Source of the DNA: Collinsella aerofaciens
Lineage (GTDB): Bacteria > Actinomycetota > Coriobacteriia > Coriobacteriales > Coriobacteriaceae
Reading direction: 5' to 3'
Assembly (NCBI RefSeq): GCF_015554145.1
Contig: NZ_JADNHZ010000001.1
Coordinates: 62,001-126,000, forward strand
DNA length: 64,000 nt
Both the position numbers and the translations under genes were made by a program. The number at the start of each line of letters is the position of its first letter. Position 1 is the first letter of the stretch. Shown piece by piece: positions 1-64,000 of the stretch. The notes beneath the pieces are model-generated. The model was given only the letters and a program-made list of their open reading frames with translations, was not told the DNA's origin and did not search any database.

Positions 1-1713
<1,713 letters not shown>

Positions 1714-1731
1714 TCAGAGATTCTGACGAGA

Positions 1732-2025
1732 CTAGGCCTCGACGACAGCGTAGATGTCGTCGGCGCGCATCAGCAGATACTTCTCGCCGTCGACCTTGAC
1801 CTCGTTGCCACCGAACTTACCATAGATGACAACGTCACCGACCTTGACGTCCATGGGGATGCGCTCACCCTTGTCGTTGACCTTGCCGGCGCCAACGGCA
1901 ACGATGGTGCCGCGCTGCGGCTTCTCCTGGGCGTTGCTGGCGATATACAGACCAGAAGCGGTCTTCTGCTCGGCCTCGTCGGGCTTGACCAGAACACGAT
2001 CTGCAAGCGGCTTCAAAGACGACAT
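1732..2025 (-). CDS. groES: Co-chaperonin GroES (Cpn10)
   Basis: This is the heptameric lid of the GroEL chamber. It has 97 residues, the normal Cpn10 length. The start is MSSLKPLADRVLVKP, with the conserved PLxDRVLVKPxEAEQKTASG signature; the mobile loop that contacts GroEL is around residues 17-32 (EAEQKTASGLYIASNA), and the roof/beta region follows (VGDVVIYGKFGG). A strong AGGAGG precedes the ATG. It is the first gene of the groES-groEL operon. Neither a CIRCE inverted repeat (TTAGCACTC-N9-GAGTGCTAA) nor a HAIR-type site is recognisable in the 150 bp upstream, so the heat-shock control mode cannot be read from the sequence. Confidence 0.98.
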   Translation of the reverse strand: MSSLKPLADRVLVKPDEAEQKTASGLYIASNAQEKPQRGTIVAVGAGKVNDKGERIPMDVKVGDVVIYGKFGGNEVKVDGEKYLLMRADDIYAVVEA

Positions 2026-2163
2026 GCTTGTTTCCTCCTTTTTGGGCCGCGCGGTTATGCCGCGCGAATTAACCCTTTTTGTTTGCGTACGCGTTGAATG
2101 GTACCCACGAATGGCGGGTTATACAACACGGAGTCAAAAAATCTTATTTTTTGGCACTTAGAT

Positions 2164-2372
2164 TTTCTGAATGCCGGGGGATAACTTAGCGATGCCTCCC
2201 GTGTGGCTCCGGAGGGGCGGGGCATAAGGTTTCCTGCTCGGGCAGTCCTGCTCGCACGAAGGCCACATTAAGTGGCCTTCGGCTCGTGCGGAACTCGCGA
2301 TAAACCTTATGCCCCGCCCCTCCGGAGCCACACGGGAGCCAGGTTAACTAATTCGGTCCCGGCATTCAGAAA
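2164..2372. repeat. Long nested palindrome P1 (209 bp)
   Basis: A long imperfect palindrome lies upstream of groES. The outer arms are 15-bp TTTCTGAATGCCGGG and its complement. An unpaired stretch of about 20 bp follows on each side, then a perfect 37-bp inner arm (2196-2232 pairing with 2302-2338, GC-rich, containing GGAGGGGCGGGGC). An apical hairpin built on GAAGGCCAC/GTGGCCTTC closes it. The layout matches the palindrome behind pfkA (60434-60618), although the sequence differs. It encodes no protein and has no obvious terminator T-tract. It could be a non-autonomous mobile element or a strongly structured RNA. Confidence 0.85.
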
Positions 2373-2877
2373 AGTCAGTGCAGCAAAATGGCGATGCGGA
2401 TAGCGACATGTGCATGGTTTTCGCTGCGCGCACGGGTCCCCTGGGGAGCACCGTGCATTTTTGGGAGTATTCAGCAGGCCAGGGTGGCTGCATACGCGCC
2501 GGACATACCTTATTGGTCCCAAGAACGCCTTCAGCGGGCGGTTTTGGTCGGTGGGCAGACCCCGTTGGGACAAATGGGCGTACTTCGCGCCGTACCGGAG
2601 CCCAAAATGACGTCAATCTCCGTAACGTTACTCAGCCGCAGCGGCACCGGCAGAGCTCGCGGTGCTGAATACTCCGTTTTTTGCACGGCCCAGGCGGGGG
2701 TACATCAGGGCCGGAAAGAACATCTCAGCTTTTTTATGCAATCTGCAACTGGAAGTATGCAAAACACCATGAGGTTTCACTGCTGATGTCCAAATTGAAC
2801 GCACGGAGCAGCACCTCAACCCCGCGCCCAAATCCAACAGAGCAGGGACGCACATGGCGGATCCTCACCGAAACGCA
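2373..2877. other. Intergenic region without a supportable gene
   Basis: About 500 bp between palindrome P1 and the terminator of the next gene. Short open frames exist on both strands, but none has a ribosome-binding site, codon bias or recognisable motif. The stretch contains short A/T runs (for example the tract near 2730) and a motif GTTGGGACAAA near 2568 that resembles pieces of the hairpin repeats elsewhere in the window. I see no gene here. Confidence 0.5.
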
Positions 2878-2923
2878 AACGCGGCTCGAGCGCCATCCCA
2901 AAATAAGCTGCCCGAGCCGCGTT
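2878..2923 (-). terminator. Terminator of the amidohydrolase gene
   Basis: The inverted repeat AACGCGGCTCG/CGAGCCGCGTT lies directly downstream of the minus-strand amidohydrolase stop. On that strand the stem is followed by TTGCGTTT, a moderate T-rich tail, so it is a likely intrinsic terminator. Confidence 0.6.
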
Positions 2924-2943
2924 AAACGGTAAGACATGAATAC

Positions 2944-4581
2944 TTAGCGCTCGTAGATCAGGTTGCCGGCTAGGTAGGTGGCTTGGACTTTGGTGGCTTG
3001 GAGTTCTTGGGGGTCGATGGTGAGTGGGTTTTGGTCCAGGACTACCAGGTCGGCGTATTTGCCGGGTTCCAGGCTGCCGAGGTTTTGCTCGTCGCCCGCT
3101 GCATAGGCGCTGCCCAGGGTGTAGTTGCGCAGAGCCGTTGCCGCATCGATGCGCTCGCTCGGCAACCAGCCGCCCTCGGGCCAGTGGCTTTTGGGGTCCT
3201 GGCGCGTGATGGCCGTGTAGAGCACGTTCATGCTGGTAACGGGCGTGATAGGGCTGTCGGTACCGAAGGCTTGGCGAATGCCGCGCTGCTTATAGGTTGC
3301 GAACGGCCACATGATGCGGCTGCGCTCCAGGCCCAGATCGCGCTCCGGTCCACCCGGATCGAGCGTAATATGGCAGGGCTGGCTCGAGGCGACCACGTTG
3401 AGCTTGCGCAGGCGGTCGATGTCCTCGGGCAGAAGGTTCTCTAGGTGCTCGAGCGTGTTATGGCCGTGCTGGGGCAGGCCGTACAGGTCGGCCGCTTCCT
3501 CGAAGATATCCAGCGCGGCATGAATCGCACCGTCACCAATAACGTGGATGCGTACGGTATGACCGCGCTCCGCGGCCGCCAGAACCAGTTTGCGCATGCG
3601 CTCAGCCGGGACCGTCAGACGGCCCCGGTCGCCCGGGAAGCGCGGATTGGTATAGGGCTCGGTGAGATATGCCGTGTGTTCGCTCGACACGCCATCGAAG
3701 AACTGCTTAAAACCTGGCGCCGAAAGCAGCGCGTTGTTCGCGTAACGTACCTGGAGCTCTTCTAGACGCGACTGGTCATCCAGCAGCGTGGGGAACAGAT
3801 GGGCACGAATGCCCAGCTTGCCGGTCGTCTGCAGCTTGTCGTAGACATCGTCGCGGATAAAATCACAGCCCAGCATGGGCATGAGCGACATATCGCAGAT
3901 CGAGGTGATGCCCTGCTCGGCCATGCGCCTCATTTGATCGGCGTAAGCGCTTGCGATGCGATCTTCGCCCAGCCACTCAAGACAGCGCGGCAACAGCTGC
4001 ATGGCAGCCGCTTCGTGAGCAATGCCCGTGAGCTCGCCGTTTGCGTCCTTGTCGTAGCTGCCGCCCGCCGGCGGCTCGCTGTCGCGCGTGACGCCGAGCG
4101 CCTCGAGTGCGCGGCTGTTGAGCCACAGCGTGTGGCCGTCGCCCGAATACATAACGCAGGGACGATCGGGGAATGCCGCATCGAGCGACGCCTTGGTAGG
4201 ATGCTCGGGCGGGTCCCAACGGTAGTCGCGCCAGCCCTGCGTCACAACCCAAGCGTCGTCGGGCAGGTCCTGGGAAAACTCGAGCGCGTGCTGTACCAGC
4301 GCCGCCTCGGACGTGCCCATATCCATGAGCATGTACGGCGAGGAACCGACCGAGGTATGGAAGAAGTGCAGATGAGCGTCATGGAAACCGGGGCAGACAA
4401 ACTGCTCGCCGTAGTCGAGAACCGGCGTGGCGGCGGGAGCGGCGGCGATCACGTCATCGGGCTTGCCGACTGCGACGATACGGTCACCTGCGATGGCAAT
4501 CGCCAGCTCACGAGCAGTATCGATGCCGTCTTGCGCGGTAAAGACGTTCTTGGAGCGGATAATCCGATCGATATGTTGCAT
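2944..4581 (-). CDS. Amidohydrolase family protein (YtcJ-like, amidohydrolase_3)
   Basis: A metal-dependent hydrolase of the amidohydrolase superfamily, YtcJ/'amidohydrolase 3' branch, about 545 residues, which is normal for the group. The metal-binding HxH is in CPGFHDAHLHFF near residue 65. Later metal or active-site histidines lie in the RIHVIGDGAIHAALD and NTLEHLENL regions. The C-terminal composite beta domain ends with GSLEPGKYADLVVLDQNP, the classic tail of this family. The substrate is not predictable; relatives act on amide or cyclic imide bonds. ATG codons at 4593, 4587 and 4581 are all possible; 4581 is best spaced from a GGGG ribosome site. The reading frame stays open far upstream, but that part lies over the divergent M20 gene and is not coding. 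Confidence 0.9.
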   Translation of the reverse strand: MQHIDRIIRSKNVFTAQDGIDTARELAIAIAGDRIVAVGKPDDVIAAAPAATPVLDYGEQFVCPGFHDAHLHFFHTSVGSSPYMLMDMGTSEAALVQHALEFSQDLPDDAWVVTQGWRDYRWDPPEHPTKASLDAAFPDRPCVMYSGDGHTLWLNSRALEALGVTRDSEPPAGGSYDKDANGELTGIAHEAAAMQLLPRCLEWLGEDRIASAYADQMRRMAEQGITSICDMSLMPMLGCDFIRDDVYDKLQTTGKLGIRAHLFPTLLDDQSRLEELQVRYANNALLSAPGFKQFFDGVSSEHTAYLTEPYTNPRFPGDRGRLTVPAERMRKLVLAAAERGHTVRIHVIGDGAIHAALDIFEEAADLYGLPQHGHNTLEHLENLLPEDIDRLRKLNVVASSQPCHITLDPGGPERDLGLERSRIMWPFATYKQRGIRQAFGTDSPITPVTSMNVLYTAITRQDPKSHWPEGGWLPSERIDAATALRNYTLGSAYAAGDEQNLGSLEPGKYADLVVLDQNPLTIDPQELQATKVQATYLAGNLIYER

Positions 4582-4749
4582 GGGCATCCCCATCTCTGGC
4601 AGGAAATTCAACACCCCCGAGTGTACTCCCCCGTCTCGGTTACAAAATGCCAAGCGGCAAACGGCAGCTTTGCCAGCCCTAGCGGCAGGTGGCATACTGG
4701 AGAGAGCCTGTACGATTTTGCGATCAACCCAGCAAGGAGCAAATCGATC

Positions 4750-6213
4750 ATGACGAAGACCAAGGCACAGCAGATTATGGCGGCGACCGAGGCTCGCGCG
4801 GCAGACGACGTCACCGCGGCCATCCGAGATATCGCCGCCGAGTTTGAGCCCTATATCATCAAGCAGCGCCGGCACTTCCATAAGCATCCGGAGCTGAGCC
4901 TCGCCGAAGAGCGCACAACCTCCGACATCGCCAACCAGCTCGACGCCATGAATATCCCCTATGAGCGCCCCCTTAAGACGGGCCTGGTGGCGACCCTCCG
5001 CGGCACCGCACCCGACGCCTACCGCGAGGACGGCACGCCGCGCCGCCGCATCCTGCTGCGCGCGGATATTGACGCCCTGCCCGTCACCGAGCAGACCGGC
5101 GAGGAATTCGCCAGCGTCAACGAGGGCTGCATGCACGCCTGCGGCCACGACTGCCACATCGCCATGATGCTCGGCACGCTGCAGATCCTGCGCCATATGA
5201 CCGACGACATCCACGGCGAGGTCCGCATCGTCTTCCAGCCCAGTGAGGAAAACGGCCAGGGCGCCAAACTCATGATCGGCACGGGCGTGCTCGACGGCGT
5301 CGATGGCGCTTACGCCGCGCACATCTGGAGCGAGGTCGACGCCGGCACCGTAAGCTGCGAGCCCGGCCCGCGCATGGCCAATACCGACTGGTTCCGCATC
5401 GATGTCCGCGGCACCTCGTGCCACGGCGCCATGCCCCAGCGCGGCCACGACGCCGTCATGGTTGCCGCCGAGATCGTCAATGCCCTGCAGACCATCGTCT
5501 CGCGCGAAATCAGCCCCTACGAGCCGGCCGTCATCACCGTCGGCGAGCTGCATGGCGGCACCGCGCGCAACGTTATCGCCGGCACGGCCTACCTCGCCGG
5601 CACGGTGCGCACCTACGGCGATTCGACCCACGAGGAAATGCCGGAGCTTATGCGCCGCATCGTGGAGCATACTGCGGCCGCCTTGGGCGCCGAGGCAGAG
5701 CTCACCGACTACACCATCGCCAACTACAAGGTCGAAAACGACGCGGGCTCGAGCGAGCGCTGCCGTCAGGCTGTAATTAAGTGTCTGGGCCCCGCCGGCC
5801 AAGGCCATTATCGTGGCACGCTTTCGGGCGAGGATTTTTCGGAGTACCTGCGCCGCGTACCGGGCGTGCTCGCCTTTGTAGGTACGCGCAACCCCAAGAT
5901 TGGCGCCACGTACGCCCAACATTCCTGCTTTTACAAGATCGACGAGAGCGTGCTGGCCAAGGGCTCCATGGTGGCAGCCCAGTATGCTATCGACTTTTTG
6001 GCCGAGCCCACGCAAGAGGAGCTCGACGGCCCCGCGATTACCGCGGTCGCCGAAACCAACCCCGACTTGGCCGCCAAGCTGCGCTCTGCCAAGGCCACGG
6101 CCGCTGAGGCGCGCGACGCCATGCACGATGCTCGCACCGCCCGCCATGCTGCAATCAAGGGCATCCACGATGCGCGGGCTGCCGCTCGCCACGAGGAAAA
6201 GCGCGACGAGTAG
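4750..6213 (+). CDS. M20 family metallopeptidase / amidohydrolase
   Basis: A zinc/manganese-dependent amidohydrolase of the M20D group (hippurate hydrolase/N-acyl-amino-acid amidohydrolase type), 487 residues, predicted cytoplasmic. It has the first metal loop LRADIDALPVTEQTGE, the HACGHDCH motif near residue 134 (Cys and His ligands), SEENGQGAKLMI with the catalytic/ligand Glu pair, and the dimerisation-domain motif SCHGAMPQRGHDAV. The ATG at 4750 follows AAGGAG at good spacing and starts after a divergent promoter region shared with the YtcJ-like gene. The last 65 or so residues (after residue 420) are an extra Ala/Arg/His-rich, probably helical tail not usual for the family. It likely deacylates N-acyl amino acids or small peptides. 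Confidence 0.93.
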   Translation: MTKTKAQQIMAATEARAADDVTAAIRDIAAEFEPYIIKQRRHFHKHPELSLAEERTTSDIANQLDAMNIPYERPLKTGLVATLRGTAPDAYREDGTPRRRILLRADIDALPVTEQTGEEFASVNEGCMHACGHDCHIAMMLGTLQILRHMTDDIHGEVRIVFQPSEENGQGAKLMIGTGVLDGVDGAYAAHIWSEVDAGTVSCEPGPRMANTDWFRIDVRGTSCHGAMPQRGHDAVMVAAEIVNALQTIVSREISPYEPAVITVGELHGGTARNVIAGTAYLAGTVRTYGDSTHEEMPELMRRIVEHTAAALGAEAELTDYTIANYKVENDAGSSERCRQAVIKCLGPAGQGHYRGTLSGEDFSEYLRRVPGVLAFVGTRNPKIGATYAQHSCFYKIDESVLAKGSMVAAQYAIDFLAEPTQEELDGPAITAVAETNPDLAAKLRSAKATAAEARDAMHDARTARHAAIKGIHDARAAARHEEKRDE

Positions 6214-6248
6214 CCGTCACGCCCATCCATAACAGCCTGGCTAAAGCA

Positions 6249-6287
6249 AAGCGGGGGCGGACGTTATCTCAACGTTCGCCCCCGCTT
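6249..6287. terminator. Bidirectional terminator between convergent genes
   Basis: A perfect-looking GC-rich stem (GCGGGGGCGGACGTT with its complement, 5-nt loop) lies between the convergent M20 and DUF2752 genes. The tail is T-rich mainly on the minus strand (GCTTTGCTTT). Confidence 0.75.
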
Positions 6288-6319
6288 ATGTGTCGACCGT
6301 TTTTCTAGCGCGTCCTCCG

Positions 6320-6796
6320 TCACGCCAGGTAAGAGCGAAGGATGGTGAGCCAGCGTGGGGGTTCGAGGTGGATGATATCGTCGGGAACTCCGGCGGGCGC
6401 ATAGCCGCCAAAGAGCAGACCGGCATCTGCCGGATTGATGAGGCGCACGATCCATACGACGACGACCAGCACGCACAACACGGTGACCGCACTGTCGATA
6501 CCACGCTTTAGCTTGCTCGATGCCACCTCCTCGCGCACGAACGCGAGCACAAACGCAATCGGCACCACCCAAAACAGCGGATGGTAGGCAAAGGCAGCCG
6601 CATAATCGAGGCGCAGCGCCGCCAGCCACGCCCTCGTCATGCCGCATCCCGGACAAGGAATGCCCGTCATCAATCGAAAAATGCAGCCAATGTCGAGCAG
6701 GTAGAGCGCGAGCCAGGCGACAAAGAGCGCGCCGGTGCAAAAAAGGGCGCGGCGAAGGAGCTCTGCCGTGCCCCTATGTCCCTGGGAGCTGTTCAC
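6320..6796 (-). CDS. DUF2752 domain membrane protein
   Basis: A small integral membrane protein of the DUF2752 family, about 158 residues. It shows the family hallmark GIPCPGCGMTRAWLA (a CPxC motif right after the first membrane helix), then two further hydrophobic helices (AFAYHPLFWVVPIAFVLAF and AVTVLCVLVVVVWIVRLI). The GTG at 6796 is chosen because it follows AAGGGCGG at good spacing and starts 13 bp after the stop of the upstream zinc-ribbon gene. A longer frame from ATG at 6856 would overlap that gene. DUF2752 proteins frequently sit beside DUF4234 or zinc-ribbon membrane proteins, as here. Function is unknown. Confidence 0.8.
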   Translation of the reverse strand: MNSSQGHRGTAELLRRALFCTGALFVAWLALYLLDIGCIFRLMTGIPCPGCGMTRAWLAALRLDYAAAFAYHPLFWVVPIAFVLAFVREEVASSKLKRGIDSAVTVLCVLVVVVWIVRLINPADAGLLFGGYAPAGVPDDIIHLEPPRWLTILRSYLA

Positions 6797-6809
6797 GCCG
6801 CCCTTATTG

Positions 6810-7418
6810 TTAGGCACGAGCGCCAAGGCGAGTGTTGTAAGCCGTTGCCATGGCATTGGTATTATTGATGACGATGTTCATAGCGAAGATGGGACCAAGG
6901 CCGCACAGGAGCGCGCCGAAGATCTGCCACAGAAGAACGGTGGTGCCGTTTTCCTGGAACACCAGGCCGTAGCGAGGAGCGTTGGCCTGCAGGCGGTTGC
7001 CAATCTTGTAATACCAGTAGTACGCGTAGAAGCCGCAGGTCACAAACGATAGAAGGATGAATTCCGCCAGACCCGGCGTGTAATCGCCGTCATCCTGACA
7101 CAACGTGTTGACGTCGCGTGCCAAGCAATACAGGAAGTAGAACGAATAGATACCGCAGGTCACAAGAGAGAGCAGCAGCCAGCCGATCAGGCTGCGGTCA
7201 GCCTTAATGGGGCCATAGCCCATCGGAGCGGATGCGGACTGTTGGGCGTATTGACCGGTGTACTGCTGCTGAGGCTGGGGCGCGGGCTGAATAGCCTGGG
7301 CCGGAGCGGGCTGGGGCTGCGGGGCCGCAGCGGCAGAAGCGGCACCAACGGCGGATCCGCAAACAGGGCAGAATTTGGCATCATCCGAAATGGGAGAACC
7401 ACAAGTGGGACAGAACAT
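6810..7418 (-). CDS. Zinc-ribbon DUF4234 membrane protein
   Basis: A 202-residue protein with an N-terminal cytoplasmic zinc ribbon (MFCPTCGSPISDDAKFCPVCG, two CxxC knuckles). A Pro/Gln/Ala-rich linker follows (residues about 28-65), then a DUF4234 membrane domain with repeated LLSLVTCGIYSFYFLY and LLSFVTCGFYAYYWYY segments and a last hydrophobic helix. The two 'TCGxY' repeats are the family signature. It is first in a likely two-gene unit with the DUF2752 gene. A 12-bp palindrome (TGTTGCGCAACA) lies 76 bp upstream and is repeated upstream of the large surface-protein gene. Function is unknown. Confidence 0.85.
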   Translation of the reverse strand: MFCPTCGSPISDDAKFCPVCGSAVGAASAAAAPQPQPAPAQAIQPAPQPQQQYTGQYAQQSASAPMGYGPIKADRSLIGWLLLSLVTCGIYSFYFLYCLARDVNTLCQDDGDYTPGLAEFILLSFVTCGFYAYYWYYKIGNRLQANAPRYGLVFQENGTTVLLWQIFGALLCGLGPIFAMNIVINNTNAMATAYNTRLGARA

Positions 7419-7493
7419 GAGCCTCTCCTTTTCCTAAGGCGTCGCACGCCTTCAAACCTTACACGTCTACGTTCTCAACAATAGCCGCGACGT

Positions 7494-7505
7494 TGTTGCG
7501 CAACA
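7494..7505. promoter_or_regulatory. Palindrome TGTTGCGCAACA, candidate operator
   Basis: A perfect 12-bp palindrome lies 76 bp upstream of the zinc-ribbon DUF4234 start. On the minus strand it is part of CAATGTTGCGCAACA, which recurs exactly 66 bp upstream of the surface-protein gene (23736-23747). The same position relative to two envelope genes suggests a transcription-factor site. The factor is unknown. Confidence 0.5.
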
Positions 7506-7572
7506 TTGACCAATTTCCGAGAAATTTTGCTGCAACCGTTTTCCCAGGCATTTTCTTGCTTTCGCAGTAGAA

Positions 7573-7606
7573 AAAGGCACCCCGGGCTCAGTTGCCCAGG
7601 GCGCCT
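7573..7606 (-). terminator. Intrinsic terminator of the zinc-ribbon DUF4013 gene
   Basis: On the minus strand, AGGCGCCCTGGGC pairs with GCCCGGGGTGCCT and is followed by TTTTTCT. It lies just downstream of the stop codon. Confidence 0.85.
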
Positions 7607-7613
7607 CGACCGG

Positions 7614-8930
7614 CTATTCGGTTTGATTGTTTTCGGCAGCAGGATTATCGCCCGGCTCATCCGCCGGCGTGGCAACGGCATCCCAATCGGGCTCCGCAGG
7701 CGTCGCCTCGGACGCCGGTGCGGGGACAGGAGCAGGTGCCGGGGCAGGGGCAGGCGCGGGTGCCGGGGCAGGTGCAGGCGCGGGTGCCGGGGCAGGCGCA
7801 GCACCAGTGGCTGCCGTGGGATTGAATCCCGCAGGAGCAGGCTTCTTCTCACCCGGGAGCACAAAAGTCAAAACGTCGTCCTTGTCCTCATCGGCCCATT
7901 CGCTTGCATAACGTGCAGCCCAATAGCCAACGGCACGGTGCTTGAGCATCTTGCCAAAGACCGTAAGGAACACCGTGACGAATGCAATCAGCACCAGGAA
8001 CAATACGAGCGTGACACCACCGGCGGTAACAATCGCCTCGATACCCGTGGGGCGATAGTAATAGCCGTACGCGCCAATTCCGGCGATGGCACCAAAGACA
8101 GCTGTCAAGATCCACGTAATGGCGTTGGAAACCAGGCCCGTCAAAAACTCGGGAAGGAACGAAGCACAGAACAGCTTGGTCTTGTTGTGCTTAAAGGCCG
8201 CCCAAACCTTATCGAGCGAAAACGCGCTCTCGACGCGACCGGTCACCGCAAAGTGCATCACGGCGATGTCGGCGAACATCTTAAAGAAGACACCCAGAAT
8301 CGCCGAGGCAATCAGAGCCAGGACAAGCAGGCCGAGCGAACCGAACAGCGCTGCCTCGAGTGCATAGGAGCCGTAATAAGAATACGAGCCCGCGGCGCCA
8401 ATTACCACGCCCTCCACCAGCGAAAGCACTACACCGATAACGGGAATGGCAGCGATAACCTCGAGCACCACCGAGATGACGCTCGAAAAGACTCCGAGAC
8501 CAAACGACGTGGAGCGCATGAGTGGACGGTCCATGCCGTCATCGACCTTGAGCGAAAGATCACGTCCCCACTCAATACCAAAGCCGGAACCGCACACGCT
8601 CGCAATGCAAGCTGCCAAAAAGCCGATGGCAGCCGCAATGCCGCCAATAACGGGAATAAACAACACGAGCACCGACACAACGCAAATCAGCGCCGGCAAA
8701 AACGCGATTTGGCATACACGCTGAAGCACGCCTGGAGTCTTTGTCATATCTTGGAACGCCTGAGCCGTGCAGCCCTTTGGCGCATTCGCCACGGGCGGTT
8801 GCGGAACAAACTGCTGAGGCTGAGGCTGACCCTGAGGGGCGGAGGCTGCAGCGCCGGCATTGGGGGCACCGCACACGCCGCAGAACTTGTCGTTATCGCC
8901 CATGGGGGCGCCACACTGCGAGCAGAACAT
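7614..8930 (-). CDS. Zinc-ribbon membrane protein with DUF4013-like domain and Ala-Pro tail
   Basis: A 438-residue protein. The N-terminal zinc ribbon MFCSQCGAPMGDNDKFCGVCG is followed by a Gln/Pro linker, then a membrane domain of about six or seven helices (residues about 65-340) resembling DUF4013 proteins (for example GVLQRVCQIAFLPALICVVSVLVLF). The acidic C-terminal tail contains an (Ala-Pro)n run. The start at 8930 is preferred over the ATG nine bases upstream because AAGGG is spaced 9 nt from it. The zinc ribbon resembles that of the neighbouring DUF4234 protein, so the two may be related sensors or scaffolds. Function is unknown; assignment to DUF4013 is by pattern only. Confidence 0.75.
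   Translation of the reverse strand: MFCSQCGAPMGDNDKFCGVCGAPNAGAAASAPQGQPQPQQFVPQPPVANAPKGCTAQAFQDMTKTPGVLQRVCQIAFLPALICVVSVLVLFIPVIGGIAAAIGFLAACIASVCGSGFGIEWGRDLSLKVDDGMDRPLMRSTSFGLGVFSSVISVVLEVIAAIPVIGVVLSLVEGVVIGAAGSYSYYGSYALEAALFGSLGLLVLALIASAILGVFFKMFADIAVMHFAVTGRVESAFSLDKVWAAFKHNKTKLFCASFLPEFLTGLVSNAITWILTAVFGAIAGIGAYGYYYRPTGIEAIVTAGGVTLVLFLVLIAFVTVFLTVFGKMLKHRAVGYWAARYASEWADEDKDDVLTFVLPGEKKPAPAGFNPTAATGAAPAPAPAPAPAPAPAPAPAPAPAPVPAPASEATPAEPDWDAVATPADEPGDNPAAENNQTE
7714..7803 (-). repeat. Ala-Pro codon repeat (about 24-bp period)
   Basis: An imperfect tandem repeat inside the zinc-ribbon/DUF4013 gene encodes a run of about 14 Ala-Pro units. The GC-rich unit GCAGGCGCGGGTGCCGGGGC recurs with a period of about 24 bp on the plus strand. 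Such tracts form stiff, extended spacers and can vary in length between strains. Confidence 0.8.
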
Positions 8931-9080
8931 CGAAATCATCCCTTCGTATCTTGAGCGAGTCACCTGGATCGCAAACGATGTCTTTGGCATCATTATCACC
9001 CAATGTGAGTTCAAATACTCAAAGATGACCGATTTGCAAGGTACACGGCGCCAGCAGGCGGTTCGTTGAATGCGTTCGCG

Positions 9081-10103
9081 CTAGTTCGTACCGCGGAAAC
9101 CCTTGCCGACGATCTCGGAACTGTCGACAATCGTGATAAAGGCACCCGGATCGACTTCGCGCGCATAGCGGCGCAGCTGCACGGCCTCGCGACGGCTCAG
9201 CACGCTCATGATCACCGTCACGCACTTGCCCGAGAAGGCACCGTAGCCGCGACAGATGGTCGCCGTACGGTTGAGATGCTTGACGATAAACTCCTCGACC
9301 TTAAGGGGCTCGGAACAAATGACCGTGCAGACCTTACGAAGGTGAATGCTCTCGATGGCCTTGTCGACCACGAGCGTCTTGGCAAACAGGCCGAGCACGC
9401 AATACAGGCCGACACGCGGACCATACAAAAAGGCCGCGATGGCCACGATGCCGATATCAACCAACAGCAGCGCGCGGCCAATCTCGAGCGTGGTGCGGCG
9501 CTTGAGGATCATGGCGAGGATGTCTGTGCCGCCCGTCGAGGCGCCAATATCAAAGACGATGGCGCTGCCGAGCGCCGGCAGTATCACGGCAAAGCACAGG
9601 TCGAGCCACATATCGCCCGTCATCGAAACATCAGTCGGAATAAAGAGCTCAAAAAACGAAACATAGGCGGACAGCGCAAACGAGGCGAAGACGCTCCACA
9701 GGATTGCCTTGCGCTCCAAAAAGATAAAGCCCAAAACGACGAGAACCGCGTTGATAATCCACATAAAGACGCCGACGGGCAGGGTCGGGAACAGCGTGGA
9801 CAGAATGACCGACACGCCCGAGGTGCCGCCAAAAGCAAAGTGATTAGGGGTTTTAAACGCAACGATGGCAAAGGCCGTAAGAATCAGGCCCAGATTGAGC
9901 TCGGCGAAAAAGCGCGGGAAGCCCGGCTCCTGGCTGCGCTTTTGGCCGGCACGCTCGCCGCGCTCAATATCGGTGCGATCAACCACGCGCTCCATCGGCA
10001 CCACGGGAGGACGATGCACCTCCTCGGCAGCTCGCGATGCCGCCTCTGCCGCGGCAGCCTCAATTGCCCATGCCTGGCTTTCTGTTTCGTGCTCGTCAGC
10101 CAT
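9081..10103 (-). CDS. YitT family membrane protein (DUF161 + DUF2179)
   Basis: A 340-residue integral membrane protein of the YitT family. An Ala/Glu-rich cytoplasmic N-terminus of about 65 residues is followed by five or six membrane helices with the family motifs NHFAFGGTSGVSVIL and DIGASTGGTDILAMIL. The C-terminal DUF2179 soluble domain (about residues 250-335) has VCTVICSEPLKVEEFI and the GKCVTVIMSVLSRRE stretch. The family is widespread in Gram-positive bacteria, and its transport role is not established. The start is ATG at 10103. It has no close operon partner; the alkaline-shock operon behind it is separated by a terminator. Confidence 0.9.
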   Translation of the reverse strand: MADEHETESQAWAIEAAAAEAASRAAEEVHRPPVVPMERVVDRTDIERGERAGQKRSQEPGFPRFFAELNLGLILTAFAIVAFKTPNHFAFGGTSGVSVILSTLFPTLPVGVFMWIINAVLVVLGFIFLERKAILWSVFASFALSAYVSFFELFIPTDVSMTGDMWLDLCFAVILPALGSAIVFDIGASTGGTDILAMILKRRTTLEIGRALLLVDIGIVAIAAFLYGPRVGLYCVLGLFAKTLVVDKAIESIHLRKVCTVICSEPLKVEEFIVKHLNRTATICRGYGAFSGKCVTVIMSVLSRREAVQLRRYAREVDPGAFITIVDSSEIVGKGFRGTN

Positions 10104-10219
10104 TACGGCAACCCCTCGTTAACAATTTGGAAACAATGCGCCCATTAGGGTAACGCGGAACGCGACGATTGCAACCCCTAGTTAGACGAGCGGTATGCCT
10201 ACATCGGGGGCATACAAAT

Positions 10220-10257
10220 AACGGCCGGCCGCACATACATCCGTGCGACCGGCCGTT
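10220..10257 (-). terminator. Terminator of the alkaline-shock operon
   Basis: The GC-rich stem AACGGCCGG...CCGGCCGTT, extended by GCAC/GTGC, is followed on the minus strand by TTATTTG. It lies downstream of asp23. Confidence 0.75.
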
Positions 10258-10270
10258 TGACGTTTTCGCA

Positions 10271-10312
10271 GATAAAACCTGCCAAAATAAACCTGTCCCT
10301 TTTTGGCAGGTT
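10271..10312 (+). repeat. Hairpin repeat family A, copy 1
   Basis: A member of a dispersed 42-43 bp element. It reads GATAAAACCTGCCAAAA, then TAAACCTGTCCC, then TTTTTGGCAGGTT, with AACCTGCCAAAA pairing to its complement. Nearly identical copies are at 15150-15192 (inverted), 54276-54318, 56548-56590 and 62601-62642; a copy with different but still complementary arms is at 40642-40683. It sits 15 bp beyond the asp23 stop. Confidence 0.9.
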
Positions 10313-10326
10313 ACCTTTTTGGTAGG

Positions 10327-10848
10327 CTACTCGTGCTGGTTGGTGCGGTGCTCGTACTCCTCGGGGGTGATGACATCCTCGATGCGCAGGTTGACGCCCG
10401 CCACCTCAAGGCCGGTCATCGCAGCCAGACGCTCGGTCACGCGTGCCTTAACGTCGTCGAAAATCGCGGGCGCGTAGGCGCCGTACTCGATAATGACGGA
10501 AATGTTGACGACCACGCGGTTGTCATCGGTGACCTCGACCGTCACGCCCTTGGTCAGATTCTCGGCACCAAACTGCTCCTGCACAAAGTGCATGAGGTTG
10601 CCCTTCATGCCCAAGACGTGCGGCACCTCGCGGGTGGCCATAGCGACGATCTTCTCAATCACACCGTTGGAATAGGTCAGCGAGTCCTCGGACTCGTCTG
10701 TTTCCTCATCGTCCTCGTCCGCATCGTCGGCGGGTTCGGCCTCGACGAGCGCCTCGTCCTCGAGCGTTACGTCCTCGGCCTCGGCGGTGACGGTCTCGTC
10801 TGCCTCGAGCTCGGTATCGGCCACATCGACCTTCGTGTTAAAAGCCAT
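10327..10848 (-). CDS. Asp23/Gls24 family envelope stress protein
   Basis: A 173-residue protein of the Asp23/Gls24 (DUF322) family, which in other Gram-positives is tethered to the membrane by AmaP and supports cell-envelope homeostasis. The first 65 residues are very acidic (runs of Asp/Glu). The core domain starts at SLTYSNGVIEKIVAMATREVPHVLGMKG and continues through GVTVEVTDDNRVVVNISVIIEYGAYAP and VKARVTERLAAMTGLEVAGVNLRIEDV, all typical of the family. AAGGAGG precedes the ATG. It is the last gene of the amaP-DUF2273-asp23 operon. Confidence 0.92.
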   Translation of the reverse strand: MAFNTKVDVADTELEADETVTAEAEDVTLEDEALVEAEPADDADEDDEETDESEDSLTYSNGVIEKIVAMATREVPHVLGMKGNLMHFVQEQFGAENLTKGVTVEVTDDNRVVVNISVIIEYGAYAPAIFDDVKARVTERLAAMTGLEVAGVNLRIEDVITPEEYEHRTNQHE

Positions 10849-10892
10849 GGTTCCTCCTTATGCCCACCGCACACGCGGCGGTCGAATACATA

Positions 10893-11270
10893 CTAGCGGC
10901 CGCTAAACAGACGACCGAAGAAGTTGACGATCCCGTTCTCGCCGTCACGGATCTGGCCAATCACGGCGCCGATCAGTACAAAGAAAGCGATGACGAGCGT
11001 ATCCCACAGGCCGAGCGTGAGCACCAGCACGGCGAGCACAAAACCAGCGACGGCTCCAAGCGTGGTGTTGGGATGACGGACGGCATAGCTCCAGATGGCT
11101 GCCCCCGTACCCTTGATGAGACCCATGGCCTCATCAAAATCATTGGCGACCGCGTCATGCGACTCGGTACCCTCCACCTTGGGATCGACGACCTCGCTAG
11201 CCGGCGCGGCGCTCTGATCGATAGTCAGGCGCGGAGTGCGGACGGTCTTGTCTTGATTGGTATCACTCAC
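10893..11270 (-). CDS. DUF2273 small membrane protein of the Asp23 operon
   Basis: A 125-residue protein with a polar, acidic N-terminus and two adjacent membrane helices (TTLGAVAGFVLAVLVLTLGLW and DTLVIAFFVLIGAVIGQIRDGE). It ends IVNFFGRLFSGR, the usual pattern of DUF2273 proteins found beside Asp23/AmaP. The start is GTG at 11270: GGAGG lies 6 nt upstream, and the gene overlaps the end of amaP by 8 bp, which implies translational coupling. It probably works with AmaP in anchoring Asp23; this is inferred from context. Confidence 0.85.
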   Translation of the reverse strand: MSDTNQDKTVRTPRLTIDQSAAPASEVVDPKVEGTESHDAVANDFDEAMGLIKGTGAAIWSYAVRHPNTTLGAVAGFVLAVLVLTLGLWDTLVIAFFVLIGAVIGQIRDGENGIVNFFGRLFSGR

Positions 11271-11808
11271 CGGAAACCTCCACGGTCTGGACGGTAGTCT
11301 TGGACGGCAAAAAACGAACGCGTGCGGTCGTGCCCGGCGTGCCGAGCATGGTGTCGCAGGCCTCTTCGATACGTTGCTGCATCGCGGCTGCAAGGGAGGC
11401 CACATCCCGGTCGTCGAGCGCGATGGCGTCGACCTTAAAACGGACGCGCGATTCGTCGGAGCCCTGCACGCGCGCCTCGACATGCTCGACCATCACGCGG
11501 TCGTCGCGCTCTGCCGCGGTGCGAGCACACGAGGAGAGGGCGGCGAGCGTGACCTCGATATTACGCTCCCCCGCCGGATGCACGCAGGACGGCTCGCGAC
11601 GAGCAAACATCAGGCGAAAGAAACACACGAGCACGCCGAGCGCCACGACACCGCCGCACGCCGTAACAACGATGCGAGGCAGCGAATCGCGCATCAGCAG
11701 CATAAAGCGATAGGTATATGGCCCCCAAAACTGGCAGACCAACGTACCCAGCGCCACAACGGCGGCGACAAGATACACGATCGCCAGGGCTCGTTTGAGC
11801 ACGCGCAT
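11263..11808 (-). CDS. amaP: Alkaline shock response membrane anchor protein AmaP
   Basis: A 181-residue membrane protein. It has an N-terminal helix (ALAIVYLVAAVVALGTLVCQFW), a second helix at residues about 45-65 (IVVTACGGVVALGVLVCFFRLMF), then a cytoplasmic domain of about 110 residues with strand patterns (RNIEVTLAALSSC, RVRFKVDAIALDD). This is the AmaP layout, whose known role is to hold Asp23 at the membrane. It is the first gene of the operon with DUF2273 and asp23. Sequence conservation of AmaP is low, so the call rests partly on the neighbours. Confidence 0.8.
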   Translation of the reverse strand: MRVLKRALAIVYLVAAVVALGTLVCQFWGPYTYRFMLLMRDSLPRIVVTACGGVVALGVLVCFFRLMFARREPSCVHPAGERNIEVTLAALSSCARTAAERDDRVMVEHVEARVQGSDESRVRFKVDAIALDDRDVASLAAAMQQRIEEACDTMLGTPGTTARVRFLPSKTTVQTVEVSGE

Positions 11809-11867
11809 GCGGCGCTCCCTTCAAATCTCGATCCAAGGAATGCAAAACGGTTCGCATCATTATAAAA

Positions 11868-11905
11868 GAGCCGGGTCCGGTGCTCTACGCACGCGGATCC
11901 GGCTC
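11868..11905 (-). terminator. Terminator of yebC
   Basis: On the minus strand, GAGCCGGATCCG pairs with CGGACCCGGCTC and is followed by TTTTATA. It lies between yebC and the amaP operon. Confidence 0.85.
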
Positions 11906-11974
11906 ATCTATTCCACGAGGCTTGCATGCTCGCTTCATTATGCCCAGATATGCACGGCTTAACCCGTGCGGGCG

Positions 11975-12781
11975 CTACTCCTCCTCGAGGGCAGCGATGA
12001 CTTCGTCGGTCATGTCCATGGTGCTGTAAACATCCTGGACGTCGTCGAGCTCCTCAAGACGGTCGATGAGGCGCTGAACCTTCTTGGCGTCGGCGCCGGA
12101 GACCTCGGTCGGGGTGGTCGGGACCATGGTGGTCTCGGAGCCCTTGACCTGGACGCCCTGCTCCTCGAGCGCCTTGGAGACAGCCATGACCTCGTTGGCA
12201 GTAGTCCAGACGATCCACTCCTCGCCGGCGTCCTCGTAGTCCTCGCCACCGGCCTCGGCGATGGCCATCATGAACTCATCCTCGTCACCGGCAGCACCGT
12301 TGGCGATCATGGTCTCCTTCTTGGCGTTCTCGTCCAGGATCTCCTTGGCGACGACGATCTGGCCCTTGCGCTCAAACTGGAAGGCGACGGAGCCGGAGGT
12401 GCCCAGGTTGCCACCAGCGTGGGAGAAGGCGGAACGGACATCAGCGGCGGTACGGTTGCGATTGTCGGTCAGGCAGTCGACGTAGACGGCGACACCGGCG
12501 GGACCGTAGCCCTCGTACACGATGTTCTCGTAGACGGCGGCGTCAGCACCCGAACCAAAAGCCTTGTCGATAGCGGACTTGATCTTGTCCTTAGGCATGG
12601 ACTGAGCCTTGGCCTTGGCAACGGCAGCGGCGAGGCTGGCGTTGTTCTCGGGCAGCGGGTCACCGCCGAGACGGGCAGCAACGGTGATGTTGCGGCTGAG
12701 CTTGGAGAAGAGGGCGGAACGCTTGGCGTCCTGCGCGCCCTTACGATGCTTGGTTGTGGCCCACTTAGAGTGTCCGGACAT
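11975..12781 (-). CDS. yebC: YebC/PmpR family protein
   Basis: A 268-residue YebC/TACO1 family protein. Members have been reported as transcriptional regulators and as ribosome-associated factors that ease translation of proline-rich stretches. The start MSGHSKWATTKHRKGAQDAKR is the conserved signature (usually MAGHSKWANIKHRK). The middle and C-terminal domains carry NIVYEGYGPAGVAVYVDCLTDNRNRT and GGNLGTSGSVAFQFERKG, both diagnostic. The acidic C-terminus ends EVIAALEEE. It is a single-gene unit with its own terminator. Confidence 0.95.
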   Translation of the reverse strand: MSGHSKWATTKHRKGAQDAKRSALFSKLSRNITVAARLGGDPLPENNASLAAAVAKAKAQSMPKDKIKSAIDKAFGSGADAAVYENIVYEGYGPAGVAVYVDCLTDNRNRTAADVRSAFSHAGGNLGTSGSVAFQFERKGQIVVAKEILDENAKKETMIANGAAGDEDEFMMAIAEAGGEDYEDAGEEWIVWTTANEVMAVSKALEEQGVQVKGSETTMVPTTPTEVSGADAKKVQRLIDRLEELDDVQDVYSTMDMTDEVIAALEEE

Positions 12782-12911
12782 ACGTGTCTCCTATCGGTTT
12801 CGACCTAAAGCCCAGCGCAGATGCTCGGGCAATATAAACAAACGTCGTTATGATATACCTACTGGCCTGCGAGATAAACCCCAAAATGAAGGCGTCGTGA
12901 TGATGACCCCT

Positions 12912-12944
12912 TTGGTGCAAAGAAACCTGACCCCAGTGCACCAA
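12912..12944 (-). repeat. Hairpin repeat, A/E-like variant with TTGGTGCA arms
   Basis: The arms TTGGTGCA/TGCACCAA enclose a core that on the minus strand reads GGGGTCAGGTTTCTTTG, close to the family A core GGGACAGGTTTATTTTGG, while the arms are unrelated in sequence. It abuts the stop codon of the DUF6020-like gene and may serve as its terminator. Confidence 0.7.
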
Positions 12945-12945
12945 G

Positions 12946-15129
12946 TTAGGACCAGAGGAAGTCGCTGCGGGTGACGGTGGCGCCGATGGCGAAGGGCATA
13001 CAGGCGATGACCGGATACAGGTAGCGCATGTAAGTCGAGCCGTTGCACGGGCCAATCAGGCACACGGCGAGCACGCCCAACAGCGGCACCCAGATCGCCA
13101 GCGCACGCCATGAATGACGACGCAGTAGATAGGCCACCACGACGATCATGATCCACACATAGGTGGCCGAGCTCATGGTGAGCGAGATAAACGGGACGCG
13201 TTGTACTGCCACGCGATACAGGTTGATCAGGTGGTCGCACCAGCGCACGACCTTGCTATCGACCGGATGGAAGTCAAAGTATTTGAGGTTATCGGGCTTC
13301 GCCATGATCTCGGCACTACGCGCCGTGCTGTAGACCCACGCATCACGGGCACTCGGATAAAAGTAGCCGTAGTAGTTATTGATGAGCGCCGAGATATAGC
13401 ACTCGGGATCCTTTTTAAACATCTGGGCCCACACCTCAAAATAGGCCTTGATGTCATCCTGCGAGGCGTACTCGTTAAAGCAATTTTTGACGGCGTCGGA
13501 CTTGTCGGGGTTGTAGCGGCGGCCCAGGTTCTCGTACTTGAGCACACGGTCGATCACGGCACGCTCTTCGTCGGTCACCGAACCGTCGCAAGGAGCCTCC
13601 ACGATGGTGCCGTCCTCCTTAACCGTAGGGTTGACGCCCGAGTTAAGACCGTCGTGCTTTTGGACGAAACGAGCCGTCTGCTGGAACGGAATCGAGAGGA
13701 TTTCGCGCTTGGAACCAGGCGTGATATCGTGCGCCGGCATAAAGACCTTGGTGAAGTACATATTAGAGGCAAGGCAGAGCGCGAGCACCGCGAGAACGCC
13801 AACCCAGCGGAAACGCGGGATGGTGCCCGAAGGCGCAGCACCAGTCTGCTTGGCTGCACGACGAGCCACATGCACGTCCCATACGCAAAACGCCGCCGCG
13901 ATTACGCATGCCGCCAGGGGAAACACCAGGCCGCCGTTGCGCAGGAACGTGGAACCCATGGAGCCCAGAGCGAGCAGCAGCCAGTCGTGGCGCGCAAAGA
14001 GCACGGGGGCTTTCTCGCCCGCTCGCTCGACATTGGCATCGCGACGGGGCAGGCCGCATGCCACGAGCTTGACGGTCTGTACCAGCAGCACCAAGAACGC
14101 GTCGGCAAAGAGCACGTCTTTGGTGAGCAACGCCGCGTAGTTAGAGAACATCGGCATAAACGCAAAGAACAGCAAGATGACGCCGCGGACCGGCAGGCTC
14201 ACGCCCAGCTTGCGCAGCGACGATATGGAATAGGCCATGCAGGCGGCCGTGATGACAAATTGGGCACAGGTGTAGATGGCAAGGCCCGCATTGGCGCTGT
14301 TGAATAGCGAAAGCCCCAGTTGCACACACGAGCCGATGATGGCCGTGTGCACCACCGGATGATGGCCGTTGAGCAGCACGTTGGGGTTAAGCAGGCGTAG
14401 GTAATCGCTCGTGCCGTTGGGGTAGTTGAACCATTGGCGGATCTGCGCGCCCGTATCTCCCATAAAGAGGCCGGGCAGCGAGGCGATAAGCGTGGGCGCC
14501 CAGACAATCATGAGCACAAGAAACGGCCCGACAAAAGGATGGACCGAGAGCACGGCGTGGGCAACACGCCACACGCGGCCAAAATGCGCCTCCGAAAACG
14601 GAATGCGGCGAGAGCTCAACCAATCCAAAAACTCAAAAGCCAGATAGAAGGCCACAATCGCCAAGAGCATCCAACCCGCGCCGCCAATCCAGGCGCAGAT
14701 AACGCGTGCCTTGTCGCCCAGCACAGTCTCGGCCGAATCGGTAAGGTCGTAGCTACGGCCGAACACCATGCAGACGGCAAAGAACAGCGATGGCAGCACG
14801 ACCGACGGACGCCAAGCGTCACCGCGACCAAAGAACACATAGCGAAACGGCAGCGTGAGCAAACAGGCAAGTGCGAGCAGCATCACTGCGTCGGTATGGC
14901 CGGCAAACGAGAGAAGTACCTCGTAGCACACATAGAGCGTACCCGTCGCCTTGGGATCGATCGCCAGGACCGCGTTACTCGACACCGGGGCGGGATCGAT
15001 GGAAAACGCCGTGGTCGCCAACAGGGCGAGCACAAATGCGACGAGCGTCTGCTTGGCGGGATAGCGTTTAAACCAGACGATGCGAGCGGCATCGCGCGCA
15101 GCCGTTGTGGAGAGGTCGGAATCCTTCAC
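12946..15129 (-). CDS. Large polytopic membrane protein, DUF6020-like
   Basis: A 727-residue membrane protein with about 12-13 hydrophobic helices. The N-terminal half has helices at about residues 28-45, 65-100, 110-130, 145-170 and 205-230. A long extracytoplasmic loop (about 470-620) is rich in Asp/Asn/Tyr, and a last group of helices lies near the C-terminus. The loop after the fourth or fifth helix contains MGDTGAQIRQWFNYP and NPNVLLNGHHPVVHTAIIG, features of DUF6020 proteins, which resemble glycosyltransferases of the lipid-linked (GT-C) type. The function is therefore probably envelope glycan transfer, but that is inference. A family A hairpin sits 20 bp upstream of its start. Confidence 0.7.
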   Translation of the reverse strand: MKDSDLSTTAARDAARIVWFKRYPAKQTLVAFVLALLATTAFSIDPAPVSSNAVLAIDPKATGTLYVCYEVLLSFAGHTDAVMLLALACLLTLPFRYVFFGRGDAWRPSVVLPSLFFAVCMVFGRSYDLTDSAETVLGDKARVICAWIGGAGWMLLAIVAFYLAFEFLDWLSSRRIPFSEAHFGRVWRVAHAVLSVHPFVGPFLVLMIVWAPTLIASLPGLFMGDTGAQIRQWFNYPNGTSDYLRLLNPNVLLNGHHPVVHTAIIGSCVQLGLSLFNSANAGLAIYTCAQFVITAACMAYSISSLRKLGVSLPVRGVILLFFAFMPMFSNYAALLTKDVLFADAFLVLLVQTVKLVACGLPRRDANVERAGEKAPVLFARHDWLLLALGSMGSTFLRNGGLVFPLAACVIAAAFCVWDVHVARRAAKQTGAAPSGTIPRFRWVGVLAVLALCLASNMYFTKVFMPAHDITPGSKREILSIPFQQTARFVQKHDGLNSGVNPTVKEDGTIVEAPCDGSVTDEERAVIDRVLKYENLGRRYNPDKSDAVKNCFNEYASQDDIKAYFEVWAQMFKKDPECYISALINNYYGYFYPSARDAWVYSTARSAEIMAKPDNLKYFDFHPVDSKVVRWCDHLINLYRVAVQRVPFISLTMSSATYVWIMIVVVAYLLRRHSWRALAIWVPLLGVLAVCLIGPCNGSTYMRYLYPVIACMPFAIGATVTRSDFLWS

Positions 15130-15149
15130 AGTCCGAATAGCCTTTCTAG

Positions 15150-15192
15150 AAACCTGCCAAAAAAGAACAGGTTTATTTTGACAGGTTTTATC
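15150..15192 (-). repeat. Hairpin repeat family A, copy 2 (inverted)
   Basis: Same element as at 10271 in the opposite orientation, with AACCTGCC/GGCAGGTT arms weakened to GACAGG on one side. It lies between lgt and the start of the DUF6020-like gene, so this copy sits in a 5' region. Confidence 0.85.
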
Positions 15193-15231
15193 TGGGGAAA
15201 CGTTACGGTTCTGTCATCGTTGCCCGGCAAA

Positions 15232-15265
15232 ACCACCCCCAAGGTGCCTACCCCTTTGTGGTGGT
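15232..15265 (-). repeat. Short hairpin after lgt, possibly E-like
   Basis: ACCACC/GGTGGT arms enclose CCAAGGTGCC and TACCCCTTTG, 10 bp beyond the lgt stop. The CCCCTTTG end resembles family E cores. It is a possible terminator or repeat copy. Confidence 0.45.
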
Positions 15266-15274
15266 ATGTGGCGG

Positions 15275-16096
15275 CTAGGCATCGAGGTAGACGCGCTGGG
15301 GACGGTTGCGGCGGAGGGCAAAGATGACGAGCGCCAGGCCCACAATCACGAGCGGCAGGCTCAGCAGTTGACCCATGGTGATGACGCCGCCCAGCAGATA
15401 GCCCAGCTGGGCATCGGGCACGCGCACAAACTCAATGAGGAAGCGGACGATGCCGTAGCCCATCACAAACACGCCCATAAACGTTCCCTGAGGCAGCAGC
15501 GGTTTTTTGCGGCTGAGCACCTGCAAGATGCAAAAGAGCACAATGCCCTCGAGAAACGCCTCGTAGAGCTGGGAGGGATGGCGCGGCATATCGCCCGCGG
15601 TACCGCCAAAGATCACGCCCCAGGGCAAATCGGTCGGCTTGCCCCACAGCTCTCCGTTGACAAAGTTGGCACAGCGCCCCAGGCACAGGGCCAGCGGAGC
15701 ACCGATAACGGCAAGGTCGGCGATGGTCCAGGCATCGAGCTTGTACACGCGGCACACGAGCACGCCGCCGATGATGCCGCCCACGAGGCCGCCGTGGAAA
15801 CTCATGCCGCCTTCGTTGGTGGCAAAGATCTCGAGCGGATGTGCCCAGTAGTAGCCGTCGCCGTAAAAGATGACGTAGAACAGGCGGGCGCCGATGATAA
15901 GGCCAAAGACCACACCGACCACGACGCTCGTCAGGTCGTCGACCGTAATGTCGAAACCCCAGCGACGCTGCGTGCGATACATGACGACCGCCGTGAGCAG
16001 AGCTCCGACCACATAGGCCAAGCCGTACCAGTAGATGGTGATGGGCCCCGCCGAAATGGCGACGGGATCAAGCATATGGTAGAGGTCGTTGAGCAT
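15275..16096 (-). CDS. lgt: Prolipoprotein diacylglyceryl transferase
   Basis: Transfers diacylglycerol from phosphatidylglycerol to the lipobox cysteine of prolipoproteins, the first step of lipoprotein maturation in the membrane. It has 273 residues and about seven helices. The signature GRCANFVNGELWGKPTDLPWG (residues about 140-160) contains the conserved Arg/Asn/Glu, and HGGLVGGIIGG and the late YGIVRFLIEFVR helix (conserved Arg/Glu) are also present. The start at 16096 is preceded by AGGGGGA; longer frames upstream lack a ribosome site. A lipoprotein client is in the window (the amino-acid binding protein at 40798). Confidence 0.96.
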   Translation of the reverse strand: MLNDLYHMLDPVAISAGPITIYWYGLAYVVGALLTAVVMYRTQRRWGFDITVDDLTSVVVGVVFGLIIGARLFYVIFYGDGYYWAHPLEIFATNEGGMSFHGGLVGGIIGGVLVCRVYKLDAWTIADLAVIGAPLALCLGRCANFVNGELWGKPTDLPWGVIFGGTAGDMPRHPSQLYEAFLEGIVLFCILQVLSRKKPLLPQGTFMGVFVMGYGIVRFLIEFVRVPDAQLGYLLGGVITMGQLLSLPLVIVGLALVIFALRRNRPQRVYLDA

Positions 16097-16123
16097 ATCG
16101 GTCCCCCTGCTCCCTACATACAA

Positions 16124-16156
16124 ATGCGGCCGCGGGCCTTTCGCTCGCAGCCGCAT
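16124..16156 (-). terminator. Terminator downstream of the Nfu gene
   Basis: The ATGCGGC/GCCGCAT inverted repeat is followed on the minus strand by ATTTGTAT. It lies between the Nfu-type gene and lgt. Confidence 0.6.
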
Positions 16157-16205
16157 ATTTGGGCGTGACGTCTATGCGGAGCACATCGCCCGCAGCTTTC
16201 GCATC

Positions 16206-16484
16206 TTAGAACGGCGCGTACTCGTCGTACAGGTCCTCGGCCTCGCCGGAAGCATTGACCTGCTCAACGCGGGTAACGCCAGGCACGTGCTCCTTCAGGA
16301 TGCGCTCGATGCCCATAGACAGGGTCAGCGAGCTCATGGGGCAGCCGGCGCAGGCGCCCTGCAGTTCCAGCTTGACAACACCCTCGTCGTCGACACCCAC
16401 ATACTCCATATCGCCGCCGTCGGCCTGCAGGTTGGGGCGGATCTCCTCAAGAACCTTCTTAAGCAGCTCTTCGTTAACAGCCAC
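16206..16484 (-). CDS. NifU C-terminal domain protein (Nfu-type Fe-S scaffold)
   Basis: A 92-residue stand-alone NifU C-terminal domain that binds and passes on [4Fe-4S] clusters in the cytoplasm. It has the expected RPNLQADGGDMEYVGVDDEG start region and the cluster-binding CxxC in LELQGACAGCPMSSLTL (Cys about 44 and 47). AAAGGAGC precedes the ATG. The Fe-S and radical enzymes in this window (activase at 26192, radical SAM at 52382) are the type of client it serves. Confidence 0.95.
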   Translation of the reverse strand: MAVNEELLKKVLEEIRPNLQADGGDMEYVGVDDEGVVKLELQGACAGCPMSSLTLSMGIERILKEHVPGVTRVEQVNASGEAEDLYDEYAPF

Positions 16485-16656
16485 AGGGGCTCCTTTCTCA
16501 CAATAACGCGGGCGCGCCCGCGGACAGAAGCTATGTTACTACAGCCGTGTACCCGCTCACGAGCCGTCCATGCGCGCAGACGCGACTTTCACGAGTAGTC
16601 AATTTGGGACGGGGCTCTTTTGGCTGCCTTTTGTTGCCAGCTGGCGTTGCCACGCG

Positions 16657-17181
16657 CTACTGCTGAGCCTGCCCCTCGGTGCCGATGTGAACATCGACGA
16701 TAACCTGGCGGTAGCTGATGCCGCAGGAGTCGAGGATGCGGCGGCTGATGCGTCCGTCATCGGTGTCGGCGTACTTGTTGTCCAGGTAGACAACCTCGCC
16801 CACGCCCACCTGCGCCAAAATCTTGGCGCAGTCGTGGCACGGGAACAGCGTGACGTAGACCGTGGAACCCTCAAGATCTTTGAGCGAGCCACGGTAGTTG
16901 AGCACGGCGTTTGCCTCGGCATGCACCACGTAGTTGTGCTTGTCCTGCAACGGGTCGTCGCTCGTGCCCCACGGGAAAAAGTCATCGTTGAGCGCCGAGG
17001 GCGTACCGTTGTAGCCCACCGAAAGGATGCGGTGGTTGGTGCTGGCGATGCACGCGCCCACCTGCGTGTTGGGGTCCTTGCTGCGGCGCTGCGCGGCGAT
17101 GGCCACGCTCATAAAGAACTCGTCCCAGCTAATGACGTCCAGGCGCTTGCCTGACGAAGTTTGATGAAGATCGTCCGACAT
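16657..17181 (-). CDS. Deoxycytidylate (dCMP) deaminase, ComEB-type
   Basis: A zinc-dependent deaminase that makes dUMP from dCMP for dTMP synthesis. It has 174 residues. The zinc/catalytic motifs are HAEANAVLNYRG (His ligand and catalytic Glu) and TLFPCHDCAKIL (PCxxC ligands). The SVGYNGTPSALNDD and WGTSDDPLQDKHNYVVHAE segments are typical of dCMP deaminase. The ATG at 17181 has GGAGGTG at ideal spacing; the longer frame (17217) has none. It is transcribed alone, with coaX upstream on the same strand. Confidence 0.94.
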   Translation of the reverse strand: MSDDLHQTSSGKRLDVISWDEFFMSVAIAAQRRSKDPNTQVGACIASTNHRILSVGYNGTPSALNDDFFPWGTSDDPLQDKHNYVVHAEANAVLNYRGSLKDLEGSTVYVTLFPCHDCAKILAQVGVGEVVYLDNKYADTDDGRISRRILDSCGISYRQVIVDVHIGTEGQAQQ

Positions 17182-17230
17182 GGCAGACACCTCCGTAATC
17201 GCAATAGTTTGACCCATTGTAGCAGGTGAA

Positions 17231-17265
17231 AGGTGGGGGCGTTTATCCCACCGGCGCCCTCACCT
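17231..17265 (-). terminator. Terminator of coaX
   Basis: On the minus strand, AGGTGAGGGCG pairs with CGCCCCCACCT and is followed by TTTC. It abuts the coaX stop. Confidence 0.65.
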
Positions 17266-18117
17266 TTACACGCGGCGGGGCTTTTGGTTGATGTGGTAGA
17301 GCTCGGCGAGACCCCGCAGCGTCAGTGCGTCGTCGACCGTCAGGCTGTGGCCGACCAACGCCGCGAGCGCCTCGGCATCATCGCCGGTAATGACGATGGG
17401 CACGCCATCCTCCCCCGCCGCCTTGGTCGCGCGCATCTCGGCAAGCACCATGTCGAGCATGCCGTCGATGCGGGCTACCTCGCCCAAGACCACGCCCGAG
17501 CGCATGGCCTCGCGCGTGTTGCGACCGATCACATGCGTTGGCGCCGAGGGCTCGACCTGCGGCAGGCGCGCCGCAGCGGCCGAAAGCGAGCGGGCGCCAA
17601 GTGCCAGACCCGGCGCGATGACGCCGCCGACAAAGGTTCCGCGCGCGTCGATGACCTCGATATTGGTCGTAGTGCCCAAGTCGATCACGATACACGGAGA
17701 GCCGTAGACGGCACGGGCCGCCACGGCGTCGGCGATGCGGTCGGGGCCGATCTCGGCCGGGTCATCGTAATGCACGGGCATACCGGTCTTGAGGCCCGGC
17801 CCCACGGTAAGCACGCGCCCCGTGCAGGTACGGGAAAGTGCTGCCTTCCACGGGCGCTCGAGCGCCGGCACCACGCAGCTCAGCACGGCCGCCGCGGGAA
17901 CGAGTGCACCCGGCATGCCCGCATCGGCTGCCAATGCGCCCATGACCTGCGCGAGCCTCATGCGCGCCTCGTCTGCCGTAATGCTCGACGGCGTCGTGAT
18001 CTCGCACGTCGCAAGCGGGCATTCCTGCGCCGCGGCCGAATCCTCGGCAAACAGGCCAAAGCGAATGAACGTGTTGCCCACGTCGACCGTCAATATATAT
18101 GCGCACCCATTAAGCAT
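17266..18117 (-). CDS. coaX: Type III pantothenate kinase
   Basis: Phosphorylates pantothenate, the first step of coenzyme A synthesis. It has 283 residues and the ASKHA fold. The phosphate-1 motif is LTVDVGNTFIRFGLF (residues 9-23). The pantothenate-binding GPDRIADAVAA region is near residue 123, phosphate-2 is IDLGTTTNIEVID near 144, and GGVIAPGLALGARSL follows. The ATG at 18117 has AAGGAGC upstream; the longer frame is non-coding. CoaX is the monovalent-cation-dependent isoform common in Actinomycetota. Confidence 0.96.
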   Translation of the reverse strand: MLNGCAYILTVDVGNTFIRFGLFAEDSAAAQECPLATCEITTPSSITADEARMRLAQVMGALAADAGMPGALVPAAAVLSCVVPALERPWKAALSRTCTGRVLTVGPGLKTGMPVHYDDPAEIGPDRIADAVAARAVYGSPCIVIDLGTTTNIEVIDARGTFVGGVIAPGLALGARSLSAAAARLPQVEPSAPTHVIGRNTREAMRSGVVLGEVARIDGMLDMVLAEMRATKAAGEDGVPIVITGDDAEALAALVGHSLTVDDALTLRGLAELYHINQKPRRV

Positions 18118-18309
18118 CGTCGGCGCTCCTTTCGTCTGCCCAGCAGTATATCGCCTACCTAAACCAGTCATCCCAAAATGACTAGCTTGCGGCTATACTG
18201 GTGCGCGGTCGCGCGCGAGCTCACGCGGCGGCCCTTGGTAACCCGACTTCCCGCGCCGTATCCGTAGCGGCGCTCCCGGGGGAAGCGGATATACGCAAAG
18301 GAGTTCTAT

Positions 18310-20013
18310 ATGAGCAATCCCTCGAACCGCGCCTCGATGCGCGGGCAACTCACGCTGCGCGGCGTCGTCATCGGCGTCCTTGGCTGCGTGATTATCACGG
18401 CAAGCTCGGCCTACACCGCCCTCAAGATGGGCGCACTCCCCTGGCCGATCGTCTTCGCTGCCGTCATCTCGCTGTTCTTCCTTAAGCTCATGGGCAACGC
18501 CAGCCTCAACGAGGCAAACGTCACCCACACCATCATGTCCGCAGGCGCCATGGTCGCCGGCGGTCTGGCGTTTACCATCCCGGGCGCCTGGATGCTGGGC
18601 TATGCCGACCAGATCAGCTGGCTCGACATGTTTATCGTGGCACTCGCCGGCACCATCCTGGGCCTGCTGGCCACCGCGCTCATCCACCGTCACTTTATCG
18701 TGGACGCCGCGCTTGAGTTTCCCACCGGCAACGCCGCAGCTCAGACCTTGCGCGCGACCGAGGCTGGCGGCAAAACCGGCAAGCAGCTCTTTGGTTCCAT
18801 GGCCATCGCCGGCATCTACAGCGTGCTACGCGACGCCCTGGGCGTGGTGCCCAGCATGCTGTGCACGCTCAACATCCCCGGCGTGACCTTTGGCATCTAC
18901 AACTCGCCCATGCTGCTCTCCGTCGGCTTCCTCGTGGGCTTCGCCCCGGTCGCTTTCTGGTTTGCCGGCGCGCTGCTGGGCAATTTTGGCATCATTGTCG
19001 GCGGCACCGCTGCCGGTCTGTTTGACGTTGTGACTGCGCAGGGCATCGTCAAGTCCCTGGGCATGGGCCTCATGATGGGCTTTGGTGTCGCCGTCGTCCT
19101 CAAGGACATCCTGCCGCAGGTCGCCGGCATCGTCCGCGGTCTTGCCGCCGACAGCTCCACCGACACCGACGAGCAGTCGCTCATCTCGGGCTCCCTTAAG
19201 CTCGACGCCGGCATCATCGGCCTGGGCGCTGCCGCCATCGCCGTGATCATCGCCATCGTGCTTGACCTTGGCCCCGTTCCGGCCGTCATCGTGACGCTGT
19301 TCACCTTTGTCACCACCATCATGAGCGCACAGAGCTGCGGCCAGACGGGCATCGACCCCATGGAGATCTTTGGCCTCATCGTTATGCTCATCGTGGCTGC
19401 CTTTGCACAGATCGCTCAGGTCAAGCTGTTCTTTATCGCCGGCATCGTGGCCGTGGCGTGTGGCCTTGCGGGCGACGTCATGAACGACTTTAAGGCCGGC
19501 GCCGTGCTGGGCACCAACCCGCGTGCGCAGTGGATCGGCCAAGCCATCGGCGGCATCGTGGGCGCCCTGGTCGCCGCAGCCGTCATGGTCGCGCTCGTCA
19601 CCGCCTATGGCCCGGACGCCTTTGGCCCCGACAAGAGCTTTGTTGCCGCGCAGGCAAGCGTCGTCGCCACCATGGTCTCGGGCATCCCGAGCGTGCCGTG
19701 GTTCGTTGGCGGCTTTATCGCCGGCATCGTCATGTACTGGCTCGGCATTCCGGCCATGATGATCGGCCTGGGCGTGTACCTGCCGTTCTACATGTCACTC
19801 ACGGCATTCCTGGGCTCCTGCGTCAAGCTCGCCTACGACAAGTGGTCCGCCCACCGCGACGCCACCGCTGGTCTTTCTGACGAGGAGAGGGCTGCCAAGG
19901 ACGCCGCCTTTCAGGAGCAGGGCCTGGTTGCCGCCAGCGGCCTGCTCGGCGGCGAGTCTATCGTCGGCGTTATCCTGGCGTTTGTCTCCGTGGGTCTGAG
20001 CCTGCTGGGCTAA
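18310..20013 (+). CDS. OPT family oligopeptide transporter
   Basis: A 567-residue polytopic permease of the OPT family (bacterial branch that imports oligopeptides or metal chelates by proton coupling). There are about 14 hydrophobic segments with the family N-terminus RGQLTLRGVVIGVLGCVIITASSAYTALKMG and the PTGNAAAQTLRA loop, and a C-terminal IPAMMIGLGVYLPFYMSLTAFLG helix. Start ATG follows AAAGGAG. It is monocistronic, with a strong terminator 42 bp after the stop. The substrate cannot be told; peptide uptake fits the peptidases in the window. Confidence 0.92.
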   Translation: MSNPSNRASMRGQLTLRGVVIGVLGCVIITASSAYTALKMGALPWPIVFAAVISLFFLKLMGNASLNEANVTHTIMSAGAMVAGGLAFTIPGAWMLGYADQISWLDMFIVALAGTILGLLATALIHRHFIVDAALEFPTGNAAAQTLRATEAGGKTGKQLFGSMAIAGIYSVLRDALGVVPSMLCTLNIPGVTFGIYNSPMLLSVGFLVGFAPVAFWFAGALLGNFGIIVGGTAAGLFDVVTAQGIVKSLGMGLMMGFGVAVVLKDILPQVAGIVRGLAADSSTDTDEQSLISGSLKLDAGIIGLGAAAIAVIIAIVLDLGPVPAVIVTLFTFVTTIMSAQSCGQTGIDPMEIFGLIVMLIVAAFAQIAQVKLFFIAGIVAVACGLAGDVMNDFKAGAVLGTNPRAQWIGQAIGGIVGALVAAAVMVALVTAYGPDAFGPDKSFVAAQASVVATMVSGIPSVPWFVGGFIAGIVMYWLGIPAMMIGLGVYLPFYMSLTAFLGSCVKLAYDKWSAHRDATAGLSDEERAAKDAAFQEQGLVAASGLLGGESIVGVILAFVSVGLSLLG

Positions 20014-20054
20014 GCTGAGCAGCTGCTCGACAGCAACCATATTTCCCACGATTT

Positions 20055-20095
20055 GCCCGGTCGGTAGCTTTCGCGGCTACCGACCGGGCTTTTTG
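20055..20095 (+). terminator. Strong terminator of the OPT gene
   Basis: GCCCGGTCGGTAGC pairs perfectly with GCTACCGACCGGGC over a 7-nt loop and is followed by TTTTTG. Confidence 0.95.
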
Positions 20096-20110
20096 ATACC
20101 AACGCAAAGA

Positions 20111-20147
20111 AAGGCCGGCGCGCTGCGTTTAACAGCGCGCCGGCCTT
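20111..20147 (-). terminator. Terminator of the surface-protein gene
   Basis: AAGGCCGGCGCGCTG pairs perfectly with its complement over a 7-nt loop. It serves the convergent minus-strand gene, whose tail on that strand is TCTTTGCG. Confidence 0.85.
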
Positions 20148-20214
20148 ATTGGTTTAGCTATCGAAGCGTTCCTACTATGAACCGAAGTTCGTTGCAGAAT
20201 CTACGCCCGGATCG

Positions 20215-23200
20215 CTACATGTGCTTGCGACGACGATCGCCCAGCGTCACGCCCGCGGCCACGAGGGTGAAACCGCCGATGACGAACACCTCGCCCGCAA
20301 GCGCGGAATCATCACCGGTCTGGGCGAGCGCGGCAGGCGCGGCCTGTTTCTTGGCAACGGGGACCTTTGCAGCAGCCTGCGCAACCTGAGGCCTGGCCTG
20401 CGGCTCAGCCTTGGGATGATACTTGTCGTACTCGGCCTGTGCGGCAGCCAGGGCATCCTTGGCATCGCCAAGCTCGGCCAGCGCGGCGGCATAGGCGTCG
20501 TTGGCATCGGACAGCTTGGCATCGGCATCGCTCAGAGCAGCCTTGAGGCCAGCGGCGGCATCGACGGCGGCCTTATAGCGAGCGTAGGCAGCGTTCAGCT
20601 TGACCAGCTTCTCGTTGCCCGTCGTGCCCGCGGCAAGGGATGCCTTGTGGTCGACAGCCTCAAGATCGGCCTTGAGTGCCTCATCGTTGGCAAGCTCGGC
20701 CTTGGCCTTGACGATCTCGAGGTTCGCATCGACGACGGCTTCGTTGGCGGCCTCAAGCTGCTTCTGGGCATCGGCGACACCGTCTACGGCAGCGTCATAG
20801 ACGGCCTTAGCGTCGTCGACCGCCTTCTGAGCGCCGGCGAAGCGCTCGAAGGCCTTGTTTGCGCGGGTCAGCTCACCCTCGGCAGCCTTGGCCTCGGCCT
20901 GCGCGTCGGACACAGCCTGCGTCTTGGCGGCAACTGCCTGCTTGGCGTCCGAAAGAGCGGTCGCGGCCTGGGCATCTGATGCCTGAGCCTTGTCAACGCC
21001 AGCCTGGGCAGTGTCGTCGGCCTTCTTGGCATCGTTAAGCGTGCCCTGCTTGTTCGCAAGGTCCGCCCTAGCGGCGTCACGCTTGGCAGTGAGATCCTTG
21101 ACCGAAGCAGTGGCGTTGTCATACGCCTCGTTGGCCTTGTCGGACTTTGCCTTGGCGGCATCGCGGGCGCTGCGAGCCTTCGCCTTGTGAGCAGCGGCAT
21201 CGGCCGCCTTCTTCTTGCTGTCAGCAAGCGTGGCGTTTGCCTTGTCGAGGGCCGCCTGGGCAGTAGCGGCCTTGCTCTTGGCGGCATCGAGCTTGGCCTG
21301 AGGCGTCTTGACGTCGATGCCCTTGAGTTTGGCTTCGGCGGCGTCGTATGCCGTCTTCGCGGCGGCGGTGTTGGACTTAGCCTTCTCGTACTCGCCCTTG
21401 GCGGTGTTCATGTTCGTGTCGGCCGCGGTATAGGCGTCGCGTGCGTTTTCTTGCTTATCCAATGCGTTAGAATAAGCCGTTCCAGCAGCCCCGAAGTTCT
21501 TCTGCGCCTCTGCCAGCTTATTCTGAAGCTGCTTCAGCTGCTCCTTCTGCTCCTGAGTGCCGCCTGCGTTGTAGGCAGAGTCGATGTAGTCGTTCACGAG
21601 CTTCTTGAACTCGGAGACCGTGAAATCGGCCTGGCTCGCGCTTCCGCTATAGTCGAAAACGGTTACCTCGGAATCGGTGTTCTTGCCGCTACCGGTTGCG
21701 ATACCGATAGCGGTAGCACCGGCATCGATGATGTTGAGATAGTGCCCGCACTCTTTGTAGATGCTGTAGTAATGCTGGTAGATATAGTATGAATCATATC
21801 GATGGCTTCCAAGTGCGTCACCATACTGTTCGACGTACTTATCGAATGCCTTTTTCTCCTGGGTGTAGAGACCGGTATATGGCCAGCCAAGCGTATCCTC
21901 GGTCTCGCCTCCGGTGTATGCTCCACCGCCGCCTGCAAGATTCTCGCTTTCATCGAAATAGCAGTCCGAGTGTCCCCAGATGTTCGATGAATATGATGTA
22001 TTAAGGGCGGCTGCCGCAGTCATGCGGAGGCTGACGCTAAGCTCCGACTGACCGTTCGCCTTGCGGAGGTTGTTCTGGGTATCGAGATAGGTCAGGGCGT
22101 TACGCATCTGTTCCAAGGAGAGCGGATTGGTGTCGCGAGACATGTCCTGATCGACGTAATTATCATACCAGTCCTGTTTCTCTGTCGTCCCCATGAGCAT
22201 CGACGCGGCAGTACTTGCATTCGACTTCTGCGTGGCTGTGAACTGGCTGCCGCCGATGATGTAGTTCATGAAGCCGAACATGCCCTGGCTGATGACATTC
22301 TGGTCTACGGTCATGTTCGACTTGAGGTCGGCAATCTGCTGATTAAGCTTCTCGACCTCGGCGTTTGCGGCGTCGTATGCATTTTGCGCGTCGGTTACTT
22401 CAGCACGAGCCTGATCGAACTCGTTGCTCTTCTGCTGACGAACCTCGACGAGTCGGTCGTACTCCGCCTTCTTGTCGGCCTCGGTCTGCTGCGCCTGCTC
22501 GTATGCCGACTTCGCGGCGTCACGCTTACTGGCCGCGTCCTTGTACTCCTTGTTTGCCGCATCGTATGCAGTCTGGGCAGATGCCACAGCAGCGTTGGCG
22601 GCGTTGGCCTTCTCCTGCGCGGCGGTGGCGGTATTCTGGGCCGCCTGCAGGTTCGCCTGGGCGGTAGCGTCGGCATCCGTCGCGGCATTGAGCTCCGCCT
22701 GCGCGGTCTTGAGCTCACCAGCAGCAGCTTTCTTGGCGGCCTCAAGCGCACTCAGGTCAACACCCGTACCCGAGACGGCAGCATCGAGCGCGGCCTGCGC
22801 CTGGTCGAACTTCTGCTGGGCGTTATCGCGCGCGGTGGTTGCGGCTGCGAGAGCAGCGGCAGTCTCCTGCTTCTTGGCCTGGGCAGTCGTCAAAGCTGCC
22901 TCGGTATTCTGCTTTTCCTGCTGGGCGCTGGCCTCGGCAGCCTTGGCCTGGTCCAGATTGTCCTGTGCAGTAGCAACGGCCTTATTGGCGTCATCGAGCT
23001 TTGCCTGCGCGTCCTCGACGGCCTTCTTGGCGGCCTCGTACTCGTCCATACCCATGGCCTCGAGCTTGGCCTGGGCATCATCGAGGGCCTTCTTGGCCTC
23101 ATCCTGCTTTGCCTTGGCGTCCTTGAGCGCCTGGGTCTTATCCTCGACACTCTTGTTGGCCTGTTCGAGCTGATCGTTCAGGTCGCCCAGCTTCTTCTGC

Positions 23201-23670
23201 TGCTGCTCGGTCTTTTCGACGGCGACTTTGAGCTCGTCAATCTTCTCCTGGAGCGCGGCGACTTCTGCTGCGTTCTGCTCGATTTCGTTGTCGCTCACAG
23301 CCTGCGAGGCCTGATTCTTTTGCTGCTGTGCCTGCTTTTGAGACTGGCCCGCCGCGTCGGCCTTCTTCTGAGCCGCATCGTAGGCGGCCTGAGCGTCCTT
23401 GAGCTGCTTTGCCGACTCCTCTGCCAGCTGGGCAGCCGTCTTTACGACCGCTTGGTTGCCGGCGGCAACGGTGTTCTCTACAGAACTACCCCCCCCCTGA
23501 ACAGAATCGCCGTTATCTGCCGTCGGTGCGGCGATTGCCGCCAGCGGCGACATGAGCGGCTGAGCGATGAGGCCCGCCGTCAAAACGGTTGCGACGGCGC
23601 GGTTGGCAACGCCCTTGACGTTGACGGCCTTGGCCCGAGGCTCAAAGTGTTGTGGACTGTAGTTTGCCAT
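20215..23670 (-). CDS. Sortase-anchored coiled-coil surface protein with internal CAP domain
   Basis: A 1151-residue predicted cell-wall protein. The N-terminus has a charged region then a hydrophobic signal (VLTAGLIAQPLMSPLAAIAA, residues 29-48). Two very long Ala/Lys/Gln/Asp coiled-coil arms (about 75-455 and 690-1070) flank a globular segment (about 455-680) that looks like a CAP/SCP-like domain: NNLRKANGQSELSVSLRMTA, a WGHSDCY loop, SENLAGGGG and ECGHYLNIID. The C-terminus is a sortase substrate: LAQTGDD at 1115-1121, a membrane segment, then DRRRKHM. GGGAG precedes the ATG. It is monocistronic between a candidate operator (23736) and a terminator. Adhesion or host interaction is likely but unproven. 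A G9 run near codon 58 could allow phase variation. Confidence 0.88.
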   Translation of the reverse strand: MANYSPQHFEPRAKAVNVKGVANRAVATVLTAGLIAQPLMSPLAAIAAPTADNGDSVQGGGSSVENTVAAGNQAVVKTAAQLAEESAKQLKDAQAAYDAAQKKADAAGQSQKQAQQQKNQASQAVSDNEIEQNAAEVAALQEKIDELKVAVEKTEQQQKKLGDLNDQLEQANKSVEDKTQALKDAKAKQDEAKKALDDAQAKLEAMGMDEYEAAKKAVEDAQAKLDDANKAVATAQDNLDQAKAAEASAQQEKQNTEAALTTAQAKKQETAAALAAATTARDNAQQKFDQAQAALDAAVSGTGVDLSALEAAKKAAAGELKTAQAELNAATDADATAQANLQAAQNTATAAQEKANAANAAVASAQTAYDAANKEYKDAASKRDAAKSAYEQAQQTEADKKAEYDRLVEVRQQKSNEFDQARAEVTDAQNAYDAANAEVEKLNQQIADLKSNMTVDQNVISQGMFGFMNYIIGGSQFTATQKSNASTAASMLMGTTEKQDWYDNYVDQDMSRDTNPLSLEQMRNALTYLDTQNNLRKANGQSELSVSLRMTAAAALNTSYSSNIWGHSDCYFDESENLAGGGGAYTGGETEDTLGWPYTGLYTQEKKAFDKYVEQYGDALGSHRYDSYYIYQHYYSIYKECGHYLNIIDAGATAIGIATGSGKNTDSEVTVFDYSGSASQADFTVSEFKKLVNDYIDSAYNAGGTQEQKEQLKQLQNKLAEAQKNFGAAGTAYSNALDKQENARDAYTAADTNMNTAKGEYEKAKSNTAAAKTAYDAAEAKLKGIDVKTPQAKLDAAKSKAATAQAALDKANATLADSKKKAADAAAHKAKARSARDAAKAKSDKANEAYDNATASVKDLTAKRDAARADLANKQGTLNDAKKADDTAQAGVDKAQASDAQAATALSDAKQAVAAKTQAVSDAQAEAKAAEGELTRANKAFERFAGAQKAVDDAKAVYDAAVDGVADAQKQLEAANEAVVDANLEIVKAKAELANDEALKADLEAVDHKASLAAGTTGNEKLVKLNAAYARYKAAVDAAAGLKAALSDADAKLSDANDAYAAALAELGDAKDALAAAQAEYDKYHPKAEPQARPQVAQAAAKVPVAKKQAAPAALAQTGDDSALAGEVFVIGGFTLVAAGVTLGDRRRKHM
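23489..23497 (-). repeat. G9 homopolymer tract in the surface-protein gene
   Basis: Nine consecutive C on the plus strand (G on the coding strand) encode part of Gln-Gly-Gly-Gly at residues 58-61, just after the signal peptide. A one-base slip would truncate the protein early, the classic position for slipped-strand phase variation. Confidence 0.75.
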
Positions 23671-23711
23671 GGCTTTCTCCCTTTGACACGGATGTATCCA
23701 TACGCTTCAAA

Positions 23712-23817
23712 ATGTAGGAGCTGATTTTTGAATTCTGTTGCGCAACATTGGTCACCAGCGGATTTTTTGAAATTCGCGCTCTCGTGCTTCACAATTTCGT
23801 CACATATGTAGGAGCTG
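23712..23817. repeat. Direct repeat ATGTAGGAGCTG in the surface-protein upstream region
   Basis: The 12-mer ATGTAGGAGCTG occurs at 23712-23723 and again at 23806-23817. Each is followed or preceded by GATTTTT(T)GAA(A)TTC-like sequence. It suggests a local duplication or paired regulatory sites between the divergent surface-protein and DUF389 genes. Confidence 0.6.
23736..23747. promoter_or_regulatory. Palindrome TGTTGCGCAACA, second copy
   Basis: Identical to 7494-7505, including three more bases on one side (CAATGTTGCGCAACA on the minus strand), 66 bp upstream of the surface-protein start. It is a candidate binding site of a shared regulator. Confidence 0.5.
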
Positions 23818-23977
23818 GTGCATCATATTCTTGCGGGATCGAATTGAGCCTGTGATTTGTATTTGCTCCCGCGTCATCCACCCTATCGGATTCCGCATCC
23901 AACAGACACCCCGCCCGCCACGGTGTAGAGTTAAGACAACGGGCGCGTTGCGCGGCCCGTGCCAGAACGAGGTGAAC

Positions 23978-25117
23978 ATGGAACTCGATAACCAACAGCT
24001 CAAGCGCCTGCGCGAGCGTCATCATCGGCGTCACGGCATCCGCCCTGCCCATAGTGAGGCCATGGAGAACGCCACCCGCTTCCTAAAGCGCGCATTCAAC
24101 ATTCGCGAGGGACGCGCGCCCTATCACGTGATCCGCAAGCGTTTTGTAAACGGGGCGCGTCTGACTGGCTCCCACCTATGCATCCTCATCATCGCCATGT
24201 TGATCGCGAGCATCGGCCTCGATATCGATTCGGACATCGCCATCGTGGGCGCCATGCTCATCTGCCCGCTCATGGGCTCGGTTCTTGCCATGGCATACGG
24301 CATTGCCACGCTCGACCGCGAGATTACCGTCGAAGCCGTCGCCAGCCTTGCGCTGCAAATGGCCTTTTGCCTGGTCACATCCACGTTGTACTTTAAGCTC
24401 TCGCCCCTTGGCACCACCACGGCCGCCATTATCGACAATTCGACACCGACTGTCTGGGACCTCGCTGTCGCGCTCGCCGGCGGCTTTGCAGGCGGCCTGG
24501 GCAACTCGCGCGACCAGGAACCCGCCACGCTCATCGCCGGTGTGGCCGTGGCGACCGCGCTCATGCCACCCCTGTGCGCGGCGGGCTACGGCATCGCCAT
24601 CGCAAGCGGGTCGCTGTTTCTCTCGGCGCTTTACGAGTTTGGCATCAACGTGGTCTTTATCGCACTGGCTGCCGAAGCCGTACTACTTCTATTGCGTGTG
24701 CCGCTCAAGCGCGACCTCAACGGCGACGGTATTGTGACTGCTGAGGAAAATGCCGAGGTCGACGAGCTGTCACGCAAGGTGCGCCGCCGCATTATTGTGG
24801 GCACGGTGATCTTTGCCATCCCCTGCATCGCTATGACCGCGGGGTCTATTGGCTCGGCGCAGGTCGGCGTGCAGGACGGCTACGGCGTCACCGAGACCAC
24901 ACGCGAGCTTGCCGCGGTGCTGCCGGGCTTTAAGGATTACACCGTCGCCGTCGAGACCTCGGCCACCGAAGGGGACGAGGAAGGCATTGTAGAGCGCGAA
25001 ATCGTCGCCCACGTGACGACGAGCGAGACACTCGGGGCACACGACCGTCACGTCGCCCGCAAGCTCATCGACCTCAACGTGCCCGAGCTCGATCGCGTGG
25101 AGTTCGATGTGAAGTGA
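23978..25117 (+). CDS. DUF389 family membrane protein with EF-hand-like loop
   Basis: A 379-residue protein with a basic N-terminus (LRERHHRRHG), then six or so helices of the DUF389 family (LCILIIAMLIASIGLDIDSDIAIVGAMLICPLMGS and TLIAGVAVATALMPPLCAAGYG are the family motifs), a last helix at about 275-295 and a C-terminal soluble domain of about 90 residues. The cytoplasmic loop carries DLNGDGIVTAEE at about residues 246-257, a textbook EF-hand/dockerin calcium loop (D-x-N-x-D-G-x-V-x-x-x-E), which I do not know as a feature of this family. The ATG at 23978 follows a weak AGGTGA. DUF389 function is unknown. Confidence 0.85.
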   Translation: MELDNQQLKRLRERHHRRHGIRPAHSEAMENATRFLKRAFNIREGRAPYHVIRKRFVNGARLTGSHLCILIIAMLIASIGLDIDSDIAIVGAMLICPLMGSVLAMAYGIATLDREITVEAVASLALQMAFCLVTSTLYFKLSPLGTTTAAIIDNSTPTVWDLAVALAGGFAGGLGNSRDQEPATLIAGVAVATALMPPLCAAGYGIAIASGSLFLSALYEFGINVVFIALAAEAVLLLLRVPLKRDLNGDGIVTAEENAEVDELSRKVRRRIIVGTVIFAIPCIAMTAGSIGSAQVGVQDGYGVTETTRELAAVLPGFKDYTVAVETSATEGDEEGIVEREIVAHVTTSETLGAHDRHVARKLIDLNVPELDRVEFDVK

Positions 25118-25194
25118 TGCGGGATGTGAGATGGATGCGCGCACAGGCGCGAGTCGGAACGAGGCGCAGACGCGACGCAGGCCGCGAGCAAAAA

Positions 25195-25225
25195 AGCGGG
25201 GCGCGATTCATGTCCGTGCCCCGCT
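25195..25225 (+). terminator. Terminator after the DUF389 gene
   Basis: AGCGGGGC/GCCCCGCT stem with a T-rich tail (TGTTTTATT) a few bases further, between convergent genes. The minus-strand tail (GCTTTTTTGC) is also good, so it probably acts both ways. Confidence 0.7.
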
Positions 25226-25245
25226 CGCTGTTTTATTGCCGTGAA

Positions 25246-25695
25246 TCAACTGTCCGCATCGACATCGCCAGACTCCACCGTAAACGCCGGACCGGTACTC
25301 ACCAGATAAAAACGGGTCACCCTGGTATCTCTAAATAGGTAGAGCAAGCCCTGATCGCGTCGGCGTGACAAGTACGCCACGTGGACCGTACCGAATTCTT
25401 CACCGTTTTCCTTCTTTAATATCAGGATGTTGGGGTCATCCGCACGCTTAAACTGCCCGTCTGTGCAGATTCCGTCTTGGTCGACCAGCTGCCATCGACA
25501 GTTGTCCTCCTCAAGAAAAGCCAGGGTTTCCCGACTCGTTTTATCATCCCGATAGTAACCATCAATGGCAAAGCCTTCGGAAGCACATTCCTGCATATAG
25601 GATGTTTCTCGACTTATAGCAAACAGCCCCGTAGCGCCAAAGAGCACAGCCAGGCAGACCACTGCAAGGGTTATCGAAATAGCACGGCGACCCAT
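25246..25695 (-). CDS. Hypothetical membrane-anchored or secreted protein
   Basis: A 149-residue protein with a positive start (MGRRA) and one N-terminal hydrophobic helix (ISITLAVVCLAVLFGATGLFA). The polar domain of about 120 residues (three cysteines, mixed strand patterns such as NCRWQLVDQDGICTDG and GTVHVAYLSRRRDQGLLYLFRD) is predicted outside the membrane. It has no lipobox and no family I recognise. It is a single gene; a decayed gene fragment lies upstream. ATG at 25695. Confidence 0.6.
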   Translation of the reverse strand: MGRRAISITLAVVCLAVLFGATGLFAISRETSYMQECASEGFAIDGYYRDDKTSRETLAFLEEDNCRWQLVDQDGICTDGQFKRADDPNILILKKENGEEFGTVHVAYLSRRRDQGLLYLFRDTRVTRFYLVSTGPAFTVESGDVDADS

Positions 25696-25885
25696 GTTAG
25701 CCCAACCGATAGTTATTTAACGGAGCGCGAAACATACCTGGAACCTCCGATATCAGGGGGAACGTCACCTATGGCCTGCCGGCAATCATATGTTTCCAAC
25801 ATCAAACCATATGGCTGCCACTCGCGGAGGGGGCATCGGCGAACGGCGTGTTTTCATACTCCATTGGTCAAACCTAAGCGCAGCG

Positions 25886-26106
25886 CTACAACTTGTACTT
25901 GTACACGCGATAGATGTACTTCTCGGCTTCCATCTCGTAGGTAGCGATGGGCAGTCCTCAGCGATCATCTCGTCGTTTGGCAGATAGGTCAAACTGTGCT
26001 GGCCCGCGTTGAGCGAATAATCGCCTTGAGCCTGCAGCAACTTGTCCTCAAAGCCCGAACCGGCCCAAAAATCGGACAAGCCCACGGAAGGCTGTAGCAA
26101 GGTCAT
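25886..26106 (-). pseudogene. Frameshifted remnant of an unknown gene
   Basis: From the ATG at 26106 the frame reads MTLLQPSVGLSDFWAG...SLTYLPNDEMIAED. Near base 25950 the sense passes to another frame that reads PIATYEMEAEKYIYRVYKYKL and stops at 25886. Both pieces look like natural protein, and together they would form the end of one domain of about 70 residues. No N-terminal part precedes it, because the terminator of the activase gene lies there. It is therefore either a truncated, frameshifted pseudogene or a sequencing indel in a small gene. No family is recognised. Confidence 0.55.
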
Positions 26107-26125
26107 TTGCGCAACATATGTCCAG

Positions 26126-26160
26126 CAAAAACGGGTGGTAGCCGGTACGGCTACCACCCG
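26126..26160 (-). terminator. Terminator of the activase gene
   Basis: On the minus strand, CGGGTGGTAGCC pairs with GGCTACCACCCG and is followed by TTTTTG. Confidence 0.92.
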
Positions 26161-26191
26161 CTTGTCTCATATCTAGCCCAAAGCAGGCCGG

Positions 26192-29100
26192 CTACTTCTT
26201 AATGCAGCGCCCCAGACGCTTGGCGACCGATGCAACGGCCTCCTCGCTGGCCGGCCCGCAGCTCACGCAGCCATCGTGGGCACGCATCTGGCCGGTGACC
26301 TCGTCCATCGCGAGCGGCGCCACCTTCTCGAGCTTAAAGCCCTTACCGGCGCGCATGTTCTCCTTGGCCACGCTGATCATGAGCTTAATACGGTTGAGCT
26401 GGTTGACCTCGGACGCGCCGGGGTCGTAGTCCACCGCGACGATGTTGCTCTCGGGATGTTGGCGGCGCAGCTCCTTGATTACAGCCTTGCCCACCACGTG
26501 ATTGGGCAGGCACGCGAAGGGCTGCGTGCAGATGATGTTGGGCGCACCGTGATCGATCAGGTCGAGCATCTCGGCCGTGAGCAGCCAGCCCTCGCCCATG
26601 TTGTTGCACACCGAAAGCACCGTGCGGGCCTTGTCAGCCATGGTGCCGATGCGCTCGGGCGCCTCAAAGCGGCGGGACTTCTCGAGCATCTCCTCCACCG
26701 GCGTGCGCATCCAGTCCACCAGCTTGATGAGCGCTTGCATGCCCGCACGCGTCGTGGCAGAGCTGCCCAACTCGTCCTTCTGCAGCTCGGCGTTGCTCAT
26801 GGAGTACAGGAAGAAGTCGAGCAGGCCCGGCACCACGGCCTCGCAGCCCTCGCGCTCGATGACATCGACCACGTGGTTGTTGGCCGTGGGGTGGAACTTG
26901 ACCAGGATCTCGCCGACCACGCCCACACGCGGCTTGGTACCCTCGCCCACAAGTGGCATGGTGTCGAACGCGCGAATGGCCTCACGGCACAGCTTGGTGT
27001 AGTTATGCCTGTTGAACTTGGGCACCAGCTTGCGAGCGCGCGCCATGTACTCCTCATAGAGCGCGTTGGCGGCACCGGGCGTGGCCTCGTACGGGCGGCA
27101 GCGGTAGAGCATCTGCATCATCACGTCGCCAAAGAGCACCGCGTAGACCGCCTGCTTAAGCAGCGCCGGCGTCAGCTTGAAGCCGGGGTTGTCCTCGCCA
27201 AGCGCCACGGCCGAAAGCGAGATCACCGGGATCTCGGGGTGCCCGCTCTCGCGCAGTGCCTTGCGGATGAGCGCGATGTAGTTGGTGGCACGGCAGCCGC
27301 CGCCGGTCTGGCTGATGACCACGGCCGTCTTGGACAGGTCGTACCGACCGCTCTCGATGGCCTCCATGATCTGGCCCGTCACCAGAATCGACGGATAGCA
27401 GATGTCATTGTTCACATAGCGCAGACCGGCCTCGACGGCATCGTGGTCAGTCGAGGGCAGCAGCTCCAGGTTGTAGCCGGCACCACGGAACACCTCTTTG
27501 ACCAGGTCAAAGTGGATCGGCGCCATCTGCGGGCACAGGATGGTGTAGCCCTCCTCGCGCATCTGCTCGGTAAAGGGCACCTTGGGCCATGCGGTCGAAG
27601 CGCTCTCACGCTGCGCCTCGAACGTATACTTGCGGCTCGCGAACGCGGGGGCATCCGCGGAGGGAGCCACCGGCGCGGCATCGCCCTGCTCGTAGGCCTC
27701 GCCCGCGGCCGTGGCCTCTGCCAGGCGCTCGGCCTCCTGGTCCTTGAGTGCCGCCATGAGCGAGCGGATGCGGATGCGCGCGGCACCCAGATTGGACACC
27801 TCGTCGATCTTGAGCACGGTGTAGATCTTGCCGCTGGCCTCCAGGATTTCCTGCACCTGGTCGGTGGTCAGGGCATCGAGACCGCAGCCGAAGGAATTAA
27901 GCTGGATCAGGTCAAGGTCGTTGCGCATGGTCACAAAACGAGCGACGGCATACAGGCGGCTGTGGTACATCCACTGGTCGACGACGCGGATCGGGCGCTC
28001 GGGCTTCACCAGATGCGCGAGCGAATCCTCGGTAAAGACCGCAAAGCCAAAGCTCGAGATAAGCTCGGGCAGGGCGTGGTTGATCTCGGGGTCGTTGTGG
28101 TAGGGACGGCCGGCGAGCACAATGCCGTGGCCGCCGTGGTCCTCGACCCACTTAAGGGCCTCCTCGCCCATGGTCTGGATGTCCTCGTGGAAACGTGCGT
28201 CGGCCTCGTAGGCGGCGTTGACGGCGGCATCGACCTCGGAGCGCGTAATCTTGGGGCCGCGCACACGACCGCGACCGGCCTCGGCGTCGGCCACACGGTC
28301 GACGGCGAGCACTTGGTACAGGCGGCGCTTGAGCTCGGTCTTGTCATGATAGGGCACAAACGGATACAAGAACTCGATGTTCTGCTCGCGGATCTCGTCG
28401 ATGTTGAGCGCCAGCGCCGTGGGGTAGCTCATGACGATGGGGCAGTTATAGCAGTTGCCAGCCGTCGGGTCCTCCTTGCGCTCCCAGCGCACGCACGGCA
28501 TCCAGATAAAGTCGACATCGCGGTCGATGAGATTCATCACGTGGCCGTGGCTCATCTTTGCCGGGTAGCACACGCTCTCGGACGGCATGGACTCGATGCC
28601 CGCCTGGTAGGTCTTCTTACTCGACTGGTCGGACAGCTGCACGCTAAAGCCCAGGCGCGTAAAGAACGCGTGCCAGAAGGGGTAGTTCTCGTACATGTTG
28701 AGTGCGCGCGGGATACCCACGGTGCCGCGCGGGGCCTCGTCGGGGCTCAGCACCTCGCGGTTAAACAGCAACTCGTTTTTCTTTTTGAAGAGGTTGGGGG
28801 CCTCGGTCTTTTGCTTTTTGTGGCCGGCACCCTTCTCGCAGCGGTTACCGGTGATAAAGCGCCTGCCGCCGCCAAAATCGTTGACGGTAAGCTGGCAGTT
28901 GTTGGAGCAACGTCCGCAGCGGACGTGCTTTTGCGTCACGGTGAGGTGCGCGATGTCCTCGGCCGAAAGGATGGTCGAGGTGCCGTCGGCGCCGGCGCGA
29001 TCGCGGGCGAGCAGGGCCGCACCGTAGGCGCCCATACAGCCGGCGATGTCGGGGCGCACGGCGTGAACACCGGTGAGCTGCTCAAACGCACGCAGCGTGG

Positions 29101-30973
29101 CGTCGGACATAAAGGTGCCGCCTTGGACGATCACCTGATTGCCGATCTCCTTGGGGTCGCGCAGCTTAATGACCTTGAACAGGGCATTCTTGATGACGGA
29201 ATAAGACAGGCCGGCCGCGATGTCGCCCACCGTGGCGCCTTCCTTTTGCGCCTGCTTGACGCGCGAGTTCATAAAGACCGTGCAGCGGCTGCCCAGGTCG
29301 ACGGGGGCCTTGGCATGAATGGCGGCATCGGCAAACGCGCGCACGTCCATGTTCATAGACACGGCGAAACTCTCGATAAAGCTGCCGCAGCCCGACGAGC
29401 AGGCCTCGTTGAGCATGATGTGCTCGATGACGCCGTCCTTGACGCGCAGACACTTCATGTCCTGGCCGCCGATGTCCAGAATAAACTCGACGCCGGGCAG
29501 GAATGCCTTGGCGCCGCGCAGGTGCGCGACGGTCTCGATCTCGCCGGAGTCAGCCTTGAGGGCCTCGATGAGCAGCGCCTCGCCGTAGCCCGTGGTGGTC
29601 ACGTGGCCGATGGTGCAGCCCGCGGGGATGTGGTTGTAGAAATCGGCCATGATGACCTTGGCCGTGCCCAGGATGTCGCCGTTGTTGTTGCCGTACCAGG
29701 TGTGCAGCAGCTGGCCATCCTCGCCCACGAGCGCGGCCTTCATGGTGGTAGAGCCGGCGTCGATGCCAATGAACACGCGGCCGGTGTAGCCGTCGAGCTT
29801 GCCCTTGGGGACGACCTCGGTGTCGTGGCGACCCTTGAACTCGGCAAAGTCCTCGTCGGTGGCAAAGAGCGGATCTAGACGCTCGACCTCGGCACCCTGC
29901 GTGTCGCCCAAGCTGTCGATGGCCTCGATGAGCTGCGGGAACGTGCTGAGCTTGTTGGACTCGTGCGCCATGGCGGCGCCGCTTGCCACAAACAGGTGGG
30001 CGTTTTGGGGCACAATGCGGTGCTCCTCGTCCAGGTTGAGCGTGAGGTAGAAGCGGTGACGCAGCTCGGAGAGATACTGCAGCGGGCCGCCCAGGAAGGC
30101 GACGTTGCCGCGGATGGGACGGCCGCACGCCAGACCCGAGATGGTCTGGGTCACGACCGCCTGGAAGATGGAGGCGGCCACGTCCTCGGGGCGGGCGCCC
30201 TCATTGAGCAGCGGCTGCACGTCGGTCTTGGCAAAAACGCCGCAGCGGCTGGCGATGGGATAGATGGTGGTGGCGTTGGCCGCGAGCTCGTTGAGGCCGC
30301 CGGCATCGGTGTGGAGCAGGGTTGCCATCTGGTCGATGAACGCGCCCGTGCCGCCGGCGCAGGTGCCGTTCATGCGCTGCTCGATGCCGTTATCGAAGTA
30401 GATGATCTTGGCGTCCTCGCCGCCCAACTCGATGGCGACATCGGTGGCCGGGATGAGGGTCTCGACGGCGCGCTTGCTGGCGATGACTTCCTGGACAAAC
30501 TCTAGGTCGAGCCATTGGGAAAGCAGCAGACCGCCCGAGCCGGTAATGGCGCAGGTCATTTGGGCCGTCGGCAGCACGGTCGCAGCACCCTCGAACAGGT
30601 CGCGGGCGCAGGCACGGACGTCGGTGTGGTGGCGCTGGTACTTGGCGTAGACGATCTGGTTGTCGTCGTTGAGCACGGCGAGCTTGACGGTGGTGGAGCC
30701 CACATCGATGCCCAGGTGTAGGTTGCCGCGGGCGGCCTCGGGGTTGAAAATCGCGCCTTCGGGGGCGTGGGCGGCGGCTACGGGCTCAGTAGCGGTAGCG
30801 GGCTCGGCGGCGACGGACGTCTCCCCTGCCGCGTTCTTGGCATCGGCAACTGCCTCGGCAACTTTCTCGACAGCCGCGGTCGCGGCCTTCTGCGCAGCGT
30901 CCATCACGGTGGGCGCGGCCTCGCGTGCGGCAGCAACCATGCGGTCCTTGATGCCCTCGACGAGTTTGCTCAT
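26192..30973 (-). CDS. Giant acyl-CoA dehydratase activase / DUF2229 fusion protein
   Basis: A 1593-residue protein of the 2-hydroxyacyl-CoA dehydratase activator group. After an Ala-rich N-terminal extension (1-80) it has a first ASKHA ATPase domain (LHLGIDVGSTTVKL near 83) and a second (GRVFIGIDAGSTTMKAAL near 397). A cysteine cluster follows (VRCGRCSNNC near 683), then a DUF2229 region (from about 745, with GNCYNCPIV near 838), an HgdB-like part (PYHNDPEINH and later QTGGGCRATNY), and a last CVSCG near 1570. Such proteins hydrolyse ATP to drive one-electron transfer from a [4Fe-4S] cluster to a partner. No separate dehydratase subunits are adjacent. A TetR gene lies 11 bp upstream in the same operon. 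Confidence 0.9.
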   Translation of the reverse strand: MSKLVEGIKDRMVAAAREAAPTVMDAAQKAATAAVEKVAEAVADAKNAAGETSVAAEPATATEPVAAAHAPEGAIFNPEAARGNLHLGIDVGSTTVKLAVLNDDNQIVYAKYQRHHTDVRACARDLFEGAATVLPTAQMTCAITGSGGLLLSQWLDLEFVQEVIASKRAVETLIPATDVAIELGGEDAKIIYFDNGIEQRMNGTCAGGTGAFIDQMATLLHTDAGGLNELAANATTIYPIASRCGVFAKTDVQPLLNEGARPEDVAASIFQAVVTQTISGLACGRPIRGNVAFLGGPLQYLSELRHRFYLTLNLDEEHRIVPQNAHLFVASGAAMAHESNKLSTFPQLIEAIDSLGDTQGAEVERLDPLFATDEDFAEFKGRHDTEVVPKGKLDGYTGRVFIGIDAGSTTMKAALVGEDGQLLHTWYGNNNGDILGTAKVIMADFYNHIPAGCTIGHVTTTGYGEALLIEALKADSGEIETVAHLRGAKAFLPGVEFILDIGGQDMKCLRVKDGVIEHIMLNEACSSGCGSFIESFAVSMNMDVRAFADAAIHAKAPVDLGSRCTVFMNSRVKQAQKEGATVGDIAAGLSYSVIKNALFKVIKLRDPKEIGNQVIVQGGTFMSDATLRAFEQLTGVHAVRPDIAGCMGAYGAALLARDRAGADGTSTILSAEDIAHLTVTQKHVRCGRCSNNCQLTVNDFGGGRRFITGNRCEKGAGHKKQKTEAPNLFKKKNELLFNREVLSPDEAPRGTVGIPRALNMYENYPFWHAFFTRLGFSVQLSDQSSKKTYQAGIESMPSESVCYPAKMSHGHVMNLIDRDVDFIWMPCVRWERKEDPTAGNCYNCPIVMSYPTALALNIDEIREQNIEFLYPFVPYHDKTELKRRLYQVLAVDRVADAEAGRGRVRGPKITRSEVDAAVNAAYEADARFHEDIQTMGEEALKWVEDHGGHGIVLAGRPYHNDPEINHALPELISSFGFAVFTEDSLAHLVKPERPIRVVDQWMYHSRLYAVARFVTMRNDLDLIQLNSFGCGLDALTTDQVQEILEASGKIYTVLKIDEVSNLGAARIRIRSLMAALKDQEAERLAEATAAGEAYEQGDAAPVAPSADAPAFASRKYTFEAQRESASTAWPKVPFTEQMREEGYTILCPQMAPIHFDLVKEVFRGAGYNLELLPSTDHDAVEAGLRYVNNDICYPSILVTGQIMEAIESGRYDLSKTAVVISQTGGGCRATNYIALIRKALRESGHPEIPVISLSAVALGEDNPGFKLTPALLKQAVYAVLFGDVMMQMLYRCRPYEATPGAANALYEEYMARARKLVPKFNRHNYTKLCREAIRAFDTMPLVGEGTKPRVGVVGEILVKFHPTANNHVVDVIEREGCEAVVPGLLDFFLYSMSNAELQKDELGSSATTRAGMQALIKLVDWMRTPVEEMLEKSRRFEAPERIGTMADKARTVLSVCNNMGEGWLLTAEMLDLIDHGAPNIICTQPFACLPNHVVGKAVIKELRRQHPESNIVAVDYDPGASEVNQLNRIKLMISVAKENMRAGKGFKLEKVAPLAMDEVTGQMRAHDGCVSCGPASEEAVASVAKRLGRCIKK

Positions 30974-30984
30974 TGTCTCTCCTC

Positions 30985-31695
30985 TTAGTTGTTGGACTCG
31001 ACGGTTGCAGCGGTGTCGGCCGCGTCCTCGAGCTGCAAGTTCAATAGCTTCATGCCGTATTCCGGCACGTTGATATCGATGGGTTGGCCATACAGGTCGC
31101 CGGGGCGCACAAAAGCGAGCACCGTCATAATGCGCGCCATGGCCTCGGGCGATTCGGTGAGCCCACGCTCAAACCAGCGCTGAATCAGGCCGACCTCGGC
31201 ACTCACGACGTAGGTGACGTAGTAGTCAAAGAACGTGCCCAGCGCCAGGCCCAAAATGCCCGTCTGCGCACGCGGCACCACAGCCTCACGCGCGGTGTCG
31301 ATGATCCTTTTAATGAAGGCCTGGTCGCCGCCCGGACCCAGCAGCGCACCGATTAAGTCGCGGTTGGCCGCAAGATAACGCAGCAGCTCAACCGAACCGG
31401 GCGCCGGCTCGAGCTCATCGATGTTGTGATAGAGATCGGGCAGCTGAGCTGCGGTGATGAGCTCAATGCGCTCACGGATCTCGGCCAGCAAGCCATCCTC
31501 GATCTGATTGATAAAGTCGGGGATATCGCGGTAGTGCGAATAGAACGTGCGACGCGTAAGACCGGCGCGCTCGGTGAGCGACGCGACATTAATGCGCGAA
31601 AGGTCGCCGCTTTCGGCAAGCTCGCTGGCAAGTGCCTGGCGAAGGGCACGCTGCGAGCGAAGGGACCGGCGATCGCATTTCTCGAGCTGGGACAA
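30985..31695 (-). CDS. TetR/AcrR family transcriptional regulator
   Basis: A 236-residue regulator. The N-terminal helix-turn-helix (residues about 12-58; INVASLTERAGLTRRTFYSHY is the recognition part) is followed by an all-helical ligand domain in which IRERIELITAAQ and the YVTYVVSAEVGLIQRWFERG stretch are seen. The start is TTG at 31695, with AAGGAGG six bases upstream. It precedes the activase gene by 11 bp and is probably co-transcribed with it. Two palindromic sites built on TTGCACA/TGTGCAA lie in its promoter, suggesting autoregulation of the operon. The ligand is unknown; an acyl-CoA or related metabolite is a guess from context. Confidence 0.9.
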   Translation of the reverse strand: MSQLEKCDRRSLRSQRALRQALASELAESGDLSRINVASLTERAGLTRRTFYSHYRDIPDFINQIEDGLLAEIRERIELITAAQLPDLYHNIDELEPAPGSVELLRYLAANRDLIGALLGPGGDQAFIKRIIDTAREAVVPRAQTGILGLALGTFFDYYVTYVVSAEVGLIQRWFERGLTESPEAMARIMTVLAFVRPGDLYGQPIDINVPEYGMKLLNLQLEDAADTAATVESNN

Positions 31696-31717
31696 GCGTC
31701 CTCCTTGTTACTCAGCC

Positions 31718-31761
31718 TGTGCGCTATTGCACAGTGCGAGTATTATTGCACACCGTGTGCA
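31718..31761 (-). promoter_or_regulatory. Promoter and TetR operators of the regulator-activase operon
   Basis: Two inverted repeats are present: TGCACACCGTGTGCA at 31747-31761 (perfect) and TGTGC-N6-GCACA at 31718-31733. On the minus strand the first lies between a -35-like TGTTGA and a -10-like TAATAC, so a bound repressor would block polymerase. The second lies between the -10 and the ribosome site. The repeated TATTGCACA half-sites fit a TetR dimer. Confidence 0.6.
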
Positions 31762-31787
31762 TCAACACGTAAAGGCAATATTTGGAA

Positions 31788-31816
31788 TGTGACGAGGAGG
31801 CAGCCCCTTTGTCACA
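31788..31816. repeat. Hairpin repeat family E, divergent copy
   Basis: TGTGAC/GTCACA arms around GAGGAGGCAGCCCCTTTG. The arms match the copy at 32513-32541, and the core matches the CAGTYCCTTTG pattern of this family. Confidence 0.6.
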
Positions 31817-31847
31817 ACCCGCCTGGCTTTTGGAGCGGCATTACCGA

Positions 31848-31876
31848 TTGTCCAAAATGTCATTCGTGGGTAGAAT
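31848..31876 (+). promoter_or_regulatory. Promoter reading toward the small toxin-like gene (possible antisense RNA)
   Basis: -35 TTGTCC, a 17-bp spacer and -10 TAGAAT on the plus strand. No open frame follows. The transcript would start near 31884, could fold (GCCCA/TGGGC) and would run into the shared terminator at 31931-31963 and the 3' end of the 41-codon gene on the other strand, the arrangement of type I antitoxin RNAs. Confidence 0.45.
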
Positions 31877-31930
31877 AGTGTCGACGGCAGCCCAAGTTGT
31901 AGCTGGCTGGGCAGCGCCGTTGTTTGCATT

Positions 31931-31963
31931 AGGGGGTCAACGCCTTAGCGGCGGCGACCCCTT
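31931..31963. terminator. Hairpin at the end of the small toxin-like gene
   Basis: AGGGGGTC..CGCC pairs with GGCG..GACCCCTT, containing the gene's TAA stop. It would end both the minus-strand mRNA and the plus-strand antisense transcript. Confidence 0.55.
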
Positions 31964-32070
31964 CTGTTGCGCTTCGAACGCTGCTTGAGTGCCTCGGAAA
32001 GGCCGACAAGCGCCGTGAAGAACGAGACCAAAGCGGTCAGAAGTCTCACGAAATCAATCAAATCGGTCAT
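31945..32070 (-). CDS. 41-residue membrane peptide, type I toxin-like
   Basis: A small gene with a good GGAGGTG six bases before the ATG. The 41-residue product starts MTDLIDF, has one hydrophobic helix (VRLLTALVSFFTALVGL) and a strongly basic tail (KQRSKRNRRGRRR). This is the build of Fst/Ldr or holin-like type I toxins, which damage the membrane and are silenced by an overlapping antisense RNA. A convergent plus-strand promoter lies at 31848, and a minus-strand promoter (TTCGCA-18-TAGAAT, 32135-32164) lies upstream with an inverted repeat over its -35. It could also be an orphan small membrane protein; toxicity is inference. Confidence 0.55.
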   Translation of the reverse strand: MTDLIDFVRLLTALVSFFTALVGLSEALKQRSKRNRRGRRR

Positions 32071-32134
32071 GGGCATCACCTCCCATCAAATGGAGGGCGC
32101 TGCCCGGCACATGGAACTGCCGTCAACGATACCG

Positions 32135-32177
32135 ATTCTATCAAAGCGCAGTTAGATATGCGAATGTTTGTTCGCAT
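32135..32177 (-). promoter_or_regulatory. Promoter with overlapping inverted repeat, small toxin-like gene
   Basis: On the minus strand, -35 TTCGCA, an 18-bp spacer and -10 TAGAAT. The -35 lies inside the perfect inverted repeat ATGCGAA-N6-TTCGCAT (32158-32177), a likely operator. Confidence 0.45.
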
Positions 32178-32190
32178 TTCAGAAGATCGG

Positions 32191-32235
32191 AGCTCGGGTA
32201 TGGCGAAGGAGCAGTTCCTTTGCCATACCCGAGCT
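32191..32235. repeat. Hairpin repeat family E, copy with AGCTCGGGTATGGC arms
   Basis: AGCTCGGGTATGGCGAAGGA pairs with TCCTTTGCCATACCCGAGCT over a loop of about 4-5 nt. The core AAGGAGCAGTTCCTTTG parallels AAGGGACAGTCCCTTTG at 32513, while the outer arms are unrelated. Confidence 0.75.
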
Positions 32236-32259
32236 TGTCGCCGAACTGCCAACTACATT

Positions 32260-32458
32260 TTTCGAGTTATTCGGCCACGCTACTGGTTTTGTATAAATGC
32301 ACCGCCGGGATTATCTGAGGGTTTTTGTCCTTATTTGAGCGTATACATGCCCATTTGCGCACTTACGTCACCGAATCAAACACCATTAGAGGCATGAATG
32401 TTCCCGAGAGGGCATCTCTAGCCATTTAACGACCTCCGACAGGCCGAATAACTCGAAA
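32260..32458. mobile_element. MITE-like region with 17-bp perfect terminal inverted repeats
   Basis: TTTCGAGTTATTCGGCC at 32260-32276 and its exact complement at 32442-32458 enclose 165 bp with no gene. Imperfect complementarity continues about 10 bp outside. No target duplication is evident and no transposase is present, so this is a candidate non-autonomous element or its relic. Confidence 0.45.
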
Positions 32459-32512
32459 TTTGTTGGTAGCGAAAGTGTGACAGTCCTATACGCCAAAAGC
32501 CGGTATCTCCCA

Positions 32513-32541
32513 TGTGACAAAGGGACAGTCCCTTTGTCACA
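32513..32541. repeat. Hairpin repeat family E, perfect copy (TGTGACAAAGGGAC arms)
   Basis: A near-perfect palindrome: GTGACAAAGGGAC, one base, GTCCCTTTGTCAC. It directly abuts the stop codon of the HAD gene and probably ends its transcript. It shares the GGGAC(A/T) core with family A. Confidence 0.85.
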
Positions 32542-33399
32542 TTATTCGATGACGGTGCGGGAGTTTTGCTTGCGCATGGTGGCGAGCATGTGTTTGGGGA
32601 CGGCGTGGACCATGCAGCTGCCGATGGTCGCACTCGCGGCGGCCTTAGCTGCATCACTGCCGTTTTTGGTCGCGTAGCTGTGGCGGAAACGCTTGAGCAT
32701 GGCGATGTCGTTGCCGCCGTCTCCATAGACCGTAACCTCGTCCTCGGCAATACCGTAGTAGCCCGCCAGCCAGGCCACGCTCTCGCCCTTGTTGCACGCC
32801 ACGTCCGTGATCTCGAACATCACCGGGTCGAACGGCGCGTTGACCACACGGTCCGAACGCTCGGCCAAATATGTCTTAAGGTCACGCTCCAGCTCGGGCG
32901 AGGTCACGCGACAATTGATCTTGCATACATCGTGACGCAGGATGTCACCGATCGACTGGTCGAAATACTGTTCCTCATGGTACCCGCCACGCGCACGCAT
33001 GCCGCGCATCAAGATGCGCTTGATAGGACTGTCTTTTTTAAAGCCCGCCTGATGCATCTCGAACGAACCGCTCGAAAACATGCCATCGGGCGTAGAACAA
33101 TCAAAACAGATATCCGGAAACTCCTTGAGTAGCTCCTCGGTGATCTGCGGATCGATGGTCCAGGTCTTGAGCACCTCGCCATGACTGTCGCGCACAATGG
33201 AACCGTTAGAGCAGCAGGCATCGAGCGCCAGCCCCGTAAAGCCATGCTCGCCGATCGGCAGCGTCGAGCGTCCGGTCGCGGGAACCACATGCAGGCCAGC
33301 CTCGGTCAGTTCGCGAATGACACGGCGGATGGTCCCATCCGCCTCGTGCAGGGCGTTAAGCAACGTACCGTCTAAGTCACTCGCGAACATCTTGATCAT
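32542..33399 (-). CDS. HAD superfamily Cof-type phosphatase
   Basis: A 285-residue cytoplasmic phosphatase of the HAD Cof/IIB group acting on sugar phosphates or similar small substrates. Motif I is FASDLDGTLLN (two Asp) and motif II is VPATGRS. The C2B cap is in the middle, then motif III Lys is in VACNKGESVAWL and motif IV is TVYGDGGNDIAML. The length is right. The ATG at 33399 fits the AGAGG ribosome site better than the ATG two codons upstream. The substrate is unknown. Confidence 0.92.
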   Translation of the reverse strand: MIKMFASDLDGTLLNALHEADGTIRRVIRELTEAGLHVVPATGRSTLPIGEHGFTGLALDACCSNGSIVRDSHGEVLKTWTIDPQITEELLKEFPDICFDCSTPDGMFSSGSFEMHQAGFKKDSPIKRILMRGMRARGGYHEEQYFDQSIGDILRHDVCKINCRVTSPELERDLKTYLAERSDRVVNAPFDPVMFEITDVACNKGESVAWLAGYYGIAEDEVTVYGDGGNDIAMLKRFRHSYATKNGSDAAKAAASATIGSCMVHAVPKHMLATMRKQNSRTVIE

Positions 33400-33440
33400 G
33401 GGCATGCCTCTCTTTCGTCTGCACGATATTGTAGACGAGA

Positions 33441-33470
33441 ACGGGCGCGCCCCAAGAGAGGCACGCCCGT
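33441..33470 (-). terminator. Terminator downstream of the PII gene
   Basis: ACGGGCG/CGCCCGT stem extended by GCC/GGC. The T-rich tail on the minus strand (TTCTCGTCT) is weak. Confidence 0.5.
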
Positions 33471-33486
33471 CAGGCGAAAGATTGTC

Positions 33487-33825
33487 CTACACCGCGGCGG
33501 GGCCATGTTCGCCGGTGCGAATGCGGATGACTTCCTCGACCGGCTCGACCCAGATCTTGCCGTCGCCGACGGCGCCGGTGCGGGCGGCATTGCAGATGAT
33601 GTCGACAATTCCGTCGACATGTTCATCGGCGCAGATGAGGGTGAACTGCACCTTAGGGATCGTGTTGACAAGCAACTCGTTGCCGCGCACGTATTCCTTC
33701 CAGCCATGCTGCGCGCCGCAGCCCTGCACCTGGTTGATAGTCATACCGCGAACATCAGCAGCAAACAGCGCGTCTTTAAGAACCTCAAGCTTCTCCTGGC
33801 GCACGATAGCCGTGATCTTTTTCAT
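33487..33825 (-). CDS. PII nitrogen regulatory protein (GlnK-like)
   Basis: A 112-residue PII signal protein, trimeric and cytoplasmic, which senses ATP/ADP/2-oxoglutarate and gates the ammonium channel. It has MKKITAIVRQEKLEVLKDAL, the T-loop region CGAQHGWKEYVRGNELLVNTIPKVQ, and the nucleotide-binding GAVGDGKIWVEPVEEVIRIRTGE. Aligned to E. coli GlnB, position 51 (the uridylylated Tyr) is Leu and position 46 is Val; a Tyr stands at 45. So control by uridylylation is unlikely, and direct metabolite sensing is expected. It lies downstream of amt, the usual amt-glnK pair, but separated by palindrome P2. Confidence 0.95.
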   Translation of the reverse strand: MKKITAIVRQEKLEVLKDALFAADVRGMTINQVQGCGAQHGWKEYVRGNELLVNTIPKVQFTLICADEHVDGIVDIICNAARTGAVGDGKIWVEPVEEVIRIRTGEHGPAAV

Positions 33826-33868
33826 AATGAATTCCTCTCAATAATCAACGTATCCCTTTACATGAGAC

Positions 33869-33972
33869 GCGGGTTTCCCAGGTGCCGCAGATTGGGTTGA
33901 AAGAGGAGCGCCGCGTACTTTTGTACGCAAGCGACGGTTTGAAACCCAAGGTGCGGTGCCTGGGGAAGCCGC
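33869..33972. repeat. Long nested palindrome P2 (about 104 bp)
   Basis: Two arms of 50 bp match as inverted copies with scattered mismatches (GGTTTCCCAGGTGCCGCA against its partner), closed by GCGTAC-TTTT-GTACGC. It begins exactly at the amt stop codon and separates amt from the PII gene, so it could reduce or terminate transcription into it. Confidence 0.85.
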
Positions 33973-35249
33973 TAGTCAAGTCCCGAGAAGGAGGGATATG
34001 CGCTCTCGCCGTGTTGACTTGCATCCAAGCCCAGCGCCTCATCGGCCTCGTCCACGCGCAGGCTGCCGCGGAACAGCGCCTTGACCACCGCGGCAATCAC
34101 CAAGTCGAGCACCAGCACAATAGCGACCGTCACCACAATGCCCAGGATTTGCGAGATGAGCAGCGACATGTCACCCGTGTAGAACAGGCCGCCCTTACCG
34201 GTCCACGAAAGCTCCGGCACGCAGAACAGGCCCGTGAGCACGCCGCCCAAGATGCCGCCGATACCATGGCAGCCAAACGCGTCGAGCGCATCGTCGTAGC
34301 CGAACTTGGTCTTGAGATGGCTGATGGCCAGGTAACAGACGGGAGAGACGATCAGGCCCATGACCAGCGCCGCCCACGGCTCGACAAAGCCCGCGCCCGG
34401 CGTGACCACCACAAGGCCCGCAACCAGACCGGTGCTGGCGCCCACCAGCGTGGGACGACCGGTGTGCACGCGCTCGACGGCAAGCCACGAGACCATGCCC
34501 GCCGCGCTGGCCGTCACGGTGTTGAGGATGGCGAGTGCCGCCACGGCGTCGGCCTTAAACTCGCTGCCGCCGTTAAAGCCAAACCAACCAAACCAAAGTA
34601 GACCGGCGCCCAGCGCCACAAACGGCACGTTATGCGGACGGTAGCTCACCATGCCAAAGCCGCGACGACGGCCGAGCATTAAGCAGAGAATCAGGCCCGT
34701 GAGACCAGACGAAATGTGTACCACGTCGCCGCCGGCAAAGTCGAGCGCGCCGATGATGTCGCCGATAAAGGAACCATCGCCGCCCCAAACCATGTGGGCG
34801 AGCGGCGCATAGACCACGAGCAGCCAAATGCCCAGGAAGGCCGTCATGGCACCAAACTTAACGCGGCCTGCCAGACTGCCCGTAACGATAGCGGCGGTGA
34901 TCATGGCAAACGCCATCTGGAAGGCGATGTTGATGATCTGAGGGTAGACGGCACCGCCCGCGGCATTGCCCTCGGCCGCCTGCAGCACCTGGTTGAGCAC
35001 CGGTAGGCACAGCAACTGGTCAAGGCCTCCAATAAACGGACTCGAGCCGTCGCCGCCGTAGGCCAGCGACCAGCCGGCAACAATCCACAGCACACCAACC
35101 AGGCCAATGGCGCCAAAGCACATAAGCATGGTGTTGATGACATTTTTGCGCCTAGACAGACCGCCATAGAAAAACGCCAGGCCCGGTGTCATTAAAAACA
35201 CGAGCATGGTGCAGATGAGCATAAACGTTGTCGATCCCGTATCGTACAT
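33972..35249 (-). CDS. amt: Ammonium transporter Amt
   Basis: A 425-residue ammonium channel with about 11 helices, trimeric in the membrane. Signature segments are FLMTPGLAFFYGGLSRRKN (start), DFAGGDVVHISSGLTGLILCLMLG (twin-His pore, first His), VGASTGLVAGLVVVTPGAG, and DDALDAFGCHGIGGILGGVLTGLF (second His). The start is MYDTGSTTFML with AAGGGGG upstream. It is paired with the PII gene; PII would block the pore when nitrogen is plentiful. No GlnR or TnrA box is recognised in the 200 bp upstream. Confidence 0.96.
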   Translation of the reverse strand: MYDTGSTTFMLICTMLVFLMTPGLAFFYGGLSRRKNVINTMLMCFGAIGLVGVLWIVAGWSLAYGGDGSSPFIGGLDQLLCLPVLNQVLQAAEGNAAGGAVYPQIINIAFQMAFAMITAAIVTGSLAGRVKFGAMTAFLGIWLLVVYAPLAHMVWGGDGSFIGDIIGALDFAGGDVVHISSGLTGLILCLMLGRRRGFGMVSYRPHNVPFVALGAGLLWFGWFGFNGGSEFKADAVAALAILNTVTASAAGMVSWLAVERVHTGRPTLVGASTGLVAGLVVVTPGAGFVEPWAALVMGLIVSPVCYLAISHLKTKFGYDDALDAFGCHGIGGILGGVLTGLFCVPELSWTGKGGLFYTGDMSLLISQILGIVVTVAIVLVLDLVIAAVVKALFRGSLRVDEADEALGLDASQHGESAYPSFSGLD

Positions 35250-35446
35250 TCGTCCCCCTTGGTCGCATGAACGTTGTCGGCGCCCATAATGCGGCCGAGG
35301 GGCAACTGGTGTAGACCAGATACGGCGTTGTTAAACGCTGCGTTGTCGAATGGAAACGGTGCCGCAATCTTGGAAACGGCGCGGCAACGGGCGCGAAACG
35401 AACGGGAAATACGCGAGCAAGGAAGCCGTGAGCGCGCCCGCCCCGC

Positions 35447-36466
35447 CTAGCGCCGGAACAGCTCGCGAGCTCGGTCGCGGAGATCGGTGGCCCGGATGAC
35501 GCCCTCGTAGCGATTGATGCGCAAGCGCGGAAAGGCATTGAAGAAGCGCAGGTCGCGACGACTGAGCGACACACTCGGCACCGGACGGCTCATGCGCTTG
35601 CCGGCAAGGCGACGACTGAGCGACGGACGCGGCATGCTCGGCGCGGCATCGGCAACGCGGCGGGCAGCAAGCGCCAGGCCGCGAGCACCATCCGAGATAA
35701 ACGTCGGCATCGAAGCCTTCTCGCGCAGGGCATCGAGCGCCGCGTCGCCCAGCTCGGCCAGCCAAGCGTTAACGGCGCGACCGCGGATATGCGTCTGCGC
35801 CACCGAGTCGATCGCCGAATCGGGAATACGTTCGAGCATAGAGTCGGAGGCGTCGGCAAGCGACTCATTGATGCGGTCGGCAAGGTCGGCACGCACACGC
35901 TCAAGCTGATCGGACAGGCGGCGCCAGCTGGCCAACGAGCACACCGCATCGACCATCATCGCGACCGCGACGATAAAGGCGGACAGCCGCACAATCAGCA
36001 CCGGCAGATGGCCAAGCAGCCCCAGCAATGCCGGCTCCACTAAACGGCAAATACACAACGCACCCAAGCCAAATGCGCAGGCCCAGTACAGGCAGATGCG
36101 TCCGTGCAGGTTAAACGGCAGATGCGAGTAATCCCAAAACCGGGCACCCGTCGTTTTTTCCAACAGCACGCCCACGCTATATTCGATCACGCTGCATACG
36201 AGCGCGGCAGCGACAAACTGGCTCGAGGCGTCTGGGATTCCACGCAGCAGCAACCAGCACGCGATGCCGCCCGCACCGTAGATGGGACAACACGGCCCTA
36301 GCAAAAAGCCGCTGTTGGCAAAGCGTCCGTGGTTGAGCATGGCGCAGACTGTCGACTCCCATACCCAGCCGCAAAAACCGTAGAAGGCAAACGAGAGTAC
36401 CAGCGCCGAGAGCGGACAGGCGGCAAGCGTCGCGCCGTCAAATGCCATGTCGATCGCGGTTCCCAC
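35447..36466 (-). CDS. CmpB-like membrane protein (putative ABC-transporter type IV, PF06541)
   Basis: A 339-residue protein. The N-terminal half has five or six membrane helices with the family motifs YGFCGWVWESTVC, NSGFLLGPCCPIYGAGGI and EYSVGVLLEKTTGARFWDYS. The C-terminal 170 residues are a soluble, Arg-rich helical region. The family was named as ABC-related, but no transport has been shown, and homologues sit near phosphatases or HD proteins. The start is GTG at 36466 with GAGGAG upstream, 3 bp after the HD gene stop, so the two are co-transcribed. Confidence 0.8.
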   Translation of the reverse strand: MGTAIDMAFDGATLAACPLSALVLSFAFYGFCGWVWESTVCAMLNHGRFANSGFLLGPCCPIYGAGGIACWLLLRGIPDASSQFVAAALVCSVIEYSVGVLLEKTTGARFWDYSHLPFNLHGRICLYWACAFGLGALCICRLVEPALLGLLGHLPVLIVRLSAFIVAVAMMVDAVCSLASWRRLSDQLERVRADLADRINESLADASDSMLERIPDSAIDSVAQTHIRGRAVNAWLAELGDAALDALREKASMPTFISDGARGLALAARRVADAAPSMPRPSLSRRLAGKRMSRPVPSVSLSRRDLRFFNAFPRLRINRYEGVIRATDLRDRARELFRR

Positions 36467-36469
36467 CGT

Positions 36470-37027
36470 CTACCCACTCCTCTTTTCGTTCGATTCTTTG
36501 CTCGAGCCGTCACTCGACCCCTCGTTCAAATCGTTCGCGCCGCCTTTGCGCGGCAGACGGCCGGCAATCGTCTCGCGCAGCGCGCACCATTTATCCGCCA
36601 GGCACACAATCCATGCCTCACGACACGTCGGCGGCACCGGTACCAGCGGAAACATATGCCGTACGATAATATTCCGCTCGCGCGGCGTCAGCTCAAAATC
36701 TTCCTCCGCACGCGCCAAGGCAAAAAACGGGTGGCGAAAGCCATGCAGCCGATGGCTTGGGTCGGGATCGTGCCAGTCATAGAGAAAGTAATCGTGCAGC
36801 AGGGCCCCGCGCAGCAGCGATAAGCGGTCGACGGAGATACCGACGCGGCCCAGGCGCTCGGCAACGGACAGACTTGCCCGCGCCACCGAGGTCACATGTG
36901 CATAAACCGTCACATCGCCATGTTGGATAAACTCATGCATCAGGTCCAAGCGGCCCGCCTGGGCAAGCTGACGGGCGGCATCGTCGACCTCGCGCGCGAT
37001 TTTCTCGGCACGAACGGTATCGGACAT
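36470..37027 (-). CDS. HD domain protein (predicted metal-dependent phosphohydrolase)
   Basis: A 185-residue HD-superfamily protein. Ligands expected for the fold are visible: His in VTVYAHVTSVARAS, the HD pair in LLRGALLHDYFLYDWHD, then HGFRHP and IIVRHMFP with further His, and Asp in VCLADKW. The C-terminal 25 residues are a low-complexity Ser/Asn/Lys tail. The ATG at 37027 has AAGGAGG. It is operonic with the CmpB-like gene. Relatives hydrolyse nucleotides or other phosphate esters; the substrate is unknown. Confidence 0.85.
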   Translation of the reverse strand: MSDTVRAEKIAREVDDAARQLAQAGRLDLMHEFIQHGDVTVYAHVTSVARASLSVAERLGRVGISVDRLSLLRGALLHDYFLYDWHDPDPSHRLHGFRHPFFALARAEEDFELTPRERNIIVRHMFPLVPVPPTCREAWIVCLADKWCALRETIAGRLPRKGGANDLNEGSSDGSSKESNEKRSG

Positions 37028-37255
37028 GCGGCCTCCTTCCGGCGGCGCTCGGCGGCAAGCCGCAGCCTGCACGCAATGAATAAAATCATCATGGAACTTA
37101 TCAGTATGGCATCGGACAAAACGTTTTGCCCCACCAGTTGGCGAATTACCGCGCCGCCGTCACATATCAAACGCCAAAATGTGCGAGACTGTCTTGTGCA
37201 ATTGTGCCGGCCGAGGGAGTGCCGGCGCACGATTCGCATGGAGTAACCCACAACG

Positions 37256-39037
37256 ATGCTGCTTACGCAAACGACAACGCCCGAGGACGTCAAGGCTCTC
37301 GATCGCGCCGAGCTTCCGCTGCTCTGCGGCGAGATCCGCCACGCCATCCTCGAAAGCTCCGCCGCCGTCGGCGGGCACGTTGCCCCCAACCTGGGCGTCG
37401 TTGAGCTTACGGTTGCGCTTCATCGCGTGTTTAACTCCCCCACCGACAAAATTGTCTTTGACGTATCGCACCAGACCTATGCCCACAAGGCGCTGACTGG
37501 GCGCGCGTACACTTATATCGACCCGGCACGCTACGGCGAGGCCTCTGGCTTTGCCAATCCCGACGAGTCCGAACACGACCTGTTCGCCATGGGCCACACC
37601 TCTACATCGGTGAGCCTGGGCTGCGGCTTGGCGCACGCTCGTGACCTGGCGGGCGATGCGTACAACGTCATCACCATCATTGGCGACGGTTCGCTTTCGG
37701 GCGGTCTGGCGTTTGAGGGCTTCAACAATGCCGCCGAGCTCGACAGCAACTTGATCATCGTTGTCAATGACAACGACCAGTCCATTGCCGAGAACCACGG
37801 TGGCCTGTATCGCAATCTGGCCGAGCTGCGCGCCAGCAACGGCACCTGCAGGCGCAACGTTTTCCGCGCGATGGGGCTCGACTACCGCTATTTAGACGCC
37901 GGCAACGATGTGTTGGCCCTCGTCGACGCGCTGCAGGAGCTGCGCGATATCGATCACCCCATCGTGCTGCACGTCTCGACCGCCAAGGGCAAGGGCTTTG
38001 AGCCAGCCCAGAGCGACCCCGAGCGCTGGCATCATGTAGGTCCGTTTGACATGGCGACTGGGCGCAAGCTCTGCCCGGGCCATCCGAGCGAGCCTGCGCC
38101 GCGCACCTATGCCGACATTACGGGCGAGGCCCTGAGCGCTGCCATAGAGCGCGATCCGCAGGTTGTGGGCATCACGGCCGCAACGCCCTACATCATGGGC
38201 TTTACGCCCGAGCTTCGCGCCGCGGCAGGCAAGCAGTTTGTTGACGTGGGCATTGCCGAGGAGCACGCCGTGACCTTTGCCACCGCGCTTGCGCGCTCGG
38301 GCGCCAAGCCAGTCTTTGGTGTGTACGGCACGTTTTTGCAGCGCGCCTACGACGAGCTGTGGCACGACCTGTGCCTCAACGACGCCCCCGCAACCATCCT
38401 GGTATTTGGCGCGTCGATCTTTGGCACCACATCCGAGACGCATCTCTCGTTCTTTGATATTTCCATGCTGGGCGGTCTTCCCAACATGCGCTACCTGGCG
38501 CCGGCCTGCATGGAGGAATATCTATCCATGCTGAGCTGGTCGCTCGACCATCGCGAGCATCCTGTGGCGATTCGCGTGCCCGGCATTGGCCTGGTAAGCC
38601 GCCCCGACTTGGCGCCTGCCGAGGACGCCGATTACGGTGTCGCGCGCTACAACGTGGTGCGCCAGGGCCGCGACGTGGCCGTGCTCGCGCTCGGCGATTT
38701 CTTTGAGCTGGGCGAGCGCGTGGCAAACCGCTTGGCAGCCGAATACGGTATCGAGGCCACGCTCGTCAACCCTCGCTTTGCAACCGAGCTTGACCGCGAG
38801 TTCCTCGACAGCCTTGCCGCCGAGCATCGCGTTGTCATCACCCTCGAGGACGGCATCTTGGACGGCGGTTGGGGCGAACGCGTCGCGTGCTACTTGGCCT
38901 GCACGCCCGTGCGCACGCGCACCTTCGGCATCGCCAAGGGCTTCCCCGACCGCTACGACCCCAACGAGCTGCTCGCTCAGAACGGCATGACGGTCGAGAA
39001 CATGGCCGCCGAGGCCGTAAGGCTACTCAACAAGTAA
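37256..39037 (+). CDS. Divergent 1-deoxy-D-xylulose-5-phosphate synthase-like enzyme
   Basis: A 593-residue thiamine-diphosphate enzyme of the Dxs family (Dxs condenses pyruvate and glyceraldehyde-3-phosphate for isoprenoids). The ThDP motif GDGSLSGGLAFEGFNNA...NDNDQSIAEN, the HVAPNLGVVELTVALH region, the HQTYAHKALTGR loop and the catalytic-Glu segment GIAEEHAVTFATAL are present. But the usual DRAG motif, whose Arg binds the substrate phosphate, is replaced by FGAS, and the following LR is LG. The protein is also about 30 residues shorter than typical Dxs. It may be a paralogue with another acceptor. There is no isoprenoid gene beside it. A weak ribosome site precedes the ATG, with a GTGCCGGC hairpin in the leader. 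Confidence 0.75.
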   Translation: MLLTQTTTPEDVKALDRAELPLLCGEIRHAILESSAAVGGHVAPNLGVVELTVALHRVFNSPTDKIVFDVSHQTYAHKALTGRAYTYIDPARYGEASGFANPDESEHDLFAMGHTSTSVSLGCGLAHARDLAGDAYNVITIIGDGSLSGGLAFEGFNNAAELDSNLIIVVNDNDQSIAENHGGLYRNLAELRASNGTCRRNVFRAMGLDYRYLDAGNDVLALVDALQELRDIDHPIVLHVSTAKGKGFEPAQSDPERWHHVGPFDMATGRKLCPGHPSEPAPRTYADITGEALSAAIERDPQVVGITAATPYIMGFTPELRAAAGKQFVDVGIAEEHAVTFATALARSGAKPVFGVYGTFLQRAYDELWHDLCLNDAPATILVFGASIFGTTSETHLSFFDISMLGGLPNMRYLAPACMEEYLSMLSWSLDHREHPVAIRVPGIGLVSRPDLAPAEDADYGVARYNVVRQGRDVAVLALGDFFELGERVANRLAAEYGIEATLVNPRFATELDREFLDSLAAEHRVVITLEDGILDGGWGERVACYLACTPVRTRTFGIAKGFPDRYDPNELLAQNGMTVENMAAEAVRLLNK

Positions 39038-39040
39038 AAA

Positions 39041-39080
39041 GCCTCCGCAAGGGAAGCACCCCTGCGGAGGTTTATATTTT
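39041..39080 (+). terminator. Terminator of the Dxs-like gene
   Basis: GCCTCCGCA/TGCGGAGG stem (with AGGG/CCCC continuation) followed by TTTATATTTT. Confidence 0.92.
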
Positions 39081-39090
39081 CGCGACGCGA

Positions 39091-39309
39091 TTATCTCGAT
39101 CTGTAACATCTAGGGCCCGAATTCCCGTCTAACTGTTACAGATCTAGATAAGACGTCTTAGTCCCAGACCTTTGTCTCAATCTGTAACAGATAGAGACCT
39201 TTTGGCCGTCCAGATGTTACAGATTGAGACATTCGAATTCCCCTGAAGAGAAAATCTCAATCTGTAACAGTTACTCGGTAAAAACGGCTGCAGATGTTAC
39301 AGATCGAGA
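39091..39309. repeat. Three tandem hairpins with 25-nt loops (family D)
   Basis: Three consecutive inverted repeats lie with a period of about 80-81 bp. Arms are TCTCGATCTGTAACA, TCTCAATCTGTAACA and TCTCAATCTGTAACA with their complements TGTTACAGAT(C/T)NAGA. Left arms begin at 39094, 39175 and 39255; right arms are near 39134, 39215 and 39295. Each loop is exactly 25 nt and the loop sequences differ. It is not a CRISPR: repeat orientation alternates and the spacer length pattern differs. It lies between the Dxs-like terminator and the alcohol dehydrogenase stop. It may be a clustered REP-like element. Confidence 0.92.
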
Positions 39310-39325
39310 CAAAGCAGCAAGGCAA

Positions 39326-40528
39326 CTAACGGTAGCTGTTCTTGAGAATTTTGACGACGTCGGGGTCGGTCAGCGTCACGGGGTCGTGGCTGAACAGGAC
39401 GCCGTTGGTCGTCAGAGCGTTGTGCGCGATGGCCGGCAGCTCTTCGACCGTAATCCCCCACTCGCTCATGGCGAGGTCTGCCACATGGCAAGCCTCCATC
39501 AGGCGCGTGAGCTCAATCACAAAATCGTGCGGATCATCCGCGGCGGCATTGCCCATCAGACGCGCCATGTCGATATAGCGCTCGGGTGCGGCACCATGAT
39601 CGATCATCCACGTGTGATAGGCACGGGCGATCATAATGAGACCGGCGCCGTGCGGCAGGTCGTGATGATGCGCGCTCATGCCATGTTCAAGACCATGCGA
39701 GCCCGTGGTGCCCGAGGCATCCATGGCGTAACCGCCGAGCGTGTTGGCAAACGCAAGGCTCGAGCGCGCCTCCAGGTCATCGCCATTATTGACGCACGCA
39801 GGCAGCGCCACGGCGGCACGGCGAATGCCTTCGCGGCAAACCATGTCACCCATGGGCGTGTTGGTATTTGAGATGTAGCACTCAACGCAATGGAACAGGG
39901 CGTCGAATCCCTGATAGGCGGTCAGACGTGCCGGAACGCTCACCATAAGCTCGGGATCAACGATCGAAAGTACCGGAAACAGGCGCGGATCGCCCAGGCG
40001 AAGCTTCTCATCATTGTCCTCGCAGGACAGGACACCGCCCGCATCGACCTCGGAGCCGGTACCCGCCGTGGTGGTCACGCAAACAAGCGGCAGCGGATCG
40101 TTAGGGATGGACAGGCCGAGCGCAGTGCCACCATTCACAAAGTCCCAGATGTCACCGGGGCACTCGTTGCCCTCGGCATCGGTATGCGGGTTGGTCGCCA
40201 CCGCGCAGATGCCCTTGCTGCCGTCCATGACCGAACCGCCGCCGAGCGCCAGCACAAAGTCACAGTCATGGGTGCGCGCCATCCAGCCACCTGCGTTGAC
40301 GGTCTCGCGCAGGGGGTTGGGCTCAATGCGATCGAACAGCTCGTGCGCCACGCCGGCGCGTTCGAGCTCGACCTCCAAACGTCCCAGATATCCAAAGCGC
40401 TTGACCGAGTTGCCACCCGTGGTAACGATGAGCGCTTTGGTGCCGGGCAGCTTCTGCGCGCCCAGCTCGCCCAATTTGCCCGCGCCAGACAACACCTTGG
40501 TCGGTGCGAAAAACGAATAACCGTTCAT
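39326..40528 (-). CDS. Iron-containing alcohol dehydrogenase
   Basis: A 400-residue NAD(P)-dependent, iron-activated dehydrogenase of the BdhA/YqdH type. It has FAPTKVLSGAGKL at the start, the nucleotide-binding ALGGGSVMDGSKGICAV and VCVTTTAGTGSEVD, and metal-ligand residues Asp in VPARLTAYQGFDALFHCVE and the His cluster in HGLEHGMSAHHHDLPHGAG. This group reduces aldehydes such as butanal in fermenters. The ATG follows AAGGAG. It is a single gene, divergent from the amino-acid ABC operon. Confidence 0.94.
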   Translation of the reverse strand: MNGYSFFAPTKVLSGAGKLGELGAQKLPGTKALIVTTGGNSVKRFGYLGRLEVELERAGVAHELFDRIEPNPLRETVNAGGWMARTHDCDFVLALGGGSVMDGSKGICAVATNPHTDAEGNECPGDIWDFVNGGTALGLSIPNDPLPLVCVTTTAGTGSEVDAGGVLSCEDNDEKLRLGDPRLFPVLSIVDPELMVSVPARLTAYQGFDALFHCVECYISNTNTPMGDMVCREGIRRAAVALPACVNNGDDLEARSSLAFANTLGGYAMDASGTTGSHGLEHGMSAHHHDLPHGAGLIMIARAYHTWMIDHGAAPERYIDMARLMGNAAADDPHDFVIELTRLMEACHVADLAMSEWGITVEELPAIAHNALTTNGVLFSHDPVTLTDPDVVKILKNSYR

Positions 40529-40641
40529 ACGCGATCTCCTTACTTATATATGCGTCGCATTGCCGCCATTATAGCGACCGCTGCGAGCGATCATGCCGTC
40601 GGCAAAACGCTATCTCAGCCATAATAATCGACGTTTCCCCA

Positions 40642-40683
40642 GGTAAAACCTACCAAAATAAACCTGTCCCTTTATGGTAGGTA
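40642..40683 (+). repeat. Hairpin repeat family A, copy with compensatory arm change
   Basis: Same core (AAATAAACCTGTCCCTTT), but the arms read ACCTACCA/TGGTAGGT instead of ACCTGCCA/TGGCAGGT. Both strands of the stem changed together, so base pairing is kept. It lies in a divergent promoter region, not behind a gene. Confidence 0.85.
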
Positions 40684-40724
40684 GAATAACCCATAAGGTA
40701 AGTATGTTTCTGAGTTATTTCGTG

Positions 40725-40754
40725 TTGACCCATTTGAGCGCGATAGGGTATAAC
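40725..40754 (+). promoter_or_regulatory. Promoter of the amino-acid ABC importer
   Basis: -35 TTGACC, an 18-bp spacer and -10 TATAAC, 43 bp upstream of the binding-protein start. Confidence 0.7.
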
Positions 40755-40797
40755 TCTACTCAACCACTAGGGATTTTATTGAGAAAGGTGTTCTACC

Positions 40798-41790
40798 ATG
40801 AGCAAGAACCTCTCCCAGCAGGTCGTTCTCGACCGCCGCGGCTTCGTCGCCGCCACCTTCGCAACCGTCGCCGGCCTTGGTCTTGCCGGCTGCTCCGACA
40901 CCAGTACCGAGGCCGACAAGGGTTCCGCCGGTTCCTCCAAGAGCTCCGAGGATACCGAGGTTTCCGCCACGCTCGACGCCAAGGCATTCGACAAGCTGGT
41001 CAACGACGGCCCCAAGGCCGATGATGACGCCATCGCCGCCAGCACCTGGGCTACGGCCGTCAAGGATGCCGGCGTCTTTACGATCGGTGGCGTCCAGACC
41101 TCCACGCTCTTCTCCCTCCTCAACGAGAAGGACGGTCAGACCCGCGGCTTCGACGCCGGTATCGCACAGCTCCTGTCCAACTACATTCTGGGCGAGAACA
41201 AGGTCGAGATCACCCAGGTGACCTCGGACACGCGCGAGTCCGTCCTGCAGAACGGCCAAGTCGACGCTGTCTTTGCCACCTACACCATCACTGACGAGCG
41301 CAAGAAGCTCGTCTCCTTCGCCGGTCCCTACTACTACACCCAGCAGGCCATCCTGGTGCTCGCCGACAACGACGACATCAAGAGCGTCGACGACCTGGCC
41401 GACAAGAACGTCGCCGTCCAGTCCGGCTCCAACGGCCCCGCCATCCTGGAGGAGCTCGCTCCCAAGGCCAGCCAGCAGGAGTTCAAGACCGACGAGGAGG
41501 CCCGCCAGGCACTCCAGCAGGGCCGCGTTGACGCCTACGTCATCGACAACAACATGCAGCAGAGCGCCCTGGTCCGCGAGCCCGGTAAGTATAAGATCGC
41601 CGGCAAGCCCTTCGGCAGCAAGGAGCCCTATGGCATCGGCCTGCCGCTCGATTCCGACGGCGTCGCCTTTGTCAACGACTTCCTTAAGAAGATCGAGGAC
41701 GACGGCACCTGGACCGAGCTGTGGCAGATCTGCATCGGTGACCGCACGGGCGACACCAATGTTCCCGAGCTGCCCGAGATCGGCGCCTAG
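40798..41790 (+). CDS. Amino-acid ABC transporter, Tat-type lipoprotein binding component
   Basis: A 330-residue solute-binding protein of family 3 (polar amino acids, probably glutamate/glutamine). The N-terminus carries a twin-arginine motif, DRRGFVAATFATVAGLGLAGC, whose hydrophobic stretch ends in a lipobox (LAGC). It is therefore predicted to be exported by Tat and lipid-anchored. Binding-domain motifs are FTIGGVQTSTLFSLLNEKDGQTRGFDAGIAQLL, DAVFATYTITDERKKLVSFAGPYYYTQQAILV and VAVQSGSNGPAILEEL. It is the first gene of a four-gene importer, followed by a hairpin that may cut downstream expression. Confidence 0.93.
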   Translation: MSKNLSQQVVLDRRGFVAATFATVAGLGLAGCSDTSTEADKGSAGSSKSSEDTEVSATLDAKAFDKLVNDGPKADDDAIAASTWATAVKDAGVFTIGGVQTSTLFSLLNEKDGQTRGFDAGIAQLLSNYILGENKVEITQVTSDTRESVLQNGQVDAVFATYTITDERKKLVSFAGPYYYTQQAILVLADNDDIKSVDDLADKNVAVQSGSNGPAILEELAPKASQQEFKTDEEARQALQQGRVDAYVIDNNMQQSALVREPGKYKIAGKPFGSKEPYGIGLPLDSDGVAFVNDFLKKIEDDGTWTELWQICIGDRTGDTNVPELPEIGA

Positions 41791-41878
41791 GCAACGCGCC
41801 TAGTAACGGCCGCAACGAAACCATACGGAAACGCACGGTGCGCTTTATTGCGCTAAACTGTTTCCTTACTGAGTTGTC

Positions 41879-41907
41879 GGGGCTTCCGTACACACGGGAG
41901 CCCCTTT
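41879..41907 (+). terminator. Attenuating hairpin between binding protein and permeases
   Basis: GGGGCTTCCGT/ACGGGAGCCCC stem followed by TTTCCTT. A partial terminator here would give more binding protein than permease, as is common in such operons. Confidence 0.65.
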
Positions 41908-41928
41908 CCTTATCGGCGGGAGGTCCGC

Positions 41929-42588
41929 ATGAGTCTCTCCGAGCTCTGGTCGCTCTATGGCCAGAACTACATTGACGCGCTGCTAGCAACCTGGGGCATG
42001 ACGCTTGAGTCGTTTGCCATCGCCATGGTGCTGGCCGTCGCCGTCACCGTGATGCGCGTGTCGCCGCTCAAGCCGCTGCGCGTCTTTGGCGACCTGTATG
42101 TCCAGGTCTTCCGTAACATCCCCGGCATCGCGCTGCTCATCATCGTCGTCTACGCATTGCCGCCACTCAAGGTCGTTCTGCCCTACCGTACCTGCGTTAT
42201 CGTCGCCACGGTGTTGCTGGGCTCCGCCTTTGGCTCCGAGAACTTTATGAGCGGCATCAACACCGTCGGTGTCGGCCAGGTGGAAGCCGCCCGCTCGCTG
42301 GGCATGAGCTTCAGCCGTATCCTCGCTAAGATCGTGATTCCGCAGGCGCTGCGCTCGAGCGTGCTGCCCATGACCAACCTCTTTATCGCCGTCATGCTCA
42401 CCACCGCGCTCGGCAGTCAGGTGCCGCTTAAACCGCAGGAGCTCACCGGCGTGGTGAGCTACATCAACACGCGCTCGCTCGGCGGCGTCGCCGCGTTCTT
42501 CATCTCGGCGCTCGGCTACCTGGGCACGGCCTTTGTGGTGAGCCACATTGGCAACTATATCGATAAGAAGGTGAGGATCCTCCGATGA
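41929..42588 (+). CDS. Amino-acid ABC transporter permease (first)
   Basis: A 219-residue membrane subunit of the HisM/GltK type with about five helices. The EAA loop that docks the ATPase is GVGQVEAARSLGMSFSRILAKIVIPQALR (residues about 117-145). The N-terminal MTLESFAIAMVLAVAVTVM helix and the FRNIPGIALLIIVVYALPPL loop fit the family. GGGAGG precedes the ATG, and its end overlaps the next permease start (ATGA). Confidence 0.94.
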   Translation: MSLSELWSLYGQNYIDALLATWGMTLESFAIAMVLAVAVTVMRVSPLKPLRVFGDLYVQVFRNIPGIALLIIVVYALPPLKVVLPYRTCVIVATVLLGSAFGSENFMSGINTVGVGQVEAARSLGMSFSRILAKIVIPQALRSSVLPMTNLFIAVMLTTALGSQVPLKPQELTGVVSYINTRSLGGVAAFFISALGYLGTAFVVSHIGNYIDKKVRILR

Positions 42589-43418
42589 GCAAGCACTCCA
42601 CCTCTGCGCTCACCATGCGCGATGCGCTCTACGAGGCTCCCGGCCCCAAGATGCGCGCCAAGATTCGCGTCGGCACCGCCATCTCACTTGTTGCCGTGGC
42701 CGCGCTCATCGCTCTGGTACTGCAGCGCTTTTATGTGACCGGCCAGCTTTCGGTCCATTACTGGTACTTCTTTACGCACCTCACCACCTGGAAGTTCCTG
42801 CTTGCCGGTTTTGAGGGCACGGTTAAGGTCGCGCTCACCGCCGGCGCCATCGCGCTGGTACTGGGCTTAGCCCTCATGCTCGGCCGTACCAGCGACATCA
42901 AGCCGCTGCAGCTGGTCTGCCGCGTGCTCACCGATTTCTTCCGTGGCGTGCCGAGCCTGCTGTTCATCTACTTCTTCTTTTTGGTGCTGCCTCAGTACAA
43001 GATTTCACTGCCGTCGTTTTGGATGCTCACGCTTCCCGTCGCGCTCGCTGCAGCCGGCGTACTTGCCGAGATCTTCCGCGCCGGCGTCAACGCCGTGCCG
43101 CGTGGTCAGGTCGAGGCAGCCCAGGCGCTCGGTCTCTCCAAGGCCAAAATCACCTTTAAAATCGTATTGCCCCAGGCGATTCGGTTTATCATTCCGTCGT
43201 TGATTTCGCAGCTCGTGGTCGTAGTCAAAGACACCACCGTCGCCTATGTGGTGAGCTACCCCGACCTCATGCAAAATGCCCGCGTGCTCATTACCAACTA
43301 CGACGCCCTCGTGTCGGTCTACCTGGTTATCGCGGTCATCTACATCCTCATCAACGTCGCGATCAACAAGGCCGCTGTCTACGTTTCGCACAAGACCGGC
43401 GCGACGATCATCCGCTAA
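42585..43418 (+). CDS. Amino-acid ABC transporter permease (second)
   Basis: A 277-residue permease partner, HisQ/GltJ type, about six helices including an extra N-terminal one. The EAA loop is VPRGQVEAAQALGLSKAKITFKIVLPQAIR, and the FFRGVPSLLFIYFFFLVLP loop is present. It starts 4 bp inside the first permease, so the two are translationally coupled. The 38-bp gap to the ATPase gene has AAGGAG. Confidence 0.94.
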   Translation: MSKHSTSALTMRDALYEAPGPKMRAKIRVGTAISLVAVAALIALVLQRFYVTGQLSVHYWYFFTHLTTWKFLLAGFEGTVKVALTAGAIALVLGLALMLGRTSDIKPLQLVCRVLTDFFRGVPSLLFIYFFFLVLPQYKISLPSFWMLTLPVALAAAGVLAEIFRAGVNAVPRGQVEAAQALGLSKAKITFKIVLPQAIRFIIPSLISQLVVVVKDTTVAYVVSYPDLMQNARVLITNYDALVSVYLVIAVIYILINVAINKAAVYVSHKTGATIIR

Positions 43419-43455
43419 CGCTTTTACCATTTCGAGTCATAAGGAGCCGAGCACC

Positions 43456-44220
<765 letters not shown>

Positions 44221-44230
44221 CCAGCCACCC

Positions 44231-44264
44231 CGTGGGACAAATCCATCGGAAGTGTTGTCCCACG
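44231..44264. terminator. Hairpin after the amino-acid importer operon
   Basis: CGTGGGACAA/TTGTCCCACG arms, 14-nt loop, 10 bp beyond the ATPase stop, followed by TCTCTC. It resembles the dispersed hairpins (GGGACAA) but has no T-tract. Confidence 0.6.
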
Positions 44265-44307
44265 TCTCTCATGCGCCCTGTCACCTTTAGATTCGAAAGC
44301 AACACCT

Positions 44308-45117
44308 ATGATCGGAACTCGCAGTTCATCGCCCTACACCCCACATGTCGACGTCGCCCCCGCCGACCGCCCACTCATCCTCGTCGCGCCGCGTTGGGAA
44401 GAGGCAAAGCCGTTTTTAAGCGAGACGCTCTCCCCCAACGAGGAGATTGCCAGCGTCTTTGTCGATGCCATCCTTGCCGCCGGCGGCCTGCCGCTGCAGA
44501 TGTCCATCACCGAGGACATTGAGGTCATCCGCCATTACGTCGATATCGCCGACGGTATCGCTATTCCCGGCGGCCCGGATGTCAACCCCAAACGCTGGGG
44601 CGATGATCGACCCTACGACCCCACCCTCTGCTGCGAGATCCGCGATTGCTTTGAGTTTAAGCTGGTCGGCGAGGTGCTCCGCGCCAAAAAGCCGCTCTTT
44701 ACCACCTGCCGCGGCACGCAGTTGCTCAATGTCGCCACTGGCGGCACTCTGTGCATGGACGTGCCGAGCCTGGGCGCTCGCGAGGGCCGCACACAGTGGC
44801 GCCATACCCACGTGCTCAACGATCCCGTGCACCCTGTCGAAGTCATGCCGGGCTCGCTGCTGGAGCGCGCGCTTGGCGGCCACAGACTGATCCAGACCAA
44901 CTCAGCACATCACTGCTGCGTCGATCGTCTGGGTAAAAGCACGCGCTTGGTCGCCAAGGCAACCGACGGTATTCCCGAGTGCATCGAGGTCGAAGGCCAA
45001 CCATTCTGTCTAGGCGTGCAATGGCATCCCGAGTACACGTGGAAGACGCTCGAAACCGACTTTAACCTGTGGAAGTCGTTTGTCGAGGCGGCGGCAAAGG
45101 TAAAGCAGGCCCGCTAG
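44308..45117 (+). CDS. Gamma-glutamyl-gamma-aminobutyrate hydrolase family protein (C26, PuuD-like)
   Basis: A 269-residue class I glutamine-amidotransferase-like hydrolase that cleaves gamma-glutamyl bonds, as in putrescine breakdown. The nucleophile Cys is in LFTTCRGTQLLNVATGG (near residue 136), and the catalytic His/Glu are in GVQWHPEYT. The upstream DGIAIPGGPDVNPKRWGDD motif is typical. It follows the glutamate-type importer by 87 bp and may be functionally linked (gamma-glutamyl compounds), but a hairpin lies between. The ribosome site is weak. Confidence 0.9.
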   Translation: MIGTRSSSPYTPHVDVAPADRPLILVAPRWEEAKPFLSETLSPNEEIASVFVDAILAAGGLPLQMSITEDIEVIRHYVDIADGIAIPGGPDVNPKRWGDDRPYDPTLCCEIRDCFEFKLVGEVLRAKKPLFTTCRGTQLLNVATGGTLCMDVPSLGAREGRTQWRHTHVLNDPVHPVEVMPGSLLERALGGHRLIQTNSAHHCCVDRLGKSTRLVAKATDGIPECIEVEGQPFCLGVQWHPEYTWKTLETDFNLWKSFVEAAAKVKQAR

Positions 45118-45150
45118 CTCGCGAACCACTCAGGTTAAAGCCTCCTAAGC

Positions 45151-45190
45151 CGGGGGGGGCGGACACCAGCTACGGTGCCCGCCCCCCTGT
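45151..45190. terminator. Terminator between the C26 gene and the ABC exporter
   Basis: GGGGGGGGCGG..CACC pairs with GGTGCCCGCCCCCC, followed by TGTATTTG on the plus strand. It has an eight-G run that could vary. Confidence 0.7.
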
Positions 45191-45227
45191 ATTTGATATG
45201 CTCGGTATGATTATCCCTCACAAACAA

Positions 45228-46046
45228 TCAAAGAAATCTCGACCGCAATTGGTCGACGGTAAAGCAAATGGCAAGAACGCTTGCTACGTTTATGAGGCAG
45301 TCAATTAAAATCGAAACGCATTGACCATCCTCCAACGGGGTCACGCCGCAAATCCACATGAGCATCGAGGACGGAAACGGAAGCATGGAATTGGCTCCGA
45401 CCTGTATGTAGATCGTTACGACGTTGACAAGCAACAGCATGCCAATAGGACCGAAGCCGGATCCAAAATAGGAAACAACGATCACGCAAGAGACCACGTA
45501 TGCAAGGCAGACCGCACTCGCCAGAAGAAGTCGATCGCAAAACATATTCAGGTTGAAATACTGTTGAGCATCCAAAACGATTGCGCAGTTAAGACAGTAC
45601 AAAACGACACTTGACAGGATAAACGCGCCCAATAGGGCGAAAGAAGACAGCATCGCTCGCGCAACGGTAACGCACGCCCGCTTCCCTCCCCGAGCCTCCG
45701 ACAGCCCCCACGGTTCCTCGACAAAGCCCGAACTGACAAAGCGCGGCACAATACAAGCCGCGATGAACGGAAAGAACAATGCATGAGCCAACGGGGCTAC
45801 GTTGAACAGCAGACCGCGAAAAACCTCTGCATTACCAAATAGAAGGACATCCTCCGCCGATAGCCGAAGCGTCGGGTCTGGGAAGAAGCCCAAGAAACTG
45901 TTCTCACGGAGGCTGCAGAACCACATCGGGAAAGAATTAAGCTGCAATATCACCATGCACGCATAAATTACCGGGATTAAGGCGTACGTCCATTTACTCA
46001 CGTGCTTCAATTCTGAATGGAGGAATCTTTTAATCTGACGAGCCAT
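45228..46046 (-). CDS. ABC-2 type exporter permease (second)
   Basis: A 272-residue membrane protein with six predicted helices (for example WTYALIPVIYACMVILQLNSF, LLFNVAPLAHALFFPFIAACIV, AMLSSFALLGAFILSSVVLYCL, SILIDCLINVASVLAICFTV). No cytoplasmic ATPase part. The start ATG at 46046 follows GGGGGTG at good spacing and overlaps the previous permease by 17 bp. With its partner and the ATPase it forms an ABC exporter similar in layout to lantibiotic-immunity LanFEG systems. The gene looks AT-richer than its neighbours, suggesting acquisition. Its substrate is unknown. Confidence 0.8.
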   Translation of the reverse strand: MARQIKRFLHSELKHVSKWTYALIPVIYACMVILQLNSFPMWFCSLRENSFLGFFPDPTLRLSAEDVLLFGNAEVFRGLLFNVAPLAHALFFPFIAACIVPRFVSSGFVEEPWGLSEARGGKRACVTVARAMLSSFALLGAFILSSVVLYCLNCAIVLDAQQYFNLNMFCDRLLLASAVCLAYVVSCVIVVSYFGSGFGPIGMLLLVNVVTIYIQVGANSMLPFPSSMLMWICGVTPLEDGQCVSILIDCLINVASVLAICFTVDQLRSRFL

Positions 46047-46854
46047 TGAGCACACCCCCAGCACGAAAGCTCACGAGAGCGTAAATCAATACCGATAAAC
46101 AGCTGGCTGCCACGCCATAGCCCAGAAGCGCCAGTTGCCCCATATCGCTATACCCAAGGGCGCATCCGACTCCAAGGTACGGCCCAGGAAGGAAGAAGAT
46201 CCATCGCAAGGATGGTATAGGTGCCTGAAGGAAGGCTCCGTAGAGCGTCAAGCTCATGACAAATCCGATTATGATTGCAGCCCCGCTCAATACAGCGCTG
46301 CCTGTAATCCGATAGATGGTCACCGTCTCCAGCGCAACCGATATCACCAATACGGCGTTGATTATCATCGCAGGCAAAAATGCAGTCAGCATGCCGTGCG
46401 TGTAGTTTTGCCCCCCACGCAGTATGGCTATTGCAAACAAAAGAAGGCAAAGTGCGCTATATGCTGCGCCGACTATTAAAGCAGACGAAAGCACATGTGC
46501 CAAAGCCCCATTAAAGCGGGCGAGACCTCTTGCTGAAGAAATTCGGTATCCCTCTTTATAGCCATGCTCCTGTAAAAGCACCAAACAAACGATGAGTGGA
46601 ACGAACAGGGATGTACCGGCAAAAGCGCTGCGCGCAAGGGACTCATCAGGCGCAGAAGGATCGATTGCATTCCAGAAGAAACCAATATCCTCCCCACAAA
46701 CGCCATAGCCAAAGCCTAGCAACGTTGCTCCGTTATTTAGAAAAACACCGAAGAGAAGACCGCACGCCAACATAAGCGTAAGACCAAACTGCGCCGGAAA
46801 CATCCTGTGTAGACGCATCATATCTGCCTTTATGGGATGGATCGCCCGCTTCAT
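46030..46854 (-). CDS. ABC-2 type exporter permease (first)
   Basis: A 274-residue membrane protein with six helices (FGLTLMLACGLLFGVFLNNGA, TSLFVPLIVCLVLLQEHGY, ALIVGAAYSALCLLLFAIAIL, AMIINAVLVISVALETVTIY, AAIIIGFVMSLTLYGAF, LLGYGVAASCLSVLIYALVSF). The loop with QEHGYKEGYRISSARGL resembles permeases of the LanE/LanG group. The ATG overlaps the ATPase stop by 4 bp. It is paired with the second permease. Confidence 0.8.
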   Translation of the reverse strand: MKRAIHPIKADMMRLHRMFPAQFGLTLMLACGLLFGVFLNNGATLLGFGYGVCGEDIGFFWNAIDPSAPDESLARSAFAGTSLFVPLIVCLVLLQEHGYKEGYRISSARGLARFNGALAHVLSSALIVGAAYSALCLLLFAIAILRGGQNYTHGMLTAFLPAMIINAVLVISVALETVTIYRITGSAVLSGAAIIIGFVMSLTLYGAFLQAPIPSLRWIFFLPGPYLGVGCALGYSDMGQLALLGYGVAASCLSVLIYALVSFRAGGVLNGSSD

Positions 46855-47576
46855 AGCGAGACCGCGTTCATCAAGCGCCTGTAATATTCTTTTAGGGACG
46901 ACGCCTCATCCCTTATGACATCCATCGATTCCTTTTTCAGCAGTTCACCGTCATGAATAAACACGCAACTTGTTGCAACCGATGCCAACTCATCCAAATC
47001 ATGGCTAGAGATGAGCATGGTCTTACCCTGTTCTCGATTCAATCGGCCGATAAGGGCCCATATACTCTCGATGCCCAGCGGGTCCAACCCATTTGCCGGC
47101 TCATCGAAAATTAGTACGTCGGTGTCGCCCAACAAAGCCGTAGCTATATCCAGTCGCCGTTTCATTCCCAGAGAAAAACTGCTCACGCTCTTTTTCTCAT
47201 CGACGTCCAGCCCGACTAGGCCCAAGACGCGAGGAACCTCACGTTTCTCATCGAGCCCCCATTCCGCACATCGGATCCGAAGATTCTCCACCGCACTGAG
47301 GGATTGGTATGCTCCGCTGGAATCTGGCACATAGCCGACACGCGTCCGCATCAGGCTCAGCTCTTTTTTCGACTTGCCTCCAAAGAGCTCCACGCTCCCC
47401 GACGATGGCTCACAGAGGCCCAGCACTATTTTAATAAGCGTGCTTTTGCCCGCCCCGTTTGCACCAACAAGGGCGCAAAGTTCAGACTGATGCACCTCGA
47501 AGGAAACGTCATGCAACACACGCCGTTTTCCATAGCGCTTTGACACCTTTGATAGCTTTATCGCTGATGCGCTCAT
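46851..47576 (-). CDS. ABC exporter ATP-binding protein
   Basis: About 241 residues, with Walker A GANGAGKSTL, signature SFSLGMKRRLDIATAL (SLGM in place of SGGQ, common in exporters of this type), Walker B VLIFDEPANGLDP and H-loop MLISSHDLDEL. Start candidates are ATG 47576 (AGGAGG just upstream, giving a family-like N-terminus IKLSKVSKRYG) and ATG 47612 (GAAGGA). The operator described at 47650 lies upstream. The gene begins an exporter operon of ATPase and two permeases, and its control by the neighbouring XRE regulator is suggested by shared DNA motifs. Confidence 0.88.
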   Translation of the reverse strand: MSASAIKLSKVSKRYGKRRVLHDVSFEVHQSELCALVGANGAGKSTLIKIVLGLCEPSSGSVELFGGKSKKELSLMRTRVGYVPDSSGAYQSLSAVENLRIRCAEWGLDEKREVPRVLGLVGLDVDEKKSVSSFSLGMKRRLDIATALLGDTDVLIFDEPANGLDPLGIESIWALIGRLNREQGKTMLISSHDLDELASVATSCVFIHDGELLKKESMDVIRDEASSLKEYYRRLMNAVSL

Positions 47577-47649
47577 TGGCCTCCTATTCTGCTTGATAGC
47601 AAAACCGCTCATATCGTTCCTTCTTTCCTTTATCGTTTTTCATAGTTGT

Positions 47650-47679
47650 TATTGTTTTTCGATAACTCATATTTGTCAA
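47650..47679 (-). promoter_or_regulatory. Promoter and operator of the ABC exporter
   Basis: On the minus strand, -35 TTGACA (perfect) with 17 bp to an AACAAT -10. The motif TTATCGAAAAACAATA (47650-47665) fills the spacer end and the -10, and is close to TTATCGAACAACGATA in the XRE operon operator at 48676-48709. Confidence 0.6.
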
Positions 47680-47684
47680 GGTAA

Positions 47685-47715
47685 TCTAAAAGAAAGAACC
47701 CGTGTTAGACACGGG
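47685..47715 (-). terminator. Terminator of the DUF2975-XRE operon
   Basis: On the minus strand, CCCGTGT pairs with ACACGGG and is followed by TTCTTTCTTTT. Confidence 0.85.
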
Positions 47716-47756
47716 CCCCTTTACGCTGATATTTCGTTATAGTTGTTCGCTTTATG

Positions 47757-48086
47757 CTACTCGTCGCTCAAATCTACAGCAAAGACTGATGTCGGAAGCA
47801 ACGCCTCATTGCCTCCGCCGTCCCGCATCTGCCTCACGATATTTTTTGCACGCTCAACAATAAGCTCCTCAAGCTCTTTCTCGCTCACGCGCTGAATAAT
47901 ATCTCCCGGTTGACAGTCAAGTTCATCGCAAATATCGAGAAGCGTCTTAAGGCGAATAGCTTTAATTTTTCCGTTTCTTAGCTTAGAAATATTAGCCGGA
48001 GTATGCCCCGTGGCACGAATCAGATCAGCACTGGTCTTTCCGGTCTTAAGTAGCTGCGTCTCAAGCTCGATGATGAGATAGCTCAT
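47757..48086 (-). CDS. XRE-type small HTH regulator (YozG-like)
   Basis: A 109-residue regulator. The HTH (residues about 8-65) is LKTGKTSADLIRATGHTPANISKLRNGKIKAIRLKTLLDICDEL, the pattern of the YozG/Cro-like group that ends with LDCQPGDIIQ. An extra polar C-terminus of about 40 residues follows. It is downstream of a DUF2975 gene (8-bp gap), the canonical DUF2975/XRE pair. An inverted repeat in their promoter (48676-48709) and a similar site at the ABC exporter promoter are candidate targets. Confidence 0.88.
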   Translation of the reverse strand: MSYLIIELETQLLKTGKTSADLIRATGHTPANISKLRNGKIKAIRLKTLLDICDELDCQPGDIIQRVSEKELEELIVERAKNIVRQMRDGGGNEALLPTSVFAVDLSDE

Positions 48087-48094
48087 GCTTCCTC

Positions 48095-48655
48095 CTACAC
48101 AAGCTCGTCAGACTGCTCTTGGAGCAGCGAGGCATAACTCCAGATCACCGAGATACACAGACAGACAGCCGCGCCGATAAGCGACCCCGCATCAAAGGCA
48201 ACGCCTTGGCAAATCTCAATAACGAAGGAATGAGGCACGACGTAAAGCTCCAGCCCACCAATGGTAAGATTGACCGATCCGTAGGCACCAATAAGCGAAA
48301 CCGCGGCGTTAACAGCAAAGGCAAGCGCAAGAACACGGATAAGCCGCACATGCGTCTTGGTAAAGGGCGAGACGCCTCGCGAGATGTTACGGCTGATCCC
48401 ACACAGAACGACAAGCGAAATACCCACGACGAGTGCCAGGCACAGTCCGCTTGGGATAACGATGCACCCGCCATCGAGAAGCGTCACGACGCCGAAAGAA
48501 TCGACAGAGGCAACGTTTGCAACCGCATACCAGATCACGTAAACAACCAACGCGGCAAAAGCGACGAGCATCCCTGCAAAAACGGCTGCCATGCAAAAGC
48601 CAAGCTTCCTGATATTTTCGCCCGCTTTGGCCATACGCTGAACGCTGTTAGACAT
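48095..48655 (-). CDS. DUF2975 family membrane protein
   Basis: A 186-residue membrane protein with four helices: MAAVFAGMLVAFAALVVYVIWYA, VIPSGLCLALVVGISLVVLCGISRNI, VRLIRVLALAFAVNAAVSLIGAYG and LIGAAVCLCISVIWSYASLLQEQSDELV. The loop GVSPFTKTHVRLIR is the DUF2975 signature. The ATG at 48655 follows GGGTGAG. It is co-transcribed with the XRE regulator. Membrane proteins of this pair are thought to modulate the regulator; this is inference from co-occurrence. Confidence 0.85.
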   Translation of the reverse strand: MSNSVQRMAKAGENIRKLGFCMAAVFAGMLVAFAALVVYVIWYAVANVASVDSFGVVTLLDGGCIVIPSGLCLALVVGISLVVLCGISRNISRGVSPFTKTHVRLIRVLALAFAVNAAVSLIGAYGSVNLTIGGLELYVVPHSFVIEICQGVAFDAGSLIGAAVCLCISVIWSYASLLQEQSDELV

Positions 48656-48675
48656 ACACTCACCCTCATCGACTC

Positions 48676-48709
48676 TATCGTTATTCGAACAGTTTATCGA
48701 ACAACGATA
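48676..48709. promoter_or_regulatory. 34-bp operator upstream of DUF2975-XRE
   Basis: Long inverted repeat TATCGTTATTCGAA...TTATCGAACAACGATA (13 of 14 positions complementary). It contains TTATCGAACAACGATA, which recurs in degenerate form in the ABC exporter promoter. Confidence 0.65.
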
Positions 48710-48797
48710 TTGATTGCATGCGGAAAGCCCCGCCAGTGCGCATAGGCCATTTACTAACCCGGAGGGGTGAGCGTGGATTTTTGGACACATATCGAAC

Positions 48798-48861
48798 GAG
48801 AGTGGATAATCTCCCACTTTGAGGCCGCCACCGGGCCTAAAACGGGAGATTATCCACTCTC
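48798..48861. repeat. Hairpin repeat family C, single copy (GAGAGTGGATAATCTCCC arms)
   Basis: Two perfect 18-bp arms enclose a 28-nt loop that itself has a GGCC-rich part. The element is 64 bp, with the same architecture as families B and D but different arms. It is located 25 bp beyond the Hpt gene stop. Confidence 0.85.
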
Positions 48862-48885
48862 ATAGTCATCAAGGCCCGCAAGCTC

Positions 48886-49242
48886 TTATTCGGCCGCCTC
48901 GCGCAGGGCCGACATCGTTGCCGCATATTGCTGCTGCAACGCATGCATTCCCTCGCGAGCGCCGTCAACGGCATCGGCGCCGCGCAACGCCTCGGTCACC
49001 ACGACCGCCGGCTCGTACAGATTATCGAATCCCAGGTTCTGGCTCACGCCCTTGAGCGTGTGCGCTGCCATAAACGCACCTTCGGCGTCTCCCGCCGCCA
49101 TGGCGGCCTCCAGCTTGTCCATGCTCTCGTCATCCAAAAACTTGAGGGCAAAGCGGGCAAGCATTTCCCCGCCCATCAGCCGAGCGCACGCGTCATCATA
49201 ATTAGCGCCGATCTTCTCATACGCCTCACGCATGGAAATCAT
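48886..49242 (-). CDS. Hpt domain phosphotransfer protein
   Basis: A 118-residue histidine phosphotransfer protein. The phosphorylatable His is in FMAAHTLKGVSQNLGFDNL (near residue 61), the standard Hpt site, within a four-helix pattern. It is located directly downstream of a REC-containing protein and thus probably passes phosphate to or from that receiver. No histidine kinase is adjacent, so the phosphate source lies elsewhere. Confidence 0.9.
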   Translation of the reverse strand: MISMREAYEKIGANYDDACARLMGGEMLARFALKFLDDESMDKLEAAMAAGDAEGAFMAAHTLKGVSQNLGFDNLYEPAVVVTEALRGADAVDGAREGMHALQQQYAATMSALREAAE

Positions 49243-49266
49243 GGATTAAAAACTCCTTTGGTCAAA

Positions 49267-51147
49267 CTAAATCGTAGGAAACGCGACGACATCGGCGGGG
49301 CGTGCCAATGTCTCGGCAATTTGGTCTTGCACCTCGAGCAAACAGTCGAGCAGCAACGGGTTAAAGGTGCCGCACTTACCGTCCAGAATCATCTTGATCG
49401 CTTCCTCGTGCGGGATAGCGTCCTTGTACACGCGCACGCTCGTCAGGGCATCGTACACGTCGGCCACCGAAACCACCTGTGCGGCAATGGGAATTTCGTC
49501 GCCCTTAAGGCCATCGGGATAACCCTTGCCGTCCCAGCGCTCGTGGTGCCAACGCGCGATCTGGTACGCATATTCCATAAGCGCATTGCCGGCGTGATGG
49601 CTACCCAGCTCACGCAGCATGTCGGCGCCGATCGTGGTATGCGTCTTCATAATCTCGAACTCCTCGGGCGTAAGGCGTCCGGGCTTGTTGAGAATCGCAT
49701 CGTCAATCGACATCTTGCCGATATCGTGCAGCGCCGAAGCCAGGGCGATCGTGGAGCGTTCCTCATTGTCGAGGGAGATCGTGTCGCTACGCCGGACCAG
49801 ACAGCCAAGCAGCAGCTCGGTCAGCTTCTCGATGTTCGTAACGTGCCTGCCGCTCTCGCCGTTACGAAGCTCCATGACGCCAGCCATGATGTCGATGAGC
49901 ATGCGACTGTTCTTGACACGCTCGTTGTACTGCTGGGACAGCAGGTTCGTCAGGCGGCGCTGTTTGGCGTATAGGCGGATGGTGTTGCTTACACGGCGGC
50001 GCACGACACGGGAGTCAAACGGGCGGTTGATATAGTCCGAGGCGCCCAGCTCGTACGCGCGCAGAACCATATCATCGGAATCTTCGCTCGAAATCATGAT
50101 GACGGGCAGATTGTCACTAACCGATCGGCGCGACAGATCGGCCAGCACCTCAAAGCCGCTTACGCCCGGCATGACAATATCCAGCAGCACGAGCGACAAC
50201 TCATCGCCATAGCGGTCGACCATGTCGAGCGCCGCACGACCGTGGTCGGCCTCGAGGATGCAATACTCGTCCTTGAGCATCTCGCTGAGAATGGCTCGGT
50301 TCATCTCGGAGTCATCGACGATAAGCACCGAAGGCTTTTCGCTTTGGAAGGCCTCGATGGAATCGCCATCGGTCACGACCGTACCGGCTTTTGCCTTGGC
50401 ACGGCTCAGTAACTGGACAGCGCGGCCAACGCCCTCATCGACCGTCTCGCCATGAATGCGAACGCCACCAACACATGCCGTCAAGCTCACGTGCTCATGG
50501 CCCGGAATAATCGTGGAATGGACGGCATCGGATACCTGACGCAGACGACGGGCAAAGTCATCGGAGGGAATATTGGGCATGACAGCTACAAACTTGTCAC
50601 AGCCATAGCGCACAAGTTCGTCAGTCGAACGAATACCGCTGCGTATGGCTGTTGCCACAGCACCGAGCGCAAGGTCGCCGGCATGGCGGCCACACGTATC
50701 GTTGAAGACCCTAAAATCATCAAGGTCGATCATCGCAACACCGGCCTTCATGCGGGCGTTGCGGAGCTTTTCCTCGTAATATCGGCGATTGCGCACGCTC
50801 GTCAGCACGTCGGTGTAGACAAGGTCCTCTTCTGCGGCCTCTTGCTCATCAATCGGACGCACCATCAGCAGGACGTGAGGCTCGCCCTCGACCTTCAGAG
50901 GGCGCAGACGGGCGCGGTACTCAGTACCATCATTGAGTAGCTGCTCCGATACATCATCGGAACCTGCTAAGGCCTCAAGACTTGACTGACGCAGACAGGG
51001 ACACCGATCGCCGGCGAGTAGGCAGTTAGGCTCGCTCTTAATCTGATCGGCCGACAGCAAACGCACCACGGGGTAGGTCTTCGCGACGCGGGCGACCTCA
51101 GCGGCAGCCTCCTCGTCGGTTAGATTTGCCTCGTGATTATTGAGCAT
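49267..51147 (-). CDS. GGDEF(degenerate)-REC-HD-GYP signalling protein
   Basis: A 626-residue cytoplasmic protein. Domains in order: a small N-terminal sensor-like region with a CPC cluster (residues about 40-60); a GGDEF domain (about 105-265) whose active loop is RYGCDKF instead of GGDEF; a REC domain (about 270-400; VLIVDDSEMN, phosphoacceptor Asp in LLLDIVMP near 322); and an HD-GYP domain (about 415-600; LHDIGKMSIDDAILNKPGRL and HHERWDGKGYPDG). The GGDEF is probably not catalytic, while the HD-GYP motif suggests c-di-GMP phosphodiesterase activity switched by phosphorylation. It is paired with the Hpt gene. Confidence 0.9.
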   Translation of the reverse strand: MLNNHEANLTDEEAAAEVARVAKTYPVVRLLSADQIKSEPNCLLAGDRCPCLRQSSLEALAGSDDVSEQLLNDGTEYRARLRPLKVEGEPHVLLMVRPIDEQEAAEEDLVYTDVLTSVRNRRYYEEKLRNARMKAGVAMIDLDDFRVFNDTCGRHAGDLALGAVATAIRSGIRSTDELVRYGCDKFVAVMPNIPSDDFARRLRQVSDAVHSTIIPGHEHVSLTACVGGVRIHGETVDEGVGRAVQLLSRAKAKAGTVVTDGDSIEAFQSEKPSVLIVDDSEMNRAILSEMLKDEYCILEADHGRAALDMVDRYGDELSLVLLDIVMPGVSGFEVLADLSRRSVSDNLPVIMISSEDSDDMVLRAYELGASDYINRPFDSRVVRRRVSNTIRLYAKQRRLTNLLSQQYNERVKNSRMLIDIMAGVMELRNGESGRHVTNIEKLTELLLGCLVRRSDTISLDNEERSTIALASALHDIGKMSIDDAILNKPGRLTPEEFEIMKTHTTIGADMLRELGSHHAGNALMEYAYQIARWHHERWDGKGYPDGLKGDEIPIAAQVVSVADVYDALTSVRVYKDAIPHEEAIKMILDGKCGTFNPLLLDCLLEVQDQIAETLARPADVVAFPTI

Positions 51148-51358
51148 ATGGGGCCCTTTCGATAGTTTCGCTTGGTAGCGGTGGGTTCCAAACGGTACCA
51201 GAGTAGCACCTTGTCGATGCAGGTAAGCACGTGAATGCTGTTACATTTTTATGAGTTGGCAGACGGCGCGATTGAAGCCGCAGACGTGAGGTTTTGAGAA
51301 CATTTGTTAACATGGCCGAAACGTTTGCGGCTGAAGCCTGTTTTGTTTTTTGCAGCTG

Positions 51359-52156
51359 CTAGAGCCCCAGGATGCCACGGACAGTCTGGGCAGCCGCTGC
51401 CGGGCGATCGCGCAGGCCGTTGTGCGCGCCGGGAACCATTACGAGCGGACAGTCCAAAAGCTCAGCCGCTATCCTCGTTCCCGCCTCGCGGGGCGTACCA
51501 ATCGAGAGCTCGCCCAAAAGCACGGCGGCCACCGTTTTTGACGCACGAACGCTGCCCCAATCGGGAACGCAGGTCATAGTAATCCCGTATTCGTTCGCCA
51601 TGAAACTGCGGCCGTTGCGCAGAGCATGCTTGGCTTCTGCCTCGGTTAACTTGGGGGCCTCAGGGTCCGAATCGCCGATGGCACCCAGGAAGGCCCGTAA
51701 TGCCCTGGAGACCTTTCCCGCGGCGATCATCTCGAGCAAAACCGGGGCCGCGCCCAGGCCGGCACCCTCATCCGTCACGGCGGGTTCATGCAGAATCGCA
51801 CGCGAGATTATGGCGGGGTTTGCACGGAGAAGCTCCAGGGTCACCAGCGTACCGGCACTGTGCGCGAGCACGTTTGCCGGAGCACCAATATGCTCGATAA
51901 CGGCCTGCAGGTCGGCGGCTTGGGTGGCGAGGTCGTAGCGTCCGTCTGCAGCGTCGCCACTCTCGCCGCAACCGCGGCGGTCGTAGGCAATGACGCGATA
52001 GCCACAGGCGAGCTCGCGGGCGATGGCGTCAAAAAAGACGCCGTCGACGCACGCACCGTGCACGCACACCAAGGCGGGAGCATCAGGCGATACATCCGGG
52101 CCGGCATATTCGCGACAGGCAATCGTGGTGCCCGCGTTCTCGACCGTAAAATCCAT
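51359..52156 (-). CDS. Alpha/beta hydrolase
   Basis: A 265-residue hydrolase of the alpha/beta fold. The oxyanion region is LVCVHGACVDGVFFD, the nucleophile Ser is in NVLAHSAGTLVTLEL (A-H-S-A-G, near 94), and the catalytic His is probably in MVPGAHNGLRDRP (near 246). It resembles the MhpC-type esterase or peptidase lineage; the substrate is unknown. ATG at 52156; no good ribosome site is evident. It is divergent from the radical SAM gene. Confidence 0.88.
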   Translation of the reverse strand: MDFTVENAGTTIACREYAGPDVSPDAPALVCVHGACVDGVFFDAIARELACGYRVIAYDRRGCGESGDAADGRYDLATQAADLQAVIEHIGAPANVLAHSAGTLVTLELLRANPAIISRAILHEPAVTDEGAGLGAAPVLLEMIAAGKVSRALRAFLGAIGDSDPEAPKLTEAEAKHALRNGRSFMANEYGITMTCVPDWGSVRASKTVAAVLLGELSIGTPREAGTRIAAELLDCPLVMVPGAHNGLRDRPAAAAQTVRGILGL

Positions 52157-52381
52157 GTTGTGCCCCCGTCATCAATGCCCATCCAGTTGTACATCAGTAC
52201 GGTTGGATGGACCCGCATTGCCTTACGCCTTGTTAACAGATTAACTGTACCCGACCCGAGGCTTTTCATGGCACGTCATAATGAGCGACGTGAAAAAACG
52301 AAACTTGTAAAGCAAGAGCCCGCACCTTGCTTTGGAGCCGATGCTATGCTTAGGCACAATTGTCTTGAGGAGCATATGCCT

Positions 52382-53158
52382 ATGTCTACGTTTTTGAATG
52401 CCAGCCCCATCTTTGGGCCCGTTCGCAGCCGTCGCCTTGGTCTCTCGCTCGGCGTCAACATGATGCCGGCCAGCGGCAAGATCTGCACGTTCGACTGCAT
52501 TTACTGCGAAAACGGCCTCAACGCCGAGCGCCCCTGCCACGAGCCGTACAACACAGCCGCCGTGGTACTCGACGCGCTCGAGGCAAAGCTGCGCGAGATG
52601 GCAGCCGAGGGCGAGCTCCCCGATGTGATCACCTTCGCAGGCAACGGCGAGCCCACCGCCGCACCCGATTTTCCGCAGGCCATCGCCGGCGCCGTTGCGC
52701 TGCGCGACCAGCTAGCCCCAAACTCCAAGATCGCCGTGCTCTCCAACGGCACGCGCGCCGACCGTCCCCAAGTGCACGATGCGCTCATGATGGTCGACGA
52801 CAACATCCTCAAGCTCGATACCGTCGACCCGGCGTTTATCCAGCTGCTCGACCAGCCTGTTGGCCCCTACGACGTCGAGCACCAGATTGAGACGTTCGCA
52901 AGCTTTGACGGTCACGTTATTATCCAGACGATCTTTTTGACCGGCGAGTATCAGGGCAAGCTCATCGACAATACCGGCGAGGAGTATGTTGCCCCCTGGC
53001 TCGCGGCGCTTGAGCGCATTCGTCCGCAGGAGGCGACCATCTACACGGTCGCGCGCGAGACACCAGTCGCCGGCCTTGCCAAAGCAGCGCCCGAGGTGCT
53101 CGACGCCATTGCCGCGCGCGTGCGCGCCCTCGGTATTCCCTGCCAGGTGAGCTACTAG
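52382..53158 (+). CDS. Radical SAM protein
   Basis: A 258-residue radical S-adenosylmethionine enzyme. The [4Fe-4S] cluster motif is CTFDCIYC (Cys 35, 39, 42), with the preceding FGPVRSRRLGLSLGVNMMP typical of the small SAM proteins near MoaA. SAM-binding ITFAGNGEPTAAPDF is near residue 80, and the VLSNGT strand is present. There is no C-terminal SPASM cluster. The ATG at 52382 has GAGGAG at 9 nt and is preferred over the ATG two codons upstream. Its reaction is unknown. Confidence 0.9.
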   Translation: MSTFLNASPIFGPVRSRRLGLSLGVNMMPASGKICTFDCIYCENGLNAERPCHEPYNTAAVVLDALEAKLREMAAEGELPDVITFAGNGEPTAAPDFPQAIAGAVALRDQLAPNSKIAVLSNGTRADRPQVHDALMMVDDNILKLDTVDPAFIQLLDQPVGPYDVEHQIETFASFDGHVIIQTIFLTGEYQGKLIDNTGEEYVAPWLAALERIRPQEATIYTVARETPVAGLAKAAPEVLDAIAARVRALGIPCQVSY

Positions 53159-53199
53159 CAAAACCACGCAGCAGCTAGTGCCCGCCATCCCGCCCCATC

Positions 53200-53266
53200 A
53201 GTTGCGGTGATATAGTTCCTATTTGTGCTGTTAAACCGCTTAAATCGGAACTATATCACCGCAACT
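53200..53266. repeat. Hairpin repeat family B, copy 1 (AGTTGCGGTGATATAGTTCC arms)
   Basis: Perfect 20-bp arms, 27-nt loop, 67 bp total, between the radical SAM and MetAP genes. The second copy (61806-61872) has the same size, loop length and outer arm sequence. Confidence 0.92.
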
Positions 53267-53318
53267 TTTATGGCCGCGTGGGTGGGCTATACTAGCTGCG
53301 AATGAAAGGAAGTTAGCC

Positions 53319-54206
53319 ATGTATGACAAAGGACCCGTGCCCGGCCGCAACGACGCTTGCTGGTGCGGCAGCGGCAAGAAATACAAGAAATGCCATAGCG
53401 CCTTTGATGAGCGCCTCGAGCGCTTGTGGGAAGAAGGCTGGGAGGTTCTGCCTCGCACGCTCTACAAGACTCCCGCCGATATCGAGGGCATCAAGCGCTC
53501 GGCAGCCATCAACGTGGGCGTGCTCGATTATGTGGGCGAGCATATCGCCGCAGGCATGACCACCAACCAGATCGACCAGATGATCTACGACTACACCGTC
53601 GAGCACGGTGGCACGCCGGCCGACCTCAACTACGAGGGCTACCCCAAGAGCGTGTGCACCTCGATCAATGATGTGGTCTGCCACGGCATTCCCTGCGATA
53701 CGGACGTGCTGCACGAGGGCGACATCATCAACGTAGACTGCTCCACGATCTTGGACGGTTACTTTAGTGATTCGAGCCGCATGTTCTGCATCGGCGAGGT
53801 CTCGGCCGAGCGCCAGCGCCTGGTCGACGTCACCCGTGCCAGCGTGGAGGCGGGTCTGGCAGCCGTCAAGCCATGGCTACCGCTCTCCGTTATGGCCGAG
53901 GCAGTACAAAAGACCGTCGAGGACGCCGGCTTTAGCGTGGTGCGCGAGTACGGCGGACACGGCATCGGTAAGGAGTTCCACGAGGACCCGTTTGTGGGCT
54001 TTACCACCGAGGCGCCCGATGTGGACACCATCATGGTGCCGGGCATGGTCTTTACCATCGAGCCCATGGTCAACGCCGGAGCGCCCGACATCAAGATCAG
54101 CAAGGGCGACGGCTGGTGCGTGCGCACCAAGGACGGCAGCGATTCGGCCCAGTGCGAGGTACAGCTCGTGGTGACCGAGGACGGCTACGAGCTGCTGAGC
54201 TGGTAG
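53319..54206 (+). CDS. map: Methionine aminopeptidase with N-terminal SEC-C motif
   Basis: Removes the initiator methionine from nascent proteins. A 295-residue type I MetAP: ligands Asp in NVDCSTILDGYFSDSS (two Asp), His in REYGGHGIGKEFHEDPF, Glu in MVFTIEPM and Glu in SAQCEVQLVV, with the substrate His in DVVCHGIPCD. The N-terminal 30 residues are a SEC-C zinc motif (VPGRNDACWCGSGKKYKKCH), which recruits MetAPs to the ribosome; it is found in a subset of bacteria. The ATG has AAGGAAG upstream. It is not in the usual adk-map-infA cluster, so it may be a second copy. Confidence 0.95.
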   Translation: MYDKGPVPGRNDACWCGSGKKYKKCHSAFDERLERLWEEGWEVLPRTLYKTPADIEGIKRSAAINVGVLDYVGEHIAAGMTTNQIDQMIYDYTVEHGGTPADLNYEGYPKSVCTSINDVVCHGIPCDTDVLHEGDIINVDCSTILDGYFSDSSRMFCIGEVSAERQRLVDVTRASVEAGLAAVKPWLPLSVMAEAVQKTVEDAGFSVVREYGGHGIGKEFHEDPFVGFTTEAPDVDTIMVPGMVFTIEPMVNAGAPDIKISKGDGWCVRTKDGSDSAQCEVQLVVTEDGYELLSW

Positions 54207-54215
54207 CCGTGGATG

Positions 54216-54259
54216 CGCCGGATGCTGACGGGCACGCTCGTCTTGCATCCGGCGTTTTT
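54216..54259 (+). terminator. Terminator of the MetAP gene
   Basis: CGCCGGATGC/GCATCCGGCG stem followed by TTTTTG. Confidence 0.9.
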
Positions 54260-54275
54260 GTTTGAACGTTTGCCC

Positions 54276-54318
54276 GATAAAACCTGCCAAAATAAACCTG
54301 TCCCTTTTTTGGCAGGTT
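54276..54318 (+). repeat. Hairpin repeat family A, copy 4
   Basis: Matches copy 1 apart from one extra T (GATAAAACCTGCC...TTTTTTGGCAGGTT). It lies in the 5' region of the 2-hydroxyacid dehydrogenase gene, behind the MetAP terminator. Confidence 0.9.
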
Positions 54319-54336
54319 GAGCGGAGAGGACTGCCT

Positions 54337-55272
54337 GTGAACATCCTGGTTTTGCTGCCCGTCAACGACCGTCATCGCGCAATTCTTGAGTCGAGCGCTC
54401 CGGGCGAGGACTTTATCTACACGAGCGCCGACGCCGCCGCGCGCAAGCAGGTCGCCGATGCCGACGTGATCCTGGGCAACATCGACCCTGACATGCTCAC
54501 GGCATGCGAGCATCTCCAGCTGTTGCAATTGCAGACCGCCGGCTATGACGACTACCTTGCCGCCGGCACCGTGCCAGCCGACGCCAAACTGTCTTGCTCG
54601 GTGGGCGCCTACGGCCAGGCCGTGAGCGAGCACATGTTTGCCATGGTCCTTTCCATGATGAAGCGCCTGCCCGGCTATCACGACTTGCAGCGCGAGCATC
54701 GCTGGGAGGATTTGGGGCCGGTTACCTCGCTCAAAAATGCCAACGTGCTGGTGCTGGGCGCGGGCGATATCGGCGGCCACTTTGCCACGCTCTGCCGCAG
54801 CATGGGCGCACACGTCCGCGGCATCAAGCGCCATCCGCTCGTCTACCCCATTGTGTTTGAGGACATGGACGGCATGGATGCCCTGCCCGAGCGCCTGGCC
54901 GAGGCAGACGTCGTCGCATCCTTTATGCCCAGCACACCCGAGACCCGCGGCCTGGCGAACGCCGAGTTCTTCGCCGCGATGAAGCCGGGCGCCTTCTTTG
55001 CCAACGGCGGCCGCGGCGATCTTGTGGTTGCCGACGACCTAGTTGCCGCCCTGGAATCAGGACATCTCGCCGGCGCCGCGGTCGACGTCACCGACCCCGA
55101 GCCGCTGCCAGAGACAAGCCCGTTGTGGGATGCGCCCAACATGCTCATCACGCCGCACATCTCCGGCTGGTTCCACTTGGCCGCCACGCTCAACAACGTG
55201 GTCGACATCGCCGCGGAGAATCTGCGTCACCTGCAGGCCGGCGAGACCCTGCGCTGCTGGATCGAACACTAA
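54337..55272 (+). CDS. D-2-hydroxyacid dehydrogenase family protein
   Basis: A 311-residue NAD-dependent oxidoreductase of the D-isomer specific 2-hydroxyacid dehydrogenase group. The nucleotide motif VLVLGAGDIGGHFATLC is near residue 140. The catalytic Arg is in FFANGGRGDLVV, the Glu in VTDPEPLPETSPLW and the His in NMLITPHISGW. The start is GTG at 54337, spaced well behind GGAGAGGA. The substrate may be a 2-keto acid or phosphoglycerate-like compound. It is a single gene with its own terminator. Confidence 0.92.
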   Translation: MNILVLLPVNDRHRAILESSAPGEDFIYTSADAAARKQVADADVILGNIDPDMLTACEHLQLLQLQTAGYDDYLAAGTVPADAKLSCSVGAYGQAVSEHMFAMVLSMMKRLPGYHDLQREHRWEDLGPVTSLKNANVLVLGAGDIGGHFATLCRSMGAHVRGIKRHPLVYPIVFEDMDGMDALPERLAEADVVASFMPSTPETRGLANAEFFAAMKPGAFFANGGRGDLVVADDLVAALESGHLAGAAVDVTDPEPLPETSPLWDAPNMLITPHISGWFHLAATLNNVVDIAAENLRHLQAGETLRCWIEH

Positions 55273-55274
55273 GA

Positions 55275-55301
55275 ATTACGCCGTTTTACAAACGGCGTAA
55301 T
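55275..55301 (+). terminator. Hairpin immediately after the 2-hydroxyacid dehydrogenase gene
   Basis: ATTACGCCGTTT/AAACGGCGTAAT arms, 3-nt loop, starting 3 bp beyond the stop. It has no T-tract. Confidence 0.6.
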
Positions 55302-55314
55302 GAGCCGACGCTGC

Positions 55315-55413
55315 GAGCCCGTCTGGACGGCAATCTGCCTTTCAACTTCGGCGGCATGACCAGAAGGTCAATGCCGCCTTGTTTCAAGGCACCTTGCTCG
55401 CCCAGACGGGCTC
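55315..55413. repeat. Long nested palindrome P3 (99 bp)
   Basis: The outer arms GAGCCCGTCTGG/CCAGACGGGCTC enclose GCAATCTGCCTT/AAGGCACCTTGC, and an apical hairpin GGCGGCAT/ATGCCGCC with GACC/GGTC. The layered design matches P1 and P4. Confidence 0.8.
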
Positions 55414-55498
55414 TCGCTGACTTTTGTTCAACCTGTAGGGACTGGCTGGCGCGGCCCTGCCTGGGGGCATTCGCTGACTTTTATTCGACCTGCGGGAT
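55414..55498. repeat. Direct repeat after P3
   Basis: TCGCTGACTTTTGTTCAACC (55414) recurs as TCGCTGACTTTTATTCGACC (55471), both followed by TG(T/C)(A/G)GGGA. The unit is about 28 bp, offset by 57 bp. Confidence 0.7.
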
Positions 55499-55508
55499 CT
55501 TCAAATTG

Positions 55509-56000
55509 CTAGAGCGTTGCTAAGTAATTCTTTGCGTCTTCTGCGCTCATTGCTGCGACGGGTGCGTGTGAACAGAGTTTGACATCGTTGGTGACCAGTA
55601 GATCTGCTTGAGCGCGTATCGCTGCCGCAATGATTAAATCGTCTTCGTAATCGCTATGGAGCTCACGCTGCCTGCTCGCCATCCAGATGTCGCTCAGGTC
55701 ACAGGGCACTGACGTGGCAAGCTGCGACAGCACGCTAAGACAATCCCATGCAAGCGATGTCGCTGCCGCAGCGGCATCTTGGGAAAGCGAACCATGCTCG
55801 CGCCGATACCATGCCTTATGTTCGCTTGAAATCAAATAGAACAGGTCTTTGGACGATGTCGCCGCGTACAGCAAATCAGCCTGTGCCGTGCATGCATCGC
55901 GTAAAAACTCAATCGCCACCGAACGACCACGTCGTGAGGGAATGAAGTAATCGAGCCACACGTTGGTGTCAACCAAGATGCGCTTTGGAGTCTCACTCAT
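55509..56000 (-). CDS. PIN domain toxin (VapC-like)
   Basis: A 163-residue PIN-domain ribonuclease, the toxin of a type II toxin-antitoxin pair. The acidic metal-binding residues are Asp in ILVDTNVWLDYFIPS (residue about 11), Asp pair in SDYEDDLIIAAAIRAQ, and Asp in LLVTNDVKLC. Its start overlaps the antitoxin end by 8 bp, indicating coupled translation. The target RNA is unknown. A PIN fold without an antitoxin partner would be neutral, but the pairing here is clear. Confidence 0.88.
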   Translation of the reverse strand: MSETPKRILVDTNVWLDYFIPSRRGRSVAIEFLRDACTAQADLLYAATSSKDLFYLISSEHKAWYRREHGSLSQDAAAAATSLAWDCLSVLSQLATSVPCDLSDIWMASRQRELHSDYEDDLIIAAAIRAQADLLVTNDVKLCSHAPVAAMSAEDAKNYLATL

Positions 56001-56373
56001 AGAGCCAGCTCATCTCCTCGCCATAGCGATCAGCATAGGCATTCCGTTTGAGCTCTTCGTCGTCCGATGGCTGAGCCTTGACCATATCGATTCCCGACTC
56101 ACGGCAAGCGGCAGCGAACAGCTTCGACCCCTGATCCATGAGCTCGAGCTTACGTTTGGCGGCCTTTTCGCGCTCGCGCTGTTCCGCCCGGGCACGACTG
56201 GGCAGCAGGATATCCTCGAGCGCACCGGGGCGATCGGCCAGCGACGCTGCAAGCTGCCAGAGCGCTCGCACCGCTTGGCTCGGCGTCATACCGGCCTTGG
56301 AGAGAGCGGCGTCCCCACTCCTTTTAAGATCGGCATCGAGACGTACGTTGATCTGAGCGGCGGTTGTGGTCAT
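55993..56373 (-). CDS. Antitoxin with ribbon-helix-helix N-terminus (RelB/DinJ-like)
   Basis: A 126-residue protein. The N-terminal MTTTAAQINVRLDADLKRSGDAALSKAGMTPSQAVRALWQLAA is a ribbon-helix-helix DNA-binding domain of the RelB/DinJ type. The C-terminal half is a Lys/Glu/Arg-rich helix (residues about 55-85) then an acidic tail, as expected for a toxin-neutralising region. The ATG follows AAGGAGG. It likely represses its own operon; a promoter with imperfect repeats lies upstream. Confidence 0.85.
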   Translation of the reverse strand: MTTTAAQINVRLDADLKRSGDAALSKAGMTPSQAVRALWQLAASLADRPGALEDILLPSRARAEQREREKAAKRKLELMDQGSKLFAAACRESGIDMVKAQPSDDEELKRNAYADRYGEEMSWLYE

Positions 56374-56398
56374 AGCCCCTCCTTAGTACTTCAAAACT

Positions 56399-56427
56399 AT
56401 CATAAAATACTATGGTAGATACGTAAA
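56399..56427 (-). promoter_or_regulatory. Promoter of the RHH/PIN operon
   Basis: On the minus strand, -35 TTTACG, 17 bp, -10 TATGAT. The ACTATCATA/TATGGTAG inverted repeat (7 of 8) around the -10 may be the antitoxin's site. Confidence 0.55.
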
Positions 56428-56467
56428 GCATGTAAAGCACTTATAAGCATTAGCCGTACTCTGTACA

Positions 56468-56503
56468 CAAAAAGCCGCCGAGGCGCACTGCACCTCGGCG
56501 GCT
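56468..56503 (-). terminator. Terminator of the M18 aminopeptidase gene
   Basis: AGCCGCCGAGG/CCTCGGCGGCT stem followed on the minus strand by TTTTTGTG. Confidence 0.92.
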
Positions 56504-56547
56504 ACGCATCACCGATCTAGTTCGGTTTCACCCCTTGCATTCGCCCA

Positions 56548-56590
56548 GATAAAACCTGCCAAAATGAACCTGTCCCTTTTTGGCAGGTTT
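56548..56590 (+). repeat. Hairpin repeat family A, copy 5
   Basis: GATAAAACCTGCCAAAATGAACCTG... with the arms AACCTGCCAAAA/TTTTTGGCAGGTT. Its last base is the first base of the aminopeptidase stop complement, so the gene's TAA is shared with the element. Confidence 0.9.
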
Positions 56591-57975
56591 TAGAGCTCCA
56601 CGCTTTCGGCGCCGTTGATGGTTAGGTTTCGCTCGTAGAAGGCGGTGAGGGCGCGGATGGCGTACATCACGTCGCGCACGCCGCCGGTCTCGTAGCTCGA
56701 GTGCATAGCCAGCTGCGGCAGGCCCACGTCTACGGCATGCATGCTCGCCTGCATGTTCGACAGGTTGCCCAGGGTAGAACCGCCGGCCATATCGCTCTTG
56801 TTGGCGAAGGCCTGCGTGGGTACATCGGCGTCATCGCAAATGGCCTGGAACACCGCGCGGCTAAAGGCGTCGGTGCAGTAGTGCTGGTTGGCGGCTTCCT
56901 TGATGACGATGCCGCCGTTGAGCACAACCTGGTTATGGGCGTCGCACTTCTCGGCGTGGTTGGGGTGCACGGCATGCGCGTTGTCGCAGCTCACGAGCAT
57001 CGAAGCGGCAAGCGCACGGTGATACGACTCGTCGTCAAAGCCCAGCGACCCGTTGATGCGGCGCAGCGCGTCGGCCAAGAACGTCGACATGGCGCCCTGC
57101 TTGGTCTCGGAGCCAACCTCCTCGTTATCGAAGCAGCAGTAGACCGAGACGTCGTGCGCATTCTCGGCACCCAAAAATGCCTGCAGCGAGGTGTAGGCGC
57201 AGGCCAGATCGTCAAGTTTGGGCGTCGAGATAAACTCGTCGGCCCAGCCCCAAATACGTGCATCCTGTCGATTGACCAGGAACAGGTCGCGGCCCAAAAT
57301 CTGCTCGGGCTCAACGTCCAGCTCGTCGGCGATCAGGGCGTCAAAGTCGCCCTGCTTAAGGTCACCAGCGCTGATGAGCGGGCACAGGTCAACGGCTCGG
57401 TTGGGAGCAAAGCTCTCGTTAACGCCACGGTTCATGTGGATGGCAAGGCTCGGAATAATGGCAACCTCGCGCTCGGTGGCAAGCAGGCGGCTCTCAATAC
57501 GGTCGCCCTCGCGCACCAGTACGCGACCCGCGAGCGCCAGCGGGCGATCGAACCAGGTGTAGTCGATCATGCCGCCGTAGGCCTCGGTGTTCAGGCGCAG
57601 CGTCTCGCCCGCACCATCGAGCTCGGGCACGGCCTTGACCTTAAACGTCGGCGAATCGCTGTGCGACGCCGTGAGCTGAAAATGATAGTCACCGGCAACG
57701 CCGTCCTCGCCCCACGTCGCGGCCAGGTCCTCGCCCACCTTAAAGGCGATAACGCTCGAGGTGTTGCGCTGCGTGTAATAACGCCCGCCCGGCTCGATAT
57801 CCCACGCCGCGTTCTCGGGCAGGTAGGTAAAGCCCGCCTCGTCGAGCTCGGCCATAATGGTCGCCGCCGTATGGAACATGCTGGGGCATGCCTCGATAAA
57901 GTCGATAAGGTCGTTGGCGGCCTCGATATCGTCGGCCGTCACATGCGCGCGCTCGGGCGTTTCCTGATCCGTCAT
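56590..57975 (-). CDS. M18 family aminopeptidase
   Basis: A cytoplasmic dinuclear zinc aminopeptidase of the M18 (aspartyl aminopeptidase) family, 461 residues. The first ligand His is in LTASHSDSPTFKVK, the catalytic Glu/ligands in CCFDNEEVGSETKQGA, further ligands in VSCDNAHAVHPNHAEKCD and the last His in LPQLAMHSSYE. It trims N-terminal residues (often acidic) from peptides. The ATG at 57975 has AAAGGGGAG; the longer frame upstream is not needed. It fits the peptide-degrading profile of the window. Confidence 0.95.
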   Translation of the reverse strand: MTDQETPERAHVTADDIEAANDLIDFIEACPSMFHTAATIMAELDEAGFTYLPENAAWDIEPGGRYYTQRNTSSVIAFKVGEDLAATWGEDGVAGDYHFQLTASHSDSPTFKVKAVPELDGAGETLRLNTEAYGGMIDYTWFDRPLALAGRVLVREGDRIESRLLATEREVAIIPSLAIHMNRGVNESFAPNRAVDLCPLISAGDLKQGDFDALIADELDVEPEQILGRDLFLVNRQDARIWGWADEFISTPKLDDLACAYTSLQAFLGAENAHDVSVYCCFDNEEVGSETKQGAMSTFLADALRRINGSLGFDDESYHRALAASMLVSCDNAHAVHPNHAEKCDAHNQVVLNGGIVIKEAANQHYCTDAFSRAVFQAICDDADVPTQAFANKSDMAGGSTLGNLSNMQASMHAVDVGLPQLAMHSSYETGGVRDVMYAIRALTAFYERNLTINGAESVEL

Positions 57976-58136
57976 GCTCTCCCCTTTCGCTGGGTTGATG
58001 GTCCCCTCCAGCATACCCCGCCGCGCCAGCGCCGCACTCTTCATTCCGTGCTTAATTCCGCGCCGCTCACCAAGTTGAGTCATCATGTCCGCGCTCCTTT
58101 TGCGACAATTGCACTAACAGGACGAGAGGAGTCGTC

Positions 58137-59222
58137 ATGAAGCCACGTAACATTGCCATCGCCTGCGGTGTCGCGGGAGCCGCCGTCGGCCTTGCCGCTG
58201 CCACCGGTATCGTTTATCGCAAACAAATCAAGTCCGTCGCGTCACTCAAACGCTTGACCGACTATGCGGATGGCTATGACCTGTACGCAATCGACATTGC
58301 TTACGACTACGGCCTTGACCGCATCATCGCCGCTGGCGTGCGCGACGACCAGGCCTACATCGATGCCGTGGTGGCGCAGGTGCTCCCCGGCGTGCCGGCA
58401 CATGTCCAGGCACCCCAGTTTGCCTGCAGCGCTTTTGTCGCCGTAGATGCCGAAGGCCGCGTGCGCACCGGTCGCAATTACGACTTTAAGGACGACACCT
58501 CGGCGCTGCTGGTGCGCAATCACCCGCGCGACGGCTATGCCTCCATCGGCTTTGCGGCCCTCAATAACCTGGGCGCCAACACTCCACTTGACTCCGTCGC
58601 CGGACGCGCCGCGGCGTTGATGGGCCCGTTTGCCCAGCTCGACGGTGTCAACGAATGCGGCGTGTCCATTGCCGTGCTCACCCTGGATTCCAAGCCCTGT
58701 GACCAGGACACACAGCGCCCCGTCATCAACACTTCGCTCGCCATCCGTCTGGTGCTCGACCGCGCGGCCACCACGCAGGAGGCCGTCGACCTGCTTTCTG
58801 CCTACGACATGCACGCCATGGCCGGACGCGATTACCACTTCTTTATCAACGACGCCGCCGGTGACGCGCGGGTGGTGGAGTGGGATCCGCGCGACCCCGA
58901 CCGTGCATGCAAGGCGACTCCTGTACGCCAGGTTACGAACTTCTACGCCTGCTATGGTGACGAGGTGCTCCCCAACCAAAAGAACGGCGAGCTGGGCCAT
59001 GGTAAAGAGCGCGCCGTCGCAATCGCCGATGTCCTTGACGCCCATGCCGGCGCCCAAGATGAGGCAGTCGCTTGGAAGGCCCTACGCGCTGCAGCGCAAG
59101 AGCCCAATCCGGAAGACATCACCAGCAACACGCAGTGGTCGGTCGTCTTTGACAACACCGAGCCCGCTGCCGCCATCACGCTGCGCCGCCACTGGGGCGA
59201 CGTCGACGCCTTCGCGCTGTAA
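58137..59222 (+). CDS. Membrane-anchored linear amide C-N hydrolase (Ntn, choloylglycine hydrolase-like)
   Basis: A 361-residue protein of the C59/choloylglycine hydrolase superfamily of Ntn hydrolases. An N-terminal hydrophobic segment (residues 5-25) should anchor or export it. The presumed nucleophile Cys is Cys97 in APQFACSAFVAVDAEG, followed by RTGRNYDF (near residue 112), NLGANTPLD, the GVNECGVSIAV motif and NTQWSVVFDNT. Such enzymes cleave amide bonds of bile salts, penicillins or N-acyl compounds. The 96 residues before the Cys would have to be removed by processing, because Ntn catalysis needs an N-terminal nucleophile. The substrate is not predictable. Confidence 0.8.
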   Translation: MKPRNIAIACGVAGAAVGLAAATGIVYRKQIKSVASLKRLTDYADGYDLYAIDIAYDYGLDRIIAAGVRDDQAYIDAVVAQVLPGVPAHVQAPQFACSAFVAVDAEGRVRTGRNYDFKDDTSALLVRNHPRDGYASIGFAALNNLGANTPLDSVAGRAAALMGPFAQLDGVNECGVSIAVLTLDSKPCDQDTQRPVINTSLAIRLVLDRAATTQEAVDLLSAYDMHAMAGRDYHFFINDAAGDARVVEWDPRDPDRACKATPVRQVTNFYACYGDEVLPNQKNGELGHGKERAVAIADVLDAHAGAQDEAVAWKALRAAAQEPNPEDITSNTQWSVVFDNTEPAAAITLRRHWGDVDAFAL

Positions 59223-59289
59223 GGAGCCAGGCCCATCGACCTTACGCTCGCCTGACGTTGCTTACATTTCTATACGCTTGAGCTAACAC

Positions 59290-59335
59290 GTTTTACCCCC
59301 GTATCAACAGTGTGCGGGGGTAAACTTATGCGCAT
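59290..59335 (+). promoter_or_regulatory. Hairpin in the 5' region of pfkA
   Basis: GTTTTACCCCCG/CGGGGGTAAAC stem, 23-nt loop, 27 bp upstream of the pfkA start. It lies after the end of the amide-hydrolase gene, so it may terminate that gene or sit in the pfkA leader. Confidence 0.5.
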
Positions 59336-59362
59336 GTTATAACTTGCCCGGAAGGATTCATC

Positions 59363-60442
59363 ATGCTTAGGATCGGTCTTCTTACCAGTGGCGGCGACTG
59401 CCAGGCGCTCAACGCCACCATGCGCGGCATTGTCAAAACGCTCATGACCAATAGCGAAGAGCCTATCGAGATCTATGGTTTTGAGGACGGCTACCAGGGC
59501 CTTATCTACAGCAGATTCCGTGTTATGACGCCCGCCGATTTTAGCGGCATCCTCACCCGCGGCGGCACCATCCTGGGCACGAGCCGTACGCCGTTCAAGC
59601 GCCTGGATGTTCCCGAGGCCGATGGCGTCGAGAAGGTGCCCGCAATGGTCCACACCTATCATAAGCTGCAGCTCGACTGCCTGTTTATGCTGGGCGGCAA
59701 CGGATCCACCAAGACCGCCAACCGTCTGCGCGAAGAGGGCCTCAACGTTATCGCCCTGCCCAAGACCATCGATAACGACACCTGGGGCACCGAGTTGACG
59801 TTTGGCTTTACGAGCGCCATCGACGTCGCCACCAAGTGCATCGACGACATCCACACCACTGCCTCGAGTCACGGCCGCGTGTTTGTCATCGAGATCATGG
59901 GCCACAAGGTTGGCTGGATCCCGCTGTACGCCGGCGTCGCGGGCGGCGCGGACGTCATCCTGATTCCCGAAATCCCCTACGACATGGATAACGTCATCAA
60001 GACCATCGAGCATCGCATGGAGACCGGCAGCCGCTTTACCATCGTAGCCGTCGCCGAGGGTGCTATCTCCAAGGAGGACGCGGCGCTGTCCAAGAAGGAG
60101 TACAAGAAGAAGCTCGCCGAGCGTACGAGCCCGTCAATCGTGTACGACATCGCCAAGGAGATCGAGGCCAAGACCGGTCGCGAGACCCGCGTCGCCATCC
60201 CCGGCCACACGCAGCGCGGCGGCCAGCCCGACGCCCAGGACCGCATCTTTGCGACCCAGTGCGGTGTCGAGGCAGCGCTCGGCTGCCTACGCGGCGAGTT
60301 TGGCTACATGATTGCCCTGCGTGACGGCAAGATGTGCCACATGCCGCTCGAGGAGGTCGCCGGCAAGCTCAAATATGTCGACCCCCAGAGCGATCTGGTG
60401 CGCGAGGCCAAGGCGTTGGGCATCAGCTTCGGCGACGAATAG
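59363..60442 (+). CDS. pfkA: 6-phosphofructokinase (ATP-type, GGNGS variant)
   Basis: Converts fructose-6-phosphate to fructose-1,6-bisphosphate, the committed step of glycolysis. It has 359 residues and phosphofructokinase motifs in order: GLLTSGGDCQALNA (residues 5-18), GNGS in LFMLGGNGSTKTAN (111-115), PKTIDND (133-139) and RETRVAIPGHTQRGGQPDAQD. At the positions that separate ATP- from pyrophosphate-dependent enzymes, the residue after the Asn is Gly (ATP-type) while the second is Lys, the combination of actinobacterial ATP-PFKs. The usual Asp/Glu before that Gly is Asn here, which is unusual. AAGGA precedes the ATG. Confidence 0.92.
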   Translation: MLRIGLLTSGGDCQALNATMRGIVKTLMTNSEEPIEIYGFEDGYQGLIYSRFRVMTPADFSGILTRGGTILGTSRTPFKRLDVPEADGVEKVPAMVHTYHKLQLDCLFMLGGNGSTKTANRLREEGLNVIALPKTIDNDTWGTELTFGFTSAIDVATKCIDDIHTTASSHGRVFVIEIMGHKVGWIPLYAGVAGGADVILIPEIPYDMDNVIKTIEHRMETGSRFTIVAVAEGAISKEDAALSKKEYKKKLAERTSPSIVYDIAKEIEAKTGRETRVAIPGHTQRGGQPDAQDRIFATQCGVEAALGCLRGEFGYMIALRDGKMCHMPLEEVAGKLKYVDPQSDLVREAKALGISFGDE

Positions 60443-60618
60443 CCTCGGCTGGAACTGCCCCCATCGGAGGCCCCAGGGCTTACCTCCCAAATCGTCCTCG
60501 GACATGTCAGGACCCCGCTGCGCGCTTCGCGCGGCGGGGTCCTTCCGTCCTGCGGAAAGATTTGGGAGGAAAGCCCTGGGGCCTCCTGCGGTAACTAGGG
60601 AGGCCGAGGCTATTCGTC
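60434..60618. repeat. Long nested palindrome P4 (185 bp)
   Basis: The outer arms GACGAATAGCCTCGGC/GCCGAGGCTATTCGTC begin inside the last codons of pfkA. After a 20-bp gap the 28-bp arms GGAGGCCCCAGGGCTT...GATTTGGGAGG pair, and an apical stem GGACCCCGC/GCGGGGTCC closes it. The same three-layer layout as P1. It may also terminate pfkA. Confidence 0.85.
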
Positions 60619-60834
60619 TTCTTGCTGCAAGTGCGTGGGCTGAGATTTTGGGATGTTGCAGGCTCTTAGCTGAGAGTAGCACTGACATTTGTCCTGAAAT
60701 GGCTGGTCGTTAGGGGTTGCTACCGGTAGTTGCGGTAGGGTTGGGGCAGATTCTAACTAGAAATGGTGGTCGCTACCGGTTGTTCTCGGCATACTCGGCT
60801 CATTCGATTCGACCATCAAACGAAAGGAACCACC
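60619..60834. other. Intergenic region upstream of the XRE membrane protein
   Basis: No gene is supported. It contains repeated GGTNGCTACCGG-type sequence (GTTGCTACCGGTAGTTGCGG and GGTCGCTACCGGTTG), a possible pair of regulator sites, and the ribosome-binding AAAGGAA before the XRE gene. Confidence 0.4.
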
Positions 60835-61755
60835 ATGGATCTTGCGATGGCACAGCGCCTCGTCGATCGCCGCAAGGCTGCCGGGCTTTCTCAGGAGGCG
60901 CTTGCCGCCCAGCTGGGTGTGAGTCGTCAGGCTGTCAGTAAATGGGAGCGCAGCGAATCCTCGCCCGATACCGATAACCTTATTGCGCTCGCCGCGCTGT
61001 ATGGCGTGTCGCTGGATGAGCTGCTGTATGGGGAGGCGGCTAACGATGCCGACGACCCGGAGGACGGTAGCGCCGACACCGAGACGGCGGATGCGGCTGA
61101 CGAGGCTGAGGATTCTGCCGAGCACGCCGATTGCGGCGACAAACCACTTGTCGATATTTCCCTCGCGCGCGGTATCCACGTCATTGATCCCAATAAAGGC
61201 GAGGAAGTCCATGTTGGTTGGAGCGGCATCCATGTGACCAACGAGCGCAAGGACGAAGAGGTGCATGTGGGGCCGGGCGGCGTGCATATCGATACGCTTG
61301 AGGACGATGGACATAGCGTACGCACCAATGATGACGGCACCGTCACCATCGACGGCGAGACGTTTTCCAGCTGGAAGGAAGCACACGACAAGCTCGACCA
61401 TCATGGCAAGCATTTCCACACCAAGGTCGGACGTGCATGGAACAAATTCCCCTTCCCCGCACTTGTCACTCTCGCCTATCTGGCGCTCGGCATTGTCTAC
61501 GGCACATGGGGCATGGGGCTTTTCCTCGTCTTTTTGATTCCCGTTTACTACGCGATTGGTGACTTCATCGATCGGCGCCACCTGTCTAAGCTGATCGAGG
61601 TCATCTACCCGGCAGCCGCCATCGCTTGGTTCCTCTACATGTGGCTCTGTTTGGGACAGCCCCATCCTGCATGGATCATCCTCATCACGATTCCCATCAT
61701 AAAGGCGCTCATGCGCTGGTGCCGCAAACAATGGAAGTGCCGCAAACAGGCCTAA
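60835..61755 (+). CDS. XRE-family HTH regulator with C-terminal membrane domain
   Basis: A 306-residue protein. The N-terminal HTH (residues 3-60: LAAQLGVSRQAVSKWERSESSPDTDNLIALAALYGVSLDELLYG) is clear. An acidic linker (about 65-100) and a polar region with repeated Val-His motifs (VHVGWSGIHVTN, VHVGPGGVHIDT) follow. The C-terminal four hydrophobic helices (about 205-300) put it in the membrane. The build suggests a membrane-bound regulator that senses envelope or extracellular signals. The target genes are unknown; the GCTACCGG repeats upstream could be its own site. Start ATG follows AAAGGAA. Confidence 0.82.
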   Translation: MDLAMAQRLVDRRKAAGLSQEALAAQLGVSRQAVSKWERSESSPDTDNLIALAALYGVSLDELLYGEAANDADDPEDGSADTETADAADEAEDSAEHADCGDKPLVDISLARGIHVIDPNKGEEVHVGWSGIHVTNERKDEEVHVGPGGVHIDTLEDDGHSVRTNDDGTVTIDGETFSSWKEAHDKLDHHGKHFHTKVGRAWNKFPFPALVTLAYLALGIVYGTWGMGLFLVFLIPVYYAIGDFIDRRHLSKLIEVIYPAAAIAWFLYMWLCLGQPHPAWIILITIPIIKALMRWCRKQWKCRKQA

Positions 61756-61805
61756 ACCGCCCCAACCAGCCAGCGCCACTCATCCGACACCGCCTGCCCC
61801 TTCCA

Positions 61806-61872
61806 AGTTGCGGTGAAATAGGGACTGTTTTGAGGCTCCAAAGCGCCAAACGGTCCGTATATCACCGCAACT
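61806..61872. repeat. Hairpin repeat family B, copy 2
   Basis: AGTTGCGGTGAAATAGGGAC pairs imperfectly with its complement across a 27-nt loop, 67 bp, the same length, spacing and outer arm as copy 1 (53200-53266). The inner part reads AGGGACTGTTTTG, similar to the core of families A and E. Confidence 0.9.
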
Positions 61873-61931
61873 GACAAACAACTGGGTCAGTTCCGGCACG
61901 GAGATTAGCATTGAGCTGACCGCGCGCCAAG

Positions 61932-62080
61932 AAAAGGGCCCATTTACTACGTTTAACCCGAGAGGGCCGACCATACCCGCCTTTTCCGAAAATTGACAAG
62001 CCCTCTACCTGCGTTTTTAATTTCACAATCTTTGTCACGGTCGAGGGTGTGGTAGCAAACGTAGCAGATAGGCCCGTTTT
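61932..62080. mobile_element. MITE-like element with 23-bp arms and an internal promoter
   Basis: AAAAGGGCCCATTTACTACG and its imperfect complement (62057-62080) enclose about 100 bp. Complementarity continues outside in weaker form. Inside is a strong plus-strand promoter: -35 TTGACA (61993-61998), a 17-bp spacer and -10 TTTAAT (62016-62021). It reads toward the small gene at 62204. There is no protein-coding content and no transposase; a non-autonomous element is a candidate interpretation. Confidence 0.5.
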
Positions 62081-62203
62081 GTGGCATACGACCCGTTCAA
62101 GCCCAATCTCGAAAGCTAAAGAGAGCCTCTCATCCACGCCTGTGAGCGAAAACCAAATAGAATGAAAGGCAAATGGAAAGCCCGTTTGACGAGCGGAGGA
62201 CAT

Positions 62204-62524
62204 ATGCGCGACGTAGCCGAAAGCGACTGGAAGCTGTTTAAGAAAATGCTTCCTCAATGGCAAGAACGTTATATGGAAAAGCTCATCGGCCAGTACGTTG
62301 AGATACTGAACGGCGACAGTGAAGCGTCCAGTAGATTTTGGGCACTAGAAGAGCGCCTCAATAGAGACAAGCTGTCCTCAGGCGTAATTGCAAACGACAT
62401 TCGCCGCAGCACAATGCACCGCGAGATAGCCAATTTGCTTATCGACAGCGTGATCACCCTTGACGACCTTGACGGTTTTACCGAGGACATTAAGAGCTAT
62501 GCGCAACACTGGATTGGCCAGTAA
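62204..62524 (+). CDS. Small conserved protein of unknown function
   Basis: A 106-residue soluble protein with helices and many charged and aromatic residues: MRDVAESDWKLFKKMLPQWQERYMEKLIGQYVEIL, then WALEERLNRDKLSSG and a C-terminal helix LLIDSVITLDDLDGFTEDIKSYA. It has no membrane segment. I recall similar small proteins in gut Firmicutes, often misannotated as 'multidrug transporter', but that is only a memory of a pattern; the sequence shows no transporter feature. The ATG at 62204 has GGAGG at 6 nt. It stands alone, possibly driven by the promoter inside the MITE-like element. Confidence 0.65.
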   Translation: MRDVAESDWKLFKKMLPQWQERYMEKLIGQYVEILNGDSEASSRFWALEERLNRDKLSSGVIANDIRRSTMHREIANLLIDSVITLDDLDGFTEDIKSYAQHWIGQ

Positions 62525-62555
62525 GAGCACTGAACGACAGACATCCCCAGCAAAA

Positions 62556-62600
62556 CGGGGCAAACGCCGGGCCACCTAATGGTTGTCCGGCGTTTGCCCC
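62556..62600. terminator. Terminator between the small gene and the FtsX-type gene
   Basis: GGGGCAAACGCCGG pairs perfectly with CCGGCGTTTGCCCC. The minus-strand side is followed by GTTTTGC, so it mainly serves the permease gene. Confidence 0.8.
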
Positions 62601-62642
62601 GATAAAACCTGCCAAAATAAACCTGTCCCTTTTTGGCAGGTT
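62601..62642 (+). repeat. Hairpin repeat family A, copy 6
   Basis: An exact copy of the 42-bp element at 10271. Its end overlaps the stop codon of the permease gene on the other strand. Confidence 0.92.
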
Positions 62643-64000
62643 ACTCGGCGCTCTTGAGGGCGCCGACCATGTCGATCTTGTTGAGGGTACGGTTGGTGGC
62701 GAGGTTGACGATAAACGTAAAGCCAAATGCCAGCAGAACGGACAGCACATAGCTCAGCGGCTCGACCTCGACGTCAAAGTACAGCGACGGCATCTGCAAA
62801 ATGTAGGTAAAGCTCTCGGCCAGCAAGCCGCCCAGCGGCACGCCCAGCGCAGCGCCGATCGCTGTGAGGATCAACGTCTCCTTGTTGACGTAGTGATGCA
62901 CCTCGCCACGGCGGAAGCCCAGCACCTTGATGGTCGCCAGCTCGCGTTCGCGCTCCGAAATATTCGTATTAGACAGCGTAAACACCACCACAAACGACAG
63001 GCACGCCGCCATAAAGGTCACAAGCACCACGACCGAGTTGATGATGGTGAAGTTGGCCTCATAATTCTCCCAATGCTCGGACGTACTCGAAATCGTAAGC
63101 CAACCGTCACTCTTAAGATTCTTGCTAAACGCAATCTGGTCGGCCGACGAACCCTTAAGCAGCACAAAGACGCCGTTAAGGCGTGCACTTCGACCGAACG
63201 CGCGCTCATAGGTGCCCTGCGTCATGTAAAGCGTGTTGCCCAGATAGTTGAGCGAGATGTCGCTGACTTTGACCTTGGCAACATTGAGCGACGAATCCTG
63301 GACGTGTGCCGTATCGCCCGGCTTGATCCCCAGCACCAGCTGAGAGCTCTTGCTCAAATACACGTCTCCGTCACGCAGGGCGAGCGGTTCTTTGGACTCA
63401 TCCTCCAGGCGCACGTAATCGCCCAAGTCACCCGTGCGGTCGTCGGGAATCACGATGAGCTGCACGGTCTCGCTCTTGCCGCCAAACGTAAAGGTGACGT
63501 TGTCGGTCATAATCGGCAGGATCGAGGTCACCGTCACGTTGGAATCATTGGCCGTGCTGCGCTCATCCAATGCCGCGCACGTCTGCGAAAAATCGTCGGG
63601 ATTGGCGACCGCCAGCAAGTCATAGCGCGTGATATGCCCGTACTGTTTGGGCGAAAGCGCCACCGACGTGTCGCGAATTCCCATACCGCAAATCACGAGC
63701 GCCGTGCAGCCGGCGATACCGAAGGTGGTCATAAAGGCGCGCTTTTTGTAGCGGAACAGGTTACGTGCTGCCACCTTGTTCAAGAAGCCCATGCGGCGCC
63801 AAATAAAGCCGATGCGCTCGAGCAGAATGCGTGAGCCGGCGCGCGGCGCCTTGGGACGCATGAGCGAAGCCGGCGTCTCGGCCATCTCGTGGCGGCAGGC
63901 GATAATCGTAGCGCCCACCACGCCCACGGCAAACAGCGCCACCGAGACAATCGAGGACACGATATCGTACGAAAGCAACATCTGGGGCAGCGAGTACATG
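62641..64000 (-). CDS. FtsX-type ABC transporter permease, 5' end cut by window edge
   Basis: The C-terminal part of a MacB/FtsX-type permease, 452 residues seen and more outside the window. A helix pair near the start (SSIVSVALFAVGVVGATIIAC) is followed by a MRPKAPRAGSRILLERIGFIWRRMGFLNKVAARNLFRYKKR linker typical of LolE-like permeases, then a helix (FMTTFGIAGCTALVICGMGI). A large extracytoplasmic domain (about 120-310) and three more helices with SNTNISERERELATIKVLGFRRGEVHHYVNKE (the FtsX cytoplasmic loop motif) complete it. It works with a separate ATPase not in the window. A family A hairpin abuts the stop. Confidence 0.92.
   Translation of the reverse strand, partial: MYSLPQMLLSYDIVSSIVSVALFAVGVVGATIIACRHEMAETPASLMRPKAPRAGSRILLERIGFIWRRMGFLNKVAARNLFRYKKRAFMTTFGIAGCTALVICGMGIRDTSVALSPKQYGHITRYDLLAVANPDDFSQTCAALDERSTANDSNVTVTSILPIMTDNVTFTFGGKSETVQLIVIPDDRTGDLGDYVRLEDESKEPLALRDGDVYLSKSSQLVLGIKPGDTAHVQDSSLNVAKVKVSDISLNYLGNTLYMTQGTYERAFGRSARLNGVFVLLKGSSADQIAFSKNLKSDGWLTISSTSEHWENYEANFTIINSVVVLVTFMAACLSFVVVFTLSNTNISERERELATIKVLGFRRGEVHHYVNKETLILTAIGAALGVPLGGLLAESFTYILQMPSLYFDVEVEPLSYVLSVLLAFGFTFIVNLATNRTLNKIDMVGALKSAE

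Follow-up and report, generated by a model that had tools for sequence, protein, structure and literature searches.

The window, that is, the whole stretch of 64,000 nucleotides analysed from a Collinsella aerofaciens genome, contained a gene for a large surface protein with a homopolymeric tract close to its start (Table 1). The tract was a run of exactly nine bases, C on the plus strand and G on the coding (minus) strand. It began at base 174 of the coding sequence, the third base of codon 58, and spanned codons 58–61, which read CAG GGG GGG GGT (Gln58, Gly59, Gly60, and Gly61). The original prediction had placed a run of nine Gs just past the signal-peptide region of this gene, and both its position and its length were confirmed. 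An overlapping reading frame on the plus strand (22384–23724) was rejected by eye as a shadow frame opposite the GC-rich coiled-coil gene.

The assignment of the central domain to the CAP superfamily was made by PF00188, which matched with 36.9 bits against a gathering cut-off of 21.1. Residues His567, Glu576, Asn577, and His643 of this domain were invariant in 23 orthologs and paralogs. When a profile of the CAP region was compared with PDB sequences, GAPR-1 (E 1.3e-5) and PrgA (6z9k, E 0.013) were matched; with the CAP region of a single protein as the query, only weak matches to antibodies were obtained among PDB sequences. The model of the CAP region had a pLDDT of 80.6 and a pTM of 0.80. 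In a fold search with this model the top match was PrgA (6z9l), with an E value of 0.0024, a probability of 0.95, and a low TM-score of 0.28, and the next matches were CAP proteins. The full-length AlphaFold2 model was of low confidence (mean pLDDT 66.6, pTM 0.35) and was therefore used for helix content only. Matches reported by PADLOC were rejected as cross-matches of the coiled coils to SMC-like proteins.

The C-terminus (LAQTGD, FVIGGFTLVAAGVTL, and RRRKHM) fitted an LPXTG-type sortase anchor by its motif, hydrophobic stretch, and basic tail, and three sortase genes were present in the genome. No Pfam anchor family matched the 1151-residue protein. The sortase anchoring proposed earlier for this protein is probable from its LAQTG-type end and the sortases encoded in the genome. 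The nearest family model was TIGR04320 (SEC10/PgrA surface exclusion), whose score of 50.6 bits was below the curated cut-off of 70, so that the protein was called PrgA-like and was not entered as a member of the SEC10/PgrA family. Enterococcal PrgA (SEC10/PgrA, TIGR04320; PDB codes 6z9l and 6z9k), the best match by both structure and family model, is likewise wall-anchored and carries a CAP/protease-like domain; this domain is extracellular and sits on a long stalk (PMC10588982). From sequence and models, PrgA-like CAP-on-a-stalk protein is a better label for the product than adhesin.

Table 1. Position of the features in the window (first eight rows) and of further tract-bearing loci in the same genome
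Feature	Position	Strand	Basis
Large surface protein CDS, 1151 aa: signal peptide, coiled coil, CAP domain, coiled coil, LAQTG end	20215..23670	-	start region conserved in 13 relatives
Signal-peptide region, residues about 1–48	23527..23670	-	sequence reading
G9 tract	23489..23497	-	sequence, frame reading; G9/G10 polymorphism across genomes
TAGTTCTGTAG, 11 bases immediately 3' of the tract	23478..23488	-	stop source for both wrong frames
First long helical (coiled-coil) stalk segment, residues about 76–451	22318..23445	-	AlphaFold2 model
CAP (PF00188) domain, residues 529–674	21649..22086	-	profile match; invariant residues; model compared with PDB
Second long helical (coiled-coil) stalk segment, residues about 706–1083	20422..21555	-	AlphaFold2 model
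LAQTG sortase-type motif, followed by hydrophobic stretch and RRRKHM	20314..20328	-	sequence reading
Four Flp/Fap-type pilin genes, G9/G10 tract	L068:9844-9878; L070 near 10981; L076 near 9807; L077 near 2902	+; -; -; -	sequence
Tandem SpaA-domain protein pair, G9 each	L069:9071-9079; L069:11615-11623		sequence
D12-class adenine DNA methyltransferase, G11, out of frame	L077:3399-3409	+	sequence
Bacterial sugar transferase leader, G10 tract	L080:10576-10585	-	sequence
LuxR-type membrane regulator, G12 four bases ahead of ATG	L085:9246-9257	+	sequence
Hexapeptide acyltransferase-like gene with tract			sequence
Secreted zinc-ribbon protein, C9, out of frame

Reading frame and chance expectation of the tract

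The gain or loss of one base in the tract closed the frame within four codons, giving 63 residues with G8 and 61 residues with G10, and the frame was open only at a length of nine plus or minus multiples of three. The earlier claim that a slip of one base ends translation early was thus borne out by frame reading. Both stops lay in TAGTTCTGTAG, of which the first TAG ended the G10 frame and the second TAG ended the G8 frame, and these bases were unchanged in all uninterrupted tract-bearing alleles read. Since the signal-peptide region lies upstream of the tract, a closed allele encodes little beyond the leader. Genes switched by slipped-strand mispairing carry a repeat in the reading frame or promoter, of about eight or more bases in the case of poly-G. 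The G9 tract lay inside the reading frame, was of sufficient length, and truncated the product in both the G8 and G10 forms.

The tract had been described as the sole coding run of such length in the window, which held true: the only other G/C run of at least seven bases was a G8 (45152–45159) between a coding sequence ending at 45117 and another at 45228–46064. This intergenic run formed one arm of a GC-rich hairpin, in agreement with the terminator-like site assigned to it earlier. Dinucleotide shuffles of the window contained a mean of 0.47 G9 runs, and 30 of the 100 shuffles had one or more; synonymous-codon resampling of the tract gene gave a run of at least nine Gs in 46 of 5000 cases. 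A single G9 in 64 kb of such composition is not remarkable alone. As a lone G9 was not improbable by these shuffles, the case must rest on other evidence. GGG was the rarest glycine codon in the tract genes (30 of 625), and two consecutive GGG codons were kept in every tract allele. Through the tract start, 26 of 180 aligned sites were variable among the G9 alleles, while the GGG pair was constant.

Tract alleles of the gene and of a second surface protein

An ortholog of the gene was found in 14 of 45 Collinsella genomes, with duplicate entries of the same assemblies counted once. Ten of these orthologs had a G9 tract with an open frame (G000, G001, G002, G006, G007, G009, G011, G013, G027, and G033). 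Two orthologs (G010 and G005) had a G10 tract with a stop at residue 61, and their frame was otherwise open to the LAQTG end, with no further lesion over about 1090 codons. The tract and the off-frame stops were therefore retained in 12 genomes, and its length was polymorphic with the gene body intact, as in genes subject to slipped-strand mispairing. G003 had a tract-free allele, GAAGGGCGACAGC. In G025, the tract was the site of an IS110-family element (PF01548 and PF02371), which had nine Gs to one side and the gene body to the other. The far end of this element (L022:1-1520 and L011) gave the gene body an in-frame ATG. Invariant tract length across strains had been named as the outcome that would speak against phase variation. 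When this was examined between species-level genomes rather than clonal isolates, the tract was not invariant, as G9, G10, IS-interrupted, and tract-free alleles were all present. The tract and its flanks were also searched for in viral contigs, and none was found.

Of 549 flanking positions, 11 differed between the two G10 alleles, and 7 and 10 between these alleles and their nearest G9 alleles. Each G10 allele was thus closer to some G9 allele, which fits recurrent slippage, and the sequences favour two separate slips.

When the G003 and G005 genes were compared, they were 97–100% identical over alignment columns 240–2640 and 89% identical in the first 240 columns, which bear the tract. The middle of the G003/G005 type, including the CAP domain, shared only about 49–66% identity with the other type in columns 1200–2640. 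This identity mosaic suggests that recombination has reassorted tract and body, as is seen in polymorphic surface antigens. The central CAP region (20422–22318 in the window) was thus of two divergent types across the genomes, with about 49–66% DNA identity, between ends that were conserved.

Another G9 tract of the same genome (C33:26825; L082:9827-9835, minus strand) lay in the gene of a surface protein of 1141 residues, at codon 58. This protein has an FctA-type isopeptide domain, and the best sortase match lies at a distance of about 5 kb from its gene. The FctA-type and CAP-type proteins are unrelated, and both had the G9 tract at the same codon. Among the relatives of the FctA gene, with the gene itself included, eight had G9 with an open start, two had G8, one had G10, and eight were tract-free. 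The three G8 or G10 alleles were closed after 64–68 residues or split at the tract.

Other G tracts of the genome

The G/C runs of the genome numbered 81 of six bases, 10 of seven, 8 of eight, 10 of nine, 4 of ten, 1 of eleven, and 1 of twelve. Runs of at least nine bases were therefore observed 16 times against about 0.17 expected, when the decay from six to seven bases was extrapolated. It is this genome-wide census of run lengths, not the single tract, that indicates non-randomness. G9 runs were present in all 45 Collinsella genomes, with a median of six.

In the pilin genes, two overlapping ATG codons in different frames (ATGCATG or ATGCATGCAGCGG) preceded the tract, G9 opening the first start and G10 the second. 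Across the genus, 15 of 17 pilin copies (14 with nine or ten Gs and three with six) had the pilin open from one or the other of the two starts. In the SpaA-domain pair, each G9 was preceded by AGGAGG and then by TTG/GTG starts that overlap in different frames. The D12-class methyltransferase would be a candidate phase-variable methylase by its sequence, and this tract-bearing methyltransferase was found in none of the other Collinsella genomes examined (45 in the set). The G10 tract at L080 was followed by a hairpin, GTTCCTGGGGACAGGAAC, between the end of a conserved gene and the sugar transferase gene. The same element of tract and hairpin, with G8–G11, preceded transferase genes in other genomes. 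The G12 of the LuxR-type regulator is possibly in its ribosome-binding region.

Proposed switch and its meaning

The G9 tract is very probably a slipped-strand poly-G phase-variation (contingency) locus, at which switching would occur within a clone. This reading, put forward in the original prediction, was supported by the G9 and G10 alleles across genomes, the IS110-family insertion, and the second gene with G8, G9, and G10 alleles. Slipped-strand mispairing at replication would add or remove one G. With nine Gs (or nine plus or minus three), the frame would be open and the 1151-residue wall-anchored protein would be made. With G8 or G10, translation would end at residue 63 or 61, respectively, and yield little beyond the leader peptide. 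A clone would then be a mix of cells with and without the CAP-on-a-stalk protein on their surface. The tract would be one of a larger set in this genome, which includes those of the pilins, the sortase-locus surface protein, the sugar transferase leader, and the DNA methyltransferase. We infer that slippage takes place at replication within a clone, that the protein is then lost from the surface, and that the variation is of advantage.

An unlikely alternative is that the tract is only a mutational hotspot, with the G10 and IS alleles as decaying copies of a dispensable gene, free of reversible switching and of selection on the tract. The presence of the gene in just 14 of the 45 genomes and its one IS-split copy do indicate that it is dispensable. 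However, decay is improbable for G10 copies that are otherwise free of lesions, and it is at odds with the preservation of tract and off-frame stops in 12 genomes, with the like pattern at the FctA gene, and with the great excess of long G runs genome-wide. It is still less likely that G10 is a product of faulty assembly or sequencing and that the true tract has a constant length of nine. Sequencing is known to be error-prone at G homopolymers, and both G10 assemblies are short-read, as judged from their NODE contig names. Nevertheless, ten genomes were concordant at G9, G10 occurred in two genomes, and in another three genomes the FctA tract was G8 or G10. The FctA gene encodes an unrelated protein and varied in both directions, which makes assembly error unlikely as a general explanation.

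Transcription across homopolymer runs can also slip, and a tract that chiefly drives transcriptional slippage or ribosomal frameshifting would set a fixed ratio of full-length to truncated product in every cell. We give this explanation as little weight as sequencing error, since the genomic tract length itself is variable and no role is evident for off-frame products of such short length. Within the phase-variation reading, slips during transcription could make the off state less strict.

Poly-G phase variation is of a known kind, as in the pili of Bifidobacterium breve and in Gardnerella, and is apparently unreported for Collinsella. A literature search of partial coverage, and thus weak as evidence of novelty, gave no report of phase variation or slippage in Collinsella or Coriobacteriia. 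We know of no phase variation of PrgA. In B. breve UCC2003, the sortase-dependent pilus genes bbr_0113 and bbr_1889 have a G10–G12 tract just past the leader, the off state corresponds to a short ORF of 65 aa (bbr_1889a), and maximum-depth sequencing gave mixed tract lengths (PMC9187656). Both organisms are gut actinobacteria, of different classes of the phylum, with a tract just behind the leader of a sortase-dependent protein and a short off-state ORF. They differ in that the B. breve targets are pilins and their switching was shown experimentally, whereas the Collinsella target is a CAP-on-stalk protein whose switching is deduced from alleles. Gardnerella has about 20 G/C tracts per genome, and the genes associated with them include those of LPXTG surface proteins and methyltransferases, with lengths of 9 and 10 among colonies; about 70% of its tracts are upstream of genes, whereas the Collinsella tract is inside the coding sequence (PMC11287997). 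DsA1 of Cutibacterium (P.) acnes is an LPXTG surface protein with homopolymeric tracts, and its expression differs by strain (PMC5527093). It is unrelated to the Collinsella protein and has PT repeats.

A wider interpretation, which we regard as doubtful, is a Collinsella phasome in which a PrgA-like surface-exclusion/protease protein, two-start pilins, envelope-polysaccharide genes, and a DNA methyltransferase would all be switched by poly-G tracts. Both the cell surface and the receptiveness of cells to conjugation or phages would then be toggled.

Collinsella is a common genus of the human gut and has been linked to metabolic and inflammatory conditions. If switching at these tracts takes place in the gut, an isolate or a shotgun assembly would capture the surface at one moment only, and links found between strains of Collinsella and traits of the host could hinge on switch states.
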